NCBI RefSeq assembly: GCF_004102025.1
Contig: NZ_CP025228.1
Coordinates: 2,480,001-2,544,000, forward strand
DNA: 64,000 nt
DNA from: Actinomyces qiguomingii
Lineage (GTDB): Bacteria > Actinomycetota > Actinomycetes > Actinomycetales > Actinomycetaceae
Direction of reading: 5' to 3'
The position numbers were made by a program, and so were the translations under genes. The notes under the pieces were generated by a model. The model worked only from the letters and a program-made list of their open reading frames with translations, made no database searches and had not been told where the DNA came from. Every line of letters starts with the position of its first letter. Position 1 is the first letter of the stretch. Shown here piece after piece: positions 1-64,000 of the stretch.

Positions 1-1185
1 ATCCAGTACGGCGGCCGTCGGCCCCTCCAATCCGTCCAGTAGCCCGGTTCCAGCATTGGCGGGGTCTGCGGCCTTGGCCGACTCGGCGTCAGTAGCGCCC
101 AGAGGCGTGATTAGTTCCAGCGCCTCGTCGGCGTCCGTGACGCACACGGCACCCTGTCGCAGCAGCCGGTGACAACCCACCGACGCCATGGAGGTCACCG
201 GCCCGGGCACGGCCCCCACCGGTCTGCCCACCTCCAGGGCATGGTGGGCAGTAGACAGGGCGCCGGAGCGCCAAGCCGCCTCCACGACGACGGTGGCATC
301 ACTCATGGCGGCAATCAGCCGGTTGCGGGTCAGGAAGCGGTGGCGACCGGGCTGGCAGCCCGGCGGCACCTCCGCGACTAGGGCGCCGGCGGCGATCACC
401 TCCTCCAGCACGTCGGCATTGCCCGCCGGGTAGAGCCGATCCACTCCCCCGGCGGACACGGACACGGTAGCGCCGGTGCGCAAGGCGCCACGGTGCGCGG
501 CGGCGTCAATCCCGAAGGCGCCCCCGGAAATGACCACTACGCCCTTGGCCGCCAAGCTACTGGCCATGTCGAAGGTGACGTGCTCGCCGTAGTCGGTGGA
601 GGCGCGGGCCCCAACCAGGGCCAGTGCACGGCCGGTACCCGGCCCGGCGGGCACCAGATCCTCACGCATACGCGGTGCATCTAAAGCGGTCTCTCCGCTC
701 GGCTCGGCGTTACTGCGAGACACGAGCAGGGCGGGATCGCCACGCACCCACAGGCAGTGTGGCGCACGCTCCAAGTCGTTCAGACCCGGCGGCCACCACG
801 CCTCACCGGGCAGCACCAGGTTGCCGCCCAGGCGCTCCAACACATCCAGCTCGCGGCGAATGTCCAGGCCTTGTAGACGCGGCGCCCAGCGCCCGGCAGC
901 GGCGGCCCAATCAGCTCCGGCACGGGCAGCGTCACCACGTGGCGGTAGGGGTGGCCGCGGGGCGGGACGGGGCCGGCCCTCGGCGTCAAGGGCCTCCTGC
1001 GTGAGCCACTCCAAGGCGGCGGTGGCCCCAAGGCCTCCGACCAGGGCGCAGGCGTGGGCGTCGGCGGGTTCGGCCAGTCGGGACCAGGTGGCCCGGGCCA
1101 GTGCCTCGTCGTCATCCCATGCCAGCGGGGTGACCGATCCCAGGTCCGCTGTGGGTCTCGGATAGGGTTCAAACCGCGCGTTCAT
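1..1185 (-). CDS. dprA: DNA processing protein DprA (3' end outside window)
   Basis: DprA binds incoming single-stranded DNA during natural transformation and loads RecA onto it. The frame opens with MNARFEPYPRP and stays open to base 1, so the C-terminus is missing. The Rossmann-like DprA core is clear: LVGARASTDYGEHV, then VVISGGAFGIDAAAHRGAL, then RFLTRNRLIAAMSDATVVVEA. About 200 N-terminal residues precede it. The ATG overlaps the comM stop codon as ATGA, which fixes the start and indicates translational coupling. Its neighbours comM and yraN are the usual actinobacterial partners. Because the end is cut off, I cannot say whether the C-terminal winged-helix domain is present. Confidence 0.93.
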   Translation of the reverse strand, partial: MNARFEPYPRPTADLGSVTPLAWDDDEALARATWSRLAEPADAHACALVGGLGATAALEWLTQEALDAEGRPRPAPRPPLPPRGDAARAGADWAAAAGRWAPRLQGLDIRRELDVLERLGGNLVLPGEAWWPPGLNDLERAPHCLWVRGDPALLVSRSNAEPSGETALDAPRMREDLVPAGPGTGRALALVGARASTDYGEHVTFDMASSLAAKGVVVISGGAFGIDAAAHRGALRTGATVSVSAGGVDRLYPAGNADVLEEVIAAGALVAEVPPGCQPGRHRFLTRNRLIAAMSDATVVVEAAWRSGALSTAHHALEVGRPVGAVPGPVTSMASVGCHRLLRQGAVCVTDADEALELITPLGATDAESAKAADPANAGTGLLDGLEGPTAAVLD

Positions 1186-2759
1186 GGGCGGGCTCCTCTC
1201 GTGCGCAGCGCCAGGGCGGCGCCGATGTCGGTTACGGTGGGTACCGGGCGGGCACCGAGGTCGGCCAAGGTCCAGGCCAGCCGCAGCACCCGGTCTACGC
1301 CCCGTAGGGTCAGGTCGCCGCGGTCCAGCGCGGTCATAAGCGGGGCCAGCAGTGCGGGATCGGTACCGGAGGCGGGTGAGCGCAGCCAACCTCCGGGTAC
1401 CTGCCCCATAAGCCGCCAGGGCGTGTCGGCCAGCCGGTGGGCGGACCGCTCCCTCGCCTCGGCGACGCGGGCGGCGACAACGGCACTGGGCTCGCCGGCG
1501 GCTCCAGCAGCCAGGTCGTCGGCGGTTACGGCGGCGACCTCCACCTGGATGTCCACCCGATCCAGCAGGGGTCCGGATAGGCGGGAGAAGTAGCGGCGTC
1601 GTTGCAGCGAGGTGCAAGTGCACTCCAGGCCACGGCCGGTGGCCCGCCCACAGGGGCAGGGATTGGCGGCCAGCACCAGTTGAAATGCCGCCGGATAGGT
1701 GGCGCGCCCGGCGGCCCGGTCAATGGTGACATACCCGGACTCCAGGGGCTGGCGCAGGCAGTCGAGTACACCAGCGGGAAACTCCGGGGCCTCGTCGAGG
1801 AACAGCACACCGCGGTGCGCCAGGGAGACGTCACCGGGGCGGGGCGAGCCGGAACCGCCACCAATGACCGCTGCTCGCGTGGCAGTGTGGTGGGGAGCGC
1901 GCAGTGGCGGGCGGGTCAGCAGGCCGGTGTCGGCGTTGAAGGTGCCGGCCAGGGAGTGAATGGAGGTGACGGTGACGGCATCCTCGGGATTCAGAGGCGG
2001 CAGGATAGAGGGCAAGCGCTCGGCGAGCATGGTCTTGCCCGCACCCGGCGGGCCGACCAGCAACAGGTGATGCCCACCCGCTGCCGCAACCTCCAGGGCA
2101 TGGCGGGCCTGCGCCTGCCCAACGACATCGGCTAGATCGGGTTCACTTGCCGACACGGGCCGCTCCACCCGATGCGCCACCTGGGCCGCGGCCTGCCTGC
2201 GCGCCTGACGCATCAGCTCGCGGGCGCGACCGGGAAGCCTCCCGCCGTAACGCTCCAGCAGCTGACCGACGTGGCTGACGGCGGTGACGTCTACACCCGG
2301 CACCAGGGCGGCCTCTCGACCGGCGCCGGCGGCGACTACCACCTCGGTCACGCCGGCGTCGGCGGCGGCTCGAACGGCCGGCAGGATGCCGCGGACCGGG
2401 TGGATGGAGCCGTCTAGGCCAAGCTCCCCGATGTACGCGGTACGGGCCAGGTGGGCGACGGCACGCTCCGGCAGCTGACCGCGGGCGCCCAGAACTGCGA
2501 GCGCCAGTGCCAGGTCGAAGCCGGTGCCGGTTTTGGGCAGGTCGGCCGGGGAGAGGTTGACCGTCAGGCGGTGCTCACCCCAGGTAACCCCGCAGGTGGA
2601 CAGGGCGGCCCTGACTCGTTCACGTGATTCGCGCACGGCTGCATCCGGCAGACCTACGAGAGTGAATCCCGGCAGCCCGTGTGCGGAATGGGCCTCCACC
2701 TCCACCAGGTGCCCGGCGAGCCCCGTCAGGGTGACGGCGAGAGTGCGTGCCAGTCCCAT
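1182..2759 (-). CDS. comM: ComM/YifB-family AAA+ ATPase
   Basis: This is a magnesium-chelatase-like AAA+ protein of 525 residues. In Vibrio and Haemophilus, ComM is a branch-migration helicase that helps integrate transforming DNA. The N-terminal Lon-protease-like/ChlI fold covers about residues 1-180 and includes GLPGFTLVGLPDAAVRESRERV. The Walker A motif GPPGAGKT lies at about 236-243, Walker B is in GVLFLDEAPEF, and the C-terminal domain contains NPCPCG. The ATG at 2759 is preferred over longer in-frame starts because family members begin MGLARTLAV and because it overlaps the yraN stop codon as ATGA. The stop in turn overlaps the dprA start, so yraN, comM and dprA form one coupled unit. 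Confidence 0.94.
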   Translation of the reverse strand: MGLARTLAVTLTGLAGHLVEVEAHSAHGLPGFTLVGLPDAAVRESRERVRAALSTCGVTWGEHRLTVNLSPADLPKTGTGFDLALALAVLGARGQLPERAVAHLARTAYIGELGLDGSIHPVRGILPAVRAAADAGVTEVVVAAGAGREAALVPGVDVTAVSHVGQLLERYGGRLPGRARELMRQARRQAAAQVAHRVERPVSASEPDLADVVGQAQARHALEVAAAGGHHLLLVGPPGAGKTMLAERLPSILPPLNPEDAVTVTSIHSLAGTFNADTGLLTRPPLRAPHHTATRAAVIGGGSGSPRPGDVSLAHRGVLFLDEAPEFPAGVLDCLRQPLESGYVTIDRAAGRATYPAAFQLVLAANPCPCGRATGRGLECTCTSLQRRRYFSRLSGPLLDRVDIQVEVAAVTADDLAAGAAGEPSAVVAARVAEARERSAHRLADTPWRLMGQVPGGWLRSPASGTDPALLAPLMTALDRGDLTLRGVDRVLRLAWTLADLGARPVPTVTDIGAALALRTRGARP

Positions 2760-3250
2760 CAGTCCCCCACCCCCCGGTGGTGGCGCAGCAGAGCCGGCAG
2801 GCCTTCCCGCAGCTGAATGGAGACCACATCCAGGCGCAGGCCCGTACGAGGCACGGGGTGGGCGGCCGCCCAGGCGGCGGCAAGAGAGCGCAGGTGGCGC
2901 AGCTTCAGTGGGCCGACGGCTGCGGCGGGCGGACCGGCGACACCCGAGGTACGCGTTTTGACCTCCACGATCACCAGTGTTTCGGGGCCGGCGGGGCTCG
3001 GCTGCAGGGCTACGATGTCGACTTCTCCACGCAGACCAGGACCCGGCCGCCAATTGCGGTCGAGGATGCGCCAGCCCAAGTCGTTGAGATAGTCGGCGGC
3101 GATGGCCTCACCACGCTGCCCGATCAGGCGCCGGGAGTCGGTGCGGGACGGCGGACCGGCGGCCTGTGGCTTGGAGTCGACGGCGAGGGGACGGTTGGCG
3201 GCTGCGGCGCTTGCGGCCGTACGCCGTGGGACGGGTGACGCGGATTGCAT
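2759..3250 (-). CDS. yraN: YraN/UPF0102 family putative nuclease
   Basis: A small protein of 163 residues with the UPF0102 fold, which resembles Holliday-junction resolvases and restriction endonucleases. Its function is not firmly established. The core reads GEAIAADYLNDLGWRILDRN, then GEVDIVAL, then LVIVEVKTRTS, giving the E...D...E-V-K acidic set expected of this nuclease-like family. About 45 low-complexity residues rich in Ala and Pro precede the core. The chosen start, MQSASPVP, has a GGAGG-type ribosome site about 7 bases upstream. Longer in-frame starts lack such support. It is first in a coupled run with comM and dprA. Confidence 0.88.
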   Translation of the reverse strand: MQSASPVPRRTAASAAAANRPLAVDSKPQAAGPPSRTDSRRLIGQRGEAIAADYLNDLGWRILDRNWRPGPGLRGEVDIVALQPSPAGPETLVIVEVKTRTSGVAGPPAAAVGPLKLRHLRSLAAAWAAAHPVPRTGLRLDVVSIQLREGLPALLRHHRGVGD

Positions 3251-3387
3251 GTGCTTGACCTCCGCCACCAGCGTGCCTGCGGGACCGGACAGGAGGCCAG
3301 CGGGCGGTTCGATCTTTGTGGATTGACCCTGCACGAACCGCACCTGTGGAATCCGGTGAGTTCCTCCCGGACCGCCCCGGCGTCGAG

Positions 3388-3693
3388 TCAGGAAGGAATA
3401 TCCATCTCCGGCTTGGTCAGCTCCTCCACATTGACGTCCTTGAAGGTGACCACGCGTACCGACTTCACGAAGCGGCTCGCCCGGTAGATGTCCCAAACCC
3501 AGGCGTCCTCAAGAGTCAGTTCGAAGAACACCTCACCGCCATTGGTGCGCACCTGCACATCCACGGCGTTGGCCAGGTAGAAGCGGCGCTCCGTCTCGAC
3601 GACATATGAGAACAGGGAGATGACGTCGCGGTACTCGCGATACAGATCGAGCTCCAACTCGTTCTCATACGACTCCAGGTCTTCGGCACTCAT
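3388..3693 (-). CDS. DUF2469 family protein
   Basis: A short acidic protein of 101 residues that matches the actinobacterial DUF2469 family (the Rv2901c type in mycobacteria). It begins MSAEDLESYENELELDLYREY and contains VVETERRFYLANAVDVQVR and FFELTLEDAWVWDIYR, all hallmarks of the family. No enzymatic role is known. Its place between yraN and rnhB is conserved across actinobacteria, which supports both identity and start. The ribosome site is weak. An in-frame extension upstream overlaps rnhB and looks spurious. Its stop lies 137 bases before the yraN start. Confidence 0.9.
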   Translation of the reverse strand: MSAEDLESYENELELDLYREYRDVISLFSYVVETERRFYLANAVDVQVRTNGGEVFFELTLEDAWVWDIYRASRFVKSVRVVTFKDVNVEELTKPEMDIPS

Positions 3694-3700
3694 TCGCTCA

Positions 3701-4534
3701 TCATGCCCAACGGGCCTCTCCTCCGGCAGCAGGTCCCGCGGGCGCGTCGGCCACAGCTGCGGCTCGAGCCGGCACCTGCAATGGCACGTCGGAAGCATCT
3801 GCGCCCACAGGCGCAGCGTCGGAACCTGCGACCTCGGTTGGGAAGCGTTCCAGCCCGGGCAGGTGCCAAGAGCGACGATGGATGTCGCTGGCGCCAAGCC
3901 GGGCTAGGCCCTCAATATGGGCGGGCGAAGCGTAGCCCTTATTGCGCGCCCAACCGTAGCCCGGGTCGGGCAGCCCGGCCATGAGCGCGTCTCGCTCAAC
4001 CTTGGCCAGCACAGAGGCTGCCGCCACCACGGCGCAGTGGGCGTCCGCCTTCACGCGCGTATGCACAACAGGCACGGGAACCGACGCCGCGGCGCCGTCC
4101 CCTACAAGCGCCTCAGCCAGGCCGGGCGCAGCGGTGGGATGCAGCCAGTTGACACTGCCGTCCAGGATGATGGCGCCGGGCAGGTGACCGCGAGTGGACA
4201 CCCGAGCCAGGGCCCGGCGTCCGGCCAGCCACAGGGCACCGACAATGCCCAGTGCGTCAATCTCCGTCGGGGTGGCGTGGCCGACGGCGTAGTCGGCGGC
4301 CCATTCACGACAGGGGGTCACAAGCGCTTCCCGGCGGCGGGGCGTGAGCCTTTTGGAGTCTGCCAGGTCAGCCGGGAAGGTCGCCGCCGTGGCGCGCGAG
4401 ACGACTACCAGGCCAACGCTGACGGGACCGGCCAGGGCTCCCCTGCCAACCTCGTCCATGCCGCCCACCAGTTGGTGTTGTGCGAGCAGTGCCTCCTCCA
4501 GCTCGCGATCAGGCCGGATGCGTGTGGGAGTCAC
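3701..4534 (-). CDS. rnhB: ribonuclease HII
   Basis: RNase HII cuts the RNA strand of RNA-DNA hybrids and starts removal of single ribonucleotides embedded in DNA. The acidic active-site residues sit in MDEVGRGALAGPV, IILDGS and VKADAHCAVVAAASVLAKV, the usual D-E-D-D arrangement. The start is the GTG at 4534, which overlaps the lepB stop codon as GTGA, giving 277 residues. The last 55 residues or so form an Ala/Pro-rich tail beyond the catalytic fold, longer than usual. The rnhB-lepB pair is a standard actinobacterial arrangement. Confidence 0.93.
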   Translation of the reverse strand: MTPTRIRPDRELEEALLAQHQLVGGMDEVGRGALAGPVSVGLVVVSRATAATFPADLADSKRLTPRRREALVTPCREWAADYAVGHATPTEIDALGIVGALWLAGRRALARVSTRGHLPGAIILDGSVNWLHPTAAPGLAEALVGDGAAASVPVPVVHTRVKADAHCAVVAAASVLAKVERDALMAGLPDPGYGWARNKGYASPAHIEGLARLGASDIHRRSWHLPGLERFPTEVAGSDAAPVGADASDVPLQVPARAAAVADAPAGPAAGGEARWA

Positions 4535-5346
4535 GGGACCGTCCCAGAGCTGGCGGTCGCGGCGGCATCGGGAACGGTGTCGAAGACGCCGTGGGCGTCG
4601 AGTCCCCCAATGCGCGACAGCGGCAGCACCACGGCCTTGGCCACCCCGACCACGTCCTCCAAGGGGACGAATCCGCCGTTGGCGTCGTCCTGGTGGAAGC
4701 GGGAGTCGGCGGAATTGGCGCGGTTGTCGCCCATCACCCACACATGTCCCGCGGGCACCGTCACGTCAAAGGCGACATCGGATGCCGAGCGCCCGGGCTT
4801 CAGGTAGGACTCATCGACCTCGACGCCGTTGATGGTCAGCGAGCCATTGCCGTCGGCCACTATATGGTCTCCACCCACGCCAATGACACGCTTGATCAGG
4901 TGGTGTCCGGAGTCCTCGGGCAGTAGACGTAAGGCAGTCAGCGCATCCTGGATCAAGCCCTTGAGTCCGGTGGGCTCGGCGACGTTAAGCCAGTTGTCCG
5001 GATCGGTGAATACGATGATATCGCCGCGTTCGACGTCGTCGGCGTCATACATGGTCACGGCCACCCGGTCGCCCTCCAGCAGGGTGTCCTCCATGGATCC
5101 GGAGGGGATGCCGAAGGTCTGGACGACGTAGGTCTTCACCAGGGCCACTACCAGCAGTACTACCAGCACTATCGCCAGGGTGGAACCGCGGCGCTGCCGG
5201 GCGACGGGCTCGGCGTCATCGTCGGGGGCGGAGCGGCGGACCGGTTGGAAGGAGGGCGGCAACTCATCCTCAACGGATGCCGCGGCATCGGGGCTGGTGG
5301 AGACGGCTTCAGGCATGCCTTCGGCGTCTTCCTGCGGTGCGCTCAC
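4531..5346 (-). CDS. lepB: signal peptidase I
   Basis: A type I signal peptidase that removes signal peptides from exported proteins at the outer face of the membrane. A cytoplasmic acidic segment of about 60 residues leads into one membrane helix (STLAIVLVVLLVVALVKTY). The catalytic serine is in GIPSGSMEDTL, the catalytic lysine in HHLIKRVIGVGGD, and the conserved late box is MGDNRANSADSR. The GTG at 5346 is chosen because a GGGAGA ribosome site lies just upstream. A longer in-frame start at 5430 would run through the hairpin at 5402-5431 and is less likely. Its stop overlaps rnhB as GTGA. Confidence 0.92.
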   Translation of the reverse strand: MSAPQEDAEGMPEAVSTSPDAAASVEDELPPSFQPVRRSAPDDDAEPVARQRRGSTLAIVLVVLLVVALVKTYVVQTFGIPSGSMEDTLLEGDRVAVTMYDADDVERGDIIVFTDPDNWLNVAEPTGLKGLIQDALTALRLLPEDSGHHLIKRVIGVGGDHIVADGNGSLTINGVEVDESYLKPGRSASDVAFDVTVPAGHVWVMGDNRANSADSRFHQDDANGGFVPLEDVVGVAKAVVLPLSRIGGLDAHGVFDTVPDAAATASSGTVP

Positions 5347-5401
5347 CGTCTCCCTCTCGCATAGTGGCTGGATGGCTTCAGGGTCGAAGCTGGAGTGTGT
5401 G

Positions 5402-5431
5402 GGTGCCCGGGACCCGCGGGCCCCGGGCACC
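5402..5431 (-). terminator. GC-rich hairpin after rplS
   Basis: A perfect 10-bp inverted repeat, GGTGCCCGGG facing CCCGGGCACC across a 10-base loop, lies between the rplS stop and the lepB start. No run of T follows on the minus strand, so it may attenuate or process the message rather than fully terminate it. Confidence 0.5.
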
Positions 5432-5456
5432 TGCGGGCTCGGAGGCCTCCGGACCC

Positions 5457-5807
5457 TCAGTTAGTGCGGAACTCCTTGATCTTAGCCGCCTTACCGTGCA
5501 GGTTGCGCAGGTAGTACAGCTTGGCGCGGCGCACATCACCGCGAGTGACGACCTCGATCTTGTCAATCGTGGGGGTGTGCAGCGGGAAGGTGCGCTCGAC
5601 TCCGACCCCGAAGGAGATCTTGCGGATGGTGAAGGTCTCGGACACGCCGCTGCCCCTGCGGGCGATGACGACGCCCTGGAATACCTGGATACGGCTGCGG
5701 GAACCCTCCACGACCTTGACGTGCACCCGCAGGGTGTCACCGGCCCGGAAACTGGGGATGTCCTCACGCAGTGAGGCGGCGTCGATCTCGTCGATCAGGT
5801 TGGTCAT
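5457..5807 (-). CDS. rplS: 50S ribosomal protein L19 (bL19)
   Basis: L19 lies at the interface of the two ribosomal subunits. The 116-residue length is normal. The sequence carries the L19 signatures [35 protein letters not shown] (shown here as a span, residues about 20-54) and [18 protein letters not shown]. The end, [15 protein letters not shown], is also typical. A GGAGAG ribosome site precedes the ATG. The 291 bases between trmD and this gene hold its probable promoter, but I see no convincing box. Confidence 0.97.
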
Positions 5808-6098
5808 TGACTTCTCTCCTCGCCCGTGCCACTGGTCAGCGGGCGATAAACGGGCGGCGCCGCCGGACCGGGTTGCCGGGCAGGCGGTATTTGCCGCATT
5901 CCTGCGCCTGCGGGTCCTGCTCCTGACCGCCTCCCCAGTGGCAGGGGCGGTCCGAGGCCCGCGGCCGGTCTAGTCTGCCACAGGCGCTGCACCATTGAGA
6001 CGGCCCGGGCGTGCTACGTGCTGGATTTCACGCGACCCGAGCGCCAACAGTACCAACCAGCCACAACATCCCCGATCCGCAGGAGCCGAGTCGGAACG

Positions 6099-7706
6099 TC
6101 AGCCGGACCGACCCGGCCGCGGCAGCTTCACCTGCGGGTGCAGGACCATGACGACGTCACGACAACGGCTGCCGCCGACCTCATAAGTGCGGGTGCCGAC
6201 CTTGCGGAAGCCGGCGTGCCGGTATGCCTTCTGCGCGCGCCGGTTGGCCGCATTGGTACCCAGCCACAGGGCGGTGACGCCCATATTGTCGACGACGCTT
6301 ACGGCCTCGGCGAGGAGTGTGGCGGCTATGCCGGCCGAACGCAGACGGGCGTCGACATAGACCTTGGATAGTTCCGCCGCCAGTGCCTGCGCGCCGTCGG
6401 GGCCGGGCGGAACCGAGACCGCGGGGGGCCGCGGATCAAGTCCGGCCGGGAGGGCGCCATCGGCGTCGAGGATCTCGGCCACGACGGCGCTGTAACCGAC
6501 CAGGGCGCCGGCTGGCAGTGCTTCGGCATCGGTCTCGCCCGGGGGAGCCGGCAGGCCCTGAGGGAGCTCGGCGACGGTGAGCACCACACGCGGGTCCTCC
6601 AGCCAGAGGGCCAGTCGCTGCGGGGAGAGGTTGACGGCGATGTGCGCCGCGATCTGTTCCGGCGTGAGGGAACTCGGGCACGCGTCGGGGAAGGTACGCG
6701 CAGCCAGGTCGGCGAGGGCGACCAGATCGCCGTCCACGGCCGGACGCACCACGAGCGGCACCGGGTGGGCGGCGCCAGCCGGTGCGACCCAGCCGTTGCG
6801 GGCCAGGGCGGCGCGGTCGCCGGCGTCGAGTTCGGCTGGACGGAGCCGGGCGATCAGGTCGGGCCGCCGTTCGGCGGTACGGGCGATGGCCTGATCGCGG
6901 CGGTGCCGGGCGACGCGGGCGTGGTCGCCGGACAGTAGCACCGGTTCGGTGGCCGCCAGGTCGTACCCGCGCCAGGCCACGGGACGGGTGTATACGGGGT
7001 ACTCCAGCAGACCGGTGCCGGCATGCGACTCCTCGACTATGGATTCGGGGTTGCCCAGCACGCCAGGCCGCAGGCGGGCGACGGCCTCGATCATGACCAG
7101 GGCGGCAGCCTCCCCTCCGTTGAGCACGTAGTCGCCGATGGACAGCTCGCGCACCTCCACTCCGCACGCGGCGTAATACGCGCCAACGCGGGCGTCGATG
7201 CCCTCATAACGGCCGCAGGCGAAAATGAGCTGGTCGGCACCGGCCAGGTCCTCCGCGGTGCGCTGAGTGAAGACCTCGCCGGAGGGGGCGGGGATCACCA
7301 ACACGCGGCGGGGCCCCTCCTGCCGAGCCTGGTCCCCCTCGGCGACTGGGGTGCCCGGTGCCTTTGCAACCGCCCCGCCGGGCAGGGCTGCGCAGACGAT
7401 GTCGTCCAGAGCAGCGCCCCACACGTCGGGCTTCATCACCATACCCGCTCCCCCGCCGATGGGGGTGTCGTCCACAGTGCGGTGGCGGTCATGGGTCCAG
7501 TCGCGCAGGTCGTGCACGTGCAGGTCCAGCAGGCCTTCGGCATCTGCGCGCCCAATCAGGGACAGGTCCAGAACCCGCAGGTAGTCGGGGAAGATAGTCA
7601 CCACGTCTAGGCGCAGGGGCCCATTGGGCCGCCCGGCGGGCGCATGCGCCGACTGCTGCACATCCTCCTCCGCCCGCACTGACATCGAATCGGCGGTACG
7701 GCTCAC
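6099..7706 (-). CDS. trmD: tRNA (guanine37-N1)-methyltransferase TrmD fused to a GNAT acetyltransferase domain
   Basis: TrmD methylates G37 of tRNAs, using S-adenosylmethionine, to prevent frameshifting. The protein is 535 residues, about twice the family norm. After a 30-residue leader, residues 31-300 are TrmD: IGGGAGMVMKPDVW near 93-106, RYEGIDARV near 176 and the knotted SAM-binding loop ELSIGDYVLNGGEAAAL near 197. Residues about 318-525 form a second domain with the acetyl-CoA loop RLRSAGIA (454-461) and a GNAT C-terminus (ALWLGTNAANRRAQKAYRHA). The frame is continuous, with no sign of an internal start. The GTG start overlaps the rimM stop as GTGA. The acetyl acceptor is unknown. Confidence 0.93.
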   Translation of the reverse strand: MSRTADSMSVRAEEDVQQSAHAPAGRPNGPLRLDVVTIFPDYLRVLDLSLIGRADAEGLLDLHVHDLRDWTHDRHRTVDDTPIGGGAGMVMKPDVWGAALDDIVCAALPGGAVAKAPGTPVAEGDQARQEGPRRVLVIPAPSGEVFTQRTAEDLAGADQLIFACGRYEGIDARVGAYYAACGVEVRELSIGDYVLNGGEAAALVMIEAVARLRPGVLGNPESIVEESHAGTGLLEYPVYTRPVAWRGYDLAATEPVLLSGDHARVARHRRDQAIARTAERRPDLIARLRPAELDAGDRAALARNGWVAPAGAAHPVPLVVRPAVDGDLVALADLAARTFPDACPSSLTPEQIAAHIAVNLSPQRLALWLEDPRVVLTVAELPQGLPAPPGETDAEALPAGALVGYSAVVAEILDADGALPAGLDPRPPAVSVPPGPDGAQALAAELSKVYVDARLRSAGIAATLLAEAVSVVDNMGVTALWLGTNAANRRAQKAYRHAGFRKVGTRTYEVGGSRCRDVVMVLHPQVKLPRPGRSG

Positions 7707-8254
7707 CGGGCCTCCTCCGGCTCACCCACCCCGGGGAACAGTCCACCGGGAGGGTCGATTACGACGGTGCCGGCGTCGGGGTTGATCTCGGGCACGAGTT
7801 GCTCTACGAAGGGGACCCGGACCTCCTGCCCCTGGGGGGTGCGCACCAACAGCCGATCCTGGGCCACACCCGGTTCCAGGCCGCTGACCTCACCGAGCTC
7901 GCGCACCGAGCCACCGGGCAAGAGCTGGATCGCCCGCAGCCCGACCAGTTCATGGGCGTACCAGGCGTCGTCCTCCGGTTCCTCAGCCTCGGCCTCGACC
8001 AACAGTTCGACGCCGCGCAGCGACTCCGCGGCAGTGCGGTCGGTAGCCTCGACGAAGGCAGCGAACCAGCGGTGTCCATCGAAACGTAGCCGGGAAACGG
8101 TGAGGCTCCCGGCGGCGGCGGGACCGATGGCGGGTTCGACGGGAAGAACGCTGCCGGGAGCGAGTCTGCCCTCCGGGTCATCGGTGCGGACATCCAGGCG
8201 TACCTCGCCCTTGAGCGCGTGGGCGGGGCCGATGACGGCGACGGTTAGCAGCAC
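7703..8254 (-). CDS. rimM: 16S rRNA processing protein RimM
   Basis: RimM binds S19 and helps mature the head of the 30S subunit. The RimM N-terminal domain begins LLTVAVIGPAHALKGEVRLDV, and the C-terminal PRC-barrel starts near DAWYAHELVGLRAI and ends VIDPPGGLFP. The GTG at 8254 gives 183 residues, has a GGGTAGG-like site upstream and matches the usual start. The open frame extends further upstream into the 19-bp repeat array and is not credible there. The stop overlaps trmD. A terminator and repeats separate this pair from rpsP-khpA, so rimM-trmD is probably its own transcript. Confidence 0.92.
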   Translation of the reverse strand: MLLTVAVIGPAHALKGEVRLDVRTDDPEGRLAPGSVLPVEPAIGPAAAGSLTVSRLRFDGHRWFAAFVEATDRTAAESLRGVELLVEAEAEEPEDDAWYAHELVGLRAIQLLPGGSVRELGEVSGLEPGVAQDRLLVRTPQGQEVRVPFVEQLVPEINPDAGTVVIDPPGGLFPGVGEPEEAR

Positions 8255-8340
8255 GAGAACTAACCTACCCCGCGCTGCCAGCCCCGGTACGCACCCGTCC
8301 GCTGCGCACATTCGGGTTATTGGACTGCCCAGCTGCGGAT

Positions 8341-8466
8341 GGACCCCCTGGCTGCCGTTGGACCACCTGGCTGCCGTTGGACCACCTGGCTGCCGTTGGA
8401 CCACCTGAAACGCACTCTCAGACGGTCCAACCGCAAAACCGCGGTCCAACCGCAGGAACCCGGTCC
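8341..8466. repeat. GGWCC head-to-head array, locus 1
   Basis: Three exact 19-bp units (CTGGCTGCCGTTGGACCAC) occupy 8348-8404, so GGACC recurs every 19 bases. After a 21-base centre the opposite sequence GGTCC appears at 8424, 8443 and 8462, again exactly 19 bases apart. The centre contains GAAACGCACTCTCAGAC, which is repeated in reverse at locus 2 (36627-36709). Confidence 0.9.
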
Positions 8467-8618
8467 AAGTACGCAGCCGGCAGCTGGCCGGGACCACTTG
8501 GGTGCCAGCTTGGGTGCCACTGCCGCCCTGGCCACACCTCCCCCAAAGGCATGGTCAAGACCATGGCGCCCACAAGAACAGCCCGCGACAAGCCGCAACA
8601 CCCTGCACCCTGGTCTAC

Positions 8619-8643
8619 AGCACCACGTTCGCACCGATAACCC
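8619..8643. mobile_element. solitary IS1249-type terminal inverted repeat
   Basis: The sequence AGCACCACGTTCGCACCGAT followed by AACCC matches the ends of the complete insertion element at 21932-23303, with only two differences from its left end over about 24 bases. No transposase and no convincing partner end lie nearby. It is therefore a remnant left by deletion, or one end of a decayed miniature element. Confidence 0.72.
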
Positions 8644-8660
8644 CAAGAAGCTGGAAAATG

Positions 8661-8695
8661 CCGCCGCCCGACCCCTTGTCGGGATCGGGCGGCGG
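8661..8695 (-). terminator. intrinsic terminator after khpA
   Basis: An 11-bp perfect stem (CCGCCGCCCGA facing TCGGGCGGCGG) with a 13-base loop. On the minus strand it is followed by GCATTTTCC, a short T run. It lies 27 bases past the khpA stop and should end the rpsP-khpA transcript. Confidence 0.78.
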
Positions 8696-8721
8696 TATTG
8701 GCTCGTTCGGGACTGTGCTCC

Positions 8722-8958
8722 TCAGCGGCGATCAGTGTCTACGACATCAACGCGCACCGGGGAGTCGGCGAGGGCGCCAACCACCGTGCGCAGGGCGCGC
8801 GCGGTACGGCCGGAGCGACCGATCACACGGCCCAGATCTTCCGGGTTGACCCGCACCTCCAGCAGGTCGCCGCGGCGCAGCGTCCGGGAGGTCACAGTGA
8901 CGTCGTCGGGATTGTCGACGATACCGCGCACCAGGTGTTCGAGCGCGTCGGCGAGCAC
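8722..8958 (-). CDS. khpA: KH-domain RNA-binding protein KhpA
   Basis: A 78-residue single KH-domain protein. Homologues bind RNA broadly and, in firmicutes, pair with KhpB to influence cell division. The sequence runs from LADALEHLVRGIVDNPDDV to VRVDVVDTD and carries the KH GXXG loop in LGRVIGRSGRTARALR. The start is the GTG at 8958, one base beyond the rpsP stop (TGACGTG). The frame can be extended upstream, but that stretch is an Arg/Pro-rich shadow of the rpsP tail. The rpsP-khpA pairing is standard in actinobacteria. Confidence 0.92.
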   Translation of the reverse strand: MLADALEHLVRGIVDNPDDVTVTSRTLRRGDLLEVRVNPEDLGRVIGRSGRTARALRTVVGALADSPVRVDVVDTDRR

Positions 8959-8959
8959 G

Positions 8960-9403
8960 TCAGGCCTCCTCGGCAGCGGCCTCGGTCGGCTCCTCGGCCT
9001 GGGACTCGGCCTCGGCCTTCGCCTGGGCGACGGCGGCATCGGCCTTGCGCTTCTCGGCGTCGTCCGCGACGGCCTGAACCGCCGCCTGCTTCGCCGCCGC
9101 CTCAGCATCGGCGTCCTTGACCTTCAGGCGGGGCTTGACGCCCTTCAGTCCCTTGAAGGTGTGGTAGTCGCCGGTAATCTTCAGCAGGTTGAACACGGTG
9201 TTGGAGGGCTGCGCGCCCACGCCCAGCCAGTACTGGGCCCGCTCGGAGTCGATACGGATCAGTGAGGGCTCCTGCATCGGGTCGTAAACGCCGATCTCCT
9301 CGATGACACGGCCATCGCGCTTCTTACGGGAATCGACGACGACCACCCGGTAGAAGGGCGCGAACTTCCTGCCGAGGCGCTTGAGGCGAATCTTGACTGC
9401 CAC
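8960..9403 (-). CDS. rpsP: 30S ribosomal protein S16 (bS16)
   Basis: S16 is needed for assembly of the 30S body. Residues 1-80 are canonical: [37 protein letters not shown] and [20 protein letters not shown]. The remaining 65 residues or so form a charged tail of Ala, Glu and Lys, making the protein 147 residues long. Similar but variable tails occur in actinobacterial S16. An AGGAG ribosome site precedes the ATG by about 8 bases. It is co-transcribed with khpA. Confidence 0.97.
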
Positions 9404-9717
9404 TTGGTTGAAACTCCTGGTTCTCGATGGTTTGGCCCATGCCGGTTCCCTGTGGGGTTACAGCAACGGGGGCCGGTTGGGGCCCAGACGCGATCGCACC
9501 GGGAGAGGGACCGGGAACGGTCGAGTACAGCCAGGCATTCTGCCAGAGCGACGCCGCCGCATGCCAGCCCGGTGGCTTCCCGGGGCCCATCGATTCGGTG
9601 CGAGATCGCCCACAGGCCCCGCTGTGGTCCGGCACTCCGTCACTCCCCCAGGCCCGAGCGGCCCGATTTCGGCGCGGCGGCGATTCATTACCGCGTAACA
9701 ACGGCTTAGGAGGCGGG
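9404..9717. other. intergenic region between the symporter gene and rpsP
   Basis: These 314 bases presumably contain the rpsP promoter (minus strand) and the 3' end of the symporter message. I see no gene, no repeat and no hairpin with a T run. Confidence 0.5.
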
Positions 9718-11205
9718 TCAGATCTCCTCGTGGAGACTCTCCTGGCGCAGGACGGCCCGGTCGGCAGTCCAGATGTCCCCATCCAATTCGCCGGGAAGCA
9801 GCGCATTACCGGGGGTGATGAACACCGGCTCGGCCACGCCGTCACCCAGTTGGGCGTCATAGTCCCGTAGAGTGGCGAACACCCAGCGGGACAACCACAG
9901 TACGGCCACCAGATTCAGGATCGTCATCAGTGCCAGGGCCACATCGGCCATAGCCCAAGCCAGTTCCAGGGCGGCCAGCGCACCCATCCCGGTGGCGATG
10001 GTCATGGCCAGCCGCAGGACTATGCCGGCTAGGCGGCCGCCGCCGAGGTAGCTGACGTTGATCTCGGCGAAGGCCGAGTATCCCAGCACCGAGGAGTAGG
10101 CGAAGGTGACCACCACGAAGCTCATGAACCAGATGACCCAGTCGCCGGGGACGGCATCGGCCAGGGCGTGCTGGACCAGGGTGGTCTTCGCCCATTGCGG
10201 TTCGACGCCGGGGGTGTAGACGGCCGGGGAGGCGAGCAGGATGGTGAGCCCGGTGGCGGTGCAGATCACGATCGTGTCCACACACACGCCCAGCGCCTGA
10301 ATTAGCCCCTGGGTCACGGGGTGGGCGACATCGGCCGTTGCGGCGCCGTTCGGCGAGGAGCCCTGGCCGGCCTCGTTTGAGAACAGACCGCGTTTGGTGC
10401 CATTGAGGAAGGTGGCGAAGATGCCGCCACCGGTGCCGGCCAGACCAGAACGTAGGTTGAAGGCGCCGGCGAAGATGTCGGCGAAGGCCCCGGGAACTCG
10501 GTCGATGGACACGACGATGACCACCAGAACCACCACCAGATAGGCCAGGGCCATCAGCGGCACGAGCCATTCGGTCACCTTGGCCACAACTCGCATGCCG
10601 GCCAGCAGAATCGGCGCCGTCAACACGATCAGCACAATGGCCGTTGCCGAGATACTCACACCGTGGGCCTCGGACAGAGTCACAGCGATGGTGTTGGACT
10701 GCACCATCGGGAAGATCAGGCCGTATGAGAACACGAGCATAACCGCGAAGACCACCCCCATGCCCCGGCCCAGGGCGCCGCGGCCGATGCCACGCTCCAT
10801 GTAATAGGCGGGGCCGCCCCGGAAAATCCCATCGGCGTTGCGAACCTTGAACACCTGCGCGAGCGTCGACTCGGCGAAGCTGGTGGCCATACCGAGAATC
10901 GCCACCACCCACATCCACAGCAGAGCCCCAGGACCGCCGAGGGTGACGGCCAGGGCCACACCGGCGATGTTTCCGGTGCCAACGCGCCCGCCCAGGCCGA
11001 TCACAAAAGCCTGAAAGCTGGACAGCGAGCCACGCTGGTGTCGGGAGTGGGCCACGAGGCGAAGGGCACGCATGAAGAACCGCAACTGGACGGCACGGGT
11101 GCGTACGGTCAGGTACAGGCCGGTGCCCAGAAGGATCCAGACCAGAATGTTGCCGGAGACGAAGCCCTCGAAGCTGGACAGGGCGTTGGTGAGTGCAGCG
11201 GACAC
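9718..11205 (-). CDS. sodium:alanine/glycine symporter (AGCS family)
   Basis: A 495-residue polytopic membrane protein of the alanine-or-glycine:cation symporter family, which imports small amino acids with Na+. The family signature is present near residue 80: GLGGRVGTGNIAGVALAV followed by GGPGALLWMW. Further typical blocks are GGPAYYMERGIG, LFSNEAGQGSSPNGAA and the closing helices. About ten to eleven hydrophobic segments are visible. The GTG at 11205 (VSAALTNAL) is chosen because the long in-frame upstream extension has no similarity and is Arg-rich. It stands alone between rpsP and ffh, and its substrate is not fixed by context. Confidence 0.92.
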   Translation of the reverse strand: MSAALTNALSSFEGFVSGNILVWILLGTGLYLTVRTRAVQLRFFMRALRLVAHSRHQRGSLSSFQAFVIGLGGRVGTGNIAGVALAVTLGGPGALLWMWVVAILGMATSFAESTLAQVFKVRNADGIFRGGPAYYMERGIGRGALGRGMGVVFAVMLVFSYGLIFPMVQSNTIAVTLSEAHGVSISATAIVLIVLTAPILLAGMRVVAKVTEWLVPLMALAYLVVVLVVIVVSIDRVPGAFADIFAGAFNLRSGLAGTGGGIFATFLNGTKRGLFSNEAGQGSSPNGAATADVAHPVTQGLIQALGVCVDTIVICTATGLTILLASPAVYTPGVEPQWAKTTLVQHALADAVPGDWVIWFMSFVVVTFAYSSVLGYSAFAEINVSYLGGGRLAGIVLRLAMTIATGMGALAALELAWAMADVALALMTILNLVAVLWLSRWVFATLRDYDAQLGDGVAEPVFITPGNALLPGELDGDIWTADRAVLRQESLHEEI

Positions 11206-11914
11206 TGTGTTTTCCGTCCGTCGGGGATGGCGGGGCGCTGTGAGGTTACCCCAGGTAGCGGACGCAGATGGCCGATGCACAAGGAGTGGGACACCAGACC
11301 GAGCCGGATGCCACGGTCCGGGCCAAGCGCCCGCCGCCGAGTCGTTCGCCGGCTTCGCAGCCGCATGAGTCCAGCGACTGTCAACCGGAGACCCGGTTCT
11401 CCAACCAGACTTGCCCCGAATCCGGACAGCCCTCTCCTCACTTGACCGTACCGTGATGTTTGGGGCGTGAGTCTGTTCTCTCGACGCGGTATTCGTCCTC
11501 CCGGCGCCCCCAGGTCTATCCGCCCGCCACGTCAGCTCATCGGCTCCAGCCCCGCTTCTCCCGCGCCCCACACCGCGAGCTCCGTCGTAGAACCACCCGG
11601 GCAAACCGGCTGCTCGACCCGTCGACCGGCGAACTGATCCAGGTTCCCTGGGCCGACGTAGTCCTACAGTGCCGGAGCACTTCTGCATGCACATTGAACG
11701 GAAACGAGGTTGACCTTCCCGAAGCCGCGCTTGTAAACAGGCATCTCCAAAGCGGCTACTACCAGAGGATGGCGGTACTCACCGCCGACGGACGCGCCCG
11801 CTCGGGAACGGGCGAAGAACCACCGTTCGCGTGATGCGGCGAGTATTCCGATCGGGCCCAGACAGCGAAAAACCGACGCGACGCTTGCCGGTTGCCCGAC
11901 GATTGCCTGCGGGC
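11206..11914. other. 709-base intergenic region between ffh and the symporter
   Basis: No recognisable gene or RNA lies here. Open frames exist on both strands (for example 11460-11834 plus), but they lack family features and sensible composition. The minus strand at 11401-11460 carries GAGGAGAGGG and GGGGCAA, faintly like a glycine aptamer, but the essential core is missing. The symporter promoter must lie in the right-hand part as drawn. Confidence 0.5.
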
Positions 11915-13612
11915 TTACAGGCCCAGGTGGCGGCGCAGGTCCTCCGGCAGGGCGGCCATGGCGTCGGCGACCTCGTCGCCGCTCGCCTGCAACTGCTGTG
12001 AGGCGTCGTCCTGAGTGGGCATGATGCCGTAGCCGGCTGCCGCAGGAGCGGGAGCAGCAGCCTGGCCCAGACCGAAGGCGGAGCCCGCCGGCGCCGGGGC
12101 GGGCGTGTCAGCGGCGCCGGAGCTCTTCTGTGCGCGGGCGGCTGCAGCCTCGCGCGCCTGCCGGGCGGCCTTGGCCGGATTGCCGGAGCGGCCCTTCTTA
12201 CCGCCCTTACGCTTCTTGCCCTTGGGGGCCTGCCGCGCCTTGGAGCGTTTGCCGGTGGCCGGCAGCGAGCCCATTCCCGCCATACCACCCGGACCGCCCA
12301 TGGCCCCCGGGCCGCCGGATGCCATGGCCTCCATCATCTTCTTTGCCGCCTCGAAGCGGTCCACCAGTTCGTTGACCGCCTGCACGCTGGTGCCGGATCC
12401 CTTGGCGATGCGGGAGCGCCGTGAGCCGTTGAGAATGGACAGGTCCCGCCGCTCGGCCGGAGTCATGGAGCAGACGATCGCCTCAATGCGGTCGACCTCC
12501 CGCTCATCGAAGTTCTCCAGGGCCTCACGCATCTGCCCCATTCCGGGCATCATGCCCAACAGCTTCTTCATTGAGCCCATCTTGCGAATCTGCCGCAGCT
12601 GGGACAGGAAGTCCTCCAGGGTGAAGGTGCCGGAGGCGAGCTTGGCGGCGGCGTCCTCAGCCTCCTTCTCATCGAAGGCGCGTTCGGCCTGCTCGATCAG
12701 GGTCAGCAGGTCACCCATGTCCAGGATGCGGGAGGCCATGCGGTCAGCATGGAAGCGCTCGAAGTCGTCCAGTCCCTCACCGGTGGATGAGAACAGCACG
12801 GGGGCACCGGTGACCCCACGCACGGACAGGGCGGCACCGCCCCGGGCATCGCCGTCAAGCTTGGAAAGCACCACGCCGGTGAAGCCGACCCCGTCCCGGA
12901 AGGCGACGGAGGTGTTGACGGCGTCCTGACCGACCATGGCGTCCAACACGAACAGGATCTCGTCGGGGGTTACGGCATCACGGATACGGATCGCCTGATC
13001 CATCATCTCCGCGTCCACACCCAGACGGCCGGCGGTGTCGATGACGACGACGTCGTATCCGTTGGCCCGTCCCTGCTCGACGCCGCTGCGGGCCACCGCC
13101 ACCGGATCGCCCACTCCGTTTCCGGGCTCGGGAGCCCACACGTCCACTCCGGCGCGCTCGGCCACCACGCTGAGCTGGGTGACCGCGTTGGGACGCTGCA
13201 GGTCAGAGGCGACCAGCAGAGTGCGCTTGTGCTCCTGCTTGAGCCAGCGGCCGAGCTTGCCCGCCAGCGTGGTCTTACCGGCACCCTGCAGACCGGCCAG
13301 CATGATGACGGTGGGGCCACGGTCCGCCCAGTTGAGTTCCCGGGACTCACCACCCAGGACCTCGATCAGCTCGTCATTGACGATCCGGACGACCTGCTGG
13401 GCCGGGTTCAGAGCCTGCGAGCGGGCGGCATCCTTAGCCTTGTCCCGCACGGCGGCGGTGAAGGAGCGCACCACCGGCAGGGCGACGTCGGCCTCAAGGA
13501 GGGCGCGGCGTATCTCGGAGACGGTGGCGTCCACGTCCGCTTCACTCAGGCGGCCCTTGCCGCGAAGCGAATTGAACGAGGCGGTGAGCCGGTCGGAGAG
13601 GTTGCCGAACAC
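11915..13612 (-). CDS. ffh: signal recognition particle GTPase Ffh
   Basis: Ffh binds signal sequences on nascent chains and, with 4.5S RNA and FtsY, delivers ribosomes to the membrane. The N domain covers residues 1-90. The G domain has P-loop GLQGAGKTTLAGKL (107-120), DTAGRLGVD and SKLDGDARGG. The Met-rich M domain includes MKKLLGMMPGMGQM and the RNA-binding SRRSRIAKGSGTS. At 565 residues it is longer than usual: after the M domain come a Gly/Met stretch, a Lys/Arg-rich block (KGKKRKGGKKGRSG) and a final Ala/Pro segment ending LPEDLRRHLGL. The start MFGNLSDRL is the normal one. Confidence 0.96.
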   Translation of the reverse strand: MFGNLSDRLTASFNSLRGKGRLSEADVDATVSEIRRALLEADVALPVVRSFTAAVRDKAKDAARSQALNPAQQVVRIVNDELIEVLGGESRELNWADRGPTVIMLAGLQGAGKTTLAGKLGRWLKQEHKRTLLVASDLQRPNAVTQLSVVAERAGVDVWAPEPGNGVGDPVAVARSGVEQGRANGYDVVVIDTAGRLGVDAEMMDQAIRIRDAVTPDEILFVLDAMVGQDAVNTSVAFRDGVGFTGVVLSKLDGDARGGAALSVRGVTGAPVLFSSTGEGLDDFERFHADRMASRILDMGDLLTLIEQAERAFDEKEAEDAAAKLASGTFTLEDFLSQLRQIRKMGSMKKLLGMMPGMGQMREALENFDEREVDRIEAIVCSMTPAERRDLSILNGSRRSRIAKGSGTSVQAVNELVDRFEAAKKMMEAMASGGPGAMGGPGGMAGMGSLPATGKRSKARQAPKGKKRKGGKKGRSGNPAKAARQAREAAAARAQKSSGAADTPAPAPAGSAFGLGQAAAPAPAAAGYGIMPTQDDASQQLQASGDEVADAMAALPEDLRRHLGL

Positions 13613-13820
13613 GCGGTGTCCTTCCTTAGCGCGAAGGCGCAGGGTTGGAGGGCTTGGCTGACTGTCCGCGCCGACGCCGAGAACGGCACCGCGCGGCGCA
13701 CACTTCAGGATAGCGGTGCGAACCCGCGCCGTCCCGCCTTAGGGGACGTGCGCGCGCTCACTGCCCCACGGCGGGCATGGATGCGCGACGGCTTCGACGG
13801 CTCGCCACGGCCACGGCATG

Positions 13821-15023
13821 TCAACCGAGCAGGGCGTCGACGAAGCCCTCCGGATCGAAGGGCGACAGGTCGTCCGCGCCCTCGCCGAGGCCGACGAGCT
13901 TGACCGGAACGCCCAGCTCCTTCTGCACAGTGACGACGATGCCGCCCTTGGCGGTTCCGTCCAGCTTGGTCAGCACGATGCCGGTGATACCGACCGCCTC
14001 GGAGAAGACCTGCGCCTGGCGCATGCCGTTCTGCCCGGTGGTGGCGTCCAGCACCAGCAGCACCTCCCCCACTTCGGCGGCCTTCTCCATGACGCGTTTG
14101 ATCTTGCCGAGCTCATCCATCAGGCCGGCCTTGTTCTGCAAACGCCCCGCCGTGTCAACCACAACGACGTCCGCATCCCCTTCAGCGGCCACACGCACGG
14201 CGTCGTAGGCGACGGAGGCGGGGTCGGCGCCCTCCCGTTCAGAGCGCACGACCTCAACACCGACGCGCTGACCCCAGGTGGTGAGCTGGTCGGCGGCAGC
14301 CGCACGGAAGGTGTCTGCGGCCCCCATGACGACGCTCTTGTCCTCGGCTACGAGCACACGCGCGAGTTTCCCGCAGGTGGTGGTCTTACCGGTGCCGTTG
14401 ACACCGACCATGAGGACGGCCGCGGCAGGCCGTCCTGCGGAGGCATCCCAGCCCTCGGCGGGCTCGGGGCGGTTCAGGTTCAGCGAGCGGTCCAGGTCGG
14501 GGTCGACGAGCCGCAGCAGTTCCTGGCGCAGCACCCCGCGGATGGCCTGCGGATCAGAGGTGTCCAAAACCTTGGCTTGCGTACGCAGCTCATCCATCAG
14601 GGCAGTGGTGACCTCCAGGCCCAGGTCCGAGGTCAGCAGGGTGTCCTCGATCTCCTCCCAGTCGGCCTCAGAAAGATCGCCCCGTGACAGGACCGCCAGG
14701 ACAGCCCGCCCGAAGCCGCCGGCGCCGGCCAGTCGCGAGCGCAGGCGCTGCATGCGTCCGGGAATCGACTCGGGGCGCTCAAGCGTGGCGGTTGCGGCCG
14801 GCTGCGGCGCCTCCTCCTCGGTCGGGGAAAGTCCGGGGGGCGTGTGCGACTGGGAGGTCTGCTCTTGTGGCGGGGTGAGCAGGACGTCGTCGGCACTGGT
14901 GGGCTTGTGGGGGCTTATCTCCGGTCCCACCTCGGTGCCGCGATTGCGCCCCGCGTAGAACCAGATGCCGCCAAGGACGGCAAGCACCACCACGACTATG
15001 AGGACGATCAGCAAGGGATCCAT
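13821..15023 (-). CDS. ftsY: signal recognition particle receptor FtsY
   Basis: FtsY is the membrane docking GTPase for the SRP. Residues about 3-25 (PLLIVLIVVVVLAVLGGIWFY) form a true membrane helix, as in other actinobacteria. An acidic linker follows. The NG domain then carries GVNGTGKTTTCGKLARVL, GAADTFRAAAADQL, VDTAGRLQNK and TKLDGTAKGG, and ends SPFDPEGFVDALLG. The length of 400 residues is normal. It lies 208 bases upstream of ffh in transcription order, and the gap shows no clear terminator. Confidence 0.96.
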   Translation of the reverse strand: MDPLLIVLIVVVVLAVLGGIWFYAGRNRGTEVGPEISPHKPTSADDVLLTPPQEQTSQSHTPPGLSPTEEEAPQPAATATLERPESIPGRMQRLRSRLAGAGGFGRAVLAVLSRGDLSEADWEEIEDTLLTSDLGLEVTTALMDELRTQAKVLDTSDPQAIRGVLRQELLRLVDPDLDRSLNLNRPEPAEGWDASAGRPAAAVLMVGVNGTGKTTTCGKLARVLVAEDKSVVMGAADTFRAAAADQLTTWGQRVGVEVVRSEREGADPASVAYDAVRVAAEGDADVVVVDTAGRLQNKAGLMDELGKIKRVMEKAAEVGEVLLVLDATTGQNGMRQAQVFSEAVGITGIVLTKLDGTAKGGIVVTVQKELGVPVKLVGLGEGADDLSPFDPEGFVDALLG

Positions 15024-15104
15024 GGACCCATCATGCCCGATCGCCCACGGGGGCAGGCAAGCATGCGCCCTCCAGGGGCGCTTCAGCGCAGTGTCAGCGC
15101 CCGG

Positions 15105-15464
15105 TCAGTGCTGTGCAGCCGCCTGCCGGCCGTGACGCGCCGCCGCGGCGTCCTTGTGACGGCGCACTTCGGCGGTCTTGGCCTCAGCAGTGTCCATGGC
15201 CTTCTCCACCACATCCACCAGCCCGGAGAAGGACTCCGTGCCGACGTATACCGCCGAGTCGTCGCGGGTCATTAGCTCCTCAAGACGGGCCTCCTGCGGC
15301 ACCACGGTGACGTGCTCCTCCTTCGCCCGGGCCACCCCCGCGAGCTCGCGCAGCCGTTCGCGCCAGGTGGCGACCGGGTAGCGCTCGGCGACGACCAGGC
15401 CGAGCACGATCAGAGCGGCGACGAGGACGACGGCGAGTGGAAGGAGCATGGAACCCATGGGCAT
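15105..15464 (-). CDS. small single-pass membrane protein between smc and ftsY
   Basis: I do not recognise a named family. The product is 119 residues: a hydrophobic N-terminal segment (SMLLPLAVVLVAALIVLGLVVA), then a basic stretch (RYPVATWRERLREL), then a soluble part (VYVGTESFSGLVDVVEKAMD) and a charged end. The start MPMGSM has a GGAAGG ribosome site six bases upstream. Longer starts have none. Position and orientation suggest co-transcription with smc and ftsY. A helper role at the membrane is possible but unproved. Confidence 0.68.
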   Translation of the reverse strand: MPMGSMLLPLAVVLVAALIVLGLVVAERYPVATWRERLRELAGVARAKEEHVTVVPQEARLEELMTRDDSAVYVGTESFSGLVDVVEKAMDTAEAKTAEVRRHKDAAAARHGRQAAAQH

Positions 15465-15565
15465 ATTCTGCCTTCCGTTACTGACGGTTCCGCCGAGGAG
15501 GGACCTCGTGTCGCCCATCCGACAGCGCCGCGTGCATCACAGTTCACCCGACATGGTCCCCCGCG

Positions 15566-18500
15566 TCACTGGGGGTCGGGTGAGAGCCGCTGGGAGACCG
15601 CCTGGGTGACGCCGTCGCGCATGGTGATGCCGTATAGGGCGTCGGCGATCTCCATGGTGCGCTTCTGGTGGGTAATGATGATCAGCTGGCTGGAGTCCCG
15701 CAGCTCGGTGAAGATGTCCAGCAGCCGCCCGAGGTTGGTGTCGTCCAGGGCCGCCTCGACCTCGTCCATGACGTAGAAGGGCGAGGGCCGCGCCTGGAAG
15801 ATCGCCACCAGCAGCGCCACTGCCGCCAGCGAGCGCTCCCCGCCGGACAGCAGGGACAGGCGCTTAACCTTCTTCCCGGCGGGCCGGGCCTCAATGTCGA
15901 TGCCGGTGGTGAGCATGTCGTCGGGGTCGGTGAGTACTAGGCGCCCCTCACCGCCGGGGAAGAGCCGATCGAAGACCGCGGCGAACTCGCGGGCCGTGTC
16001 CGCGTATGCCTGGGCGAACACCTCCTGCACCCGGCGGTCCACGTCCTCCACGATACGCAGCAGGTCCGCGCGAGACTGTTTGAGATCGGCGAGCTGCTCG
16101 GACAGGAAGCGGTGTCGCTCCTCCATGGCCGCGTGCTCCTCCAGTGCCAGCGGATTGATCTTTCCCAGGCGGGCAAGTTCCCGGTTCGCCCGGGCCAGAC
16201 GCTTGTCCTGCTCGGCGCGCACATAGGGCCGGCCGGTTGGCTGGGCGCCGGAGTAATCCACGCTCTCGTCGTCGACTGCCGGGGCGCCGTCGCCCGCGGC
16301 CGCGGGCACGGCACCGTCCTTATCCTTCTGATCGACCACGAGCTGGGGCACAAGCATGTGGGGGCCGAACTCCTCCACGAGCGGATCGATCTCCAGACCG
16401 AGTTCGTTCATCGCCCGCTCGGCCAGATTCGCCAGGCGCATGTTCTGCTCGGCCCGGGCGACCTCATCGCGGTGAGCAGCATCGGACAGGCCGGTCAGCT
16501 CTGCCCCCAGGGCGTCCAGTTGTTTACGTACCTCGGCTCCTGCGGCAGCAGCTTCGGAACGCTCGGCCTCAATACGGGTGCGTTCGGATTGGGCCTGCTC
16601 TACCCAGGTGCGGGCAGACTCGGCGGCAATGCGGGCCTGGTCACGCACCTGCGCGGCTGTTGCCAGTCGAGCCTGACGGGCCTTCTCCGCGCGCGCGGCG
16701 GCGGCGCGCTGCTCACGTTCGCGCCTTGCCGCCTGGCGCAGAGAGTCGGAGCGACCACGACCGCTGCGTTCCCTCTCCTCGGCGGTGCGCAGGGCCAGGC
16801 GGGCCTCCGTCTCGGCGGTGCGGGCCGCCGCGGCCGCGGCCGCGGTGTCCTCACGCATCGCGCGGGCGTTGTCGATGGCGGCATCCATATCGGCTGCTTG
16901 TCCGGCTGCGGCGGTGCCATCAACTTCGGCAACGCCGACGGCGGGCGGCCGGCTCTCGATGTCGGCGAGAGCGGCCTGTGCGGTGGCGAGCTCGGTAGCA
17001 CGCTGAGCGGCCTCCGCCTCCGCCCGCTCCAGGACGCGCCGGGCCCGGCCAGTCTCCTCCGTTGCGGCGTGGGCGGCAGAGTTCAGACGCGCTAGGTTCT
17101 CCGCCACGCGGGCGGCCTCGGCGTCGGCGGCGCGCAGCCGTTCAAGCGCAGTAGCCACGGCAGCACCGGCGGAGGCCTCCCGCGCGCGGGCAGTGTCGAG
17201 CCCGGCGGCGGCCTCCCGCTCCATCTGCGCGGCGGCGGTGGCCCGAGTGTCGGCCTCCTCGTGGGCCGCGGCGAGAGCGAGCACCGAGGACGATTCACCA
17301 CCACCACCGGTGGCCCAGACCGGGCCCAGTACATCGCCGTCGCGAGTGGCAACCACTGCCTCTGGTACGGCGCTGCGCAGCTCCCGGGCGGTCTCCAGAT
17401 CCGCACTCACCCAGGTGCCGGCCAGGAGCCGGTTCAGCGCACGGGTCAACTCCGGGGAGTCGGCGGTGATGAGCGCGGCGGCGGGCCGGGCGCCGCGCGG
17501 CGTCCGATCCGCGAGAGCCGTCGACTGATCCGCAGGTGTCGGGCCGTCGTCGTCCAGCTCACCGGCATCCTGAATGATCAAACGCAGCCCACCTGCCTCC
17601 CGGCTACGGGCGTGAGCGAGGGCGGCAGCAGCGGCGTCGGCATCGGCTATCACCGCCGCCCCGGCAAGTTCGCCGAGCAGACCGGCCAGCGCGTCCTCCC
17701 AGCCCGCAGCCACGGTCACGGATCCGGCGAGCGGGCCCACCACGCCGGGGATGCCAACCTCGGCGAGCTCAGCAGTAGCGTCCTGGGAGTGAAGCGACAA
17801 GGCGAGGGCATCGCGACGGGCGGTCCAGGTGGCCAGCTCGGCAGCGGCCTCACGGCGGGCGTCGGTAGCGGCAGCGACTTCATCGCGAGCGTCGTTGAGT
17901 GCAGCGGTGGCCGCCTCATGGGCGGCGGCGGCCCGTGCCTGCTCTCCGACGGCGGCCTCGGCCGGATCGGAGGTGTCCGTCGGTTCGGGCAGGTCGGCAC
18001 CAAAAGAGGAGGATTTAGCCTGCCTCAGAGCTCGCTCGGCTGCCGAGGCGCGCTCCTCGGCGGCCTGCACGCCGGCGCGTGCCTGCTCGACGGCGGCGCG
18101 AGCGGCCTCATGGCGGGAGCGAGCGGAGGCCAGGCGTCCGCCGGCTCGGGCGAGCACCTCGCGATGCTCGGCGCGGCGGTGCTGCAGGGTCGCAAGCGCC
18201 TGCTCCGCGCTTGTCGCGGCGGCCTCCGCCTCCACACGCTGCCCGGTGGCATCGGTCAGGGCACGGCGGGCCGCCTCAACGGCGGCGGCCAGCTCGGCCT
18301 CCTGTGCAGCGGCCTGCTGCGCGCGGCGGTCCAATTCATCGGGGTCGGTGCCGGCCACGGGGCGGGGGGATTCCGCCAGGCCGCGCACGCGTTCGGCGGC
18401 GACATCGGCGAGGGCGCCCAGGGATTGGGCCGCGGCGGTGAGCTCCTCCCAAGTGGCGGTGGCGCGGGCCAGGCGCTGCCCGGAGGTGGACTCGACGCCG

Positions 18501-19318
18501 GTCAGCTCCGCCAGCTCGGCACGGGCCAGGCGCTCGGACTCTTCCAATTCGGCGCGACGATGCGCCAGACGAGCCTGATCCTCCTGGCCGGCTTCGAGCA
18601 GGGACTGCACCTGCACCACGTCGTCGGCCAGCAGCCGGGCGGTGGCGTCGCGCACCTCTGCCTGGATGACATGGGCGCGGCGGGCGACGGCGGCCTGCCG
18701 GGCCAGTGGCCCGAGCTGGCGGTGCAGCTCCGCGGTCAGATCGGTTAGCCGGGTCAGGTCAGCGGCCATGGAGTCGAGCTTGCGCAGCGCCCGTTCCTTA
18801 CGACGCCGGTGCTTGAGGACTCCGGCGGCCTCCTCAATGAAGCCGCGACGTTCCTCCGGGGTGGCACTCAAGACGGCGTCGAGTTGGCCCTGACCGACCA
18901 CCACGTGCATCTGCCGCCCCATGCCTGTGTCGGACAGCAGCTCCTGCACATCCAGCAGCCGGCAGGTGGTGCCGTTGATCTGGTATTCACTGCCGCCACC
19001 GCGAAACAGGGTGCGCGTTATGGTGACCTCGCTGTAGTCGATGGGCAGGGCGCCGTCGGTATTATCGATCGTCAGGGAGACCTCGGCGCGTCCCAGAGCG
19101 GGGCGAGAACCGGCACCAGCGAAGATGACGTCGGCCATGGAGCCGCCGCGCAGGTTCTTGACCCCCTGCTCCCCCATCACCCAGGTCAGGGCGTCCACCA
19201 CATTGGACTTGCCCGAGCCGTTCGGACCGACCACAGCGGTGATCCCCGGCTCCAGGCGGAGGGTGGTCGACGAGGCGAAGGACTTGAACCCCTTCATCGT
19301 CAACGTCTTAAGGTGCAC
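15566..19318 (-). CDS. smc: chromosome segregation protein SMC
   Basis: SMC is the ATPase of bacterial condensin and works with ScpA and ScpB to organise the chromosome. The 1250-residue protein starts (M)HLKTLTMKGFKSFA, with Walker A GPNGSGKSNVVDAL near residue 32. Long Ala/Glu/Arg-rich coiled coils flank a central hinge (VGIPGVVGPLAGSVTVAAGWEDAL). The C-terminal head has LSLLSGGERSLAAVALL and the Walker B YVMDEVEAALDDTN. The GTG at 19318 matches the family start, though its ribosome site is weak. The open frame upstream is not similar to SMC. It lies near ftsY, as in other actinobacteria. Confidence 0.96.
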   Translation of the reverse strand: MHLKTLTMKGFKSFASSTTLRLEPGITAVVGPNGSGKSNVVDALTWVMGEQGVKNLRGGSMADVIFAGAGSRPALGRAEVSLTIDNTDGALPIDYSEVTITRTLFRGGGSEYQINGTTCRLLDVQELLSDTGMGRQMHVVVGQGQLDAVLSATPEERRGFIEEAAGVLKHRRRKERALRKLDSMAADLTRLTDLTAELHRQLGPLARQAAVARRAHVIQAEVRDATARLLADDVVQVQSLLEAGQEDQARLAHRRAELEESERLARAELAELTGVESTSGQRLARATATWEELTAAAQSLGALADVAAERVRGLAESPRPVAGTDPDELDRRAQQAAAQEAELAAAVEAARRALTDATGQRVEAEAAATSAEQALATLQHRRAEHREVLARAGGRLASARSRHEAARAAVEQARAGVQAAEERASAAERALRQAKSSSFGADLPEPTDTSDPAEAAVGEQARAAAAHEAATAALNDARDEVAAATDARREAAAELATWTARRDALALSLHSQDATAELAEVGIPGVVGPLAGSVTVAAGWEDALAGLLGELAGAAVIADADAAAAALAHARSREAGGLRLIIQDAGELDDDGPTPADQSTALADRTPRGARPAAALITADSPELTRALNRLLAGTWVSADLETARELRSAVPEAVVATRDGDVLGPVWATGGGGESSSVLALAAAHEEADTRATAAAQMEREAAAGLDTARAREASAGAAVATALERLRAADAEAARVAENLARLNSAAHAATEETGRARRVLERAEAEAAQRATELATAQAALADIESRPPAVGVAEVDGTAAAGQAADMDAAIDNARAMREDTAAAAAAARTAETEARLALRTAEERERSGRGRSDSLRQAARREREQRAAAARAEKARQARLATAAQVRDQARIAAESARTWVEQAQSERTRIEAERSEAAAAGAEVRKQLDALGAELTGLSDAAHRDEVARAEQNMRLANLAERAMNELGLEIDPLVEEFGPHMLVPQLVVDQKDKDGAVPAAAGDGAPAVDDESVDYSGAQPTGRPYVRAEQDKRLARANRELARLGKINPLALEEHAAMEERHRFLSEQLADLKQSRADLLRIVEDVDRRVQEVFAQAYADTAREFAAVFDRLFPGGEGRLVLTDPDDMLTTGIDIEARPAGKKVKRLSLLSGGERSLAAVALLVAIFQARPSPFYVMDEVEAALDDTNLGRLLDIFTELRDSSQLIIITHQKRTMEIADALYGITMRDGVTQAVSQRLSPDPQ

Positions 19319-19606
19319 ACGCCAACAATAGCCGGAAGCAGAACAATCCGGCCCACACCAGCCGCCCCGACCAACCCCGTCACCGCCCCAGTCCGGCCAC
19401 CAGATGGTCATCACCACACACCGTCTCAACGTCGTCATAGACTCCTACCCGGCAGGAACTCCCTTCCAACGGGTCATCGCGGTACTTCACAAACCTCATC
19501 ATCCAAAGGAGATAGAGCACCTGCCACCCATCGCAGAACCCCCAGGAACGGTGGATCAGGACCTCACCAAGCGGACCTGACACAACCGGTTCCGATTGGA
19601 GTATCC

Positions 19607-20548
19607 GTGCTCGAAATCACCAACCTGTCCAAACGTTTCGGAAAACTACAGGCTCTCGACAATCTGTCCCTCAGCCTGGGCGACGGCGAGATCGTGGGCT
19701 TCGTGGGCGCCAACGGCGCCGGCAAGTCCACCGCGATGCGCATCGTCATGGGGGTGCTGACCACCGACGCCGGCTCGGTGACCTGGGACGGCACGCCGGT
19801 CGACGCCGCCTTGCGCCGCCGTATCGGCTATATGCCGGAGGAGCGAGGCCTGTACCCCAAGATGAAGGTCGGTGAGCAGCTGACCTACCTGGCCCGCCTG
19901 CACGGGGTGACGGCCCCCGCGGCCCGCCGGGCCAGCGAGCAGTGGACCGAGCGACTGGAGATCTCCGCACGGCGCGAGGACGAGGTGCAGAAGCTCTCCC
20001 TGGGCAACCAGCAGCGCGTCCAACTGGCTGCGGCCCTGGTGTCCGATCCCGATCTGCTGATCCTTGACGAGCCCTTCTCCGGCCTGGATCCGGTGGCGGT
20101 GGACGTCATGAGCCAGGTGCTGCGGGAGCGGGCCGCCGCCGGCGTGCCCACATTGTTCTCCTCACACCAGCTCGACGTCGTGCAGCGCCTGTGCGACCGC
20201 GTGGTCATTATCCGCGAGGGGCAACTGGTGGCCGACGGCACTGTCGCCGAGTTGCAGGCCGGTGCTGAACCCCGCTGGCACGCCGTCGTCGAGGTCGCAG
20301 GCGCACCCGCGGCCGCCGTCGAAGCCGCCACCGCCATGCTCGCAGGCACCCCCGCAGTGGAGGCGAGTGCCGAGCCCATCGCCGAGGGCGCACGTGTCAG
20401 CATCGTCGCCGGCGGACCCGACGAGCAGCGCCTGCTGGAGGCCGCTCAGCGCCTGGGGCGACTGCGCGAACTCGGCCCCGTAACCCGCCCGCTGACTGAC
20501 ATCTTCCGCGACGTGCTAGCCGCACCCACGACCGGACAGGAGGCCTGA
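19607..20548 (+). CDS. ABC transporter ATP-binding protein (NatA-like)
   Basis: The ATPase of an ABC-2 type exporter, 313 residues. Motifs: Walker A GANGAGKSTAMR, signature LSLGNQQRVQLAAAL, Walker B LLILDEPFSGLDP and H-loop SSHQLDVVQ. The C-terminal 90 residues form the regulatory extension common in NatA-type subunits. The GTG start (VLEITNLSKRFG) has TTGGAG five bases upstream. The frame continues far upstream across the divergent smc gene but is not coding there. The permease follows three bases after the stop, so the two form an operon. NatAB pairs export Na+ or drugs in Bacillus, but the substrate here is unknown. Confidence 0.92.
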   Translation: MLEITNLSKRFGKLQALDNLSLSLGDGEIVGFVGANGAGKSTAMRIVMGVLTTDAGSVTWDGTPVDAALRRRIGYMPEERGLYPKMKVGEQLTYLARLHGVTAPAARRASEQWTERLEISARREDEVQKLSLGNQQRVQLAAALVSDPDLLILDEPFSGLDPVAVDVMSQVLRERAAAGVPTLFSSHQLDVVQRLCDRVVIIREGQLVADGTVAELQAGAEPRWHAVVEVAGAPAAAVEAATAMLAGTPAVEASAEPIAEGARVSIVAGGPDEQRLLEAAQRLGRLRELGPVTRPLTDIFRDVLAAPTTGQEA

Positions 20549-20551
20549 ACC

Positions 20552-21811
20552 GTGTCCACCACCCCCCAAGCCATTTCCCGCTCCCAGGAGATCCGCCTCG
20601 TTGCCGGCCGCGAGTTACGCATACAGTTGTTCAAGCGCTCGGCGGTGATCTCCACACTCGTCATGCTGATCCTGGCTGTCGGCGGGATTCTCGCGGTCGC
20701 CCACCTCACGGGCGGCGAGGACGAGCCCTACCGGCTGGGCGTGTCCGCCCCCGACACCGGCGCTGCCACCGCGCTCGAGCCCGCCCTGGAGCAGATCACC
20801 GGCACCAATGGCCTGCCCATCAAGGTTACTACCGACATCTCCGACGCCGAGGCCGCCCTGGGAATCAGCGGCGACAGCGACGAAGACACGACACTCGACA
20901 TGGTCCTCGACCTGACCGGCCCCTCCCCGGCCCTGAAAGTCACCGAGCAGGGCAATGTTGATCAGGCGGTCGTGGCCGCGGTTACCAATGTTCTGCAACA
21001 GGCCGCCCTGTCGGGCGAGATCACTGCCCTGGGCGGCGAGCCCGCCCAGGTGGCCGAGTCCCTGGCGGGGGCCGTGCCCCAGGTAGAGGCACTTGACCCG
21101 CCCGACCAGGACTCCGCCGATTTCGGAGCCCGCTACACCGTGCTCCTGATCATCGACATCCTGCTGTTCATCATCGTAATGGGCGGTGGCCAGATAATCG
21201 CCATGGGGGTGGTGGAGGAGAAATCCAGCCGCATCGTGGAGATCCTACTGGCCTGCGTGCGCCCCACATCCCTGCTGGCTGGCAAGGTAATCGGCACCGG
21301 CACCGCCGTGCTGGTCTCCTACGGGCTAATAGGAGTCGTCGCCGGCGTGACGGCCAAGCTCAGCGGTGTGCTGCCCGATGGCGCCGTCGACGTTGACACC
21401 GCCTTGGTCGCCATGATCGTGTGGATGATCGTCGGCTACGCGATTTTCGCAGTCGGCTATGCAGCGGCCGGCGCTCTGGTCAGCCGCCAGGAGGATGTGG
21501 CCACCGCGGTCATGCCGCTGACCATGACGTTAATGATCCCATACATATTGTCATTCGTAATGGCCTTGCAGGATCCATCCGCGCTGGTGTACCGGGTGCT
21601 GGCCTACGTGCCGCCCTTCGCGCCCTTCCTGATGCCCGCTCGGCTGGTGCTGGGCGTATCCTCCTGGGGCGAGCAGCTGGCCGCGTTAGCCTTGGCGCTG
21701 GTATTCATCCCGGTATTCGTGTGGCTGGCGGCAACGGTGTACACCCGGGCCATCACCCGCACCGGCGCGCGGGTCCCCCTCAAGGAGGTCCTGTTCCGTC
21801 GCTCCGCCTGA
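20552..21811 (+). CDS. ABC-2 type transporter permease (NatB-like)
   Basis: A 419-residue permease of the ABC-2 / NatB kind. One N-terminal helix (AVISTLVMLILAVGGILAVAH) is followed by an extracytoplasmic domain of about 160 residues. Five or six further helices come next, including LLIIDILLFIIVMGGGQIIAMGVVEEKSSRIVEILLACVRP (spanning about residues 195-235), which is the conserved coupling segment. The GTG start (VSTTPQAISRS) follows the ATPase gene almost directly. The end is RVPLKEVLFRRS. It functions with the preceding ATPase. Confidence 0.9.
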   Translation: MSTTPQAISRSQEIRLVAGRELRIQLFKRSAVISTLVMLILAVGGILAVAHLTGGEDEPYRLGVSAPDTGAATALEPALEQITGTNGLPIKVTTDISDAEAALGISGDSDEDTTLDMVLDLTGPSPALKVTEQGNVDQAVVAAVTNVLQQAALSGEITALGGEPAQVAESLAGAVPQVEALDPPDQDSADFGARYTVLLIIDILLFIIVMGGGQIIAMGVVEEKSSRIVEILLACVRPTSLLAGKVIGTGTAVLVSYGLIGVVAGVTAKLSGVLPDGAVDVDTALVAMIVWMIVGYAIFAVGYAAAGALVSRQEDVATAVMPLTMTLMIPYILSFVMALQDPSALVYRVLAYVPPFAPFLMPARLVLGVSSWGEQLAALALALVFIPVFVWLAATVYTRAITRTGARVPLKEVLFRRSA

Positions 21812-21855
21812 CCACGAACGTGCGTCGCGCTCGTCTCACCTTCACCCTCCTCCAC

Positions 21856-21919
21856 CGAGGTCGGTCGATAAAACCAACGAGGTCGGTCGATATAACCAAC
21901 GAGGTCGGTCGAAGTTGCG
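21856..21919. repeat. 22-bp dyad repeat array, locus A
   Basis: Three units of exactly 22 bases begin at 21856, 21878 and 21900, each starting CGAGGTCGGTCGA and followed in the first two by TAWAACCAA. The array starts 45 bases after the permease stop codon and ends 12 bases before the insertion element. Related arrays are at 25922, 37002 and 62900. Confidence 0.9.
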
Positions 21920-21931
21920 TTCCTGAATTGG

Positions 21932-23303
21932 GAGTTATCGGCGCGAACGTGGTGCTTAAGATCGGGGTTTTGGTTGCTGTGGTGCGGGAAAGTCGGAGTG
22001 ATTATGGTCTGGGAGGTTAATCCGGGGCGGTGCTTGACATTCGCGGGTAGATGTGCGTGCCGTGAGAACACGGTCCCCACGAGCAAGACTCTGCCCGATC
22101 TGCCAGACCCCGATGAAGAAGTCCGGCCGCACCGCCGCAGGCACCAGGCGGTGGAAGTGCACCGCCTGCCGGTCCCTGGCCACCGCGCCGCGCCCACCCT
22201 CGCCGGGTAGGGCCGAACAGGCGGTGCTGGGCGAATTCATCGACTGGGCGACCGGCAGCCGCTCCCAGGCCGACATCTCCGGTGGTAGCGGCAGGGCGTT
22301 TCGCCGCCGGACGGCCTGGTGCTGGGACATCCCAGTACCCAAGCCGCCGGTCACCGGCGAGGTGTACTCCCAGATCTTCATCGACGGGATGTGGCTGGCC
22401 CACAAATGGGTGCTCCTGGTGGCCCGCAGTCCCACGCACGTGATCGCCTGGCAGTGGGCCGCGTCCGAGAGCGCGGCGGCCTACCAGGCGCTGCTAGCCG
22501 ACCTGGCCCCGCCCGACCTGGCAACCACCGACGGGGCCGGCGGCGCCTTGAAGGCCATCGCCGCCACCTGGCCGGGCACTCCCATCCAGCGGTGTCTGAT
22601 CCACGTGCACCGCGACACCGTCCGTGACCTGACCCACCATCCCAAGACCACCCCCGGCAAGGCCCTACTACGCCACTCCCGCAAACTGCTGAGCATCTCC
22701 ACCACCGAGCAGGCCACCAGGTGGCTGGTGACCCTGAACGACTACGGCATCCAGTACAAGGACTGGCTGAATCAGCGCACCACCGCCCAGCAGGACCCCC
22801 AAACCGCCGCCCGCACCGGCCGCAAGTGGTGGTACACCCACCCCCGGGCGCGCCGCGCCTGGCGGCGCCTGGAACGCCTGGCCAAGCAGGGCCAGCTGTT
22901 CGCCTACCTGACCGACCCGGACGGCAAGCCCCGCCCCACCCCCGCCGAGCGCACCACCAACCCCATAGAGTCCATCAACTCCCAGGTCCGCGACCGGCTG
23001 CGCCACCACCGCGGCGCCACCACTGATCACCAGGCTGCCATCGCCGAATGGACACTGCACACCTACACCCAGGCACCGGCCACGCCCGCGGTGATCCTGG
23101 CCGACTGGCACACCCAAGGCCGCCCCCAGCGCGCCCGCACACCCAAACCCAAAACAAACAAGCCCACCACCAGCCACCCCGCCGGATGGGGCACCACACC
23201 CACCCCCGAAGAAGGCCTCTGGGCCCGCAAAGGCTGGGCCGGACGAACCAGCTAGAACACCACGACACGCCGGTCTAAAGCACCACGTTTACGCCTATAA
23301 CCC
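21932..23303 (+). mobile_element. complete IS1249-family insertion sequence
   Basis: The 1372-bp element has imperfect terminal inverted repeats: GAGTTATCGGCGCGAACGTG at the left and, read inward from the right, GGGTTATAGGCGTAAACGTG. Both continue GTGCTT. An 8-bp direct repeat, TGAATTGG, flanks it at 21924-21931 and 23304-23311, which fixes the borders and is the duplication length typical of the IS256/IS1249 group. One intact transposase gene lies inside. Confidence 0.93.
22053..23255 (+). CDS. IS1249-family transposase
   Basis: A 400-residue transposase of the IS1249 type (an IS256-related group with DDE chemistry). The N-terminus carries a zinc-finger-like pattern, CPICQTPM followed by RWKCTAC. 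Core blocks are IFIDGMWLAHKWVLLVARS, LATTDGAGGALKAIAATWP, IQRCLIHVHRDT and TTNPIESINSQVRDRLRHHR. These supply plausible D, D and E residues in the expected order. The C-terminus is basic and Pro-rich. The frame is intact, so the element may be active. The gene ends 48 bases before the right end of the element. Confidence 0.92.
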   Translation: MRAVRTRSPRARLCPICQTPMKKSGRTAAGTRRWKCTACRSLATAPRPPSPGRAEQAVLGEFIDWATGSRSQADISGGSGRAFRRRTAWCWDIPVPKPPVTGEVYSQIFIDGMWLAHKWVLLVARSPTHVIAWQWAASESAAAYQALLADLAPPDLATTDGAGGALKAIAATWPGTPIQRCLIHVHRDTVRDLTHHPKTTPGKALLRHSRKLLSISTTEQATRWLVTLNDYGIQYKDWLNQRTTAQQDPQTAARTGRKWWYTHPRARRAWRRLERLAKQGQLFAYLTDPDGKPRPTPAERTTNPIESINSQVRDRLRHHRGATTDHQAAIAEWTLHTYTQAPATPAVILADWHTQGRPQRARTPKPKTNKPTTSHPAGWGTTPTPEEGLWARKGWAGRTS

Positions 23304-23321
23304 TGAATTGGGTGAAGTGTT

Positions 23322-23350
23322 GGGGCCCGCACCACTACGGTGCGGGCCCC
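23322..23350 (-). terminator. hairpin terminator after ndk
   Basis: A perfect 12-bp stem, GGGGCCCGCACC facing GGTGCGGGCCCC with a 5-base loop, lies 31 bases past the ndk stop. There is no T run on the minus strand, but the strength and position suggest it ends the ndk transcript. Confidence 0.7.
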
Positions 23351-23380
23351 ATCTGCTTTACGCCGCCTCCACAGCCCGGT

Positions 23381-23815
23381 TCAGTTAGCCAGGTCAGGGA
23401 ACCAGATGGCGATCTCGCGCTCGGCGGTGGCCGGCGAGTCCGACCCGTGCACCAGGTTCTGAATAGCACTGGTACCCCAGTCACGGCCGAAGTCGCCGCG
23501 GATAGTGCCAGGTGCCGCCAGTGTCGGATCGGTCGCCCCCATCACGGACCGCACCCCCTCTACCACGCGCTGCCCCTCAACGACGACGGCGACGACGGGG
23601 CCGCGAGTCATGTACTCCACCACCCCGGGGTAGAAGGGCTTATCGACATGCTCGGCGTAGTGGGCCGCGAGGACCTCCGCGGTGGGCACCACCAGTTTCA
23701 GGGCGATGAGGTCGTATCCCTTGGCCTCGATACGTCGCAGAATCTCACCGGTCAGGTGCCGCTCCACGGCGTCGGGCTTGAGCAGGACCAGGATACGTTC
23801 GGGGGCGTCTGACAT
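23381..23815 (-). CDS. ndk: nucleoside diphosphate kinase
   Basis: Transfers the gamma phosphate from ATP to nucleoside diphosphates through a phosphohistidine. The 144-residue protein begins MSDAPERILVLLKPDAVERHL, has the conserved YAEHVDKPFYPGVVEYM and GPVVAVVVEG blocks, and carries the catalytic histidine in NLVHGSDS. A GGAAGGAA ribosome site precedes the ATG. It probably forms an operon with folC upstream, as is common in actinobacteria. Confidence 0.97.
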   Translation of the reverse strand: MSDAPERILVLLKPDAVERHLTGEILRRIEAKGYDLIALKLVVPTAEVLAAHYAEHVDKPFYPGVVEYMTRGPVVAVVVEGQRVVEGVRSVMGATDPTLAAPGTIRGDFGRDWGTSAIQNLVHGSDSPATAEREIAIWFPDLAN

Positions 23816-23950
23816 GACGTTCCTTCCGTTGGGGAGGGATGATGACCGCCGGCGTTAGCAGCGGCCGCTCGACCGAGTGTAGATGACAGCCCAACCAGCG
23901 CCGCTGCCATATCTACCGACCTCGGCGCGCAGCTTCGATCTACCTCGGGG

Positions 23951-25819
23951 TCAGGGCTTGCCGAAAAGGGCCCGCGCCTGGGCGGCGAGCACCACGGAGC
24001 CGACGATTAGCACACCGGAGGCGGTCAGCGGAGCATCGAAGCCCTCGGACATAGTCACCGCCTGTTCCGCCCCGGCCAGCAGGGTGGACGCCACCGCGAC
24101 CCGATCGGCGCCGAACACCTCACGCGCCACAGCGGCCAGATCCTCGGCGTCCATCGCCCGCGGAGAGTCGACGGACACACAGACAACGGCATCGCATGCG
24201 GGTTCCAGCACAGAGAGAATCCCCTCGGCGTCCTTGTCCTTCATGAGGCCCACGACGGCGACCAGATGCTGGAAACCGAAAATCTCCTCAATTGCGGGAA
24301 CCAGCGCGGCCATGCCGTGGGGGTTGTGGGCGGCGTCCACAATCACGGTTGGGCTCGAGCGCAACACCTCGAGGCGGCCGGGGGCGGTGACGGAGGTGAA
24401 TCCGTCCTCGACGATTTTCGCTGGCAAGGATCTGCCGCCGAATACGGCCTCCGCGGCGGCGAGGGCGATCAGTGCGTTGTGGGCCTGGAAGGCGCCATGG
24501 ACGGGAATGAAAACATCCTCGTAAACGGCCGCAGCAGTAGCGAAAGTGACCATCTGACCACCCACGGCGGGCACGCGGTCCAACACGCGCAGCACACCCG
24601 CGTTAGGAGCCAGCGGGTCCTCATCGGGATCTAGCTCCCGCCGCCACAAGGCATCATGCTCCACGGCGGCCGCGGCGATGACCTCCTGCACCGGCTCCGG
24701 CTGCGCGGCGGTAATCAACGTGGCGCCGTCCTTAATGATGCCAGCTTTGTTTGCGGCAACATCCTGAAGGGTGTTGCCAAGCCAGGCGGCGTGGTCAAGC
24801 CCGATCGGGGTGATAACCTCGACGTCACCGGGTACCACGTTCGTAGAGTCCCAGGTACCGCCCATGCCGACCTCGATCACCGCCACGTCCACGGGATGGT
24901 CGGCGAAAGCCGCCAGGGCCATGACGGTGAGCACCTCGAAGAAGCTCAGCCGCGGCCCGCCCTCGGCCTGGGAGCGGGCGTCGACCATCTCGATGTAGGG
25001 AGCGACATCCTCCCAGGCGGCGATAAAACCGTCCTCACTGATGGGCTCGCCGTCCAGGGCGATGCGCTCGCGGATGGTGGCCAGGTGGGGACTGGTGAAA
25101 CGTCCGGTGCGCATGCCGGTGGCGGCGAGCAGGCCTTCGGTCATCCGCGCGGTGGAAGTCTTGCCGTTGGTGCCGGCCACGTGCACGATCCGGTAGTTGC
25201 GTTCAGGGTTGCCCAGGATGTCGAGCACAGCCGCAACGCGCTCCAGCGAAGGCTGCACGCGGTGCTCGGGCGCCCGGGAAAGGATCTCCGCCTCAACCTG
25301 CCGCATCCGCACGGACACCTCGACGGCGTGTGCGGCGGCGGTCAGGTCGGCGCGGTGACGCTCGGCGACGGCGGCGTCAGCAGCGTCGGTCGGGTCGTAG
25401 CCGGGGCTGTCGTCGCTGTCGGGAAGAAGCGGTTCCCAGTCCTCCCAGTCGTCGCTGTCGTCGGCGTCGACCTCGGTCAGGAGGGCGTCCAAGCGCTCGA
25501 GATCACCGCCTGGCACCATGTTGGCAGCGACGAGTTCACGCAAGGCCTCCAGGTCCTCGGCCTCCGCCTGTTCGCGACTGCGGTCTGCTGCGGCGCGTTC
25601 CTCAGCCGCCTGAGCCAGAGTCTTGCCCTCTAAGGAATCGGCGGCCTCCAGGTAGGGCAGCAGCTCGGGGTCGACGCCGGAGCGTGTACCGCCCGGGCCA
25701 TAGACGGCGTCGACGACGTCCTCACCACTGGCGCCGACGGGGATGCCGAAGGCGGCCCCGGGGTGGGAATGCGGCCCCTGGCCGGAGGGGGCGCCCTGCT
25801 CGTGCTGCTCGCTGCTCAT
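23951..25819 (-). CDS. folC: folylpolyglutamate / dihydrofolate synthase with N-terminal extension
   Basis: FolC adds glutamate to folates and, in many bacteria, also makes dihydrofolate from dihydropteroate. The enzyme proper starts near residue 171 (RMRQVEAEILSRAPEHRVQP). It has the Mur-ligase P-loop VAGTNGKTSTARM (about 214-226), FTSPHLATIRERI, EVGMGGTWDSTNVV and the C-terminal domain IVDAAHNPHGMAALVP. The 622-residue length exceeds the normal 430-480. The first 170 residues are acidic and Gln/Glu/Asp-rich with no domain I know. The frame is continuous, but a start nearer the core (for example the Met at residue 172) cannot be excluded. Confidence 0.92.
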   Translation of the reverse strand: MSSEQHEQGAPSGQGPHSHPGAAFGIPVGASGEDVVDAVYGPGGTRSGVDPELLPYLEAADSLEGKTLAQAAEERAAADRSREQAEAEDLEALRELVAANMVPGGDLERLDALLTEVDADDSDDWEDWEPLLPDSDDSPGYDPTDAADAAVAERHRADLTAAAHAVEVSVRMRQVEAEILSRAPEHRVQPSLERVAAVLDILGNPERNYRIVHVAGTNGKTSTARMTEGLLAATGMRTGRFTSPHLATIRERIALDGEPISEDGFIAAWEDVAPYIEMVDARSQAEGGPRLSFFEVLTVMALAAFADHPVDVAVIEVGMGGTWDSTNVVPGDVEVITPIGLDHAAWLGNTLQDVAANKAGIIKDGATLITAAQPEPVQEVIAAAAVEHDALWRRELDPDEDPLAPNAGVLRVLDRVPAVGGQMVTFATAAAVYEDVFIPVHGAFQAHNALIALAAAEAVFGGRSLPAKIVEDGFTSVTAPGRLEVLRSSPTVIVDAAHNPHGMAALVPAIEEIFGFQHLVAVVGLMKDKDAEGILSVLEPACDAVVCVSVDSPRAMDAEDLAAVAREVFGADRVAVASTLLAGAEQAVTMSEGFDAPLTASGVLIVGSVVLAAQARALFGKP

Positions 25820-26144
25820 GTGCTTTCGTTCCCGCTTCCTGCTTGAAGACGAACCCGGGCAAGCCTAGATGATCGGCTACGGGGAGGTCGGGCCGGATGT
25901 CGCTTCCCCTTTCAAAACCGTATCGACCGAACTCGACGGTAACAACGACCGACCTCGGGGAGGGGCCGACCTGTGACCGCCTGGCTGTTGGGCATGGACC
26001 CCCAGGACCACCAGCAAGGTGCTGGGCCGGTGGGTGTCCAGATCCCCTGTCCTAGCCGCCGCGCCCAGGCCGTTGGCCGGCACCCGAGGGCCAAAGTGCG
26101 CCTCAGCCCTACCGCCACATCCCCAAAACACAAAGAGCCTATGA
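25820..26144. other. intergenic region between polysaccharide cluster 1 and folC
   Basis: These 325 bases contain the promoter side of folC and a two-unit 22-bp repeat array (25922-25962). I see no gene. The region marks the left border of the polysaccharide cluster, where base composition changes. Confidence 0.55.
25922..25962. repeat. 22-bp dyad repeat array, locus B
   Basis: Two degenerate units in the opposite orientation to locus A: CGACCGAACTCGACGGTAAC at 25924, then 22 bases later CGACCGACCTCGGGG at 25946. The flank ATCGACCGAACTCGA matches loci C and D. Confidence 0.75.
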
Positions 26145-27509
26145 TCAGTGCCGTTCCCGACGATCCCCGCCGGGCGCCTCACTGTGCACCGCTCCGAACG
26201 GGCGCCGTCTCCATCGGGAGGACACCCGGTTGAGAACCACGCCCGCGACCACGCCGTTGCCCTGCTCAATGGCCAGCATCGCCTCCTGCAAATCATCAAC
26301 CGTAGTACGCCCCGCACGAGCGACCAATAACACGCCGCCAGCGCGTTCAGCCATTACCGCCGCATCAGCGTAAGGCAATACCGGAGGAGAGTCGATAACC
26401 ACTATATGGTCCGCCTCCAGCTCAGCGATCAGGGCAGCCATTGTCGAAGACGCGAGCAACTCAGACGGATTTGACAGCATCCGTCCGGCGGGAATGAACT
26501 TCAGGCCCGGAATCGACGTTACCGTCATAACCTCTTCAGCCGATGCGTCCCCAGCCAGCAACTGCGAGAGCCCCGATGCATCCGCATCCACCCCGAATGT
26601 TTCGGCAAGCGCCGGTGCACGCAGGTCACCCTCTACCAGCACTACCCGCTCACCCGCCAGGGCGAATACCCTAGCCAAGCGCGCCGCCACCGTAGTGCGA
26701 CCGTCCGCCGCCGCCGGCGACGTGACAATGAGGCTGCCACCACTGCCGCCCCCGTGCAGCACATTGGTCCGCAGACGGCGCATCGCCTCCTCGACGGCGG
26801 GGGCCGCCGTCCGTCCGGGGCCCACCCGGCTGATGGACTTCGAGTAGGGAACAACTCCCAGCGCTTTCAAATCGCCAGCGGCACGAACATCATCGACCCC
26901 GCGCAGGGTATTGTCCGTGACCTCTCGGAGAATGATCCAAATATAACCCAGAACCAGGCCGCCGAGGGCGCCGAGAACGACGAACCTCATGCTCGAAGGG
27001 GAACGGGTAGTTTCTGACAACTCTGATGATGACATCAGCACGATTTCCGCGGGGTACCGGTCCCCCTCCAACTCGCGCACCTCCTGGGCCGATTGAATGA
27101 TTGCCTCATCGGCCACACGCCGCGCCAACTCTGGTGAGGACGCCGTCGCCGTGACCACCACCGTTGCCGTATTCTCCGCATGTGACGCCGTCAACGATCT
27201 CGCGATCTGCGACGCAGTCTCATCCAGCCCGAGGGAGTCGACGACACGCTGCCCTACCGTCTCCGAGGTGAGCACCGGGATGACCGCATCGATCTTGCGA
27301 GACGCCAACTGGGTTGCCACGTAATACGAGTCGGTGGTGTCCGCGACGTTGTCCGGCACGTACACCCGCATGTAACCGACGGCTTTGGCCGTATAGGTCA
27401 CCGGAAGCGCAGCCACCGCGCCGAGCGCCGCCAACATACTCAACACAATCACCAGCGCCAGGCTGCCGATGCGCTGTCGGCTCAGGGCCAACAGTCCGTT
27501 CAGCGTCAT
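26145..27509 (-). CDS. Wzz/BY-kinase-like polysaccharide co-polymerase
   Basis: A 454-residue inner-membrane protein combining a Wzz chain-length domain with a cytoplasmic CpsD/Wzc-like P-loop domain. Membrane segments are near residues 14-36 and 174-194, with the extracytoplasmic part between. The kinase-like domain (about 235-440) has VTSPAAADGRTTVAARLA, LVEGDLRAPAL and HIVVIDSPPVLPYADA. The usual Walker A lysine is Arg271 (GRTT), the A' motif is altered and there is no tyrosine cluster at the end, so kinase activity is doubtful. A GGGAGGTGA ribosome site supports this start. It is last in the cluster transcript. Confidence 0.85.
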   Translation of the reverse strand: MTLNGLLALSRQRIGSLALVIVLSMLAALGAVAALPVTYTAKAVGYMRVYVPDNVADTTDSYYVATQLASRKIDAVIPVLTSETVGQRVVDSLGLDETASQIARSLTASHAENTATVVVTATASSPELARRVADEAIIQSAQEVRELEGDRYPAEIVLMSSSELSETTRSPSSMRFVVLGALGGLVLGYIWIILREVTDNTLRGVDDVRAAGDLKALGVVPYSKSISRVGPGRTAAPAVEEAMRRLRTNVLHGGGSGGSLIVTSPAAADGRTTVAARLARVFALAGERVVLVEGDLRAPALAETFGVDADASGLSQLLAGDASAEEVMTVTSIPGLKFIPAGRMLSNPSELLASSTMAALIAELEADHIVVIDSPPVLPYADAAVMAERAGGVLLVARAGRTTVDDLQEAMLAIEQGNGVVAGVVLNRVSSRWRRRPFGAVHSEAPGGDRRERH

Positions 27510-27627
27510 GAACCGATCACCTCCCATGTGCCCGATCGCATCCGCGCCGAGCAGCCGTGAACCCGAGCGCGGCACCGACTGCACCCGCCTCCGGACTCGG
27601 CGGTACCCCAACAGCGGTTTCTGGTAA

Positions 27628-28566
27628 TCACAGCATAACCCCCTTGAACGTCTTCTTCTCCGGGAGCACTAGCCTGTCTCCGAAAACCACGTCATAGATC
27701 TCCGGCACAAAGAAGGACGTGCCGTTTGCGTCGGTGAAGGTGATCTCACCGAAGAAGACGCGTCCTTCGACCTCGTAGAAATCCACTCTGGCACAGGCGA
27801 ATCCCCTACCGAGCTCCTCCGCCAGGCGGCACATCTCATCCAATCTCTCAGGCGGATCGATATCCCCAGCGATATCCCCGTACCCGACGTATTCGAACGG
27901 CGCCCTAGTCCAGTCGGGAAGATAGGTTCCGCGTTCTATACGGGAGAATCTGCCATCGACGACGAATATGAACTGAACGACGCCGTCGAAGGTCATGAAC
28001 TTGTAGTCCCGCAGGCCGCCCGAGCCGTCTTCGAGCAGCTTCTCACAAACGATGCGCGGCTCACAGAACTCGTAGTGCAGTTCGAACCCGCCGCGCATGG
28101 CATGCCTCCAGGTCAACCAGTCCGCAAGCTTACGCCGAGTGCGCGTCAAATCGAGCTCATCCTTGTCATGAACGACTATATTCCAGCCGGAGCCATGCGT
28201 GGCCTTCAGCACAAAACTCTCCGGAAGCTTGTCAAAGTCGATGTCATTCGGATCGTCCCATACACCCAGCAACGGCACGAGGTAGTCCGCACCGATACGC
28301 TCTGCCACCCAGTCCCTGACTAGGAACTTGTCCGCCAGCCGCCCCTTCAAAGGAGTCGAATCGTACAGCTTGAGCCAGTGAATTTTATCGGCCAATGTAC
28401 GGGGATCGTCAAGTTCGCACGGACGCCGCATCAACCAACACCACTGCACCAGGGCCGCGCGATACTCCTCCGGCTGGAGCCGACAGTTGCGTTGATGCAA
28501 CGCGCGCAATCCCCGGGCCAGCACCCAACGCGGGACGATCCTCTTCACAATACCCGTGACATCCAT
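27628..28566 (-). CDS. TupA-like ATP-grasp protein
   Basis: A 312-residue protein resembling the TupA-like ATP-grasp family, named after teichuronopeptide biosynthesis, in which amino acids are attached to a cell-wall polymer. Recognisable parts are the N-terminal DPRTLADKIHWLKLYDSTPL with KFLVRDWVAERIG, then the ATP-grasp lysine in SFVLKATHGSGWNIVV, and late acidic residues in RVDFYEVEGRVFFGEITFTD. The start (MDVTGIVKR) is at a GTTTGACATG context with a G-rich site upstream. In this cluster it may modify the glycan with an amino acid. The substrate is not known. Confidence 0.8.
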   Translation of the reverse strand: MDVTGIVKRIVPRWVLARGLRALHQRNCRLQPEEYRAALVQWCWLMRRPCELDDPRTLADKIHWLKLYDSTPLKGRLADKFLVRDWVAERIGADYLVPLLGVWDDPNDIDFDKLPESFVLKATHGSGWNIVVHDKDELDLTRTRRKLADWLTWRHAMRGGFELHYEFCEPRIVCEKLLEDGSGGLRDYKFMTFDGVVQFIFVVDGRFSRIERGTYLPDWTRAPFEYVGYGDIAGDIDPPERLDEMCRLAEELGRGFACARVDFYEVEGRVFFGEITFTDANGTSFFVPEIYDVVFGDRLVLPEKKTFKGVML

Positions 28567-28683
28567 GTCAAACCCCCAACTTGAACGAGACCTCTGACTA
28601 CGCAATAACCCGGCCGAGCCGGCACGAACCAACCGGAACAGTCGGCCCGCCCCAAGTGTGCTCCAGCTCTCGCGTCAAATTTC

Positions 28684-30126
28684 CTATGAACCGCCACTGC
28701 CCCTCCTTCCGGTGTGGGAACCGATCCAACCGCGCGTCTGTCTTACAAGTGCCGCCACCATCCCCCAGTCCGACAGCAGCAACAGTATCAGTGAAGCCCA
28801 GATAATGCTCGCCGCCAACGGGGAAGCTTCGAGCGACGCCGCACAGGCGATAACTCCAACCAGCGCCAACTGACCTAATATCCTCAACGCACTCGTGGGC
28901 AACCAGATTCTTCTCCTAATGTCATACATTCGGATTCCGAACATCACCACATATGCCGAGAGCATACCGATCACAGCCCCCCAGATACCGAGCACCATTG
29001 ACAGCAGCATGCCAACCAGGACGTTCACCACCGCGCCAACCAACGTCGAAACCATCAACATGCGATTGTCCATCAGTGCCTGGTAGAAACTCTCGAAGAA
29101 GATCGATAGTGCCCCAAAAGCCGCGGCGAGCATTAGTAGCGGAACATATCTCCAGGCAACACCGAAATCCGATCGCAACAAGAACTCCGATATTGACCTG
29201 CTCATCGCGATCACGACTCCGGACAGCACGAGCACCGCCCACGCATAACCGCGCAGCACACGCGCAAAGAACACCCCGCTGCCAGGCGAACCGATCGCCT
29301 TAGAAGCAGAGTACTGCCAAGCCAGCTGGAACACCGAGGTGCCCAGGTTGATGATCGCCGGCAGTTTGCTGGCGGCTGTGAATACGCCCGCATCTCCGGC
29401 GCCTCTGCTCCACAGCACAACGTACCTTCCGGATATGCTGACAATCCACCAGGCGATCAAGTTCGGTACTAGTGGCAGACTGTAACCGAGCATTCTCCGC
29501 AGTAATCGGCCATCGAAACTCGACGGTGAAAGGAATCGATACTCGTGAGACATCGCGAAGGCCATCGTGGAGGCCACGAAATGCGCTATCGAATATGACC
29601 ACAAATACCCTGATACGCCCGCGCCGGCGCGCACCACCAACACGTAGGTTCCCACCAGTAGGGCCACGGCATTGGTCATCCCGTAAAGAACATACCTCTT
29701 GACGTGTCCGCACCCCCTTGCGAATTGCGCGGTACCCTTGTAGGCGCATACGGATGCGAAGAGAACGAACACGGCTAGCGCGAACGAGTATCCGAACACG
29801 AAATGGGCCGCGGCGCACATGGCGCCGACGCAGACGATACCTCCCCCAAGTAGAATCACTGCGTTGGTGAACAGACTGGTCTTCCGAATTCCGTCATCGA
29901 TCGAGAACCTGTACAGCGCCTCAACGGCACCCAGCGACATGACCGGGAGCAGTATCTCCATACTGTTGTTGGCAAGCTCCGCGACTCCGTACTCCTCAAC
30001 TGTCATCACCGTCGTGTACAGAGGCATCAGGATGAACGACACCAGTTTGACGCCCAGCGTGCCGACGGCGAACACGAACGTGTTGCCGATCAGCTCGCGG
30101 AGCCTTCCCCTATCACCTGCGGCCAT
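28684..30126 (-). CDS. polysaccharide flippase (Wzx-like, MOP superfamily)
   Basis: A 480-residue membrane protein with about twelve to fourteen hydrophobic segments. The N-terminus is typical of lipopolysaccharide-flippase members (LIGNTFVFAVGTLGVKLVSFILMPLYTTVMTVEEYG spans about residues 11-46). The mid-region YSLPLVPNLIAWWIVSISGRYVV is also characteristic. It would flip lipid-linked repeat units across the membrane before polymerisation. A GGAGAGGGG ribosome site precedes the ATG. It follows the acetyltransferase gene by 88 bases. Confidence 0.88.
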   Translation of the reverse strand: MAAGDRGRLRELIGNTFVFAVGTLGVKLVSFILMPLYTTVMTVEEYGVAELANNSMEILLPVMSLGAVEALYRFSIDDGIRKTSLFTNAVILLGGGIVCVGAMCAAAHFVFGYSFALAVFVLFASVCAYKGTAQFARGCGHVKRYVLYGMTNAVALLVGTYVLVVRAGAGVSGYLWSYSIAHFVASTMAFAMSHEYRFLSPSSFDGRLLRRMLGYSLPLVPNLIAWWIVSISGRYVVLWSRGAGDAGVFTAASKLPAIINLGTSVFQLAWQYSASKAIGSPGSGVFFARVLRGYAWAVLVLSGVVIAMSRSISEFLLRSDFGVAWRYVPLLMLAAAFGALSIFFESFYQALMDNRMLMVSTLVGAVVNVLVGMLLSMVLGIWGAVIGMLSAYVVMFGIRMYDIRRRIWLPTSALRILGQLALVGVIACAASLEASPLAASIIWASLILLLLSDWGMVAALVRQTRGWIGSHTGRRGSGGS

Positions 30127-30214
30127 GAGTGCCCCTCTCCGTCATCGCGGTCCTCCGATCACAAGCCGCCATGCCATCGACACAGCATCACCACAGCGCT
30201 CTCATGACCTCTCC

Positions 30215-30649
30215 TCAAGACCGCTCACCGTCCACGATCCGCGCTGGCACGCCAACAGCTGTTGCACCCGCGGGAACATCGGAGAGCACGACTGCTCCAG
30301 CACCAATTACGGCATCGTCTCCGACCACGATGGGCCCCAATAGCTTGGCACCACATCCGACCAACACCCTGTCCCCAATGATGGGGACCTCCTTGAGTCC
30401 CTTCCTTCCGCCGATCGTGACCTGATGGGATATCGTGCAGCTCTCGCCGATCACGGCGTCGGGATGAATCACCACCGCAAGCGCATGGTGGGGAAACTTT
30501 GTTCCTGCACCTACTCGGGCCGCATACGGTACATCGCAAGCGAAAACCATTCGCATGAACGCTCTCACAGCGTACGCGAAGATACGCATACGGTGTCCGG
30601 CGAGCCAACGCGCAACTGAATAGCACCGGTATACCGGGTCCATGGTCAT
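30215..30649 (-). CDS. hexapeptide-repeat acetyltransferase
   Basis: A 144-residue acyltransferase built on left-handed beta-helix hexapeptide repeats (VVIHPDAVIGESCTISHQVT, then VPIIGDRVLVGCGAKLLGPI). The C-terminus resembles serine O-acetyltransferase (GVPARIV), but the N-terminal domain of that enzyme is missing. In this cluster it more likely O-acetylates the glycan. The ATG overlaps the polymerase stop codon as ATGA. A second Met two codons later is better spaced from the AGGAAGG ribosome site and could be the true start. Confidence 0.84.
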   Translation of the reverse strand: MTMDPVYRCYSVARWLAGHRMRIFAYAVRAFMRMVFACDVPYAARVGAGTKFPHHALAVVIHPDAVIGESCTISHQVTIGGRKGLKEVPIIGDRVLVGCGAKLLGPIVVGDDAVIGAGAVVLSDVPAGATAVGVPARIVDGERS

Positions 30650-31752
30650 CGTCCTTCCTGAAGGAAACTGACGTAAGGAAACAAGTTGAACCACTCCGGC
30701 CGAACCGTTAGTGCCACCGTCCGGTGTGCAAAACACAGCGGAACAGTCAACACCTGGGCCCCAATCCGATGACGAACATCGCCATGCGATATCACGTTAG
30801 CAACCCCGACGACGAATGGCAGGGTGAAGTACATCTCGATCCTGTCCAGCAAGTTGAAACCTAGCGAAACCACCATCACACCGAGATCCAGCAGCACGAA
30901 GGCCAGGAGCACCCGCGTCCTTCCCGACGGGTCATCGTCCACCGCCGTCTTCCAGCCGCAGCCCGCCGCAACCACGACTATCATTATCCTCACGCATATC
31001 CCCAGCACCGTGGCGGACCTGACTCCCCCTTCCGCGTAGGCCGAATTGAGGTAATGCCCGTAGTAGGTCAACGCCGGGCCGAATCGCGTCAGTATTGCTC
31101 CCAGCATCGCCGCTAGGAACACCACCGCAGTACCCGCCTTAAGCCAGCCCGCGAACGTGTGGGCACTAATAGAGGTCACGAAATATAGCGGAAGCAGTAA
31201 TAGTGCGGAACTGTGAAACTGTGATGCGAGCAGTATCAGAAGCACGTAGTGAACCGGCCTACGGTTAAGCAACGCCGGGAACGCGAACAGGAAGAGTGCC
31301 ACCGCGACGCCCTGCCTGAGCGCCAGCATGACGTCGTAGAAGACCGACATGCCGAAGGCAAGCAGTACGGCGACCGAGTTTGAGAACGCGTAACGATGAA
31401 TAAATATGAAGATGGCGCCGAAGGCCACTATGGACAGCACGAGCAGGAACACGTTGAAATCGTCCGTGACCCTGCTGACAACGTAGTTCAAAACCACATA
31501 GCCGCGCTCAAAACGGCTGACGGAGTATGCCTCCTCCAGCGAATCGGCTCCGACAATGGAATGGAACACCCTCCTGTACTCACGAGTGTCGCTACCCACG
31601 GTAACGGCGCGCATAGAGCTAAGCACGATGAAGCCACCGGTCGCGACAAGGAGTGTCAACGTGCCCTTCACGCCACCTTCGGTTCGCGATCCGAAGGACA
31701 AGCCGCTAGCCAGCAACAGGCAGACGAAAAGCGCATAATGTAGCCACATCAC
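30646..31752 (-). CDS. EpsG/Wzy-like polysaccharide polymerase
   Basis: A 368-residue polytopic protein of about ten membrane helices, similar to the EpsG family of exopolysaccharide polymerases. Typical features are VGSDTREYRRVF after the second helix, FERGYVVLNYVVS, the central SVFYDVMLALRQGVAVALFLFA and SQFHSSALLLLPLYF. It should link repeat units on the outer face of the membrane. The GTG at 31752 overlaps the glycosyltransferase stop as GTGA. The adjacent ATG at 31749 is equally possible. Identification rests on topology and motifs, as these proteins diverge strongly. Confidence 0.82.
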   Translation of the reverse strand: MMWLHYALFVCLLLASGLSFGSRTEGGVKGTLTLLVATGGFIVLSSMRAVTVGSDTREYRRVFHSIVGADSLEEAYSVSRFERGYVVLNYVVSRVTDDFNVFLLVLSIVAFGAIFIFIHRYAFSNSVAVLLAFGMSVFYDVMLALRQGVAVALFLFAFPALLNRRPVHYVLLILLASQFHSSALLLLPLYFVTSISAHTFAGWLKAGTAVVFLAAMLGAILTRFGPALTYYGHYLNSAYAEGGVRSATVLGICVRIMIVVVAAGCGWKTAVDDDPSGRTRVLLAFVLLDLGVMVVSLGFNLLDRIEMYFTLPFVVGVANVISHGDVRHRIGAQVLTVPLCFAHRTVALTVRPEWFNLFPYVSFLQEGR

Positions 31753-32909
31753 CGTCTACCGATCTGAGAGAGTGCCTCATATCGGCGTACCATCTCACCC
31801 ACCGCCTCGGCCACGTCGTAACCCCTCCGGCGCGTCGCCTCGACACCGAGCTCTCTACCCCGATCGGTGCGTAGGCGTACCGACTCAATCCGTCTGACCC
31901 AGGCATCCGGCGGCGAGGCCAACGGAACGAACGAGCAGTTCAGCGTCTCAATCTCACCCGGCACTCTATCCGAACAGACCACAGGGACGCCGGCGCACTG
32001 TGCCTCGACACCGGCCAGGCCGAGCCCTTCAAACCTCGATGGGAGAACGAATACGTCCATCGCCTGGTACAGCTCTGACACCCGTCCGCTGTGTCCGAGG
32101 AACATGACCCGGTCCGCCAGATCCTGCTCGCGAGCAACGGCCTCGTAGTGCTCTTTTAACGGCCCGTCCCCGACCAAAAGGAGCCTACTCGAGGGTTCAT
32201 GCCGAAGAAATTCCTTGAAAACAGACAACAGAAGTGCGTGATTCTTCTCCTCGCTAAAACGGCCGACGTGTCCTATGACGCATCTGTCATCGAGCCCGAA
32301 CTCACCCCGTATCGCATTTCTGACGTCGGAGTTGAACTCGAACCGTTCAACTTCAATCGCATTCCGCATGATGGTGAAGCTAAGAGATCCGAACAGGTGG
32401 ACGCCGGCCTCGTATGAGCACGCCATGCGCGCATCCGAGTAGCGTCGAATGTTCCTGCATGCGAGCCAATTGCGGAACGCCCTTATTCTACTACCCGAAT
32501 ATCCGGTGGAGTGCGAGTGAACTATTACTGTGGCAGCTCCGTTTCGATGAATCACCGGATACAGAAATCTTGCCAGCATGGGATCATGAATATGCACAAC
32601 ACTATATTCGCCCCCATGTTCCTTCAGAACCCTCGCCAGATGCCTTCGTATCGTCAAGATGTTCTTACTATCAGGGCCCTCAAGGCACCTGCCACCCAGG
32701 TCCTCAATCTCATCCTGATACGTTGTATCCGAGGGGTGGTAGTAGGTGTAGAAGTCGAATACAACCCTACTGCGATCGATATGTCTGAAGTAGTTCATCA
32801 GAACGCCCATCACACCCGAACGAACCGTTAGGGAAGAGTGAATGTGCAACACCCGCAGAGGGGTTCGAACGGACTGCGGTAAACGCTCCGCCCCACGGCG
32901 CTGATTCAT
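31749..32909 (-). CDS. family 4 glycosyltransferase
   Basis: A 386-residue GT-B glycosyltransferase. The N-terminal domain starts RVLHIHSSLTVRSGVMGVLMNYF and contains VVHIHDPMLARFLYPV. The C-terminal nucleotide-sugar domain has GHVGRFSEEKNHALLL, LLLVGDGPLKEHY and LPSRFEGLGLAGVEAQCAGVP, the E-x7-E motif of GT4 retaining enzymes. An AGGAG site eight bases upstream supports the Met at 32909. A longer frame has no such site. The sugar is unknown. Confidence 0.9.
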   Translation of the reverse strand: MNQRRGAERLPQSVRTPLRVLHIHSSLTVRSGVMGVLMNYFRHIDRSRVVFDFYTYYHPSDTTYQDEIEDLGGRCLEGPDSKNILTIRRHLARVLKEHGGEYSVVHIHDPMLARFLYPVIHRNGAATVIVHSHSTGYSGSRIRAFRNWLACRNIRRYSDARMACSYEAGVHLFGSLSFTIMRNAIEVERFEFNSDVRNAIRGEFGLDDRCVIGHVGRFSEEKNHALLLSVFKEFLRHEPSSRLLLVGDGPLKEHYEAVAREQDLADRVMFLGHSGRVSELYQAMDVFVLPSRFEGLGLAGVEAQCAGVPVVCSDRVPGEIETLNCSFVPLASPPDAWVRRIESVRLRTDRGRELGVEATRRRGYDVAEAVGEMVRRYEALSQIGRR

Positions 32910-32974
32910 TGTCGCACTCCTTTGTTCTGTCCCTATCGAAAAGTCGTTACGAGCGGCAGATCCGGCGTCGGCCA

Positions 32975-33733
32975 CTATTTAAGCCGAAACACCTTGATCA
33001 CTCCCCATACTATCAGATGAAATACAGATCTCGCAATACTAAGGTGTTCTATTTGTCGGTACAGCGTCCAATGGTACGTCACGAGATCGAGCTTGTTACT
33101 CGATATCGATCCGGCCCTGACACGGTAAGCGGCGAGCACCTCGGGAATACTCCATATGTACGGCTCCTGCCGGAGCATTCGCAACCACAAGGCGTCGTCG
33201 TTCCGTTTCCGGATATCAGGCACCTCGAACTTGCCCATCCGGGAAACGTCATACATCACCGTTGAGTTTCCCACGGGGCAATCCAGGAGCAGGCGCCGGT
33301 AGGAGATCCGCCTAGGACTACGCATCACCTTCCCCCGGCGCATCCCGGGATCAGTGAACTGCTGGTACGCAGTGCAAGTGAAGGCAACCGACTTGGTTCG
33401 CATGAACCGCACCTGCTTCTCGAGCTTCTCGGGGTGCCACAGATCATCGGAGTCAAGAAACGCCATGTACTGTCCACGAGCCCGCTTCATAGCCCGGTTG
33501 CGGGCAACAGCGGCACCTGAGTTCCGGGGGAGTCTGATACAGCATATGCGCGAGTCCTCGCGGGAAAGCTCGTGCACCACCTCGGCGGTGGCGTCTGTCG
33601 AGCAGTCGTCCACCACGATCAACTCCCACTTGGAATACGTCTGCGCCTGCACGGAACGCACCGCCTGCGCTATGAACGGCTCGCTGTTGTAGGCAGGCAT
33701 AATGACCGATACTAGGCCGGGTTCCGGGTTCAT
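32975..33733 (-). CDS. family 2 glycosyltransferase
   Basis: A 252-residue GT-A glycosyltransferase: SVIMPAYNSEPFIAQAVRS, LIVVDDCSTDAT, GAAVARNRAMKRARGQYMAF and the metal-binding DSDD. Later blocks are GNSTVMYDVSRMGKF and KRNDDALWLRML. The start lies only two bases from the stop of the sugar transferase gene, with a GGAG site upstream. It should add the second or a later sugar of the repeat unit. Confidence 0.9.
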   Translation of the reverse strand: MNPEPGLVSVIMPAYNSEPFIAQAVRSVQAQTYSKWELIVVDDCSTDATAEVVHELSREDSRICCIRLPRNSGAAVARNRAMKRARGQYMAFLDSDDLWHPEKLEKQVRFMRTKSVAFTCTAYQQFTDPGMRRGKVMRSPRRISYRRLLLDCPVGNSTVMYDVSRMGKFEVPDIRKRNDDALWLRMLRQEPYIWSIPEVLAAYRVRAGSISSNKLDLVTYHWTLYRQIEHLSIARSVFHLIVWGVIKVFRLK

Positions 33734-33735
33734 GG

Positions 33736-34482
33736 TTATAGCTCTCCAGCTCCCCTGTCAATCAGGACCGCACGAAGGGTCGCCAACATGATTTTGAAGT
33801 CCCGGGCTATGCTGAATTCTCTAATATCGTTCAGATTGAAAGCCATCTTTCGCGGAAGAATGTACTCGACGTATGCCCGGTCGGCGTCGGTTACTGACGT
33901 CAGCAACTGTGCCTCGTCCTTGAACTCTATACTTGCGGTAGAAGTAACACCCGCAGGAAGCAGCAGCGTCGCCAACATCTCCGGAGTGTACTTACGCACA
34001 TATTTTGGGACCTCGGGACGCGTGCCCACGAAACTCATATTTCCTTGCAGAATGTCGATCAGTTGGCTGACCTCATCGATCCTGTACCGACGGAGGAAGG
34101 CCCCCACCCTGGTGACTCGGGCGTCGTTGTGTAAAGTGAGCTGCTCTCCCGCCAGATGAGAGCCCGCCTTCATGGTACGGAACTTGTGTATCTCAAATTC
34201 GCGACCGAACTGCGTCACGCGCTTCTGCCGGAAGAATACGGGTCCAGGTGATTCCACCTTGATTATGATTGGCAGGATGGCAAACAGCCAGGCGAAGGCA
34301 ATCAGCATTGCGCCCGCTCCCGTGACATCAAGCAGTCTTTTGAGGCGCAACTCGCATTGCCGTTCGGCCAAGCGGTCGTAGTATGGCCGTACGGCATCGT
34401 TCCGCATCTCCGGAGGAAGATCCTGCCAGGAAGGCAGGACCATCGTGATCCGTTTAGCCGGATCAGCACGTAGGTTCGACAT
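33736..34482 (-). CDS. initiating sugar-1-phosphate transferase (WbaP/CpsE C-terminal type)
   Basis: Transfers a phosphosugar from a nucleotide sugar to undecaprenyl phosphate, the first step of polysaccharide assembly. The 248-residue protein has one membrane segment (AGAMLIAFAWLFAILPIIIKV) and then the bacterial sugar transferase core: SPGPVFFRQKRV, FEIHKFRTM, RRYRIDEVSQLIDIL and MSFVGTRPEVPKYV. It lacks the large N-terminal domains of WbaP. The ATG at 34482 has a very close GGGAGG. The Met at 34443 is an alternative. It is probably the first gene of the cluster 1 transcript. Confidence 0.88.
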   Translation of the reverse strand: MSNLRADPAKRITMVLPSWQDLPPEMRNDAVRPYYDRLAERQCELRLKRLLDVTGAGAMLIAFAWLFAILPIIIKVESPGPVFFRQKRVTQFGREFEIHKFRTMKAGSHLAGEQLTLHNDARVTRVGAFLRRYRIDEVSQLIDILQGNMSFVGTRPEVPKYVRKYTPEMLATLLLPAGVTSTASIEFKDEAQLLTSVTDADRAYVEYILPRKMAFNLNDIREFSIARDFKIMLATLRAVLIDRGAGEL

Positions 34483-35297
34483 GTGCCTCCCACACATTGA
34501 GATCCCACCAAACGGGACGCGCCTGCTTTTCTACAAGGTTCCGCCAGCGCCCGAAGGAACGGTGGCGTCGTCGAATTTGCCGGTCAATGACCCGACTTCG
34601 GGTTCAGATTCATATCCACTGCCACTCGGTTGGCTTCATGGACATAAGACGTGCCGCGCTGATAGCTCCATCTCTCCTCATGAAAGGCTCGCCTTATCGA
34701 GGTACAGAATCCGCTTGCCGCCTCAACGCGGTCGATGTTTAGGCGGACTTGGTTCAGGGTCGCATCAAGGCCTGCGAGTCCTCCTCTTCGATAAGGTCGA
34801 CGCCGGTCACAGTACTCACTGCCGACAACAGTATGGTACTTTCACAGGGCGACACATACAAGCGATCTCACCTAACGGTGCCGCATCGGTACTACGCTCT
34901 GTGCTTTGGCACAGGCAACGAGTGTTTCCCAAGGGCATGACCGTAACACTAAACGGCCAACGGATGCTCCCGCTCAGGGAGCATTTTTGGAGCGGGTGCG
35001 ACGGTGTAGGGACGCCGGGGCGGAATGTCTCAATTCGGCACAAACGCCTCCGACGCGCGCTCCGACACCGGACAACTGCACATCCTCGGCCAGCGCGCCG
35101 TCACCCCACGTCCCTCAATTCGCACCCCTTAAACCGGAAGAAGAGCAGGCCGGGATGACCGGGCAGAACAGTTTGGGGGCCATACCGTGGTCGTTGTCGA
35201 TCAAGTACCTATCCCATGCGGCCCGAGTCCCTTGGGCTACTTGGGTCTTCGCTGCGCAGTTGCAGCGCCGCTGCCACACGATCCGCGGGCTTCCTGT
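34483..35297. other. 815-base region upstream of cluster 1
   Basis: No convincing gene lies here. It should contain the promoter of the polysaccharide operon, with TAGAAA on the minus strand near 34530 as one weak candidate box. A plus-strand terminator hairpin is at 34964-34988. Short open frames on both strands show no family features. Confidence 0.5.
34964..34988 (+). terminator. orphan intrinsic terminator
   Basis: ATGCTCCC faces GGGAGCAT across GCTCA and is followed directly by TTTT on the plus strand. No plus-strand gene is visible upstream, so it may end a small RNA, belong to a lost gene or stop antisense transcription. Confidence 0.7.
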
Positions 35298-36092
35298 TCA
35301 GCTGGCATCAAGTCGGCCGACGCTCCACTCCCCCTCGGGCGTGCGGTCCAGGCGGTCAAGGATGCCGGCATCCCGGAAGGCCCTTATGGTGGCGCCTGGG
35401 CCATCGATGAAGTGCTCCCAACCGGTCTGGTGGACTACGACGACGTGCGGCGCCTCCAACACCTGCGCGGCCGCGCTGGCTCGCTCGGCAGACAGGCTCA
35501 GGGGCCGGCCCCCGAACTTGGCGGGCACCGTCGCTCGCCCAGCATTCAGGATCGCGTGGTCGATGGAGCCGAAGCGCTGCCGCACCTGCACAACCAATGC
35601 CAGCGAGGCATTGTCGCCACTGACGTATACGGTTGTGCCATCCGCCTGAATGACGAAGCCGGTGACCTCACAGTTGATGTGTCCGGCGGTGTCTACCTCG
35701 CCGTCGGCGGGACCGTGCTGGGCCGGGACTGCAGTCACCGTCACTTCATCACCTATTTTGGCCGACTCCCACGGATCCAGGCCCTTAGCGTGTGCCCCGA
35801 GCTGACGTGCCGACCCCGGGTTGGTGAGCAGTCGCGGTGCAGCCAGGGCGAAGGCCCTTCCCGACACGTCGAGGTTGTCGGCGTGGTCGGCGTGGCTGAC
35901 CAGCACCACATCGGCGTCCGCGACGGCCTGCGCCTGTACCGCAGGTCCATGAGTCTTGCGCAGGACCCCATAATCGGTGGGAGGGTCGAAGGTCGGATCG
36001 ATCACCAGCCGCTGACCGGCTAGATCGATGACGACGCTCGGACCACCGACCATGAGGAAGCCGAGTGCGTGACGCGGCAGGGTCCCAGTCAT
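35298..36092 (-). CDS. metallo-beta-lactamase-fold hydrolase (UlaG-like)
   Basis: A 264-residue protein of the metal-dependent hydrolase group of the metallo-beta-lactamase fold. Blocks: LMVGGPSVVIDLAGQRLVID, the metal motif in LVSHADHADNLD (H-x-D-H-x-D type), VPAQHGP, VYVSGDNASL and VVVVHQTGWEHF near the end. Members act on phosphate-ester or lactone substrates, and the specific reaction cannot be told from sequence. It is intact and stands alone between the cluster and a decayed zone. It may have belonged with the lost nitronate monooxygenase and LysR genes. Confidence 0.85.
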   Translation of the reverse strand: MTGTLPRHALGFLMVGGPSVVIDLAGQRLVIDPTFDPPTDYGVLRKTHGPAVQAQAVADADVVLVSHADHADNLDVSGRAFALAAPRLLTNPGSARQLGAHAKGLDPWESAKIGDEVTVTAVPAQHGPADGEVDTAGHINCEVTGFVIQADGTTVYVSGDNASLALVVQVRQRFGSIDHAILNAGRATVPAKFGGRPLSLSAERASAAAQVLEAPHVVVVHQTGWEHFIDGPGATIRAFRDAGILDRLDRTPEGEWSVGRLDAS

Positions 36093-36208
36093 GAAGCTCT
36101 CCTTGTGCGATGAAAGGCATAAAGTCAGGTTTACCGGAGGGTCTACGCCGTCGCTCCATCGAAGAGTTTATCAACGATTGCGGCAACCGGGCCGGTGGCA
36201 GCGGAAGG

Positions 36209-36555
36209 CTAGCCAGTGCCAGCCCATAAAGATAGGTTATCAACGTCACCGGCGTGGGCGGCAGCCCTGCCCAGTCCGCTTGTCAGCCAGTTTACGGCAG
36301 GGTAGGCGGCGGGTGCATACTGCCCGAAGGCGTCAGTGAATCCATTACGCATGGTTGCGCGCCCAGCGGCCTGAGAACGCACGGGGGACAACCGTGTCGG
36401 TAAAGCGTTCGTCACGCAACGCGGCCCGATACAGGGAGTGGGTCCCCGCCTCGTCGGCCTCAAGAACGGCCGTTCCCAGTTGTACCGCTTCGGCGCGTCC
36501 TATCCACCCGCGCACCTCGGCAGGAGTGGTTATCCCACCAGTGACAACAATCGGC
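36209..36555 (-). pseudogene. nitronate monooxygenase C-terminal relic
   Basis: On the minus strand the translation KLPIVVTGGITTPAEVRGW, then EAVQLGTAVLEADEAGTHSLY, then DTVVPRAFSGRWAR matches the flavin-binding C-terminal half of nitronate monooxygenases (2-nitropropane dioxygenase family). The frame then breaks near 36350, and the expected ending resumes in the next frame as RNGFTDAFGQYAPAAYPAVN followed by NLSLWAGTG. The N-terminal two-thirds is absent. This is a truncated and frameshifted relic. Confidence 0.8.
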
Positions 36556-36626
36556 AGCTTAACCGGCTCTTCCGGTTTGAGGTGTTGGCGGTGGTGGGTG
36601 TGGGCCTGGCCGGCTGCCGCCCCGTA

Positions 36627-36709
36627 CTTGGACCGCGCTACTGGGCTTGGACCGTCTGAGAGTGCGTTTCAGGCAGTCCAACCGCAGCCAGGCAGTCCAG
36701 TCCCAGCCG
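36627..36709. repeat. GGWCC head-to-head array, locus 2
   Basis: CTTGGACCG units begin at 36627 and 36646, 19 bases apart. After a 21-base centre the opposite half-units (GGCAGTCCA) begin at 36672 and 36691, again 19 apart. The right-hand sites are AGTCC rather than GGTCC, so slightly decayed. The centre is the reverse complement of the locus 1 centre over at least 20 bases. Confidence 0.87.
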
Positions 36710-36788
36710 ATCGGACAAGGAAGGGCCACGCGTGTCCGCCGCCAGCACCCGCAGCTCCGAGTCCCAGCCGTTCGGACGAGGAAGGGCC
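36699..36788. repeat. 29-bp direct repeat pair
   Basis: AGTCCCAGCCGATCGGACAA and the following nine bases (36699-36727) recur at 36760-36788 with two differences, 61 bases apart start to start. The first copy overlaps the right edge of the GGWCC array. Confidence 0.8.
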
Positions 36789-37001
36789 CGGTCGACAACC
36801 GCCCAGACCTGCCCGCCGCACCAGGGCGGTAGGCCGGCACATGAAACACCAAAGTGTCCAGAATCGGCACAAACACCCCGCCCCTCCCAGCAGACGCCCT
36901 CAGATTCGTTGGAACTATGCGGCTGCAGTGGGCCGCTTCGGGTACGGGAACATCGTTTGTGCAGAATCCGGACACCTCCCCAGGGCCCGACAGCCCCACC
37001 A

Positions 37002-37061
37002 ACCGAACTCGATGGTTATATCGACCGAACTCGATGGTTATATCGACCGAACTCGGCGAAC
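37002..37061. repeat. 22-bp dyad repeat array, locus C
   Basis: Units begin at 37002, 37024 and 37046, each starting ACCGAACTCG. The first two are identical over all 22 bases and carry GATGGTTATATCG. This is the cleanest copy of the family, in the same orientation as locus B. Confidence 0.92.
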
Positions 37062-37076
37062 ACGGCCCAAACCGGA

Positions 37077-37096
37077 AGAGCCGGAAAACCGGCTCT
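37077..37096. terminator. hairpin between the repeat block and the LysR relic
   Basis: AGAGCCGG faces CCGGCTCT with an AAAA loop, followed by TTC. The left arm is part of a 16-base sequence that also occurs in reverse at 36561-36578, so this hairpin may mark a rearrangement joint rather than a functioning terminator. Confidence 0.4.
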
Positions 37097-37540
37097 TTCA
37101 CGCACACTGGCCCAATTCGAACGTCGACTGGGCACGCGTCTGCTGGAACGCGACACGAAGGCAATGGGCACGATCGCAGCGGGTAGCCGCTTTCTGCCTC
37201 ATGCTCGTCACATCTCCCGCTTCTCCGACGCTGCCGGACGTGTTTGGGCAGAACTGGCGCGTCACCCATTGGTCATCAACCGGGTAACGGGGACCACTCA
37301 GCCGTCCCTGTGGGAGCCGGCTCCACAACACGTCACCTACTGCGCCAATTACAACCAGTGGCTTGTCTACGTGGCCTCCGACCGTGGTATCGGCGTGGTT
37401 CCGGCTCTGGCTGCCCGGTTGTCCCCGCATCCGGGGATCGAATATCACCCGATACCGCAGGCGCCCGGGATAAAAGTGCGACTTGTGCTACGTGAGCAGG
37501 ACCAGCGGCCAGCGGCGAGCCGCCTGCGCAATGGGCGCAG
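37092..37540 (+). pseudogene. LysR-family regulator relic
   Basis: The plus-strand translation begins in mid-domain with LSRTLAQFERRLGTRLLERD and GTIAAGSRFLPHARHISRF, the second half of a LysR winged-helix domain. It then jumps to the effector-domain end: ELARHPLVINRV, YNQWLVYVASDRGIGVVPAL and IKVRLVLREQ. The start and the first DNA-binding helix are missing, as are about 100 residues between the two parts. The frame runs on without function into repeats. It faces away from the nitronate monooxygenase relic, as a LysR regulator and its target usually do. Confidence 0.8.
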
Positions 37541-37571
37541 ACGTTGCCAACCCGCCACTGACCGCCGTTCC

Positions 37572-37672
37572 CCTGTCTATTCAACACTCACGCGGCAAAC
37601 CCGCGTCAGGCCGGCCGTATGCGGTGGAAGGGCGTCCTGTCTATTCAACACTCACGCGGCAAACCCGCGTCA
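37572..37672. repeat. 37-bp direct repeats at the ileS stop codon
   Basis: A 37-base sequence starting CCTGTCTATTCAACACTCAC occurs at 37572-37608 and again, identically, at 37636-37672. Each copy contains the small hairpin ACGCGG-CAAAC-CCGCGT. The second copy includes the ileS stop codon (37670-37672), so the repeat shapes the 3' end of that message. Confidence 0.88.
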
Positions 37673-40600
37673 AGCCCGCGTCACCTCGGCGCTGGGCACG
37701 TGCCCATCCGCGACCGTAACGTGCAACTCCACGCAGCTGACCTCGCGTTTGATCAGATCCAGGTAGGCACCGGTCCATGCCTGCTTATCCGCCGGTACCA
37801 TCAGCGTCGCGCGTGCAGGCTCACCGATGTTTAGGCCCGCGGCCTTACGCTCGTCCATCAGCACACGCACAAGATCACGGGCCCAACCCTCGGCTTCCAG
37901 GTCGTCATCCAGCGCCGTGTCCAGCACCACGAAGGCGCCCGAGGGCAGCACCGTGGCAGACAGGGCGTCATCACTGACCTCGATCCGCGTGGACAGGGTG
38001 AAGGCCGAGTCCTCAGCCTCCAACACCACCGGACCACCGTCGAGCAGGACCGTTTCGAAGCGCACATCACCGTCGGCGGTGACCTCCCACTCCCCCGCCT
38101 TGACTGCGGCGAAGAGCTTGGAGGTCAGCTTGCGGACCTGCGGCGCAAAGGCGCGCGGGTTCAGGGCCAGCTCCTCGGTCAGTTCATAGCCGGCGTCGGC
38201 GGCGTCCACCACCCGCACCTGCTTGACATTGACCTCATCGGCGATCAGCGCGGTGAAGGGCGCCAGAGCGGCCGGATCGGCGGTGGCAATGGTGAGTGTG
38301 CGCAGTGGCTGGCGTACGCGCAGCTTGTCGGCCTTGCGCAGACTCAGCGCAGCCGAGACCGCATCGCGCGCCTCGTCCATCGCCGTAACCAGCGCGGGGT
38401 CGGCCACATGCGCAGGCAGCACGGGCCAGTCGGTCAGGTGCACGGAACGCTCCCCGGTCAGCCCGCGGTAGATCTCCTCGGCCAGCAGCGGAGCCAACGG
38501 GGCAATCACCTGCATGAGCACACGCAGCACGGTGGCAAGCGTGTCGAAGGCGGGACGCGCCACCTCGGCGCCGCCGTCGACGAACCGCGACCGGGAGGTG
38601 CGCAGGTACCAGTTGGTCAGTACGTCGATGAATTCGCGCACGGTGTGTGTGGCCCCGGTGACGTCATAGGCATCCAACTGGGCGGCCACGGTGATCGCCA
38701 GATCCCTGGTGCGGGCCAGGATGTAGCGGTCCATCACATCCAAGGCCCCCTTAGGGCCGAACAGCGCAGCATCGTCAAGATCCACGCCGTCGGTGAGGTA
38801 GCAAGCGCCCTCCTCCCCGGCCTGTGCGGCATACAGACTGTAGAAGTACCAGGTGTTCCAAAGCGGCAGCATCACCTGGCGGACCGTGTCGCGGATAGCC
38901 TTGTTGGTGACGGACAGGTTGCCTCCGCGCACAACCGGGGAGGACAGCAGGAACCAGCGCATGGCGTCGGCCCCGTCGCGGTCAAAGACCTGCTGGACGT
39001 CAGGGTAATTGCGCAGGGACTTGCTCATCTTCGCCCCGTCGTTGCCCAGCAGGATGCCGTGGGAGACGCAGGTGGTGAAGGCGGGGCGGTCGAACAGGGC
39101 GGTCGCCAGCACGTGCAGCGTGTAGAACCAGCCGCGGGTCTGCCCCACGTACTCCACAATGAAGTCACAAGGGTTGTGCGACTCGAACCAGTCCACGTTC
39201 TCAAACGGGTAGTGGACCTGGGCGAAGGGCATGGAGCCGGACTCAAACCAGCAGTCCAGCACGTCGGGGATGCGCCGCATCATGGACTTACCGGTCGGAT
39301 CGTCCGGGTTGGGGCGCACCAGGGAGTCGATGAAGGGCCGGTGCAGGTCCTTAACCTCCACGCCGAAGTCGCGCTCCAGCTCCGCGAAGGACCCGTAGAC
39401 ATCGGTGCGCGGGTAGGCCGGGTCGTCGCTCACCCACACGGGGATGGGCGAGCCCCAGAAGCGGTTGCGGGAGATGGACCAGTCGCGGGCGCCGGCCAGC
39501 CAGTTGCCGAAGATGCCGTCCTTGACGTGCCCGGGCACCCAGGTGATCTCCTGGTTCAGCTCCACCATGCGGTCGCGGATGGCGGTGACCTTCACGAACC
39601 AGCTGGAGACGGCCTTGTACATCAGCGGCTTGCGGCAGCGCCAGCAGTGCGGATAGGAGTGCACATAGGAGGCCTGCCGCACCAGCACGGCGCGCACGGC
39701 CGCCTCGCGCCGGGCCAGCGGGCCGGTGCCGTCGCGCAGGTCGGCGGTGATCGGCTTATTGGCGTCGAAGATGTGCATGCCGGCGTAGTCAGGCACCTCG
39801 GAGGTGAAGATCCCGCCGTCGTCGACGGGGATAACCGTGCCCACTCCGTGGGCCTGGCAGGTGTACATGTCGTCCTCACCGAAGGCGGGAGCCAGGTGCA
39901 CCAGGCCGGTGCCCTCGGTGGTGGTGACGTACTCGGCGGCGATGATCTGCCAGGCGGCCGGCCCGGGGGCGGCGCCCTGCGCCCGGTGGGCGGCGTCGTC
40001 AAAGAAGTCGTAGATGGGTGCATACCTCACCCCCACCAGATCGCTTCCCTTGTATGCGGCCAGTACCTGCGGGTCCTCCCCCAGTTCCCGGGCGTAAGCG
40101 CCCAGCAGGTCGCGGGCGAGCAGCACATCCTGGCCGGCCACAGGGGAGTCCAGGTCGGCGTCCACACGCACGGTCACATAATCGATGTCCGCTCCGACGG
40201 CGACGGCGGAGTTCGACGGCAGGGTCCATGGGGTAGTGGTCCAGATCAGGGCCAGCTCGGGAGCGGCGTCCGGATGTGCGGCGTCCAACCGCTGCTCCAG
40301 CCGCAGGCCCACAGTCACGGTGTTGTCCTGCCGGTCCTGGTAGACGTCGTCGTCCATCCGCAGTTCGTGGTTGCTCAGTGGCGTGCGGTCGTGCCAGCAA
40401 TAGGGCAGCACCCGGTGCCCCTGGTAGGCCAGGCCCTTGTCATACAGAGTCTTAAAGGCCCAGATCACCGACTCCATGTAGGTGGGGTCGAGGGTCTTGT
40501 AATCGTTGTCGAAATCCACCCAGCGGGCCTGGCGGGTTACGTAGTCTTCCCATTCGTTGGTGTAGCGCAGCACGGAGGTGCGGCAGGCAGCGTTGAACTT

Positions 40601-41029
40601 CTCGATACCCAGGCCGCCGGGACGGGTGATCTCGGTAACGTCGTCGATACCCAGTTCGCTGAGCGCCTCAAGCTCGGCGGGCAGACCGTGCGTGTCCCAG
40701 CCGAAGCGGCGTTCCACGCGGCGACCCCGCTGGGTCTGGTAGCGGCCGACCGCGTCCTTGACGTAGCCGGTCAGCAGATGCCCGTAGTGGGGCAGGCCGT
40801 TGGCGAAGGGCGGGCCGTCATAGAAGACGAACTCATTGCTGTGGCCATCGTCATCCAGCACCGGACGGGCGTCAATGGAGGCCTGGAAGGTGGCGTCTCG
40901 CTTCCAGTAGGCCAGGACGTCCTCCTCAATGGCGGGGAAGGAGGGGGACGGGTCGACCTTCTGGCCGGGGCGGTGCAGGGGGTAGAAGGCGGCGCCCGTG
41001 TGCCGGGCGGCGGTGGGCTCTTCAGCCAT
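37670..41029 (-). CDS. ileS: isoleucyl-tRNA synthetase
   Basis: Charges tRNA-Ile and edits misactivated valine. The 1119-residue length and motifs such as [14 protein letters not shown] fit the larger, eukaryote-like IleRS form common in actinobacteria. The HIGH motif is [14 protein letters not shown], the KMSKS motif is [13 protein letters not shown], and the editing region includes [15 protein letters not shown]. The start [12 protein letters not shown] is preceded by CGAGG. It is controlled by a T-box leader (41095-41370). Its stop codon lies inside a 37-bp repeat. It has no operon partner in view. Confidence 0.96.
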
Positions 41030-41094
41030 ATCGTCTTGCCTCGCGTCTCGCTCGTAGTCGGCGGCCCGATGGGTCCGGGCCCGGTATCCACGAG

Positions 41095-41370
41095 GACGAC
41101 GCCGCCCACCGCGCCGAGGCTCCGACGACGGCGGAACCGCACCGCGGTACCACCTCGCTTGCCCGCTCCGGCCAGACCGGTGCGGACCGCTTGATTCGCA
41201 GCTGTGACGGGCTGTCCCGTCCGGTTCTACTTGGGGCCCTGCCGTGCAGGGACCGGTTCTTCCGGAGGCTCACCGGTGATGGCCGGGTCGATGCCTGTGG
41301 CGGTGAGTGTAACCGCGGACCGCGCACCCGACCATTCCCAGACGGCTCCAAGTAGCGTCATCCTCGCCAC
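41095..41370 (-). promoter_or_regulatory. T-box riboswitch of ileS
   Basis: Reading the minus strand, the T-box sequence AGGTGGTACCGCG lies at about 41142-41155, some 110 bases before the start codon. Its UGGU bulge can pair with the ACCA end of uncharged tRNA-Ile. A candidate specifier codon ATC (complement of 41290-41292, context CAGGCATCGACC) lies in the upstream stem region, which opens with GAGGATGACGCTACTTGG. No T run follows the T-box, whereas CCTCG in the leader can pair with the CGAGG ribosome site. That fits translational control, as known for actinobacterial ileS T-boxes. Exact borders are estimates. Confidence 0.87.
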
Positions 41371-41560
41371 ACCCCCGGTTTGGGCGCGCGGGTGATCGGT
41401 GTGGGCGCGGTTTTCTGGACCGGCGCGGGCGTGGTCTTGTGAAGGTGTTCTTGTGGTGGTTACGTGGTGCCCGGTCCCTGCGGGTTTGGAGGCGTTCTTC
41501 TGGGATGGGTGTGCCGCCCCGTGCCTGTGTCGAGCTTTCCCACCGGCACTCACCGTCCGC

Positions 41561-41700
41561 CGCACGCTGCCCGCCACAAACCGTCCGCCGCACGCTGCCC
41601 GCCGCACGCTGCCCGCCACAAACCGTCCGCCGCACGCTGCCCGCCGCACGCTGCCCGCCACAAACCGTCCGCCGCACGCTGCCCGCCACAAACCGTCCGC
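41561..41700. repeat. 14-bp composite minisatellite
   Basis: Ten consecutive 14-base units of two kinds, A (CGCACGCTGCCCGC) and B (CACAAACCGTCCGC), in the order A-B-A-A-B-A-A-B-A-B, all exact. The higher-order A-A-B pattern of 42 bases suggests expansion by slippage or unequal exchange. Confidence 0.95.
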
Positions 41701-41792
41701 CGCGCGCTCCGAGGCGAAAGCCGCCCCAGTTCTTCCCCCGCTACTTCGAGGAGACCCCCGATCCTGCACACACACCAGCGCCGACAACTCCC

Positions 41793-41967
41793 GTTTGGAC
41801 CGCTTGTCTCTGTTTGGACCGCTCTTCTCTGTCTGGACCGCTCTTCTCTGTCTGGACCGCCGTAGTGTGCAACTGGGGCGGTCCAAACCGACGCAGGGGG
41901 TCCAAACCGACGCAGGGGGTCCAAACCGACGCAGGGGGGTCCAAACCGACGTGGGCGGTCCAAACCC
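41793..41967. repeat. GGWCC head-to-head array, locus 3
   Basis: On the left, GTYTGGACCGC units begin at 41793, 41812, 41831 and 41850, spaced 19 bases. After a 21-base centre, GGTCCAAACC units begin at 41880, 41899, 41918, 41938 and 41957, spaced 19, 19, 20 and 19. This is the longest copy of the family. Its centre differs from loci 1 and 2, but the spacing is the same. Confidence 0.94.
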
Positions 41968-41982
41968 GGGGCGGCGCCGGTC

Positions 41983-42036
41983 GGCAGCCCACCGTGTTTA
42001 GGCAGCCGACCGTGTTTCGGCAGCCGACCGCGCTAA
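41983..42036. repeat. 18-bp triplicate
   Basis: Three adjacent 18-base units, GGCAGCCGACCGTGTTTC and two variants, cover 41983-42000, 42001-42018 and 42019-42036. The third ends CGCGCTAA. They start 16 bases after the GGWCC array and lie about 100 bases upstream of the leader peptide. Confidence 0.9.
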
Positions 42037-42135
42037 GGTCGTCTACGAGCACCGTTCCACCGCATGACATGACGTCGTCTCACTATCCGGCCGCGCGGTT
42101 GTGCCCGCCGTCGCCGCGTCCTTAAGGTGCACTAC

Positions 42136-42225
42136 ATGACCCAAGCGCATCCCCTGCTCGCCGCCGCGGAGTCCCGCGGGGCGTGGTTGCGCTCCACTCG
42201 AGTCATGTGCTGTCAGGCCCGCTAA
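42136..42225 (+). CDS. cysteine-responsive leader peptide of the sulfur operon
   Basis: A 29-codon open frame starting MTQAHPLL and ending TRVMCCQAR, with adjacent cysteine codons (TGC TGT) four codons before the end. An AAGGTG ribosome site lies six bases upstream. It precedes the sulfite reductase gene by 181 bases. Actinobacteria are known to use short Cys-rich leader peptides (reported in mycobacteria upstream of sulfur genes) in which ribosome stalling at cysteine codons raises expression when cysteine is short. The position, size and Cys-Cys pair fit that model. Translation is inferred, not shown. Confidence 0.78.
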   Translation: MTQAHPLLAAAESRGAWLRSTRVMCCQAR

Positions 42226-42234
42226 GCGCCTGAC
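42212..42234 (+). promoter_or_regulatory. attenuator hairpin at the leader Cys codons
   Basis: GTCAGGC faces GCCTGAC across nine bases. The left arm begins inside the second Cys codon and the right arm lies past the leader stop. A ribosome stalled at the Cys codons would keep this stem open and could alter downstream folding. Confidence 0.6.
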
Positions 42235-42406
42235 CCACCGCGGCTTTGCCGCACACGGAATCCGGCGCACCGAGGCGTCCGGAGCCGCGCGGCACCAAGT
42301 AGACCACTCCCGGCTGGCAGTCGGCAGTCACTTGAGAACACCGCCCCGGAGCGAGTCCCCGAACCGATGACTCCGGACGCTCATGCACCACCAGCCTGGA
42401 GGAGAC

Positions 42407-44128
42407 ATGAGCCCGATAAAGAACCCGCCCGCAAGCGACGCCAGTGCAGGCCGCGCCATCCGCCCGCCGCGCGCCGGCCGCGCCAACGGCCAGTGGCGCA
42501 TTGACGGCCGCGAGCCCCTGAACCCCAACGAGGTCGTCAAGCAGAACGGCGATCCGCTCGGCGCGCACGACCGCATCCTGTCCACCTACGCCGCCGCCGG
42601 CTTCGACGCCATCCCGGACGACGACCTCCACACCCGCTTTCGGTGGTGGGGCCTGTACACCCAGCGCAAGCAGGGCATTGACGGCGGCCGCACCGCCCAG
42701 CTCAGCCCCGCCGAACTATCCGACCGGTACTTCATGCAGCGGGTACGAATGGACGGCCAGTCCCTGTCCGTGCGTCAGATGCGCGTGCTCGGCCGGGCGG
42801 CGAACGAGTTCGCCCGCGGCACCCTGGACGTCACCGACCGGCAGAACCTCCAGATGCACTGGATCCAGATCGAGTCCGTGCCCGAGCTGTGGCGCCGGCT
42901 GGAGGAGGTCGGCCTGATCACCATTGAGGCGTGCGGCGACACCCCACGCGGGATCCTCGTCTCCCCGGTGGCCGGAATCGCCCCCGACGAGATCATCGAC
43001 CCCTCTGCCGCCGCGGCCCAGATCCGCAACACCTTCCTCGGCAACCCCGAGATCTCGAATCTTCCACGCAAGTTCAAAACCGCCTTTACCGGCTCCCCCA
43101 CCCTGGACATCCTCCACGAGATCAACGACATCGCCTACGTAGGCGTGGAGCACCCCGAGCTCGGACCCGGCTATGACCTGTGGATCGCCGGCGCCCTGTC
43201 GACGGCGCCCTTCCTCGGGCAGCGCCTGGGCACCTTCGTACGGCCTGACCAGGTCACCGACGTGTGGTGGGCCACTATCCGGCTCTTCCGTGACTATGGC
43301 TACCGCCGCCTGCGCAACAAGGCCCGGTTGAAGTTCCTCATGGCCGAGTGGGGCCCGGAGAGGTTCCGCCAGGTCCTGCAGGAGGACTACCTGGGCTACC
43401 AGCTGGCCGACGGCCCCGCCCCGGCACCGCCCGTGGGCGAGGCCGACCACATCGGCGTCCACCGGCAGAAGGACGGGCGCTACTGGATCGGCGGCAAACC
43501 GCCCGTCGGCCGCCTGTCCGGCGACACCATGCTGGGGCTGGCCGACCTCGCCGAGGCGGTCGGCTCCGATCGCGTGCGTACAACCCCGTTGCAGAACATC
43601 CTGCTGCTGGACGTGCCCGAGCAGCACGTGGAGAAGGCCGTGGCCGGGCTGCAGGAGCTTGGCATCGACCCCTCCCCCGGCCCGTTCACCCGCTCACTGC
43701 TGGCCTGCACCGGCCTGGAGTTCTGCAAGTTCGCCATCGTGGAGACCAAGTCCCTAGCGGCGCGGGTAGGCGCTGAGCTCGATGCGCGCCTGGCGGACCT
43801 CGACCTCGAGCGCCGGATCTCCATCTCCGTCAACGGCTGCCCCAACTCCTGCGCCCGCATCCAGATCGCCGACATCGGCCTCAAGGGGCAGATCATCACC
43901 GTCGACGGCCAGCAGGTACCCGGCTTCCAGGTGCACCTGGGAGGCGGGCTGGCCTCCGCCGGCCACGAGGAGGCCGAGCTGGGACGCACCGTGCGCGGAC
44001 TGAAGGTGGCCGCCACCGACCTGGCCGACTACATCGAGCGCGTCGTGCGCCGCTACGCCGCCGCACGCGCCCCTAAGGAGAGCTTCTCCCAGTGGACGCA
44101 GCGAGCACCTAAGGAGGAACTGGTATGA
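42407..44128 (+). CDS. sir: ferredoxin-dependent sulfite reductase (siroheme, 4Fe-4S)
   Basis: Reduces sulfite to sulfide with six electrons. The 573-residue protein has two ferrite-reductase half-domains. The cluster/siroheme cysteines are in ACTGLEFCKFAIVETK and VNGCPNSCARIQIADIG, the C-x5-C and C-x3-C pattern. Other blocks are LSVRQMRVLGRAANEFARG and TDRQNLQMHWIQIE. It belongs to the SirA/NirA group, which also includes nitrite reductases, and the sulfate-assimilation neighbours decide for sulfite. A TGGAGGAGAC site makes 42407 the start. The stop overlaps cysH as ATGA. The leader peptide upstream should control the whole operon. Confidence 0.93.
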   Translation: MSPIKNPPASDASAGRAIRPPRAGRANGQWRIDGREPLNPNEVVKQNGDPLGAHDRILSTYAAAGFDAIPDDDLHTRFRWWGLYTQRKQGIDGGRTAQLSPAELSDRYFMQRVRMDGQSLSVRQMRVLGRAANEFARGTLDVTDRQNLQMHWIQIESVPELWRRLEEVGLITIEACGDTPRGILVSPVAGIAPDEIIDPSAAAAQIRNTFLGNPEISNLPRKFKTAFTGSPTLDILHEINDIAYVGVEHPELGPGYDLWIAGALSTAPFLGQRLGTFVRPDQVTDVWWATIRLFRDYGYRRLRNKARLKFLMAEWGPERFRQVLQEDYLGYQLADGPAPAPPVGEADHIGVHRQKDGRYWIGGKPPVGRLSGDTMLGLADLAEAVGSDRVRTTPLQNILLLDVPEQHVEKAVAGLQELGIDPSPGPFTRSLLACTGLEFCKFAIVETKSLAARVGAELDARLADLDLERRISISVNGCPNSCARIQIADIGLKGQIITVDGQQVPGFQVHLGGGLASAGHEEAELGRTVRGLKVAATDLADYIERVVRRYAAARAPKESFSQWTQRAPKEELV

Positions 44129-45015
44129 CCACCGAGGACATCGCACCCCTGGCCGGACTGCGCCCGGCCACCATCCCGGCCCTGACCGCCGACGCCGCCC
44201 TGGCGAGCGCCCCCATTGCATCCTCAACTCCATCCCCCGCTCCAACCCTTGCGGACCTCAGCCCCTACGGCCGGTTAGTCGCGCGCGGCGCCAACCACCC
44301 TCGCTCCCCGCAGGCCCCCCGTCGCAGCGAGGCCAAGCTGCGCCGCATTGCGGCCGACGGCGCCGCACGGCTGGGCCCGAAGGCCTCCGCCGAGGCAGTG
44401 GTTGCCTGGGCGGCTGAGACCTTCCCCGGCTCTCTGGCCGTCGCCTGTTCCATGGCGGACGCCGTCCTGCCACATGTGGTGGCCACCCGCATTCCCGGCG
44501 TGGACACGCTGTTCCTGGAGACCGGCTTCCACTTCCCCCAGACCGAGCAGACCCGTGACGCCGTCGCCCGCACCTTGGACGTCACCGTCATAGACGTCCT
44601 GCCCGAGCTCACCATCGCCCAGCAGGATGCCGAGTACGGGCCGCGCCTGTACGAGCGGGACCCCACCAAATGCTGCTACCTACGCAAGGTGGCGCCCCTG
44701 GCGCGCGCCCTGTCCGGCTACGAGGCCTGGGCCACCGGCCTGCGCCGCGAGGACTCCCCCACCCGCGCCGACGCCCCGCTGGTCACCTTCGATGAGACCC
44801 ACCGGATCGTCAAGCTCAACCCGCTGGCGGCCTGGAGCTTCGAGGACCTGCTGGAGTACGCGGCCGCACACGACGTCGTCGTCAACCCGCTGCTGGCTGA
44901 CGGCTACCCGTCGATCGGCTGCCAGACCTGCACCCGGCGCGTCGCCCCTGGCGAGGATCCCCGCTCCGGACGCTGGGCCGGATTCGCCAAGAACGAGTGC
45001 GGCATCCACCTGTGA
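44125..45015 (+). CDS. cysH: adenylyl-sulfate (APS/PAPS) reductase CysH
   Basis: Reduces activated sulfate to sulfite. The 296-residue protein has AVACSMADAVLPHVV, the P-loop-like start of the fold, then FLETGFHFPQTEQTRD. The cysteine set CCYLRKVAPLARAL and CQTCTRRV marks the 4Fe-4S form that prefers APS over PAPS. The ending ECGIHL carries the catalytic cysteine. No cysC kinase gene is present, which agrees with APS use. A Pro/Ala-rich stretch of about 65 residues precedes the core. An AAGGAGG site and the ATGA overlap with sir fix the start. Confidence 0.94.
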   Translation: MTTEDIAPLAGLRPATIPALTADAALASAPIASSTPSPAPTLADLSPYGRLVARGANHPRSPQAPRRSEAKLRRIAADGAARLGPKASAEAVVAWAAETFPGSLAVACSMADAVLPHVVATRIPGVDTLFLETGFHFPQTEQTRDAVARTLDVTVIDVLPELTIAQQDAEYGPRLYERDPTKCCYLRKVAPLARALSGYEAWATGLRREDSPTRADAPLVTFDETHRIVKLNPLAAWSFEDLLEYAAAHDVVVNPLLADGYPSIGCQTCTRRVAPGEDPRSGRWAGFAKNECGIHL

Positions 45016-45069
45016 CACCCCGCCCGCACGCCCCTGCACATCAAACCGCGGAACCGATTGGACAGCCCC

Positions 45070-46002
45070 ATGACCACAGCCACAGACAGCATTACCAGCG
45101 TTACCACCACCCCCGCTGATCACCTCGACGCCCTCGAGTCCGAAGCGATCGGGATCATCCGCGAAGTGGTCGCCGAATGCCGGCGCCCGGTGCTGCTGTT
45201 CTCGGGGGGTAAGGACTCCGTGGTGATCCTGCACCTGGCCCGCAAGGCGTTCTGGCCGGCACCGCTGCCCTTCCCCCTGCTGCATGTGGACACCGGCCAC
45301 AACTTCCCCGAGGTACTCGCCTACCGGGACGAGACCGTCGCCGCCACCGGAGCGCGCCTGCTCGTCGCCCGGGTGCAGGACTACATCGACGACGGCCGCC
45401 TGCGGGAGCGGGCTGACGGCACCCGCAACCCGCTGCAGACCCGACCGCTGCTGGATGCCATCCAGTCCGAGCGCTTCGACGGCGTCATCGGCGGTGCCCG
45501 CCGCGACGAGGAGCGCTCGCGCGCCAAGGAGCGCATCGTCTCCCTGCGGGATGAGTTCGGGCAGTGGGATCCGCGCAACCAGCGTCCCGAGCTGTGGCGG
45601 CTGCTGAACCTGCGTCACTGCCCCGGTGAGCACCTGCGCGTCTTCCCCCTGTCCGACTGGACCGAGCTGGACGTGTGGCGCTACATCGAGCGTGAGGACA
45701 TCGCCCTGCCGAGCCTGTACTACGCCCACCGGCGGGAGGTCTTCTCACGCGACGGCATGTGGCTGGCCGTCACCCCGGTAACCCGGCCGCGCGAAGGTGA
45801 GAAAGTCACCACCCGCACCGTGCGCTACCGCACCGTCGGCGACATGTCCTGCACCGGTGCCGTGGACTCCACCGCAGCCAGCAACCACGAGATCGCCGTC
45901 GAGGTGGCCGCCTCCACGCTCACCGAGCGCGGCGCCACCCGGGCCGACGACCGCCTGTCGGAGTCCGCCATGGAGGATCGCAAGCGCGAAGGCTACTTCT
46001 GA
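45070..46002 (+). CDS. cysD: sulfate adenylyltransferase subunit 2
   Basis: CysD is the catalytic half of ATP sulfurylase and makes APS from ATP and sulfate. The 310-residue protein has LFSGGKDSVVILHLA (the PP-loop), LLHVDTGHNFPEVLAYRD, GGARRDEERSRAKERI, FPLSDWTELDVWRYI and DRLSESAMEDRKREGYF at the end. The ATG at 45070 is preferred to an upstream in-frame TTG. The 54-base gap to cysH holds no terminator. It works with CysN. Confidence 0.95.
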   Translation: MTTATDSITSVTTTPADHLDALESEAIGIIREVVAECRRPVLLFSGGKDSVVILHLARKAFWPAPLPFPLLHVDTGHNFPEVLAYRDETVAATGARLLVARVQDYIDDGRLRERADGTRNPLQTRPLLDAIQSERFDGVIGGARRDEERSRAKERIVSLRDEFGQWDPRNQRPELWRLLNLRHCPGEHLRVFPLSDWTELDVWRYIEREDIALPSLYYAHRREVFSRDGMWLAVTPVTRPREGEKVTTRTVRYRTVGDMSCTGAVDSTAASNHEIAVEVAASTLTERGATRADDRLSESAMEDRKREGYF

Positions 46003-46076
46003 GTCCGGTTCCGGCTCCCGCTCCGACACCCGTCCCACCCCACGAACCCACCAGACACGCACCCCTGGAGAAACCT

Positions 46077-47429
46077 ATGACCATCACCCCCTCCCAGTCC
46101 GCACACCCCGAACCGAAACGATCCGCCCCGCAACCGTCTAAGACCACGGGCCTGCTGCGCCTGGCCACCGCCGGCAGCGTCGACGACGGCAAGTCGACCC
46201 TGGTCGGCAGGCTGCTGGTGGACTCCAAGTCGGTGCTGCGCGACCAGCTCGCCGCCGTGGAGCAGGTGAGCCTGGACCGCGGCCTGACCCACGCCGACCT
46301 GGCCCTGCTCACCGACGGCCTACGCGCGGAGCGGGAGCAGGGCATCACCATCGACGTCGCCTACCGCTACTTCGCCACGCCCCGCCGCTCCTTCATCCTG
46401 GCCGACTGCCCCGGCCACGTGCAGTACACCCGCAACACGGTCACCGGCGCATCGACCGCCGACGTGGTGGTGCTGCTGGTGGACGCCCGCCACGGCGTGG
46501 TGGAGCAGACCCGCCGGCACCTGGCGGTGGCGGCGCTCCTGAAAGTCCCGCACGTGGTGGTAGCCGTCAACAAGATCGACCTGGTGGACTTCTCCGCCGA
46601 CGTCTACGACGCGATCGTCGCCGAGTTGGGCACCGCCGGCGCCGAGCTGAGGGTCACGGACCTGCGGGCGCTGCCGACCTGCGCCCTGGAGGGAGACAAC
46701 GTGGTGCACCGATCCTCGCGAACTCCCTTCTACCGCGGCCCCGCCCTCCTGGAGCTGCTGGAGACCATTCCGGCCGACACCACGTCGGCCGACGGGGCCT
46801 TCCGCCTGCCCGTGCAGCTGGTCATCCGGCCGCAGGGGGCAGCGGCCGACGGCCTGTCCGACTACCGCGGCTACGCCGGGCGGGTCGCCGCCGGATCGGT
46901 CCGTGTGGGCGATGAGGTGGTGGTCCTCCCCTCGCGGCGCCGCAGCCGGGTCGCCGCCATCGACCTCGCTGACACCGCCCTGACCGAGGCACGTGCCGGC
47001 CAGTCGGTGACCCTGCGGCTGGCCGATGACATCGACATCATGCGCGGTGATCTCCTCGCCTCCGCCGCCGACCCGCCGGCGCTGCGCCGGGAGCTGGCCG
47101 CCCGCGTCGCCTGGCTGTCCGAGCGCCCCACCAGGCCGGGCGACCGGGTGCTCGTCAAGCACGGGACGCGCACCGTCCAGGCGATCATCACCGCGGTCGA
47201 CGGCGTCCTCAATCTCGACGACCTCACCGCCGCGCCCGCCCGCGCCCTGGCCCTCAACGACATCGGGACCATCCGCCTGCGCCTGTCCGAACCGCTTCCC
47301 GTGGCCGACTACGCCCGCTCCCGCAGCGACGGTGCCTTCCTGCTCGTAGACCCCTTCGACGGCTGGACACTCGCCGCGGGCATGGTGCGCCTGGATGGCC
47401 AGCGGGCGTCCGCACCGCTGGCAGCATGA
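46077..47429 (+). CDS. cysN: sulfate adenylyltransferase subunit 1 (GTPase)
   Basis: CysN couples GTP hydrolysis to APS synthesis by CysD. The elongation-factor-like GTPase domain has GSVDDGKSTLVGRLL near residue 38, ITIDVAYRYF, ADCPGHVQYTRN and NKIDLVDF. Two beta-barrel domains follow. The length of 450 residues is normal for a CysN without a fused CysC kinase domain. A CTGGAG site precedes the ATG. The stop overlaps cobA as ATGA. Confidence 0.95.
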   Translation: MTITPSQSAHPEPKRSAPQPSKTTGLLRLATAGSVDDGKSTLVGRLLVDSKSVLRDQLAAVEQVSLDRGLTHADLALLTDGLRAEREQGITIDVAYRYFATPRRSFILADCPGHVQYTRNTVTGASTADVVVLLVDARHGVVEQTRRHLAVAALLKVPHVVVAVNKIDLVDFSADVYDAIVAELGTAGAELRVTDLRALPTCALEGDNVVHRSSRTPFYRGPALLELLETIPADTTSADGAFRLPVQLVIRPQGAAADGLSDYRGYAGRVAAGSVRVGDEVVVLPSRRRSRVAAIDLADTALTEARAGQSVTLRLADDIDIMRGDLLASAADPPALRRELAARVAWLSERPTRPGDRVLVKHGTRTVQAIITAVDGVLNLDDLTAAPARALALNDIGTIRLRLSEPLPVADYARSRSDGAFLLVDPFDGWTLAAGMVRLDGQRASAPLAA

Positions 47430-48262
47430 ACCGGGCGAGCACAGCCGCGGGCACGGCCGGGCGGCCCGCGCCGGAAGTAGCCGGGCGGCCCGCGCCGGAG
47501 ATGGAAAGAATCCCGGATACCGACCGTCCCGGCACCGGTTGGGTGGCGCTCATCGGAGGCGGCCCGGGGGACCCAGGGCTGATCACGGTGCGGGGCCTGG
47601 AGCTGCTGCGGCGGGCCGACGTCGTCGTCATCGACCGTCTCGCCCCGCGCCAGCTGTTGGAGGCCGCCGGACCCGACGCCGAGGTGATCGACGTGGGCAA
47701 GCGCCCGGGCCACCATCTGATGCCTCAGGACCGGATCGACGCGGTGCTGGTGGAGCGGGCCCGCGCCGGGCGTCGCGTGGCGCGGCTCAAGGGCGGCGAC
47801 CCGTACGTGCTGGGCCGCGGCGGCGAGGAGGCGGCAGCCTGCCGGGCGGCCGGCGTCGTCGTCGAGATCGTTCCCGGGGTCACTTCGGCCATCGCCGTGC
47901 CGGCCGCCGCCGGCATCCCGGCCACCCACCGGGGGCTGGCCCGGGGATTCTCCGTGGTCACCGCCCATGAGGAACTGGGGTCGACCGTGCCGGTGCGAGG
48001 CGACCACACGCTGATCCTGCTGATGGGCGTAACCCGCCTTGGCCCCACCATGGCGATCCTCCTGGACAACGGGGCCGACCCCGACACCCCGGCCGCAATT
48101 GTCGAACGCGGCTTCCTGCCAGACCAGCGAGTGACCACCACCGTGCTGCGATGTCTGCCCGACGTCGCCGCCGACGTCGGTGTCAAAGCTCCCGCAGTCA
48201 TCGTCATCGGCGACGTCGTCACCGTCAGTCCCGCATGGAACACGCGGATCATCCCCGGGTGA
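47426..48262 (+). CDS. cobA: uroporphyrinogen-III C-methyltransferase
   Basis: Methylates uroporphyrinogen III at C2 and C7 to give precorrin-2, the branch point to siroheme and cobalamin. After about 38 low-complexity residues, the SUMT domain runs WVALIGGGPGDPGLITVRGL, VVVIDRLAPRQLL, VARLKGGDPYVLGRGGEEA, VPGVTSAIAVPAAAGIPATHRGL (about residues 148-170) and a GDVV ending. No CysG-type dehydrogenase/chelatase domain is attached. The 278-residue length agrees. Translation is coupled to cysN. In this operon it provides siroheme for the sulfite reductase. Confidence 0.93.
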   Translation: MNRASTAAGTAGRPAPEVAGRPAPEMERIPDTDRPGTGWVALIGGGPGDPGLITVRGLELLRRADVVVIDRLAPRQLLEAAGPDAEVIDVGKRPGHHLMPQDRIDAVLVERARAGRRVARLKGGDPYVLGRGGEEAAACRAAGVVVEIVPGVTSAIAVPAAAGIPATHRGLARGFSVVTAHEELGSTVPVRGDHTLILLMGVTRLGPTMAILLDNGADPDTPAAIVERGFLPDQRVTTTVLRCLPDVAADVGVKAPAVIVIGDVVTVSPAWNTRIIPG

Positions 48263-48299
48263 TGACCGGTGAGGATCCCGACGACCCTGAAAGATCATC

Positions 48300-49181
48300 A
48301 TGCTTGCACTCATCGTCCTCGCCCTGGTCGGGCTCGTCGCGCAACTCGTGGACGGAACCCTGGGCATGGGCTACGGCGTCACCAGCTCCTCGTTGCTGCT
48401 CGCCGTGGGCTTGAGCCCGGCGCTGGCCAGTGCCAGCGTCCACCTGTCCCAGATCGGGACCACACTGGTGTCGGGCCTGTCCCACCTACGCCTGGGAAAC
48501 ACGGATCGGGCATTGGTGGCCCGCCTGGCCATCCCCGGCGCCTTCGGCGCCTTCCTGGGCGCCACCGTGCTCGCCCGGGTCGCCACCTCGGCGGCCACGC
48601 CCGTGACCGCCACCATTCTGCTGCTTCTGGGTCTCTACGTACTCGTGCGCTTCGCCCTCCGTCCGCCGACCGGGGCCACCGCACGCACCAGCCCCCATAC
48701 CTTCCGGCTGCTGACACCGCTAGGCCTGGTCGGCGGCTTCATCGACGCCACCGGCGGCGGTGGCTGGGGGCCGATTGTGACCACCACCCTGCTGTCGCGC
48801 GGCCGCACCGCCCCGCGCACCGTGGTCGGCAGCGTGGACACCGCCGAATTCATCGTCAGCGTGATGGCGTCATTGGGCTTCCTCCTGGGCCTGGGGACGG
48901 CCGGAATCGACTTCGGCGTTGTGATCGCCCTGCTGGGCGGCGGCGTACTGGCCGCGCCGCTGGCCGCCTGGGCGGTGTCCCGGATACCGGGCGCCGCCCT
49001 GGGGACCGCCATCGGAGGCCTCATCGTGGTGACGAATACGGCGACACTCCTGCAGGCACTCGACCTGGGCGCCCCGGTCACCACCTGGACGGTGTCGGCC
49101 CTGATTGCGGTGCTGGCGCCGCTCATCGGTTTCACGGTGCGCCGCCGCGCCAACGGTGTCCCTAAGGTGCAGGCGGCATGA
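48300..49181 (+). CDS. TauE/SafE-family sulfite exporter-like permease
   Basis: A 293-residue membrane protein of the TauE/SafE family with about eight helices. The two internal repeats are visible as LALVGLVAQLVDGTLGMGYG and LGLVGGFIDATGGGGWGPIV, each bearing the family D-G-x-x-G-type motif. Members export sulfite, sulfoacetate or related anions. In this operon it may vent sulfite or, less likely, import sulfate. The stop overlaps the chelatase gene as ATGA. I see no dedicated sulfate ABC importer in the window, so an uptake role should not be ruled out. Confidence 0.88.
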   Translation: MLALIVLALVGLVAQLVDGTLGMGYGVTSSSLLLAVGLSPALASASVHLSQIGTTLVSGLSHLRLGNTDRALVARLAIPGAFGAFLGATVLARVATSAATPVTATILLLLGLYVLVRFALRPPTGATARTSPHTFRLLTPLGLVGGFIDATGGGGWGPIVTTTLLSRGRTAPRTVVGSVDTAEFIVSVMASLGFLLGLGTAGIDFGVVIALLGGGVLAAPLAAWAVSRIPGAALGTAIGGLIVVTNTATLLQALDLGAPVTTWTVSALIAVLAPLIGFTVRRRANGVPKVQAA

Positions 49182-49885
49182 GCGCGCGTCCTCTGGTGGT
49201 ACTGGCCCACGGCACCCGCGCGCCCGGCGCCCACCCGGTCCTCGAACAGGTCAGCGCTCAGGTGGCGGCTCTCCTGCCGGGAGTTGCCGTACGCCACGGC
49301 TACGTGGAGTTCCAGAACCCCACGGCCCGGGAGGCCTTTTCGGGGCTGCACAATCCCGTCGTGGTGCCATTCTTCCTGGGCGGGGGCTACCACGTCCTGC
49401 ACGACCTGCCCGACCTGCTTGCCGAGCACGGATCCGGCAACGCCACCCGGCATCTGGGCCCCGAACCGTCGATTGTAAACGTGGTGGCCGACCGCTTCCG
49501 CCGGGCGGCGGCGCAGGCACACGCGGCCGTCACCGCCCTGGACGGTGTCGTGCTGGCCGGCTCGGGCTCGTTCAGAAGGCGGCCGGTGCGGGAGACCGAG
49601 CAGGCGGCGGCGCTGCTGGCGCGGGAGCTCGGCATCCCCGTCAGGCCCGCATACCTGGCCAAGACCTCGCCCGCAGCCCATGATGCGGTGTCCGCTTGGA
49701 GGCGGGAGGGCGCGCGGGCGATTGCCGTGGCCCCCTACCTACTGGCCGAGGGCAAGTTCTCCCGTGCGCTACACCGCAGCGAGGCGGACTTCGTTTCCGC
49801 CCCCATCGGAGCGCACCCGGCGGTCGCCCAGGTGGTCGCTCGGCGCTACCGGACGGCCACCGGCGGCGGTCGTGCCGCGCCATGA
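49178..49885 (+). CDS. CbiX/SirB-like sirohydrochlorin chelatase
   Basis: A 235-residue class II chelatase that would insert iron into sirohydrochlorin to make siroheme. The N-terminus PLVVLAHGTRAPGAHPVL carries the conserved His of the CbiX active site. VEFQNPTAREAF and VVVPFFLGGGYHVLHDLP supply the second conserved region with another His. The C-terminal half repeats the fold (VVLAGSGSFRRRPV, AIAVAPYLLAEGKF). With cobA it supplies two of the three siroheme steps. The NAD-dependent precorrin-2 dehydrogenase is not in the window. It is the last gene of the operon. Confidence 0.9.
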   Translation: MSARPLVVLAHGTRAPGAHPVLEQVSAQVAALLPGVAVRHGYVEFQNPTAREAFSGLHNPVVVPFFLGGGYHVLHDLPDLLAEHGSGNATRHLGPEPSIVNVVADRFRRAAAQAHAAVTALDGVVLAGSGSFRRRPVRETEQAAALLARELGIPVRPAYLAKTSPAAHDAVSAWRREGARAIAVAPYLLAEGKFSRALHRSEADFVSAPIGAHPAVAQVVARRYRTATGGGRAAP

Positions 49886-50041
49886 CGTCTCCAGCCCGGG
49901 CGGGCATCCGACATCACCGCCTCCTTCAGGATGCGTAGCTGCCAAGGACCGCATGCGGGGCAAGACACCCCGAGGACTTGCCCGGCGTGATCATGCCGGG
50001 CGGATAAGCTTATGCGGGCCTGATGCCCCAGGAGTGCCCGG

Positions 50042-50830
50042 ATGGGAGAAGAGCACCGCATGTCGTCCACCTCTCAGTCTGCTCGTCGGCGTAAACGCGC
50101 GAACGTGCCGAAGTATCAGGAGATCTACGAGTACCTGCGCACTCATATCCAGGACGGGACCTTTCCCTTCCGTTCTTTCCTGCCCAGCGAGAATCAGCTG
50201 TGCGCGGACTTCGCCACCACCCGGCCCACGGTGCGTAAGGCGGTGCAGTATCTGGGCTCCCAGGGCTACGTACAACCCATTCACGGCAAGGGCATCCAGG
50301 TGATCTACCGGCCGCGATCGTCCTCACTGTTCTTCCTGTCGGGTATCGAGTCCCTGGCTGAGGCCGGCCAGCGCATCGGCACACCGGTGCGCACGATCCT
50401 GCTGTCCTCAACGGTGGAGACCATCACGCAGACCACGGCACGGATCTCCGGGCTGGCGGCGGGCACCCAGGTGCTGTACCTGCGGCGTCTGCGCCTGCTG
50501 GATGAGCGACCCGCGATCATCGATCACAACCGCTTCCTGCGCTCGGTAGTGCCCGATATCCCCCGTGATGCCGCGGAGACCTCCATCTACGCCTACCTGG
50601 AGAGCGCTCTGGGAGTGCGTATCGCCACCGCCTCACGCATGATCACCATCGAGGCCGCAGATGAGCTGGACCGCCGTCACCTGGATCTGGGAGGCCTGGA
50701 CTGCGTGGGGGTGACGGAATCGCTGGGTTTTGACGCCTCCGGAGTGCCATTCGAGTACACCCGCTCCCACCATGTTCCGGAGACATTCGGCTTCATCTCA
50801 ACGGCCCAGCGCCTGCCCTCCCACCGGTGA
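50042..50830 (+). CDS. treR: GntR-family transcriptional regulator, probable TreR
   Basis: A 262-residue GntR/HutC-type regulator. The winged helix-turn-helix is KYQEIYEYLRTHIQDG, then LPSENQLCADFATTRPTVRK, then GYVQPIHGKG. The C-terminal UTRA ligand domain contains VLYLRRLRLLDERPAIIDHN and ESLGFDASGVPFEYTRSHH. TreR proteins of this class bind trehalose-6-phosphate and repress tre genes. It is convergent with treB-treC, and the palindrome upstream of treC is its likely target. The ATG at 50042 has AGGAG seven bases upstream. The Met at 50060 is an alternative. Confidence 0.88.
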   Translation: MGEEHRMSSTSQSARRRKRANVPKYQEIYEYLRTHIQDGTFPFRSFLPSENQLCADFATTRPTVRKAVQYLGSQGYVQPIHGKGIQVIYRPRSSSLFFLSGIESLAEAGQRIGTPVRTILLSSTVETITQTTARISGLAAGTQVLYLRRLRLLDERPAIIDHNRFLRSVVPDIPRDAAETSIYAYLESALGVRIATASRMITIEAADELDRRHLDLGGLDCVGVTESLGFDASGVPFEYTRSHHVPETFGFISTAQRLPSHR

Positions 50831-50843
50831 CGGAAATGCCGGC

Positions 50844-50884
50844 GGCCCGGCCGACGTGGCATTGACGCTCACGTCGGCCGGGCC
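50844..50884. terminator. bidirectional terminator between treR and treB
   Basis: A perfect 15-bp stem, GGCCCGGCCGACGTG facing CACGTCGGCCGGGCC with an 11-base loop, sits between the convergent genes. It can end both transcripts. Neither side has a strong T run. Confidence 0.82.
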
Positions 50885-50907
50885 GGTTCGCCGGTAAGCC
50901 CTAGAAC

Positions 50908-52923
50908 TCAGCGGGCCACCGGTTCACGGTTGCCCAAGCGCACCTTCTCCACCGTGCGCTCGGCCTCGAAGTCGGACTCCTTGAAGCCGAAGAAGTAGGT
51001 GGCCAGGAAGGATACGGCCAGAGTCACGAATGAGGCGATCCAGAAGCCGGTGAAGGAACCGTCGATGCCCTCGGGGTTGACGAAGGACGGGAAGCCGACG
51101 AATGCACCGGTGAAGCCCCACATGTTGACGTCAAACAGTCCGGTTAGCAGGCCGCCCACGGCGCCGCCGATAGAGGCGGTGATAAACACGCGCCCGTACT
51201 TCAGGTTCAGGCCGTACATGGCGGGCTCGGTCACCCCACAAAGGGCGGAGATCGTGGCCGGACCGGCCAGCTGCTTGATGCGGGGACTCTTGGCCTTGAC
51301 CCACAGGGCCAGGGCACCGCCACCCTGCGCGATCATGGAGGCGGAGACAATGGCATTGAGCGGGGAGAAGCCGGGATCGGCAATCTGCTGGGAGATGATC
51401 GGGATGACGGCCCAGTGCAGTCCGAAGATGACCAGGCACTGGTACAAGCCGCCGATCAGAAGTCCGGCCACCGGATAAGACAGGCTCAGCACCCAGCTGA
51501 CGGCCTGGGCGATACCGCCGGAGATCGTCATCACGATCGGGCCGAAGACCACCAGCACCAGGGTGGAGACGATGAAGATCTCCAGCAGCGGGGCGAAGAT
51601 GGAGCGCACCACCGCCGGAATCCACTTCTTCAGCCACGGCTCGATCTTGCTGGCCAGCCAGGAGGCCACGATGATCGGGAAGATCGAGTAGGCATAGGCG
51701 TTGCCCTCGGGCAGCGAGACCGGGATGCCGAAGAAATCGGAGTTGAAGACAGTCCGCCCGATCCGAGCGATCACGTGGTAGTCCTCCGCGGAGGAGTTGG
51801 CCATGGAGACCACGGACGGGAATGTGAGCACCCCACCGATGATGGCGACGATGATCGGGTCCGCACCAAGCCGGCGAGCCGAGGTGAAGCCGATGATGAT
51901 GGGCAGGAAGTAGAACATCGACGAGGCCATGGCGTCGATGAAGGTGTAGGTGGAGGTGCCGGTGTCCACGATGTTGAACTGCGTGAGCAGCGCCAGGATC
52001 CCTTTGAGAATGCCGGAGGCGGCCAGCACGCCGATCACGGGGATCATGGAGCCGGTGATCACACCGATCAGGGAGGAGAAACCGTACTTGACCCAACCGA
52101 TGGCCGTGGTCGGCTTCGGCGCCGCCGGGGCCGCCTCCGCCTCGTCGGAACCCTCGGCCAGGTGCGGAACCTGCTTGACCACGGCGTCGTACACGTCACC
52201 GACGGTGGCGCCGATGACCACCTGGTACTGCCCGCCCGCGCGGGCAACGTCGATCACACCGTCGGCGCTGGTGACCGCGGCGTCGTCGACCAGGGACTCG
52301 TCCTTGAGGTAGAAGCGCACCCGGGTGATGCAGTGGATGACCGAGCGGATGTTGTCGGCCCCGCCCACCCCGGCGATGATGTCGCGGGCGGTGGCGTCGA
52401 AACCGGTCAGCCCGTCATCGGCTGCGGCTGTGGGCGAGTCGGCCGTCCGCTTCAGGACTGCGGTGGCCACATCGGCACCGGCCTGCGCCTGCCCCGGGAC
52501 GATCCGCAGCTCGGCCAGGGCCTTGGCCGAATTGGTCACGGCCACGATGGTGGTGGTGTCCTTGCCGGCGGCGGTGATAGCAGCCAGATCCATGCTGCCC
52601 AGGGACTGGCCGGCGCGGACCTCCTGGTCCAGGCGGACAGAAAGGCTGAAGGGGCGTCCGGCGAGTTCTACGGTGTCAACGCCCAGGTGCAGGAGCACCT
52701 CCAGGCCATCGGAAGTGGCGATGCCAACTGCGTGACCGGTCTCGGCAACCATGGTGACGGTGCCGGAAACGGGTGCAACCACCTCGCCGGAGGAGGGGAG
52801 CACACCGAAACCCTCCCCCAGGGCTCCGGAGGAGAAGACCGGGTCGGGAACCTCGGCAAGGGCAATGATCGCGCCGGTTACTGGCGCTGCCAGAACCCGG
52901 TCTGGGATGGATGGTGATGACAT
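50908..52923 (-). CDS. treB: trehalose-specific PTS enzyme IIABC
   Basis: Imports trehalose as trehalose-6-phosphate at the expense of phosphoenolpyruvate. The 671-residue protein carries all three PTS domains in the order A-B-C. EIIA covers about residues 8-150 (GEVVAPVSGTVTMVAETGHA and the phosphohistidine region LLHLGVDTVEL). EIIB is about 170-260 (IIAGVGGADNIRSVIHCITRVRF, with the phosphocysteine). EIIC is about 275-655, with about ten helices (VITGSMIPVIGVLAASGILKG, GALALWVKAK, ISALCGVTEPAMYG). E. coli TreB lacks the EIIA part. Specificity is inferred from treC and treR. An AGAGGAG site precedes the ATG. Confidence 0.93.
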   Translation of the reverse strand: MSSPSIPDRVLAAPVTGAIIALAEVPDPVFSSGALGEGFGVLPSSGEVVAPVSGTVTMVAETGHAVGIATSDGLEVLLHLGVDTVELAGRPFSLSVRLDQEVRAGQSLGSMDLAAITAAGKDTTTIVAVTNSAKALAELRIVPGQAQAGADVATAVLKRTADSPTAAADDGLTGFDATARDIIAGVGGADNIRSVIHCITRVRFYLKDESLVDDAAVTSADGVIDVARAGGQYQVVIGATVGDVYDAVVKQVPHLAEGSDEAEAAPAAPKPTTAIGWVKYGFSSLIGVITGSMIPVIGVLAASGILKGILALLTQFNIVDTGTSTYTFIDAMASSMFYFLPIIIGFTSARRLGADPIIVAIIGGVLTFPSVVSMANSSAEDYHVIARIGRTVFNSDFFGIPVSLPEGNAYAYSIFPIIVASWLASKIEPWLKKWIPAVVRSIFAPLLEIFIVSTLVLVVFGPIVMTISGGIAQAVSWVLSLSYPVAGLLIGGLYQCLVIFGLHWAVIPIISQQIADPGFSPLNAIVSASMIAQGGGALALWVKAKSPRIKQLAGPATISALCGVTEPAMYGLNLKYGRVFITASIGGAVGGLLTGLFDVNMWGFTGAFVGFPSFVNPEGIDGSFTGFWIASFVTLAVSFLATYFFGFKESDFEAERTVEKVRLGNREPVAR

Positions 52924-52937
52924 ATACGGTGCTCCTC

Positions 52938-54701
52938 TCAGAGCGACTTGGGATTGCGGATGATGATGGCGAGTGCCTCGTAGGGGGACAGGGTCAGCAC
53001 GGGGCTGAGTGTCCGTACGGGGTAGTTCCCGATGAGAACCTCGCCGGCGAGGAACTCGGTGGGGATCTCAACCGTGGTCGGCCGGCCACGGAAGCTGGTT
53101 AAGACGAGCAGGCGGGCGCGGGCTTCCCGGCCGGCCTCCTCGACACGGGTGTGTGTGTCAATCGGGGCAATCGAGGTGGGTCCCGCGGGCAGACTGCGTA
53201 TGTAGGCGAAGACATCGGGGTTGTCCTCCGCCCAGGGGGAATAGTCGCCTTCGGCGATCACCGGCTCGGCCTTGCGCAGCGCCACCAGGCGCCGGTAGTA
53301 GGGCAGGATGCGACCCCCGGACTCCTCGGCGGCCACGTTGATCCTCGCGGCATTGGTGGGGCGCAGCCACGGGGTGCCGGAGGTGAAACCGGCACCGGCG
53401 GTGGCGTCCCACTGCATGGGGGTGCGGGCGTTGTCACGCGCCTTGGCGTGGACAATGCCGAAGGCCTCCGCCTCACCGCGTCCACCGGCCACCAGCTCGG
53501 CGTAGGCGCCCAGGGCCTCGACATCCACATAGTCCTCGATGTGGGTGTAGTCCGGATCAGTCATGCCGATCTCCTCCCCCATGTAGATGTAGGGGGTGCC
53601 GCGCAGCAGGTGGATGGCGGTTCCCAGCATGGTGGCGGACTCGTAGTGGTAGCGCTCCGGATCGCCGAAGCGGTTGATGGCCCGGGGCTGGTCATGGTTG
53701 TTCCAGAACAGGGCGTTCCAGCCGCCGCCGGCCTGGAGGCCCAGGGCCCAGTCGTTGAGGATGCGCTTAAGGGCGGGGATGTCCGGATCGGCCCGGGTCC
53801 ACTTCTGACCGTCGGAGTAGTCGACCTTGAGGTGGTGGAAGTTGAACACCATGGAAAGCTCCCGCCGCTGGGGGTTGGTGTAATCCACGCAGGCGGCGAT
53901 GGAGGTGGAGGACATCTCCCCCACGGTCACGGAGTCCGGGTCCTGGCCGAAGCTGGCCCGGCTCAGCTCTTGCAGGTAGTCGTGCACGAGCGGACCGTCG
54001 GTGTAGACCAGGCGGTCGTCGGTGCCGGCCGGGGCGTCCGCCAGGGGCTCGGTCTTGCCGATCAGGTTGATTACGTCGAAGCGGAAGGCGCGCACGCCGT
54101 GGGACCGCCAGAAGTTGACTACCTCCGCCGCGCGGGAGCGCACTTCGGGGTTGTGCCAGTCCAGGTCGGCCTGGCCGGGATCGAACAGATGCAGGTAGTA
54201 CTCCCCGCCGCGAGGCCGGCCGGAATCATCCACGGGCCCGAAGGGCGCCCAGGCGGGGCCACCGAATTTTGATACCCAGTTGGTGGGCAGAATCGGTTCC
54301 CCGGCCTGATCGAAGCCGCGGGCAGGCCGCAGGTAGAAGTAGTCGCGGTAGCGCTGTTCGCCGGCCAGGGCCCGCTGAAACCACTCGTGCTCGGTGGACA
54401 CGTGGTTGAGCACCATGTCCAGCATGGGGCTGATGCCGTGCTCGGCCAGGGCGGCCACGAGCTCGTCGAAGTCCTCCATCGTGCCCATGGCGGGGTCCAC
54501 CGCGCGGTAGTCGGCCACGTCGTAGCCGTTGTCCCTACCCGGCGAGAGGTAGAAGGGGTTGAGCCAGACGTAGTCCACACCCAGGGAGGCGATGTACGGG
54601 ACCTTCTCGATGATCCCGCGCAGGTCGCCAACACCGTCACCGGTGGTGTCCCGGAAGGACTTCGGATAGACCTGGTAGACGACAGCGTCGTGAAAACTCA
54701 T
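52938..54701 (-). CDS. treC: alpha,alpha-phosphotrehalase (GH13)
   Basis: Hydrolyses trehalose-6-phosphate to glucose and glucose-6-phosphate. The 587-residue GH13 enzyme begins DAVVYQVYPKSFRDTTGDGVGDL. It has the regions DYVWLNPFYLSPGRDNGYDV and DMVLNHVSTEHEWF, the nucleophile in VRAFRFDVINLIG, the acid in VTVGEMSS, and FWNNHDQPR with the third catalytic Asp. Oligo-1,6-glucosidases are close relatives, but the neighbouring trehalose PTS decides the call. The treB start lies 14 bases beyond this stop. Transcription starts from the operator region upstream. Confidence 0.93.
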   Translation of the reverse strand: MSFHDAVVYQVYPKSFRDTTGDGVGDLRGIIEKVPYIASLGVDYVWLNPFYLSPGRDNGYDVADYRAVDPAMGTMEDFDELVAALAEHGISPMLDMVLNHVSTEHEWFQRALAGEQRYRDYFYLRPARGFDQAGEPILPTNWVSKFGGPAWAPFGPVDDSGRPRGGEYYLHLFDPGQADLDWHNPEVRSRAAEVVNFWRSHGVRAFRFDVINLIGKTEPLADAPAGTDDRLVYTDGPLVHDYLQELSRASFGQDPDSVTVGEMSSTSIAACVDYTNPQRRELSMVFNFHHLKVDYSDGQKWTRADPDIPALKRILNDWALGLQAGGGWNALFWNNHDQPRAINRFGDPERYHYESATMLGTAIHLLRGTPYIYMGEEIGMTDPDYTHIEDYVDVEALGAYAELVAGGRGEAEAFGIVHAKARDNARTPMQWDATAGAGFTSGTPWLRPTNAARINVAAEESGGRILPYYRRLVALRKAEPVIAEGDYSPWAEDNPDVFAYIRSLPAGPTSIAPIDTHTRVEEAGREARARLLVLTSFRGRPTTVEIPTEFLAGEVLIGNYPVRTLSPVLTLSPYEALAIIIRNPKSL

Positions 54702-54740
54702 GGGTACTCCGTGGAATCACGCTGCCGCTCCCGCGCGGCA

Positions 54741-54756
54741 ACTTGTATATACAAGT
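54741..54756. promoter_or_regulatory. TreR-type operator upstream of treC
   Basis: A perfect 16-bp palindrome, ACTTGTATATACAAGT, lies 40 bases upstream of the treC start. Its core matches the TTGTATATACAA operator known for TreR in Bacillus. A partial half-site (AAGTACAAG) follows at 54781-54789. It overlaps or adjoins the treCB promoter, so binding should repress. The rest of the gap to 55043 shows no gene. Confidence 0.9.
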
Positions 54757-55043
54757 ACACACGCCGGGGAGGTTCACCGCAAGTACAAGCACCCCAATGT
54801 GACGCACACCCCTGGTCACCGCCTCGTCCCACTGTGAGGGGATTGTCATGAAATGCAGCACTTTCGAGGTCGCACGTGCGCCTCGGGGTGAACAAACCGC
54901 ACAATCACGCCAACTCCCGTCGCGGCGACGAGACACACATCAGCCAAAGTGCTGCAATCCGTGCCACGTCACCCCGGCACCGCGGCTCGGCCGGCCGTCA
55001 CCGGAAGGACCACCCGCCGAGCCACGACCTGACAACGCCTCAA

Positions 55044-55661
55044 TCAGGCGGAGGTACTCTCCTGCAACACGCCGGTGCTGCCACCATCCTCGGAGCCGGA
55101 ATCGCCCTCTAGGCCGCCACCCAATCCACCGGGGGCATCCTCATTAGGGGTGGTCCGGCCGGAGCCGAAGCCACCATCCATCTGCCCGAAGTCGCCATCA
55201 CGCATTCGGCCGCCACCCGGCATCTGACCGTCACCACCGGGCATTTGCCCACCTGGACCGCCCTGCCGCGGGTCGAAGTCGTCCCGCTCGACGCCCGCCG
55301 GGGCATCGTCGGAGGACAGCAACTCATTAGTGCCCCAGCCGGCGCCGAATGACGCCCCCATCAACGCGATCACGGCGAGAACAGCGACCCACCTGCGCCT
55401 GTACCAGGACCGTCCCCCTTCGGCCCGGACACCGGCACCCGGTGTGGAGACGGGCGATGCACCCACCGGCGTAGCCGCCTGAGGGTCAGGATCGTCCGCA
55501 AGCGGAATGCTCTGGCCGCCGACCCGCTGCGGCGATCCTTCTGCCAGTGCGGCATCGGCGCCGACCGACGCCGAGGCGGAGTCGGCGCTCGAGGCTCCCG
55601 GCGGATTCTCGGCTGGAATGCGGGCGGTGACATCGAAGTCGTCGGGCCTGGACGTGGTCAT
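55044..55661 (-). CDS. single-pass membrane protein with a Gly/Met-rich outer tail
   Basis: I do not recognise the family. The 205-residue product has an acidic, Ala/Ser-rich N-terminus of about 85 residues, one membrane helix (WVAVLAVIALMGASFGAGWG) preceded by WYRRR, and a tail of low complexity with repeated GQMPGG-like units and many Gly, Asp and Ser. The positive residues before the helix put the N-terminus inside and the tail outside. It is divergent from proC. A surface or wall-proximal role is possible. No sorting signal or lipobox is visible. Confidence 0.68.
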   Translation of the reverse strand: MTTSRPDDFDVTARIPAENPPGASSADSASASVGADAALAEGSPQRVGGQSIPLADDPDPQAATPVGASPVSTPGAGVRAEGGRSWYRRRWVAVLAVIALMGASFGAGWGTNELLSSDDAPAGVERDDFDPRQGGPGGQMPGGDGQMPGGGRMRDGDFGQMDGGFGSGRTTPNEDAPGGLGGGLEGDSGSEDGGSTGVLQESTSA

Positions 55662-55844
55662 CTATCGGTCCTCTGTCCTGTCAGCTTGTGGTAATCCACC
55701 CCGTGGCGGGGCGAGGCTCAAGGTACGAAGGACGCCTGAGACTCCCACGTGCCGGTGCTGTGGTGAAGCTGTGCCTCATTCGCCGGACGCATCATGCCGG
55801 GCGCGGATGCGGTCTTGGACACACCTGCGGACTACTCTGGGGGC

Positions 55845-56669
55845 ATGACGGTCTACGGATTCATCGGTGCGGGCAATATGGCCGGCGCGATCGTGCGGGG
55901 AGCCATTACTGCGGGGATGCCTGCCGCCTCCATCCTGGTCACCAGCGCCCACGACTCGGCGGACCGGCTGGCCCGGGCTACCGGGGCGCGCCAGATGGAG
56001 GCGGCCGAACTGGTGGAGGCCAGCGATGTGGTGGTGCTCGCGGTCAAGCCGCATGTGGTGCCGACGGTGCTGACCTCGTTGTCCAGCGTGCTGTCCCAGC
56101 GCCTTCCCCTGGTGCTCTCGATCGCTGCGGGAGTGAGCACCCAGCGCCTGGGGGAGTTACTGCCGCCGGGCGTCCGGGTGGTGCGGGCCATGCCGAATAT
56201 GGCAGCCGCCGTGGGCCGCTCCATGACCGCCCTGACCGCAGGTGCATCGGCCACCCAGGCCGACCTGGATGCGGCCCGCGCCTTGATGGTAGCCGTGGGC
56301 CGCACCCAGGTGCTGGCGGAGAGGGACTTCTCCGCCTTCACCGCCCTGGCGGGCTCCTCCCCCGCCTTCGTGTTCCAGTTCATCGAGGCCCTGGCGCGTG
56401 GCGGAGTAGCGGCCGGCATCCCCAAGGCGCAGGCCGTCGAGATCATCACCCAGGCCGTGCTCGGCGCGGCGCTGACGGTGCAGGCGGCGCAGATGGCCCA
56501 AGCCGACGGCGAACGCGGCCGCACCCCCGCCGATCTGATCGACGCCGTCTGCTCCCCCGGCGGAACCACCGTGGCCGGGCTGGTGGCATTGGAACGCGCG
56601 GGCTTCTCTCCCGCCGTAATCGCGGGCGTCGAGGCGATCATCGCCCGGGACCGGGAGCTGAGCGCTTAA
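55845..56669 (+). CDS. proC: pyrroline-5-carboxylate reductase
   Basis: Makes proline from pyrroline-5-carboxylate with NAD(P)H. The 274-residue protein starts MTVYGFIGAGNMAGAIVRG (Rossmann motif), has VVVLAVKPHVV and VVRAMPNMAAAVGRSMTAL, and ends with the ProC signature region (DLIDAVCSPGGTTVAGLVAL). The ATG at 55845 matches homologues although its ribosome site is poor. An in-frame ATG at 55794 would add 17 residues with no similarity. It stands alone ahead of polysaccharide cluster 2. Confidence 0.94.
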   Translation: MTVYGFIGAGNMAGAIVRGAITAGMPAASILVTSAHDSADRLARATGARQMEAAELVEASDVVVLAVKPHVVPTVLTSLSSVLSQRLPLVLSIAAGVSTQRLGELLPPGVRVVRAMPNMAAAVGRSMTALTAGASATQADLDAARALMVAVGRTQVLAERDFSAFTALAGSSPAFVFQFIEALARGGVAAGIPKAQAVEIITQAVLGAALTVQAAQMAQADGERGRTPADLIDAVCSPGGTTVAGLVALERAGFSPAVIAGVEAIIARDRELSA

Positions 56670-56830
56670 TCTCTCAGTCCCCCACCGTGCACGCGCCCGC
56701 CCGACCGGCTAGGCTGTAGACGTACTTGATTCCTGACCGTTACCAACAATCACTTCTGACAACACCCAACCCGGCGGTCCTGACACCACTCAACTGCTGC
56801 CCCGGTGAAGCCATTGAAAGGGGAATACCC

Positions 56831-57526
56831 ATGGCAGACCAGGCGACCCTGATCACCTGGAAACATCCGCAGACCTTCTACGCGCGCTACGGCAAACGCG
56901 CCCTGGATGTGACCGCTGCCATCGCGGTCATGCCGGTTCTGGGTGCGCTGACCCTCGGCGTCGGGGCCGCCATCAAGCTGGACGACGGCGGTCCCGTCTT
57001 CTACCGGCAGGAGCGGTGGGGCCGCCACGGCCGTCCCTTCCGCATCTTCAAGTTCCGGTCCATGTCAGTGGGGGCGCCGGATATCCGCAACGCCGATTCC
57101 TCCTCCGTCGCGTCCCGCACCGATGCCCGTGTCACCCGGGTGGGCCGCGTGCTGCGCTCCACCTCCATAGACGAGGTTCCCCAGTTCCTCAACGTCTTGA
57201 ACGGCACCATGAGCCTGATCGGGCCGCGCCCCAATCTGGCTACCAAGCCGCTGGACCGCATGGGGGCGGACGAACGGCGGCGACTGACGGTCAGGCCGGG
57301 CATCACCGGCTACAACCAGGCCTTCTACCGCAACTCCACCACCCTGCCCGAGCGTTACGCGGCCGACTGCTACTACGTCGACCACCTGTCCTTCGGCCTG
57401 GATGTGCGCATTGTGCTCAAGACCATCCAGACGGTTCTTACGGGCAGATCGGTCTACTCCTCGACCCGGGAGGGCGGTTCACAGTCCTCGTCCCCGCAGC
57501 AGCCCGCTGCACCCGCGTCCCGATAG
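56831..57526 (+). CDS. initiating sugar transferase of cluster 2
   Basis: A 231-residue undecaprenyl-phosphate sugar phosphotransferase. One membrane segment (TAAIAVMPVLGALTLGVGAAIKL) precedes the core: GGPVFYRQERWGRHGRPFRI, FKFRSMSV, LRSTSIDEVPQFLNVL and MSLIGPRPNLATKPL. The C-terminus is Ser/Gln/Pro-rich. An AAGGGG site precedes the ATG by seven bases. It is distinct from the cluster 1 enzyme and probably loads a different sugar. TAGGCT at 56710-56715 is a possible -10 box, though I see no good -35. Confidence 0.9.
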   Translation: MADQATLITWKHPQTFYARYGKRALDVTAAIAVMPVLGALTLGVGAAIKLDDGGPVFYRQERWGRHGRPFRIFKFRSMSVGAPDIRNADSSSVASRTDARVTRVGRVLRSTSIDEVPQFLNVLNGTMSLIGPRPNLATKPLDRMGADERRRLTVRPGITGYNQAFYRNSTTLPERYAADCYYVDHLSFGLDVRIVLKTIQTVLTGRSVYSSTREGGSQSSSPQQPAAPASR

Positions 57527-57575
57527 GCGGCCGGCGCGGAACCTCGAAACAGTCACTGACAGGAGACTCAGATCC

Positions 57576-60077
57576 ATGACCTCCCCTGAATCCCCCTCCG
57601 CCACCGTCCCGGTCACCGACGCCGTTACCAACCGGGACGCCGACGCCAACCGCCCGCCGGTGCTGATCCTGGGTGGATCCGCCCTCCAGGTGCCCATGAT
57701 CCGAGCGGCCCGCCGCTTGGGCATGCGCACCTTGGTAGTCGATGCCAACCCGAATGTGCCCGGAGCGGTCCTGGCCGACGAGTTCGCCTCCGTGTCCACC
57801 ACCGACGTAGACGGTCTGCTGGCCCTGACTCGTGACCGTGAACTGGCCGGAGTCACCTCGGTCGGCACCGACCGACCGGTGCGGGCGATCGCCGCTGTCG
57901 CCCGGGCTCACGGTCTGCCTGCGGTGTCCCCCGAGACGGCGGCCGCCTGCACGGACAAGGCACTCATGTTGCAGGCCGTCGCCCAAGCCGGCATCCCCCA
58001 CCCCCGCTTCGCCCTGGCCTCCGACTTGGACGAATTGCGGGCGGCTGTGGCCCAATTGGGGCTGCCGTGCATCGTCAAGCCGCTGGACTCCTCGGGCTCA
58101 CGCGGCGTGGTGCAGGTGAACACCGAGGCCGATCTTCCGGGGGCATTGGACTACGCCCTGGCGCCCTCCCAGGAGTCCGCTGTCATCGTCGAGGAGTTAC
58201 TGGTGGGGCGGGAGATAAGTTGCGAGGTGCTGTGCGTTAACGACGTGTACCACGTCCTGGCCACCACCGATAAGGACACCACCGGCAGCCCCCACTTCAT
58301 CGAGACCGGTCACACCCAGCCCGCCGATCTGGACGCCGACACCCTGGCCGCAGCCCACGGCCTGGTGGCTCGGTGTCTGGCCGCGGTGGACATGCACCTG
58401 GGGCCCGCACATGTGGAGATGATGCTCACCGACGCCGGACCGGTGCTAATCGAATTCGGCTGCCGGATGGCCGGTGATTTCGTCTCCTCCCATGTAGTGC
58501 CCGGCTCCACCGGCATCGACTTTCTTGGACTGGTGTTGCGACAGGCATGTGGTGACAGGATCGAGGTGCCGCCGTCATCCGGGCGGGCCGCAGCCATCCG
58601 CTTCCTAACCGCCCCCGAGGGCGTGCTGCGCGCCTTCCACGGCTTGGACCGGGCACGGGGCGTAGAGGGCGTCGACGCCGTCATCACCCTCGCACAGCCG
58701 GGAGAGACGATCACCCCGCTGCACTCCAGCACGGACCGGCTGGGCGTTGTGGTGGCCTCCGGTCCCGACCGCGCCAGCGCCATCACCGCCTGCGAGCAGG
58801 CCCGCGACCTGATCACCATTGAGGTCGACCAGGCCGCTCCCGCTCCTCGCCCGGCTGGGCGCTCCGGCCTGCCCGCGCAGGGTCGCCGGGTCCTGATTAT
58901 CGGTGCGGGACGCGGTCAGCTCGGGCTGATCCGTGCCGTAAAGCGGCTGGGTGCCACCGCGGTGGTCGCCAGCCTCACGGCCGGATCGCCCCCGGGGCTG
59001 AAGGAGGCGGACGAGGCCATCGACGTGGATCTGCTCGACCCGGATGAGGTGGCCCGGCAGGCGCGTCGGGTCGGCGTCGACGCCGTGGCCACCAGCTGTT
59101 TGGATACGGGCTTGGAGGCCCTGGGCGCGGTTGTCGAGGAGCTGGATCTGCGTGGCATCGACCGTGCCCGTGCCCGACTGTGTATGGACAAGTCGGCCAT
59201 GAAGCGCCGGCTTGCCCAGTGCGAGGTGCCCACCGCCCCCTTCCGTGAACTGACCTCCCCGGATGACCTTGCCGCCGCCCTGGACGAGGTTGGCCTGCCG
59301 GCCATGGTCAAGGCCGCCGACCTGCAGGGCTCCTCGGGGGTGTTCAAGGTGTCCTCGCCCGCCCAGGCCCGTGAGGCACTGCACCGCGCCCGCGACCTCA
59401 GCCGCCACGGCACGGTAATCGTCGAGCGTTTCCTGGATGGACGTGAGTTCGGCGCGCAGGCACTGGTGCACGACGGCGAGCTCCTCCACATCACCGTTCA
59501 TGGCGATGATCTGGCGGATGGTGGACTGCCCATCCCCGTCGGTCATCATGTGCCGGCCGACGACGCCGAACTGGAGGCGCAGGCCCGTCAGGTGATCGGT
59601 GCCGCGGTGCGGGCCTTGGGACTGGACAACTGCGCCGTCAATATCGACCTGATGGCCTGCGACGGGAAGGTCTACGTAATCGAGTTGACCGCCCGGGCCG
59701 GGGCCAATGGCCTGCCGGAACTGATGAGCGCCGTGCACGGTGTGAACTACTACGAGTTGGTGGCCCGCGAGGCCCTGGACCTGGATGTGGTCGGCGCCTG
59801 GGCGCGACGCGCGCCCTGGTCCGGCGCCGCCCTGGGAATGATGCTCACCGACCCCGACGCCCACGGCGTCGTGACCGCCGTGACGGTTCCCGCCGACCTG
59901 CCCGAGTGGGCGGTGGACCTGAGCCTGTTCCGCGGCCCGGGTGACCGGATCGATGGCTTCACCTCTTCCAACGACTGCCTCGGGCAGGTGGTGGTGCGCG
60001 GAGCGGACCTGGAGCAGTGCCGTCGCCGGGCGCAACAGATCGCCTCCCAGGTCGAGTTCAACCTTGAGGAGGCGTGA
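57576..60077 (+). CDS. tandem two-module ATP-grasp protein
   Basis: An 833-residue protein made of two complete ATP-grasp modules. Module 1 (about 28-415) starts VLILGGSALQVPMIRAARRL and has the lysine region PCIVKPLDSSGSRGVV, EELLVGREISCEV and the metal site LIEFGCRMAGD. Module 2 (about 438-830) repeats this as VLIIGAGRGQLGLIRAVKRL, PAMVKAADLQGSSGVFKV, VERFLDGREFGAQA and VIELTARAGANG. The layout resembles carbamoyl-phosphate synthase by fold only, with no glutaminase partner or matching motifs. It may form amide bonds between an amino acid and a sugar acid. The stop is shared with the next start (TGATG). Confidence 0.84.
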   Translation: MTSPESPSATVPVTDAVTNRDADANRPPVLILGGSALQVPMIRAARRLGMRTLVVDANPNVPGAVLADEFASVSTTDVDGLLALTRDRELAGVTSVGTDRPVRAIAAVARAHGLPAVSPETAAACTDKALMLQAVAQAGIPHPRFALASDLDELRAAVAQLGLPCIVKPLDSSGSRGVVQVNTEADLPGALDYALAPSQESAVIVEELLVGREISCEVLCVNDVYHVLATTDKDTTGSPHFIETGHTQPADLDADTLAAAHGLVARCLAAVDMHLGPAHVEMMLTDAGPVLIEFGCRMAGDFVSSHVVPGSTGIDFLGLVLRQACGDRIEVPPSSGRAAAIRFLTAPEGVLRAFHGLDRARGVEGVDAVITLAQPGETITPLHSSTDRLGVVVASGPDRASAITACEQARDLITIEVDQAAPAPRPAGRSGLPAQGRRVLIIGAGRGQLGLIRAVKRLGATAVVASLTAGSPPGLKEADEAIDVDLLDPDEVARQARRVGVDAVATSCLDTGLEALGAVVEELDLRGIDRARARLCMDKSAMKRRLAQCEVPTAPFRELTSPDDLAAALDEVGLPAMVKAADLQGSSGVFKVSSPAQAREALHRARDLSRHGTVIVERFLDGREFGAQALVHDGELLHITVHGDDLADGGLPIPVGHHVPADDAELEAQARQVIGAAVRALGLDNCAVNIDLMACDGKVYVIELTARAGANGLPELMSAVHGVNYYELVAREALDLDVVGAWARRAPWSGAALGMMLTDPDAHGVVTAVTVPADLPEWAVDLSLFRGPGDRIDGFTSSNDCLGQVVVRGADLEQCRRRAQQIASQVEFNLEEA

Positions 60078-61363
60078 TGAAGCGACTTGTGATCCTGGCC
60101 AATGCCTTCCCCTACGGCAACTGGGAGCCCTTCCTGTCCACCGAGCTGGAGTACCTGCGGGGATTCGACCGGGTGGACATCATGTCGCTGTCGGTGCGCG
60201 AGGAGCACCGCGGTAACGTACGTGAGCTGCCGGACGGGGTGAGGGCGCATCCAATCCCCTTCCGCTCACGCCTGTTCTATCTGCTGGGCTCCTTCCGGGT
60301 TCTGGGGGATCCCAACCTGTACCGGGAGTTGCGCGATCTGGCCCGCCGACGCCGACTCGCCCCTGGGCAGGTGGTGACCCTGTTCATCTTCCTCAGCCGC
60401 GCCCACCATGAGGCCGCCCAGATACGCCGCCTGCTGAATAAGGCCGGTGCCGAGCCGGACGATGAGGTGGTCTTCTACTCCTACCGCTTCGCCTACCAGC
60501 CCTACATGGCCGCCCGGCTGCGCCGCCGCTTCCGGCGCACCGCCTCCGTGGCACGCGCCCACCGCGCCGACCTGTACGAGGAGTACTCCCCCCGCGGCTA
60601 TCTGCCGCTGCGGACGCAGACGGTGGCCGACCTGGACCGCATCTACCTGGTGGCCGACCACGGGCTGCGCTACCTGCTGGACCGGCACCCGGAGGCGGTG
60701 GGCAAGGCGGTGGTCTCCCGCCTGGGAACCACCGATCACGGCGTCCCTGCCGCGGTCCCGCCACGCCGGGAGGCGCTGCGGATCGTGTCCTGCTCGACGA
60801 TCGTGCCCGTCAAGCGGCTGGACCTGCTCGTCGACGCGCTCGCCGGTACTTCCCTGCCGATCCAGTGGGATCACTTCGGGGAGGGAGAGCTGCATGAGCA
60901 GATCGATGCCCGCGCCGCCCAGAAGCTGGGTGAGAATGTGACGCTTACCTGGCGGGGCTTCGTACGCAATACCGACCTGGTCGAGGAGTACGTGCTCTCC
61001 CCCCGTCACCTGCTGGTCAATGTCTCCGCCTCCGAGGGGGTGCCGGTATCCATTATGGAGGCGCTGTCGGCGGGCATTCCGGTGATCGCCACCGACGTGG
61101 GCGGCACTGGAGAACTGGTACGCACCGGTGTCAACGGAATACTGCTGCCAGCTGATCCGACACCGGAACAGGTGCGCGGCGCCATTGAGAAGATCGCCGG
61201 ACTGGATGAGGGCGCCTATGCGGCGCTGCGCTCAGGTGCTCGCCGCACCTGGGAGGACAACTGTGACGCGCGCGCACTGTACACCGACTTCGCCGGGGAA
61301 CTGGCCGGCCTGCCGGATGAGGGGGCACCCCTGCGATCCGCCCGGCGCAAGGGGCGGGCATGA
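60077..61363 (+). CDS. family 4 glycosyltransferase of cluster 2
   Basis: A 428-residue GT-B enzyme. N-terminal: LVILANAFPYGNWEPFLSTE. C-terminal: SCSTIVPVKRLDLLVDAL, WDHFGEGELHEQID and NVSASEGVPVSIMEALSAGI with the E-x7-E pair. Then come the donor-site residues IATDVGGTGELV and NGILLPAD. The start ATG overlaps the stop of the ATP-grasp gene. A GTG one codon earlier is possible. It is co-transcribed with the polymerase gene that follows (ATGA overlap). Confidence 0.9.
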   Translation: MKRLVILANAFPYGNWEPFLSTELEYLRGFDRVDIMSLSVREEHRGNVRELPDGVRAHPIPFRSRLFYLLGSFRVLGDPNLYRELRDLARRRRLAPGQVVTLFIFLSRAHHEAAQIRRLLNKAGAEPDDEVVFYSYRFAYQPYMAARLRRRFRRTASVARAHRADLYEEYSPRGYLPLRTQTVADLDRIYLVADHGLRYLLDRHPEAVGKAVVSRLGTTDHGVPAAVPPRREALRIVSCSTIVPVKRLDLLVDALAGTSLPIQWDHFGEGELHEQIDARAAQKLGENVTLTWRGFVRNTDLVEEYVLSPRHLLVNVSASEGVPVSIMEALSAGIPVIATDVGGTGELVRTGVNGILLPADPTPEQVRGAIEKIAGLDEGAYAALRSGARRTWEDNCDARALYTDFAGELAGLPDEGAPLRSARRKGRA

Positions 61364-62919
61364 GTCCTGGCCGAGCGGGGGCGCGCACGGCGGTCGGCGG
61401 TCCTCGCCACCGTCGCCCCTACCTCACCTTGCCGGGTGGGTCTGTGCCCGGACTGGGGCTTGTAGGCGCCCTTTGCAACCTCGCAGTGGTGGCCTTGGCC
61501 CTGTTCACCCAGGCGTCGCCGTCCTGGACACTCATCCTATTGCTGTGGCTGAACGCGGTGCTATTCGCCGCCGCCCGCCTGGTGGAACGCACCATCCTGG
61601 CGGCTTTCCTGATGTCCTTCTTCGTACTGCTGCTCGGGCGGGAGATCACGATCGACTTCTTCCGCTACGAAACCAGCCAGGCGCCGCCGGGCCAGACCGA
61701 GCACCTGCAGCTGTGCCTGGCGCTGAGTCTGCTCGGTATCGTCGCCGGCGCCAGCGCCGTGAGCGCGCTGCAGGCCCGCAGGCGCCGTCCGCACATGCCA
61801 TCAGAGGAGACGGGGCACGGCTACGCCGCTGCCGCCAGGCCCGGCGGCACTGTCCTGGCCGATCCATCGATCGTGCGCTGTCTGTTCTGGGTCACACTGG
61901 CCCTGTCCCTGATATCGGTGGCGCTACGGGCCCGCTACGTGCTGGCCAATGGCTACCTGTCCTATTACACGGATTTCTCCGATCTGGAGGATGCCTCCGG
62001 CTCGCTGTACGGGCTGCGGCGCATCGAGATCATGCTGCCACTGATGCTGACGATCTATCTGGGTCTGTTCCCACCCCGCCGCCAGGTGACGGCCGCCGCC
62101 ACCGGTTGGGCGGCCTATCTGGTTCTGAGCCTGTTGACCGGGCAGCGTGGCACCTTCGTCGGCGGCGTGGTCATCATCCTCGCCTACTGGATCGTGCGCT
62201 CGCGCCAGGATCCTCCGGGCGCCTGGCGCATAGGCACAACGGGCCGGATCGTCGGAGCCATTGCCGTGCCGCTGATGGCCGCCGTGCTGGCGGCCGTGGA
62301 GTCGGCGCGTGGCGTCGGCGCGGTCGCCTCCGACACCGACGGCCGCAATCCGATCCTGCAACTGTTGTACGGGCAGGGCGTGAGCTCAACAGTGGTGCGC
62401 AACGCCTATGCCTACGCCGACTTCATACCCAGGGACTGGTACATGGGAGAGTTCCTGCATTCCGGGCTGCTAGCTCGGCTGCTGGGATACCAGGTCTATC
62501 ACGGCAACACCGTGGAGCACGCCTTGCACGGCGGCTCCTTCACCCACGCCTTCGCCTACACCCTGCTGGGTCCGCAATACCTAAGCGGGCGCGGCACCGG
62601 CTCCTCATTCATCGCCGAGCTGTTCTACGACTACGGCTATGCGGGCGTGCTGGTGGGAGGGGCCGTGTACGGCGCCCTATGCGTCTGGGCGTGCCACCTG
62701 GTTAAGGGCCGGCCGCTGAGCAACGGCTTGCGCCTGATGATCGTGCCCGTCGTGCTGTGGGCGCCGCGCGGCAGCGCGACTGGCTTCCTGAGCACCTGGC
62801 TGACTCCCAGCGTGGTGGTGGCACTCGCAGCCGTGTCGATACTGTCACTGGCCGCGGCGCTCCTGCGCGAGGCGGACTCAGCCCGCCACCCGCACACCCA
62901 TCGAGTTCGGTCGACGTAA
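61360..62919 (+). CDS. O-antigen/polysaccharide polymerase (Wzy-like)
   Basis: A 519-residue protein with about twelve membrane helices. The features fit polysaccharide polymerases: early helices from about residue 32, a periplasmic-type loop near LSYYTDFSDLEDASGSLYGL, the motif LLTGQRGTFVGG, and a late block ELFYDYGYAGVLVGGAVYG, which is typical of the family. It would join repeat units after flipping. The last codons fall within the 22-bp repeat array at 62900, so the C-terminal residues HRVRST are encoded by repeat DNA. Confidence 0.83.
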   Translation: MSPGRAGARTAVGGPRHRRPYLTLPGGSVPGLGLVGALCNLAVVALALFTQASPSWTLILLLWLNAVLFAAARLVERTILAAFLMSFFVLLLGREITIDFFRYETSQAPPGQTEHLQLCLALSLLGIVAGASAVSALQARRRRPHMPSEETGHGYAAAARPGGTVLADPSIVRCLFWVTLALSLISVALRARYVLANGYLSYYTDFSDLEDASGSLYGLRRIEIMLPLMLTIYLGLFPPRRQVTAAATGWAAYLVLSLLTGQRGTFVGGVVIILAYWIVRSRQDPPGAWRIGTTGRIVGAIAVPLMAAVLAAVESARGVGAVASDTDGRNPILQLLYGQGVSSTVVRNAYAYADFIPRDWYMGEFLHSGLLARLLGYQVYHGNTVEHALHGGSFTHAFAYTLLGPQYLSGRGTGSSFIAELFYDYGYAGVLVGGAVYGALCVWACHLVKGRPLSNGLRLMIVPVVLWAPRGSATGFLSTWLTPSVVVALAAVSILSLAAALLREADSARHPHTHRVRST

Positions 62920-62965
62920 CCATCGAGTTCGGTCGACGTAACCATCGAGTTCGGTCGACATGACG
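62900..62965. repeat. 22-bp dyad repeat array, locus D
   Basis: Units begin at 62900, 62922 and 62944, each starting ATCGAGTTCGGTCGAC. The first unit overlaps the end of the polymerase gene. The array lies between that gene and the convergent flippase gene, in the orientation of locus A. Confidence 0.92.
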
Positions 62966-63023
62966 CGCCCTTCACCTTCGGCGCGCACAGCGGTACCTTG
63001 ACGCATCCCTTGCCAAGTGCTCA

Positions 63024-64000
63024 TCAGTCGGCGACATGCCTGCCCCGCCGCCGGGGCGCGAACCCCGGCAACGCATGCCGATGCACATACCCGTACAGGG
63101 CCAGGGTCGCGTAAACCGCCACCAGCGCTGGCGGGGGCCCGCCTGCAGCCACTGCCGCCAGGAAGACGGCGCATACCAGCAGCTCGGTGAGGGTGTCCAG
63201 GAGGATGGGCACTTCAATGAGCCGGTTTATCAATACTTCCGAGGCGATCGACCGGACCGCTGAGACCACGGCGATCAGGAACACGGCCGCCGTCGCCGAC
63301 CCCCACAGGTAAACCGTCCACCAGGTACCCACCACCGCCAGCCCCAAGCAGGCCACGTTGATCACGGCCATCAGCCGTTCCCGCCGCATCACCTTCAAGA
63401 ACACCACCGACAGTCCGCGACTCTTGGTCTCATACACGCTCAGAGGGAACAGCAGGGCCAGGAAGAAGATCGCCTGCGCGTAGTTGGGCAGCCATGCCCG
63501 CAACGCCCACGCCAATGGGAAGTAGAGCCCGAGCATGAGCACCAGCGGAGTGACGAACCGCGAGCGCAGGGCGGCGTAGGCCTCGGCGTAGCGTCCACGA
63601 TCCAGATTGCTCAGATGCGGGTACACCGAGATCGACACGGAGTTGACCAGGACCATGAACATGGTGGTGAACTGAAAGGCCAGGGACACCTGGGCGAACA
63701 TCTCGATGCCCCAGTGATCCTCAACCGCCCAGCGCACCACGAAGGTGATCAGGGCGGCGGCCAGGTTGGACACCAGCACAAACATGCCCGCCCCGCAGTC
63801 GGCTAAGAACTCCCGGGTGGCCTGCCAGCTAAGGTCCGGGCGGCTCAGAAACACACCGCGGGCTATGAGCACCGCGATCACCAGGCCCAGGGCCTTGCCC
63901 AGCGCGTCAAAGATGATGAACACGATGACTTCGCGCACACCCACCAGCAGGGCGCCACCGACGCCGATGAATGTCACCAGCCGCTCCGCCACTGTGCCCA
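63024..64000 (-). CDS. polysaccharide flippase (Wzx-like), N-terminus outside window
   Basis: The reading frame is open to the right edge, so the N-terminal part is missing. The visible 325 residues or so include about eight to nine helices. MOP-superfamily features include FLADCGAGMFVLVSNLAAALITFVV, MFAQVSLAFQFTTMFMVLVNSVSISVYPHL and LFPLSVYETKSRGL. It should flip the lipid-linked unit of cluster 2. It is convergent with the polymerase gene, with a 22-bp repeat array between them. An apparent GTG start at 63992 is only the first start codon in view. Confidence 0.82.
   Translation of the reverse strand, partial: GTVAERLVTFIGVGGALLVGVREVIVFIIFDALGKALGLVIAVLIARGVFLSRPDLSWQATREFLADCGAGMFVLVSNLAAALITFVVRWAVEDHWGIEMFAQVSLAFQFTTMFMVLVNSVSISVYPHLSNLDRGRYAEAYAALRSRFVTPLVLMLGLYFPLAWALRAWLPNYAQAIFFLALLFPLSVYETKSRGLSVVFLKVMRRERLMAVINVACLGLAVVGTWWTVYLWGSATAAVFLIAVVSAVRSIASEVLINRLIEVPILLDTLTELLVCAVFLAAVAAGGPPPALVAVYATLALYGYVHRHALPGFAPRRRGRHVAD

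Follow-up and report, generated by a model that had tools for sequence, protein, structure and literature searches.

Bacterial MITEs, which are non-autonomous miniature transposons, are usually described as one family with one transposase. Among described systems, the closest relative that we know of to the repeats analyzed here would be the pneumococcal BOX element, from which they are set apart by plan, the comparison being one of architecture and not of sequence. In a published account (PMC3049150), the BOX elements of Streptococcus pneumoniae and S. suis are small composite repeats with insertion sequence-like termini and a variable tandem boxB, for which mobilization by a resident insertion sequence has been proposed; like the Actinomyces repeats, they are MITE-like composites with a varying number of tandem internal modules. 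The Actinomyces cassette is unlike BOX in having two facing arrays of different 19-bp units around a fixed 21-base centre, and in that its plan is held by at least three terminus families. boxB modules are 45 bp, larger than the 19-bp units, and form a single tandem run.

Other known systems share some features with the cassette and lack others. ISL3-family MITEs are similar in their termini (GGCTCTTCC...), in 8-bp duplications and in the presence of an ISL3 insertion sequence in the same genome. However, the full ISL3 element contains no array, and the ISL3 transposase has no match in two array-rich genomes of the genus, G013 (151 unit pairs) and G011 (187 unit pairs; genome 82% complete). 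IS1249/IS256-family MITEs are similar in that some cassettes have termini matching an IS1249 element of the window, with exact 8-bp duplications in 3 of 12, but the full element carries no array, and at one site in G013 and G066 such a terminus accompanies array-free sequence. REP/BIME repeats with their RAYT transposases also consist of facing palindromic intergenic units; they differ in forming one hairpin instead of iterated 19-bp units, and no RAYT was found in the genus sample. No description of such a repeat was found in the open-access literature.

The repeats were noticed in the window, by which we mean the whole 64,000-nucleotide stretch of Actinomyces qiguomingii DNA that was analyzed. 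The locus at 41793-41967 lies upstream of a NirA-like reductase gene and beside ileS; the best model for the NirA-like gene is ferredoxin-nitrite reductase, with a score below the curated cut-off. The features of the window referred to below are the following.

41795..41853, no strand assigned: left array of the cassette upstream of the NirA-like gene; units begin TTTGGACC/TCTGGACC, with a 19-bp step and three units outward of the centre.
41854..41884, no strand assigned: centre of the same cassette, GGACC-N21-GGTCC, class II, an imperfect palindrome.
41885..41961, no strand assigned: right array of the same cassette, GGTCCAAA units, with steps of 19, 19, 20 and 19 from the GGTCC of the centre.
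41771..41790, minus strand: candidate degenerate IS1249-type terminus beside the same cassette, mismatched at 6 of 20 positions.
8320..8466, plus strand: class I cassette in the interval between rimM and the KH-protein gene, with A array, centre (8398-8428) and B array.
8624..8643, minus strand: IS1249-type terminus to the right of the 8.4-kb cassette, 1 mismatch in 20.
36565..37082, minus strand: ISL3-type MITE containing the 36.6-kb cassette, with both termini, GGCTCTTCCGGTTTGAGG / GCCCAAACCGGAAGAGCC.
36630..36698, minus strand: class I cassette within this MITE, with right-hand cores AGTCC.
21932..23303, plus strand: apparently intact IS1249-family insertion sequence, flanked at 21924-21931 and 23304-23311 by TGAATTGG, an exact duplication of 8 bp.
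22053..23255, plus strand: IS1249 family transposase of 400 aa (NF033544, 384 bits, cut-off 300; PF00872, 31 bits, cut-off 21).

The first-pass annotation had described three intergenic loci sharing one plan, in which GGACC recurs every 19 bases, a centre of 21 bases follows, and GGTCC then recurs every 19 bases in the opposite sense. Base-by-base reading of 41793-41967 places GGACC at 41797, 41816, 41835 and 41854, then the 21-base centre, then GGTCC at 41880, 41899, 41918, 41938 and 41957, one step being 20 and not 19. At 8341-8466, GGACC at 8341, 8360, 8379 and 8398 and GGTCC at 8424, 8443 and 8462 stand on either side of a 21-base centre, and the outermost left core of this cassette is GGACT. 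The plan holds at these two loci and more loosely at 36627-36709, where GGACC occurs at 36630 and 36649 and the right cores are AGTCC, so that it fits with one substitution per right core. The ISL3-type MITE around this third cassette has no clean target duplication in its flanks (GCTTAACC / GGAAAACC). The sole terminus candidate beside the first locus, at 41771-41790, is at chance level, with 18 matches in the window equally loose at 6 of 20 mismatches; only its location points to it as a possible terminus, so that the cassette is assigned to the IS1249 type by its class and not by its end.

The surroundings of these loci have features of their own. The 8.4-kb cassette (8250-8720) lies inside an rpsP-KH-rimM-trmD cluster, in the gap between the KH-protein gene and rimM, both of which were recognized by their models; we take the other two genes, from their sequences, to be rpsP and trmD. 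In the intergenic region of the class II cassette, a tandem repeat of CCGCCGCACGCTGCCCGCCACAAACCGT type was seen by eye at 41560-41700. On the ileS strand, 41146-41231 carries a motif resembling the T-box sequence conserved in leaders of aminoacyl-tRNA-synthetase genes (it is the reverse complement of GGTACCACCTC, at 41146); no T-box in the window was matched by Rfam. No Rfam family matched the window at its gathering score, the best being a sub-threshold match to MIR4239 (31.2 bits against 100) that is taken as chance, and a known structured RNA family was ruled out for the arrays on this ground.

Oriented by its centre, a cassette consists of an A array, a 31-bp centre and a B array, with A units that differ from B units and with both varying by class and by species. 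In the pooled unit consensus, TTGGACC precedes twelve bases of weak conservation. Among the 78 class I copies of the A. qiguomingii genome, which were retrieved by the sequence of the centre regardless of spacing, 315 of 322 unit steps measure exactly 19 bp. When 114 cassettes of six named species are added, the figure is 803 of 841, the spacing being partly built into these 114 by a pattern that required at least one 19-bp step and the 21-base centre. The unit walker tried 19 bp first, with two core mismatches allowed, and admitted one mismatch at other steps; by this procedure, 8 of the 78 copies lack an A unit and one lacks a B unit. Arms mostly hold 0-4 units, and the copy numbers of left and right arms are weakly correlated (-0.03 to 0.37 in five genomes). 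Clustered by their Hamming distance from five typed reference sequences, the centres form class I, typically with CTGAAACGCACTCTCAG inside, class II with GCACAC, class III with GTAGCCGCCGGTTAC, and two smaller classes; the centre at 41854-41884 belongs to class II.

In the window, GGACC-N14-GGACC occurs 12 times on both strands, compared with a mean of 0.51 in shuffled sequence, and none of 100 shuffles reaches 12, which bears out the view that the pattern exceeds chance. The N21 centre by itself is weak (2 against 0.29, a count reached by 4 of 100 shuffles). Genome-wide, the same unit pair is found 150 + 149 times (58 + 40 for a backward-pattern control), GGACC-N21-GGTCC at 67 sites (backward control 16), the longer TTGGACC-N12-TTGGACC 79 + 97 times (control 0), and the class I centre at 78 sites within three mismatches, 53 of them exact (control 0). 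The search that had been suggested for this genome and related ones thus recovered a family: besides the 78 class I sites, at least one TTGGACC-N12-TTGGACC pair is present in 13 of 49 genus genomes, with a backward control of 0 in all 49. Counts are high in G029 (207), G011 (187), the A. qiguomingii genome (176), G013 (151), G063 (68) and G066 (45), and low in G020 (21), G021 (13), G014 (12), G061 (3), G064 (2), G030 (1) and G008 (1). A scan of a genome collection for two units, the centre and GGTCC gave 107 stretches, all 107 in Actinomyces: A. ruminis 37, A. glycerinitolerans 34, A. succiniciruminis 17, A. ruminicola 15, A. dentalis 3 and A. massiliensis 1. Viral contigs scanned with the two-unit-plus-centre pattern had no exact match, and a phage origin of the arrays was rejected on that basis. 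These cross-species patterns all demand core and spacing, and variants with another core or another spacing escape them. In the more distant G020, the 19/21 plan was seen by eye to adjoin a transposase-helix-turn-helix-like stretch at five loci (L279, L288, L290, L292 and L294), and at L290 an ISL3-like end lies near the array.

The claim that core and spacing are conserved more than sequence holds across classes: in 803 pooled units, core positions carry 1.07-1.95 bits and spacer positions 0.20-1.02 bits, the core values being inflated by the picking of units by core and the contrast partly selected by a search for core and spacing. It does not hold in arm A of class I, where the spacer (mean of about 1.47 bits) is as conserved as the core (1.42), a result that copies made recently would be expected to give; in arm B the spacer is the less conserved of the two. 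Where A. succiniciruminis and A. glycerinitolerans have orthologous arrays, these differ at 0 of 98 core and 7 of 168 spacer positions (p = 0.049), a small and borderline test to which four of six pairs contributed, arms of unequal length having been dropped. Spacer identity is higher within arrays than between arrays in all six arm sets from three genomes (for example, 0.884 vs 0.776 and 0.937 vs 0.764). The first-pass annotation had also reasoned that this spacing would put all cores on one face of the DNA. With 10.5 bp to a turn, however, a step of 19 bp amounts to some 1.8 turns; by arithmetic, each core lies about 70 degrees off the previous one, and a single face does not follow.

When the flanks of all 78 class I copies were compared with one another, sharp outer ends emerged. 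The left end, GGCTCTTCCGGTTTGAGGGTGTG, is often several hundred bases from the centre, and the right end, CACCCTCAAACCGGAAGAGCC, mostly about 80-140 bases; the two form an inverted repeat and are similar to the ends, GGCTCTTCGTGTTTGAGG, of a 1448-bp ISL3-family element. The transposase of this element has ten equal-scoring copies in the genome. Where the ends of these copies were located (5 of 10), they are 1448 bp apart, and 8-bp duplications were read by eye in those five. The assignment of such termini to ISL3 is made through this resident element. When ends of 18-20 bp were sought within 700 bp at up to four mismatches, an ISL3-type end was found for 66 of the 78 class I copies, both ends for 23 and none of the three terminus types for 8, compared with an ISL3-type end at 32 of 709 control points drawn from all loci away from arrays. 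In 23 two-ended copies, whose ends were located by a slightly different rule from that of the 700-bp search, a target duplication agreeing at 6 or more of 8 bases is present in 7, four of them exact, as against 2.8% on random re-pairing. The other 16 have no clear target duplication, and in nine of the 23 at most two bases agree; decay, recombination or misplacement of the ends is therefore common. In the empty-site comparison of L141 against L028, copies of CCGGAAG are found in flanking position, and they were not counted as a target duplication because the word belongs to the ISL3-type end. The earlier idea that the pattern does not reflect simple copying finds no support in this genome, whose copies look spread by miniature transposons.

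Not every ISL3-type MITE has an array. Nineteen stretches around such ends contain eight two-ended MITEs with no exact unit pair: L206, L208, L212 and L215 appear to be copies of a single different MITE, L211 is a relative of the class I carriers, and L214 contains, by eye, a degenerate cassette. Many ISL3-type carriers, L108 and further class I carriers among them, have by eye another iterated module, roughly 23 bp long (CCGAGTTCGGTCGAAATAACCA or a variant of it), at the left end of the left arm. The ISL3 transposase is present in genomes without unit pairs, such as G033 and G036, and absent by match from G013 and G011; the array is therefore not tied to one transposase.

Other classes have other carriers. 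An IS1249-type terminus, GRGTTATMGGCGCGAACGTG, lies on at least one side of 19 of 30 A. ruminis class II copies (7 of 709 control points), and these termini match the window element at 21932-23303, which has no 19-bp unit pair within it and is a possible source of the transposase for class II carriers. The 12 two-sided IS1249-type cassettes in which exact 8-bp duplications were counted include two that share one pair of ends. In A. glycerinitolerans L003 and L022, GAAAATGA stands to the left of one IS1249-type MITE and to the right of the other; the flanks may have been exchanged, as if recombined or misassembled. A third terminus, CTAGGTCCTGTTGTGTAAGT, is found on at least one side of 24 of 32 A. 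glycerinitolerans and 5 of 11 A. succiniciruminis class III copies (29 of 43; control 0 of 709), and 8 of these 43 have IS1249-type ends on both sides. Classes I and V tend to go with ISL3, class II with IS1249 and class III mostly with the third terminus. With carriers of three terminus types sharing TTGGACC on a 19-bp step and a 21-bp centre, the plan occurs in at least three MITE families, with differing inter-core bases. Of 192 cassettes, a set that leaves out four class II copies of the A. qiguomingii genome, 49 have none of the three termini nearby (A. qiguomingii 8, A. glycerinitolerans 7, A. succiniciruminis 6, A. ruminis 13, A. ruminicola 11, A. dentalis 3 and A. massiliensis 1), and the copies are therefore not all parts of one known element. 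The carriers of ISL3 and IS1249 type have the terminal inverted repeats of MITEs (at least one end near 66 of 78 copies in class I), no transposase of their own and related full-length insertion sequences in the genome (ISL3 and IS1249); target-site duplications accompany a minority (7 of 23 of ISL3 type, 3 of 12 of IS1249 type).

The annotation had further suggested that an oligomerizing protein or nucleoid factor could read the arrays. The core and spacing common to the classes agree with this, but no binding protein or partner gene was found near the arrays: no dedicated partner appeared among the 25 largest groups of reading frames of at least 120 codons within 3.5 kb, frames within 150 bp of an array being omitted. 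The largest single-genome group, of six loci 223-351 bp from arrays, is taken as carrier arms. The search also gave one 22-member group across six species and some groups of three.

The history of individual sites points to turnover. As had been claimed, the family is intergenic: none of the 78 class I copies falls in a gene predicted by our home-made and insensitive caller. At the nirA site, read in five genomes, A. qiguomingii has class II, G029 has class III in a carrier of the third terminus type, and G013, G064 and G066 lack a cassette; overall, arrays are present in 2 of 28 loci, lone chance pairs or centres in L223, L246 and L257 not being counted. At the rimM site they are present in 2 of 30 fetched loci, as class I in A. 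qiguomingii and class II in G011, and G013 and G066 have sequence with an IS1249-type end, read by eye, and no array. One intergenic site is occupied in four species (A. qiguomingii L177, class I; A. ruminicola L004, class I; A. ruminis L016, class II; A. glycerinitolerans L088, class III), in loci that were chosen for having arrays, so that no rate can be derived. A conserved placement of arrays was rejected, the rimM and nirA samples, which were not picked by array, being patchy and the nirA carriers differing. Given this patchy presence and the two carriers at nirA, shared sites can be read as repeated insertion in permissive regions. We take them to reflect repeated insertion or exchange among carriers, with presence turning over between related species; alternatively, shared sites may be ancestral arrays overwritten by conversion.

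From these observations we consider it probable that the repeats are a portable cassette, most copies of which lie within or next to the ends of non-autonomous MITEs belonging to three or more terminus families, with arrays possibly read by a protein. The cassette would comprise two facing arrays, the left one of 19-bp units and the right one of another 19-bp unit, with an imperfectly palindromic 31-bp centre between them. ISL3 and IS1249 transposases would move the MITEs, and the arrays would lengthen and shorten in place by tandem duplication. With less assurance, we propose that a putative sequence-specific protein reads the array as double-stranded DNA and aids the small elements or shields the host. 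The genome holds ISL3- and IS1249-type termini and full-length elements of both families, cassettes are present or absent between close relatives, a minority have exact or near-exact 8-bp target duplications, and units are more alike within arrays than between them. MITE mobility is well supported for class I and fairly supported for the other classes.

A less likely but still plausible explanation is that the cassette moves as an element in its own right, inserting into MITEs, insertion sequences and intergenic DNA. The occurrence of one plan in three terminus families and the 49 of 192 cassettes with no recognized terminus would fit such an element, as would the lone cassettes that differ between species at one gene border (L062/L100 vs L059; L013 vs L033) and the outer ends, which by eye and among the copies listed are often CTACTTGG...CCAAGTAG. 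However, no target duplication of the cassette itself was found, nor a partner gene by the arrays, and centre class tends to track the carrier family, if not strictly, class III also occurring with IS1249 ends (8 of 43). This tracking fits long co-inheritance better than frequent hopping. We regard it as improbable that the arrays are host-owned nucleoid or chromosome-partition sites comparable to parS or chromosome-organizing motifs. Core and spacing are common to several species, and the dnaA-proximal half of the chromosome contains 56 of the 78 class I copies (p = 0.00015), but it contains 8 of 10 ISL3 elements as well, so that the skew looks like a property of insertion. Patchy presence also disfavours a host site: only 13 of 49 genus genomes have any unit pair, the close relative G064 has only two, and the nirA site has no cassette in three of four close relatives and another class in another carrier in the fourth.

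Formation of a large hairpin by the inverted arrays, in RNA or single-stranded DNA (as a terminator, small RNA or transposition intermediate), is very doubtful as the main constraint. It would account for cores that are complementary between arms, for an imperfectly palindromic centre whose pairing exceeds that of shuffles in classes I, III and V pooled (reached by 1 of 1000) and in class V (5 of 1000), and for the excess of class I copies between convergent genes (18 of 52 vs 6 of 47, p = 0.018, by the home-made caller, with 26 of the 78 copies unclassified). Within class I, II or III, however, centre pairing is not above shuffles (176, 120 and 610 of 1000, respectively). The 12 inter-core bases differ between arms, and A-B arm identity in A. 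qiguomingii is no greater within an element (0.515) than between elements (0.523). In 309 rank-matched units from all genomes, 104 left and 37 right cores are variant, with the same variant in only 2, and the weak correlation of arm copy numbers also speaks against pairing. Arms that are not complementary beyond their cores suggest a duplex DNA site in preference to a hairpin. Least probable by far are REP/BIME-like palindromes mobilized by a Y1 (RAYT) transposase; the repeats are likewise numerous, small, intergenic and palindromic, in facing pairs, but Y1_Tnp (PF01797) has no match in any of the 49 genus genomes, with a control positive in 5 of 14 known genomes, which contradicts this explanation.

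The arrays give rise to long spurious-looking reading frames, and they are a masking target for the annotation of these genomes. Tentatively, the array might be a module with a function of its own that is common to unrelated transposon families, a putative duplex site that would recruit a host or element protein, would give an advantage to any MITE acquiring it and perhaps moves from carrier to carrier by itself. Within a single genus, three or more terminus families share one architectural plan, the core and the spacing being common to them and the rest differing. If selection and not descent alone maintains it, the arrays would be a selectable module inside selfish DNA.
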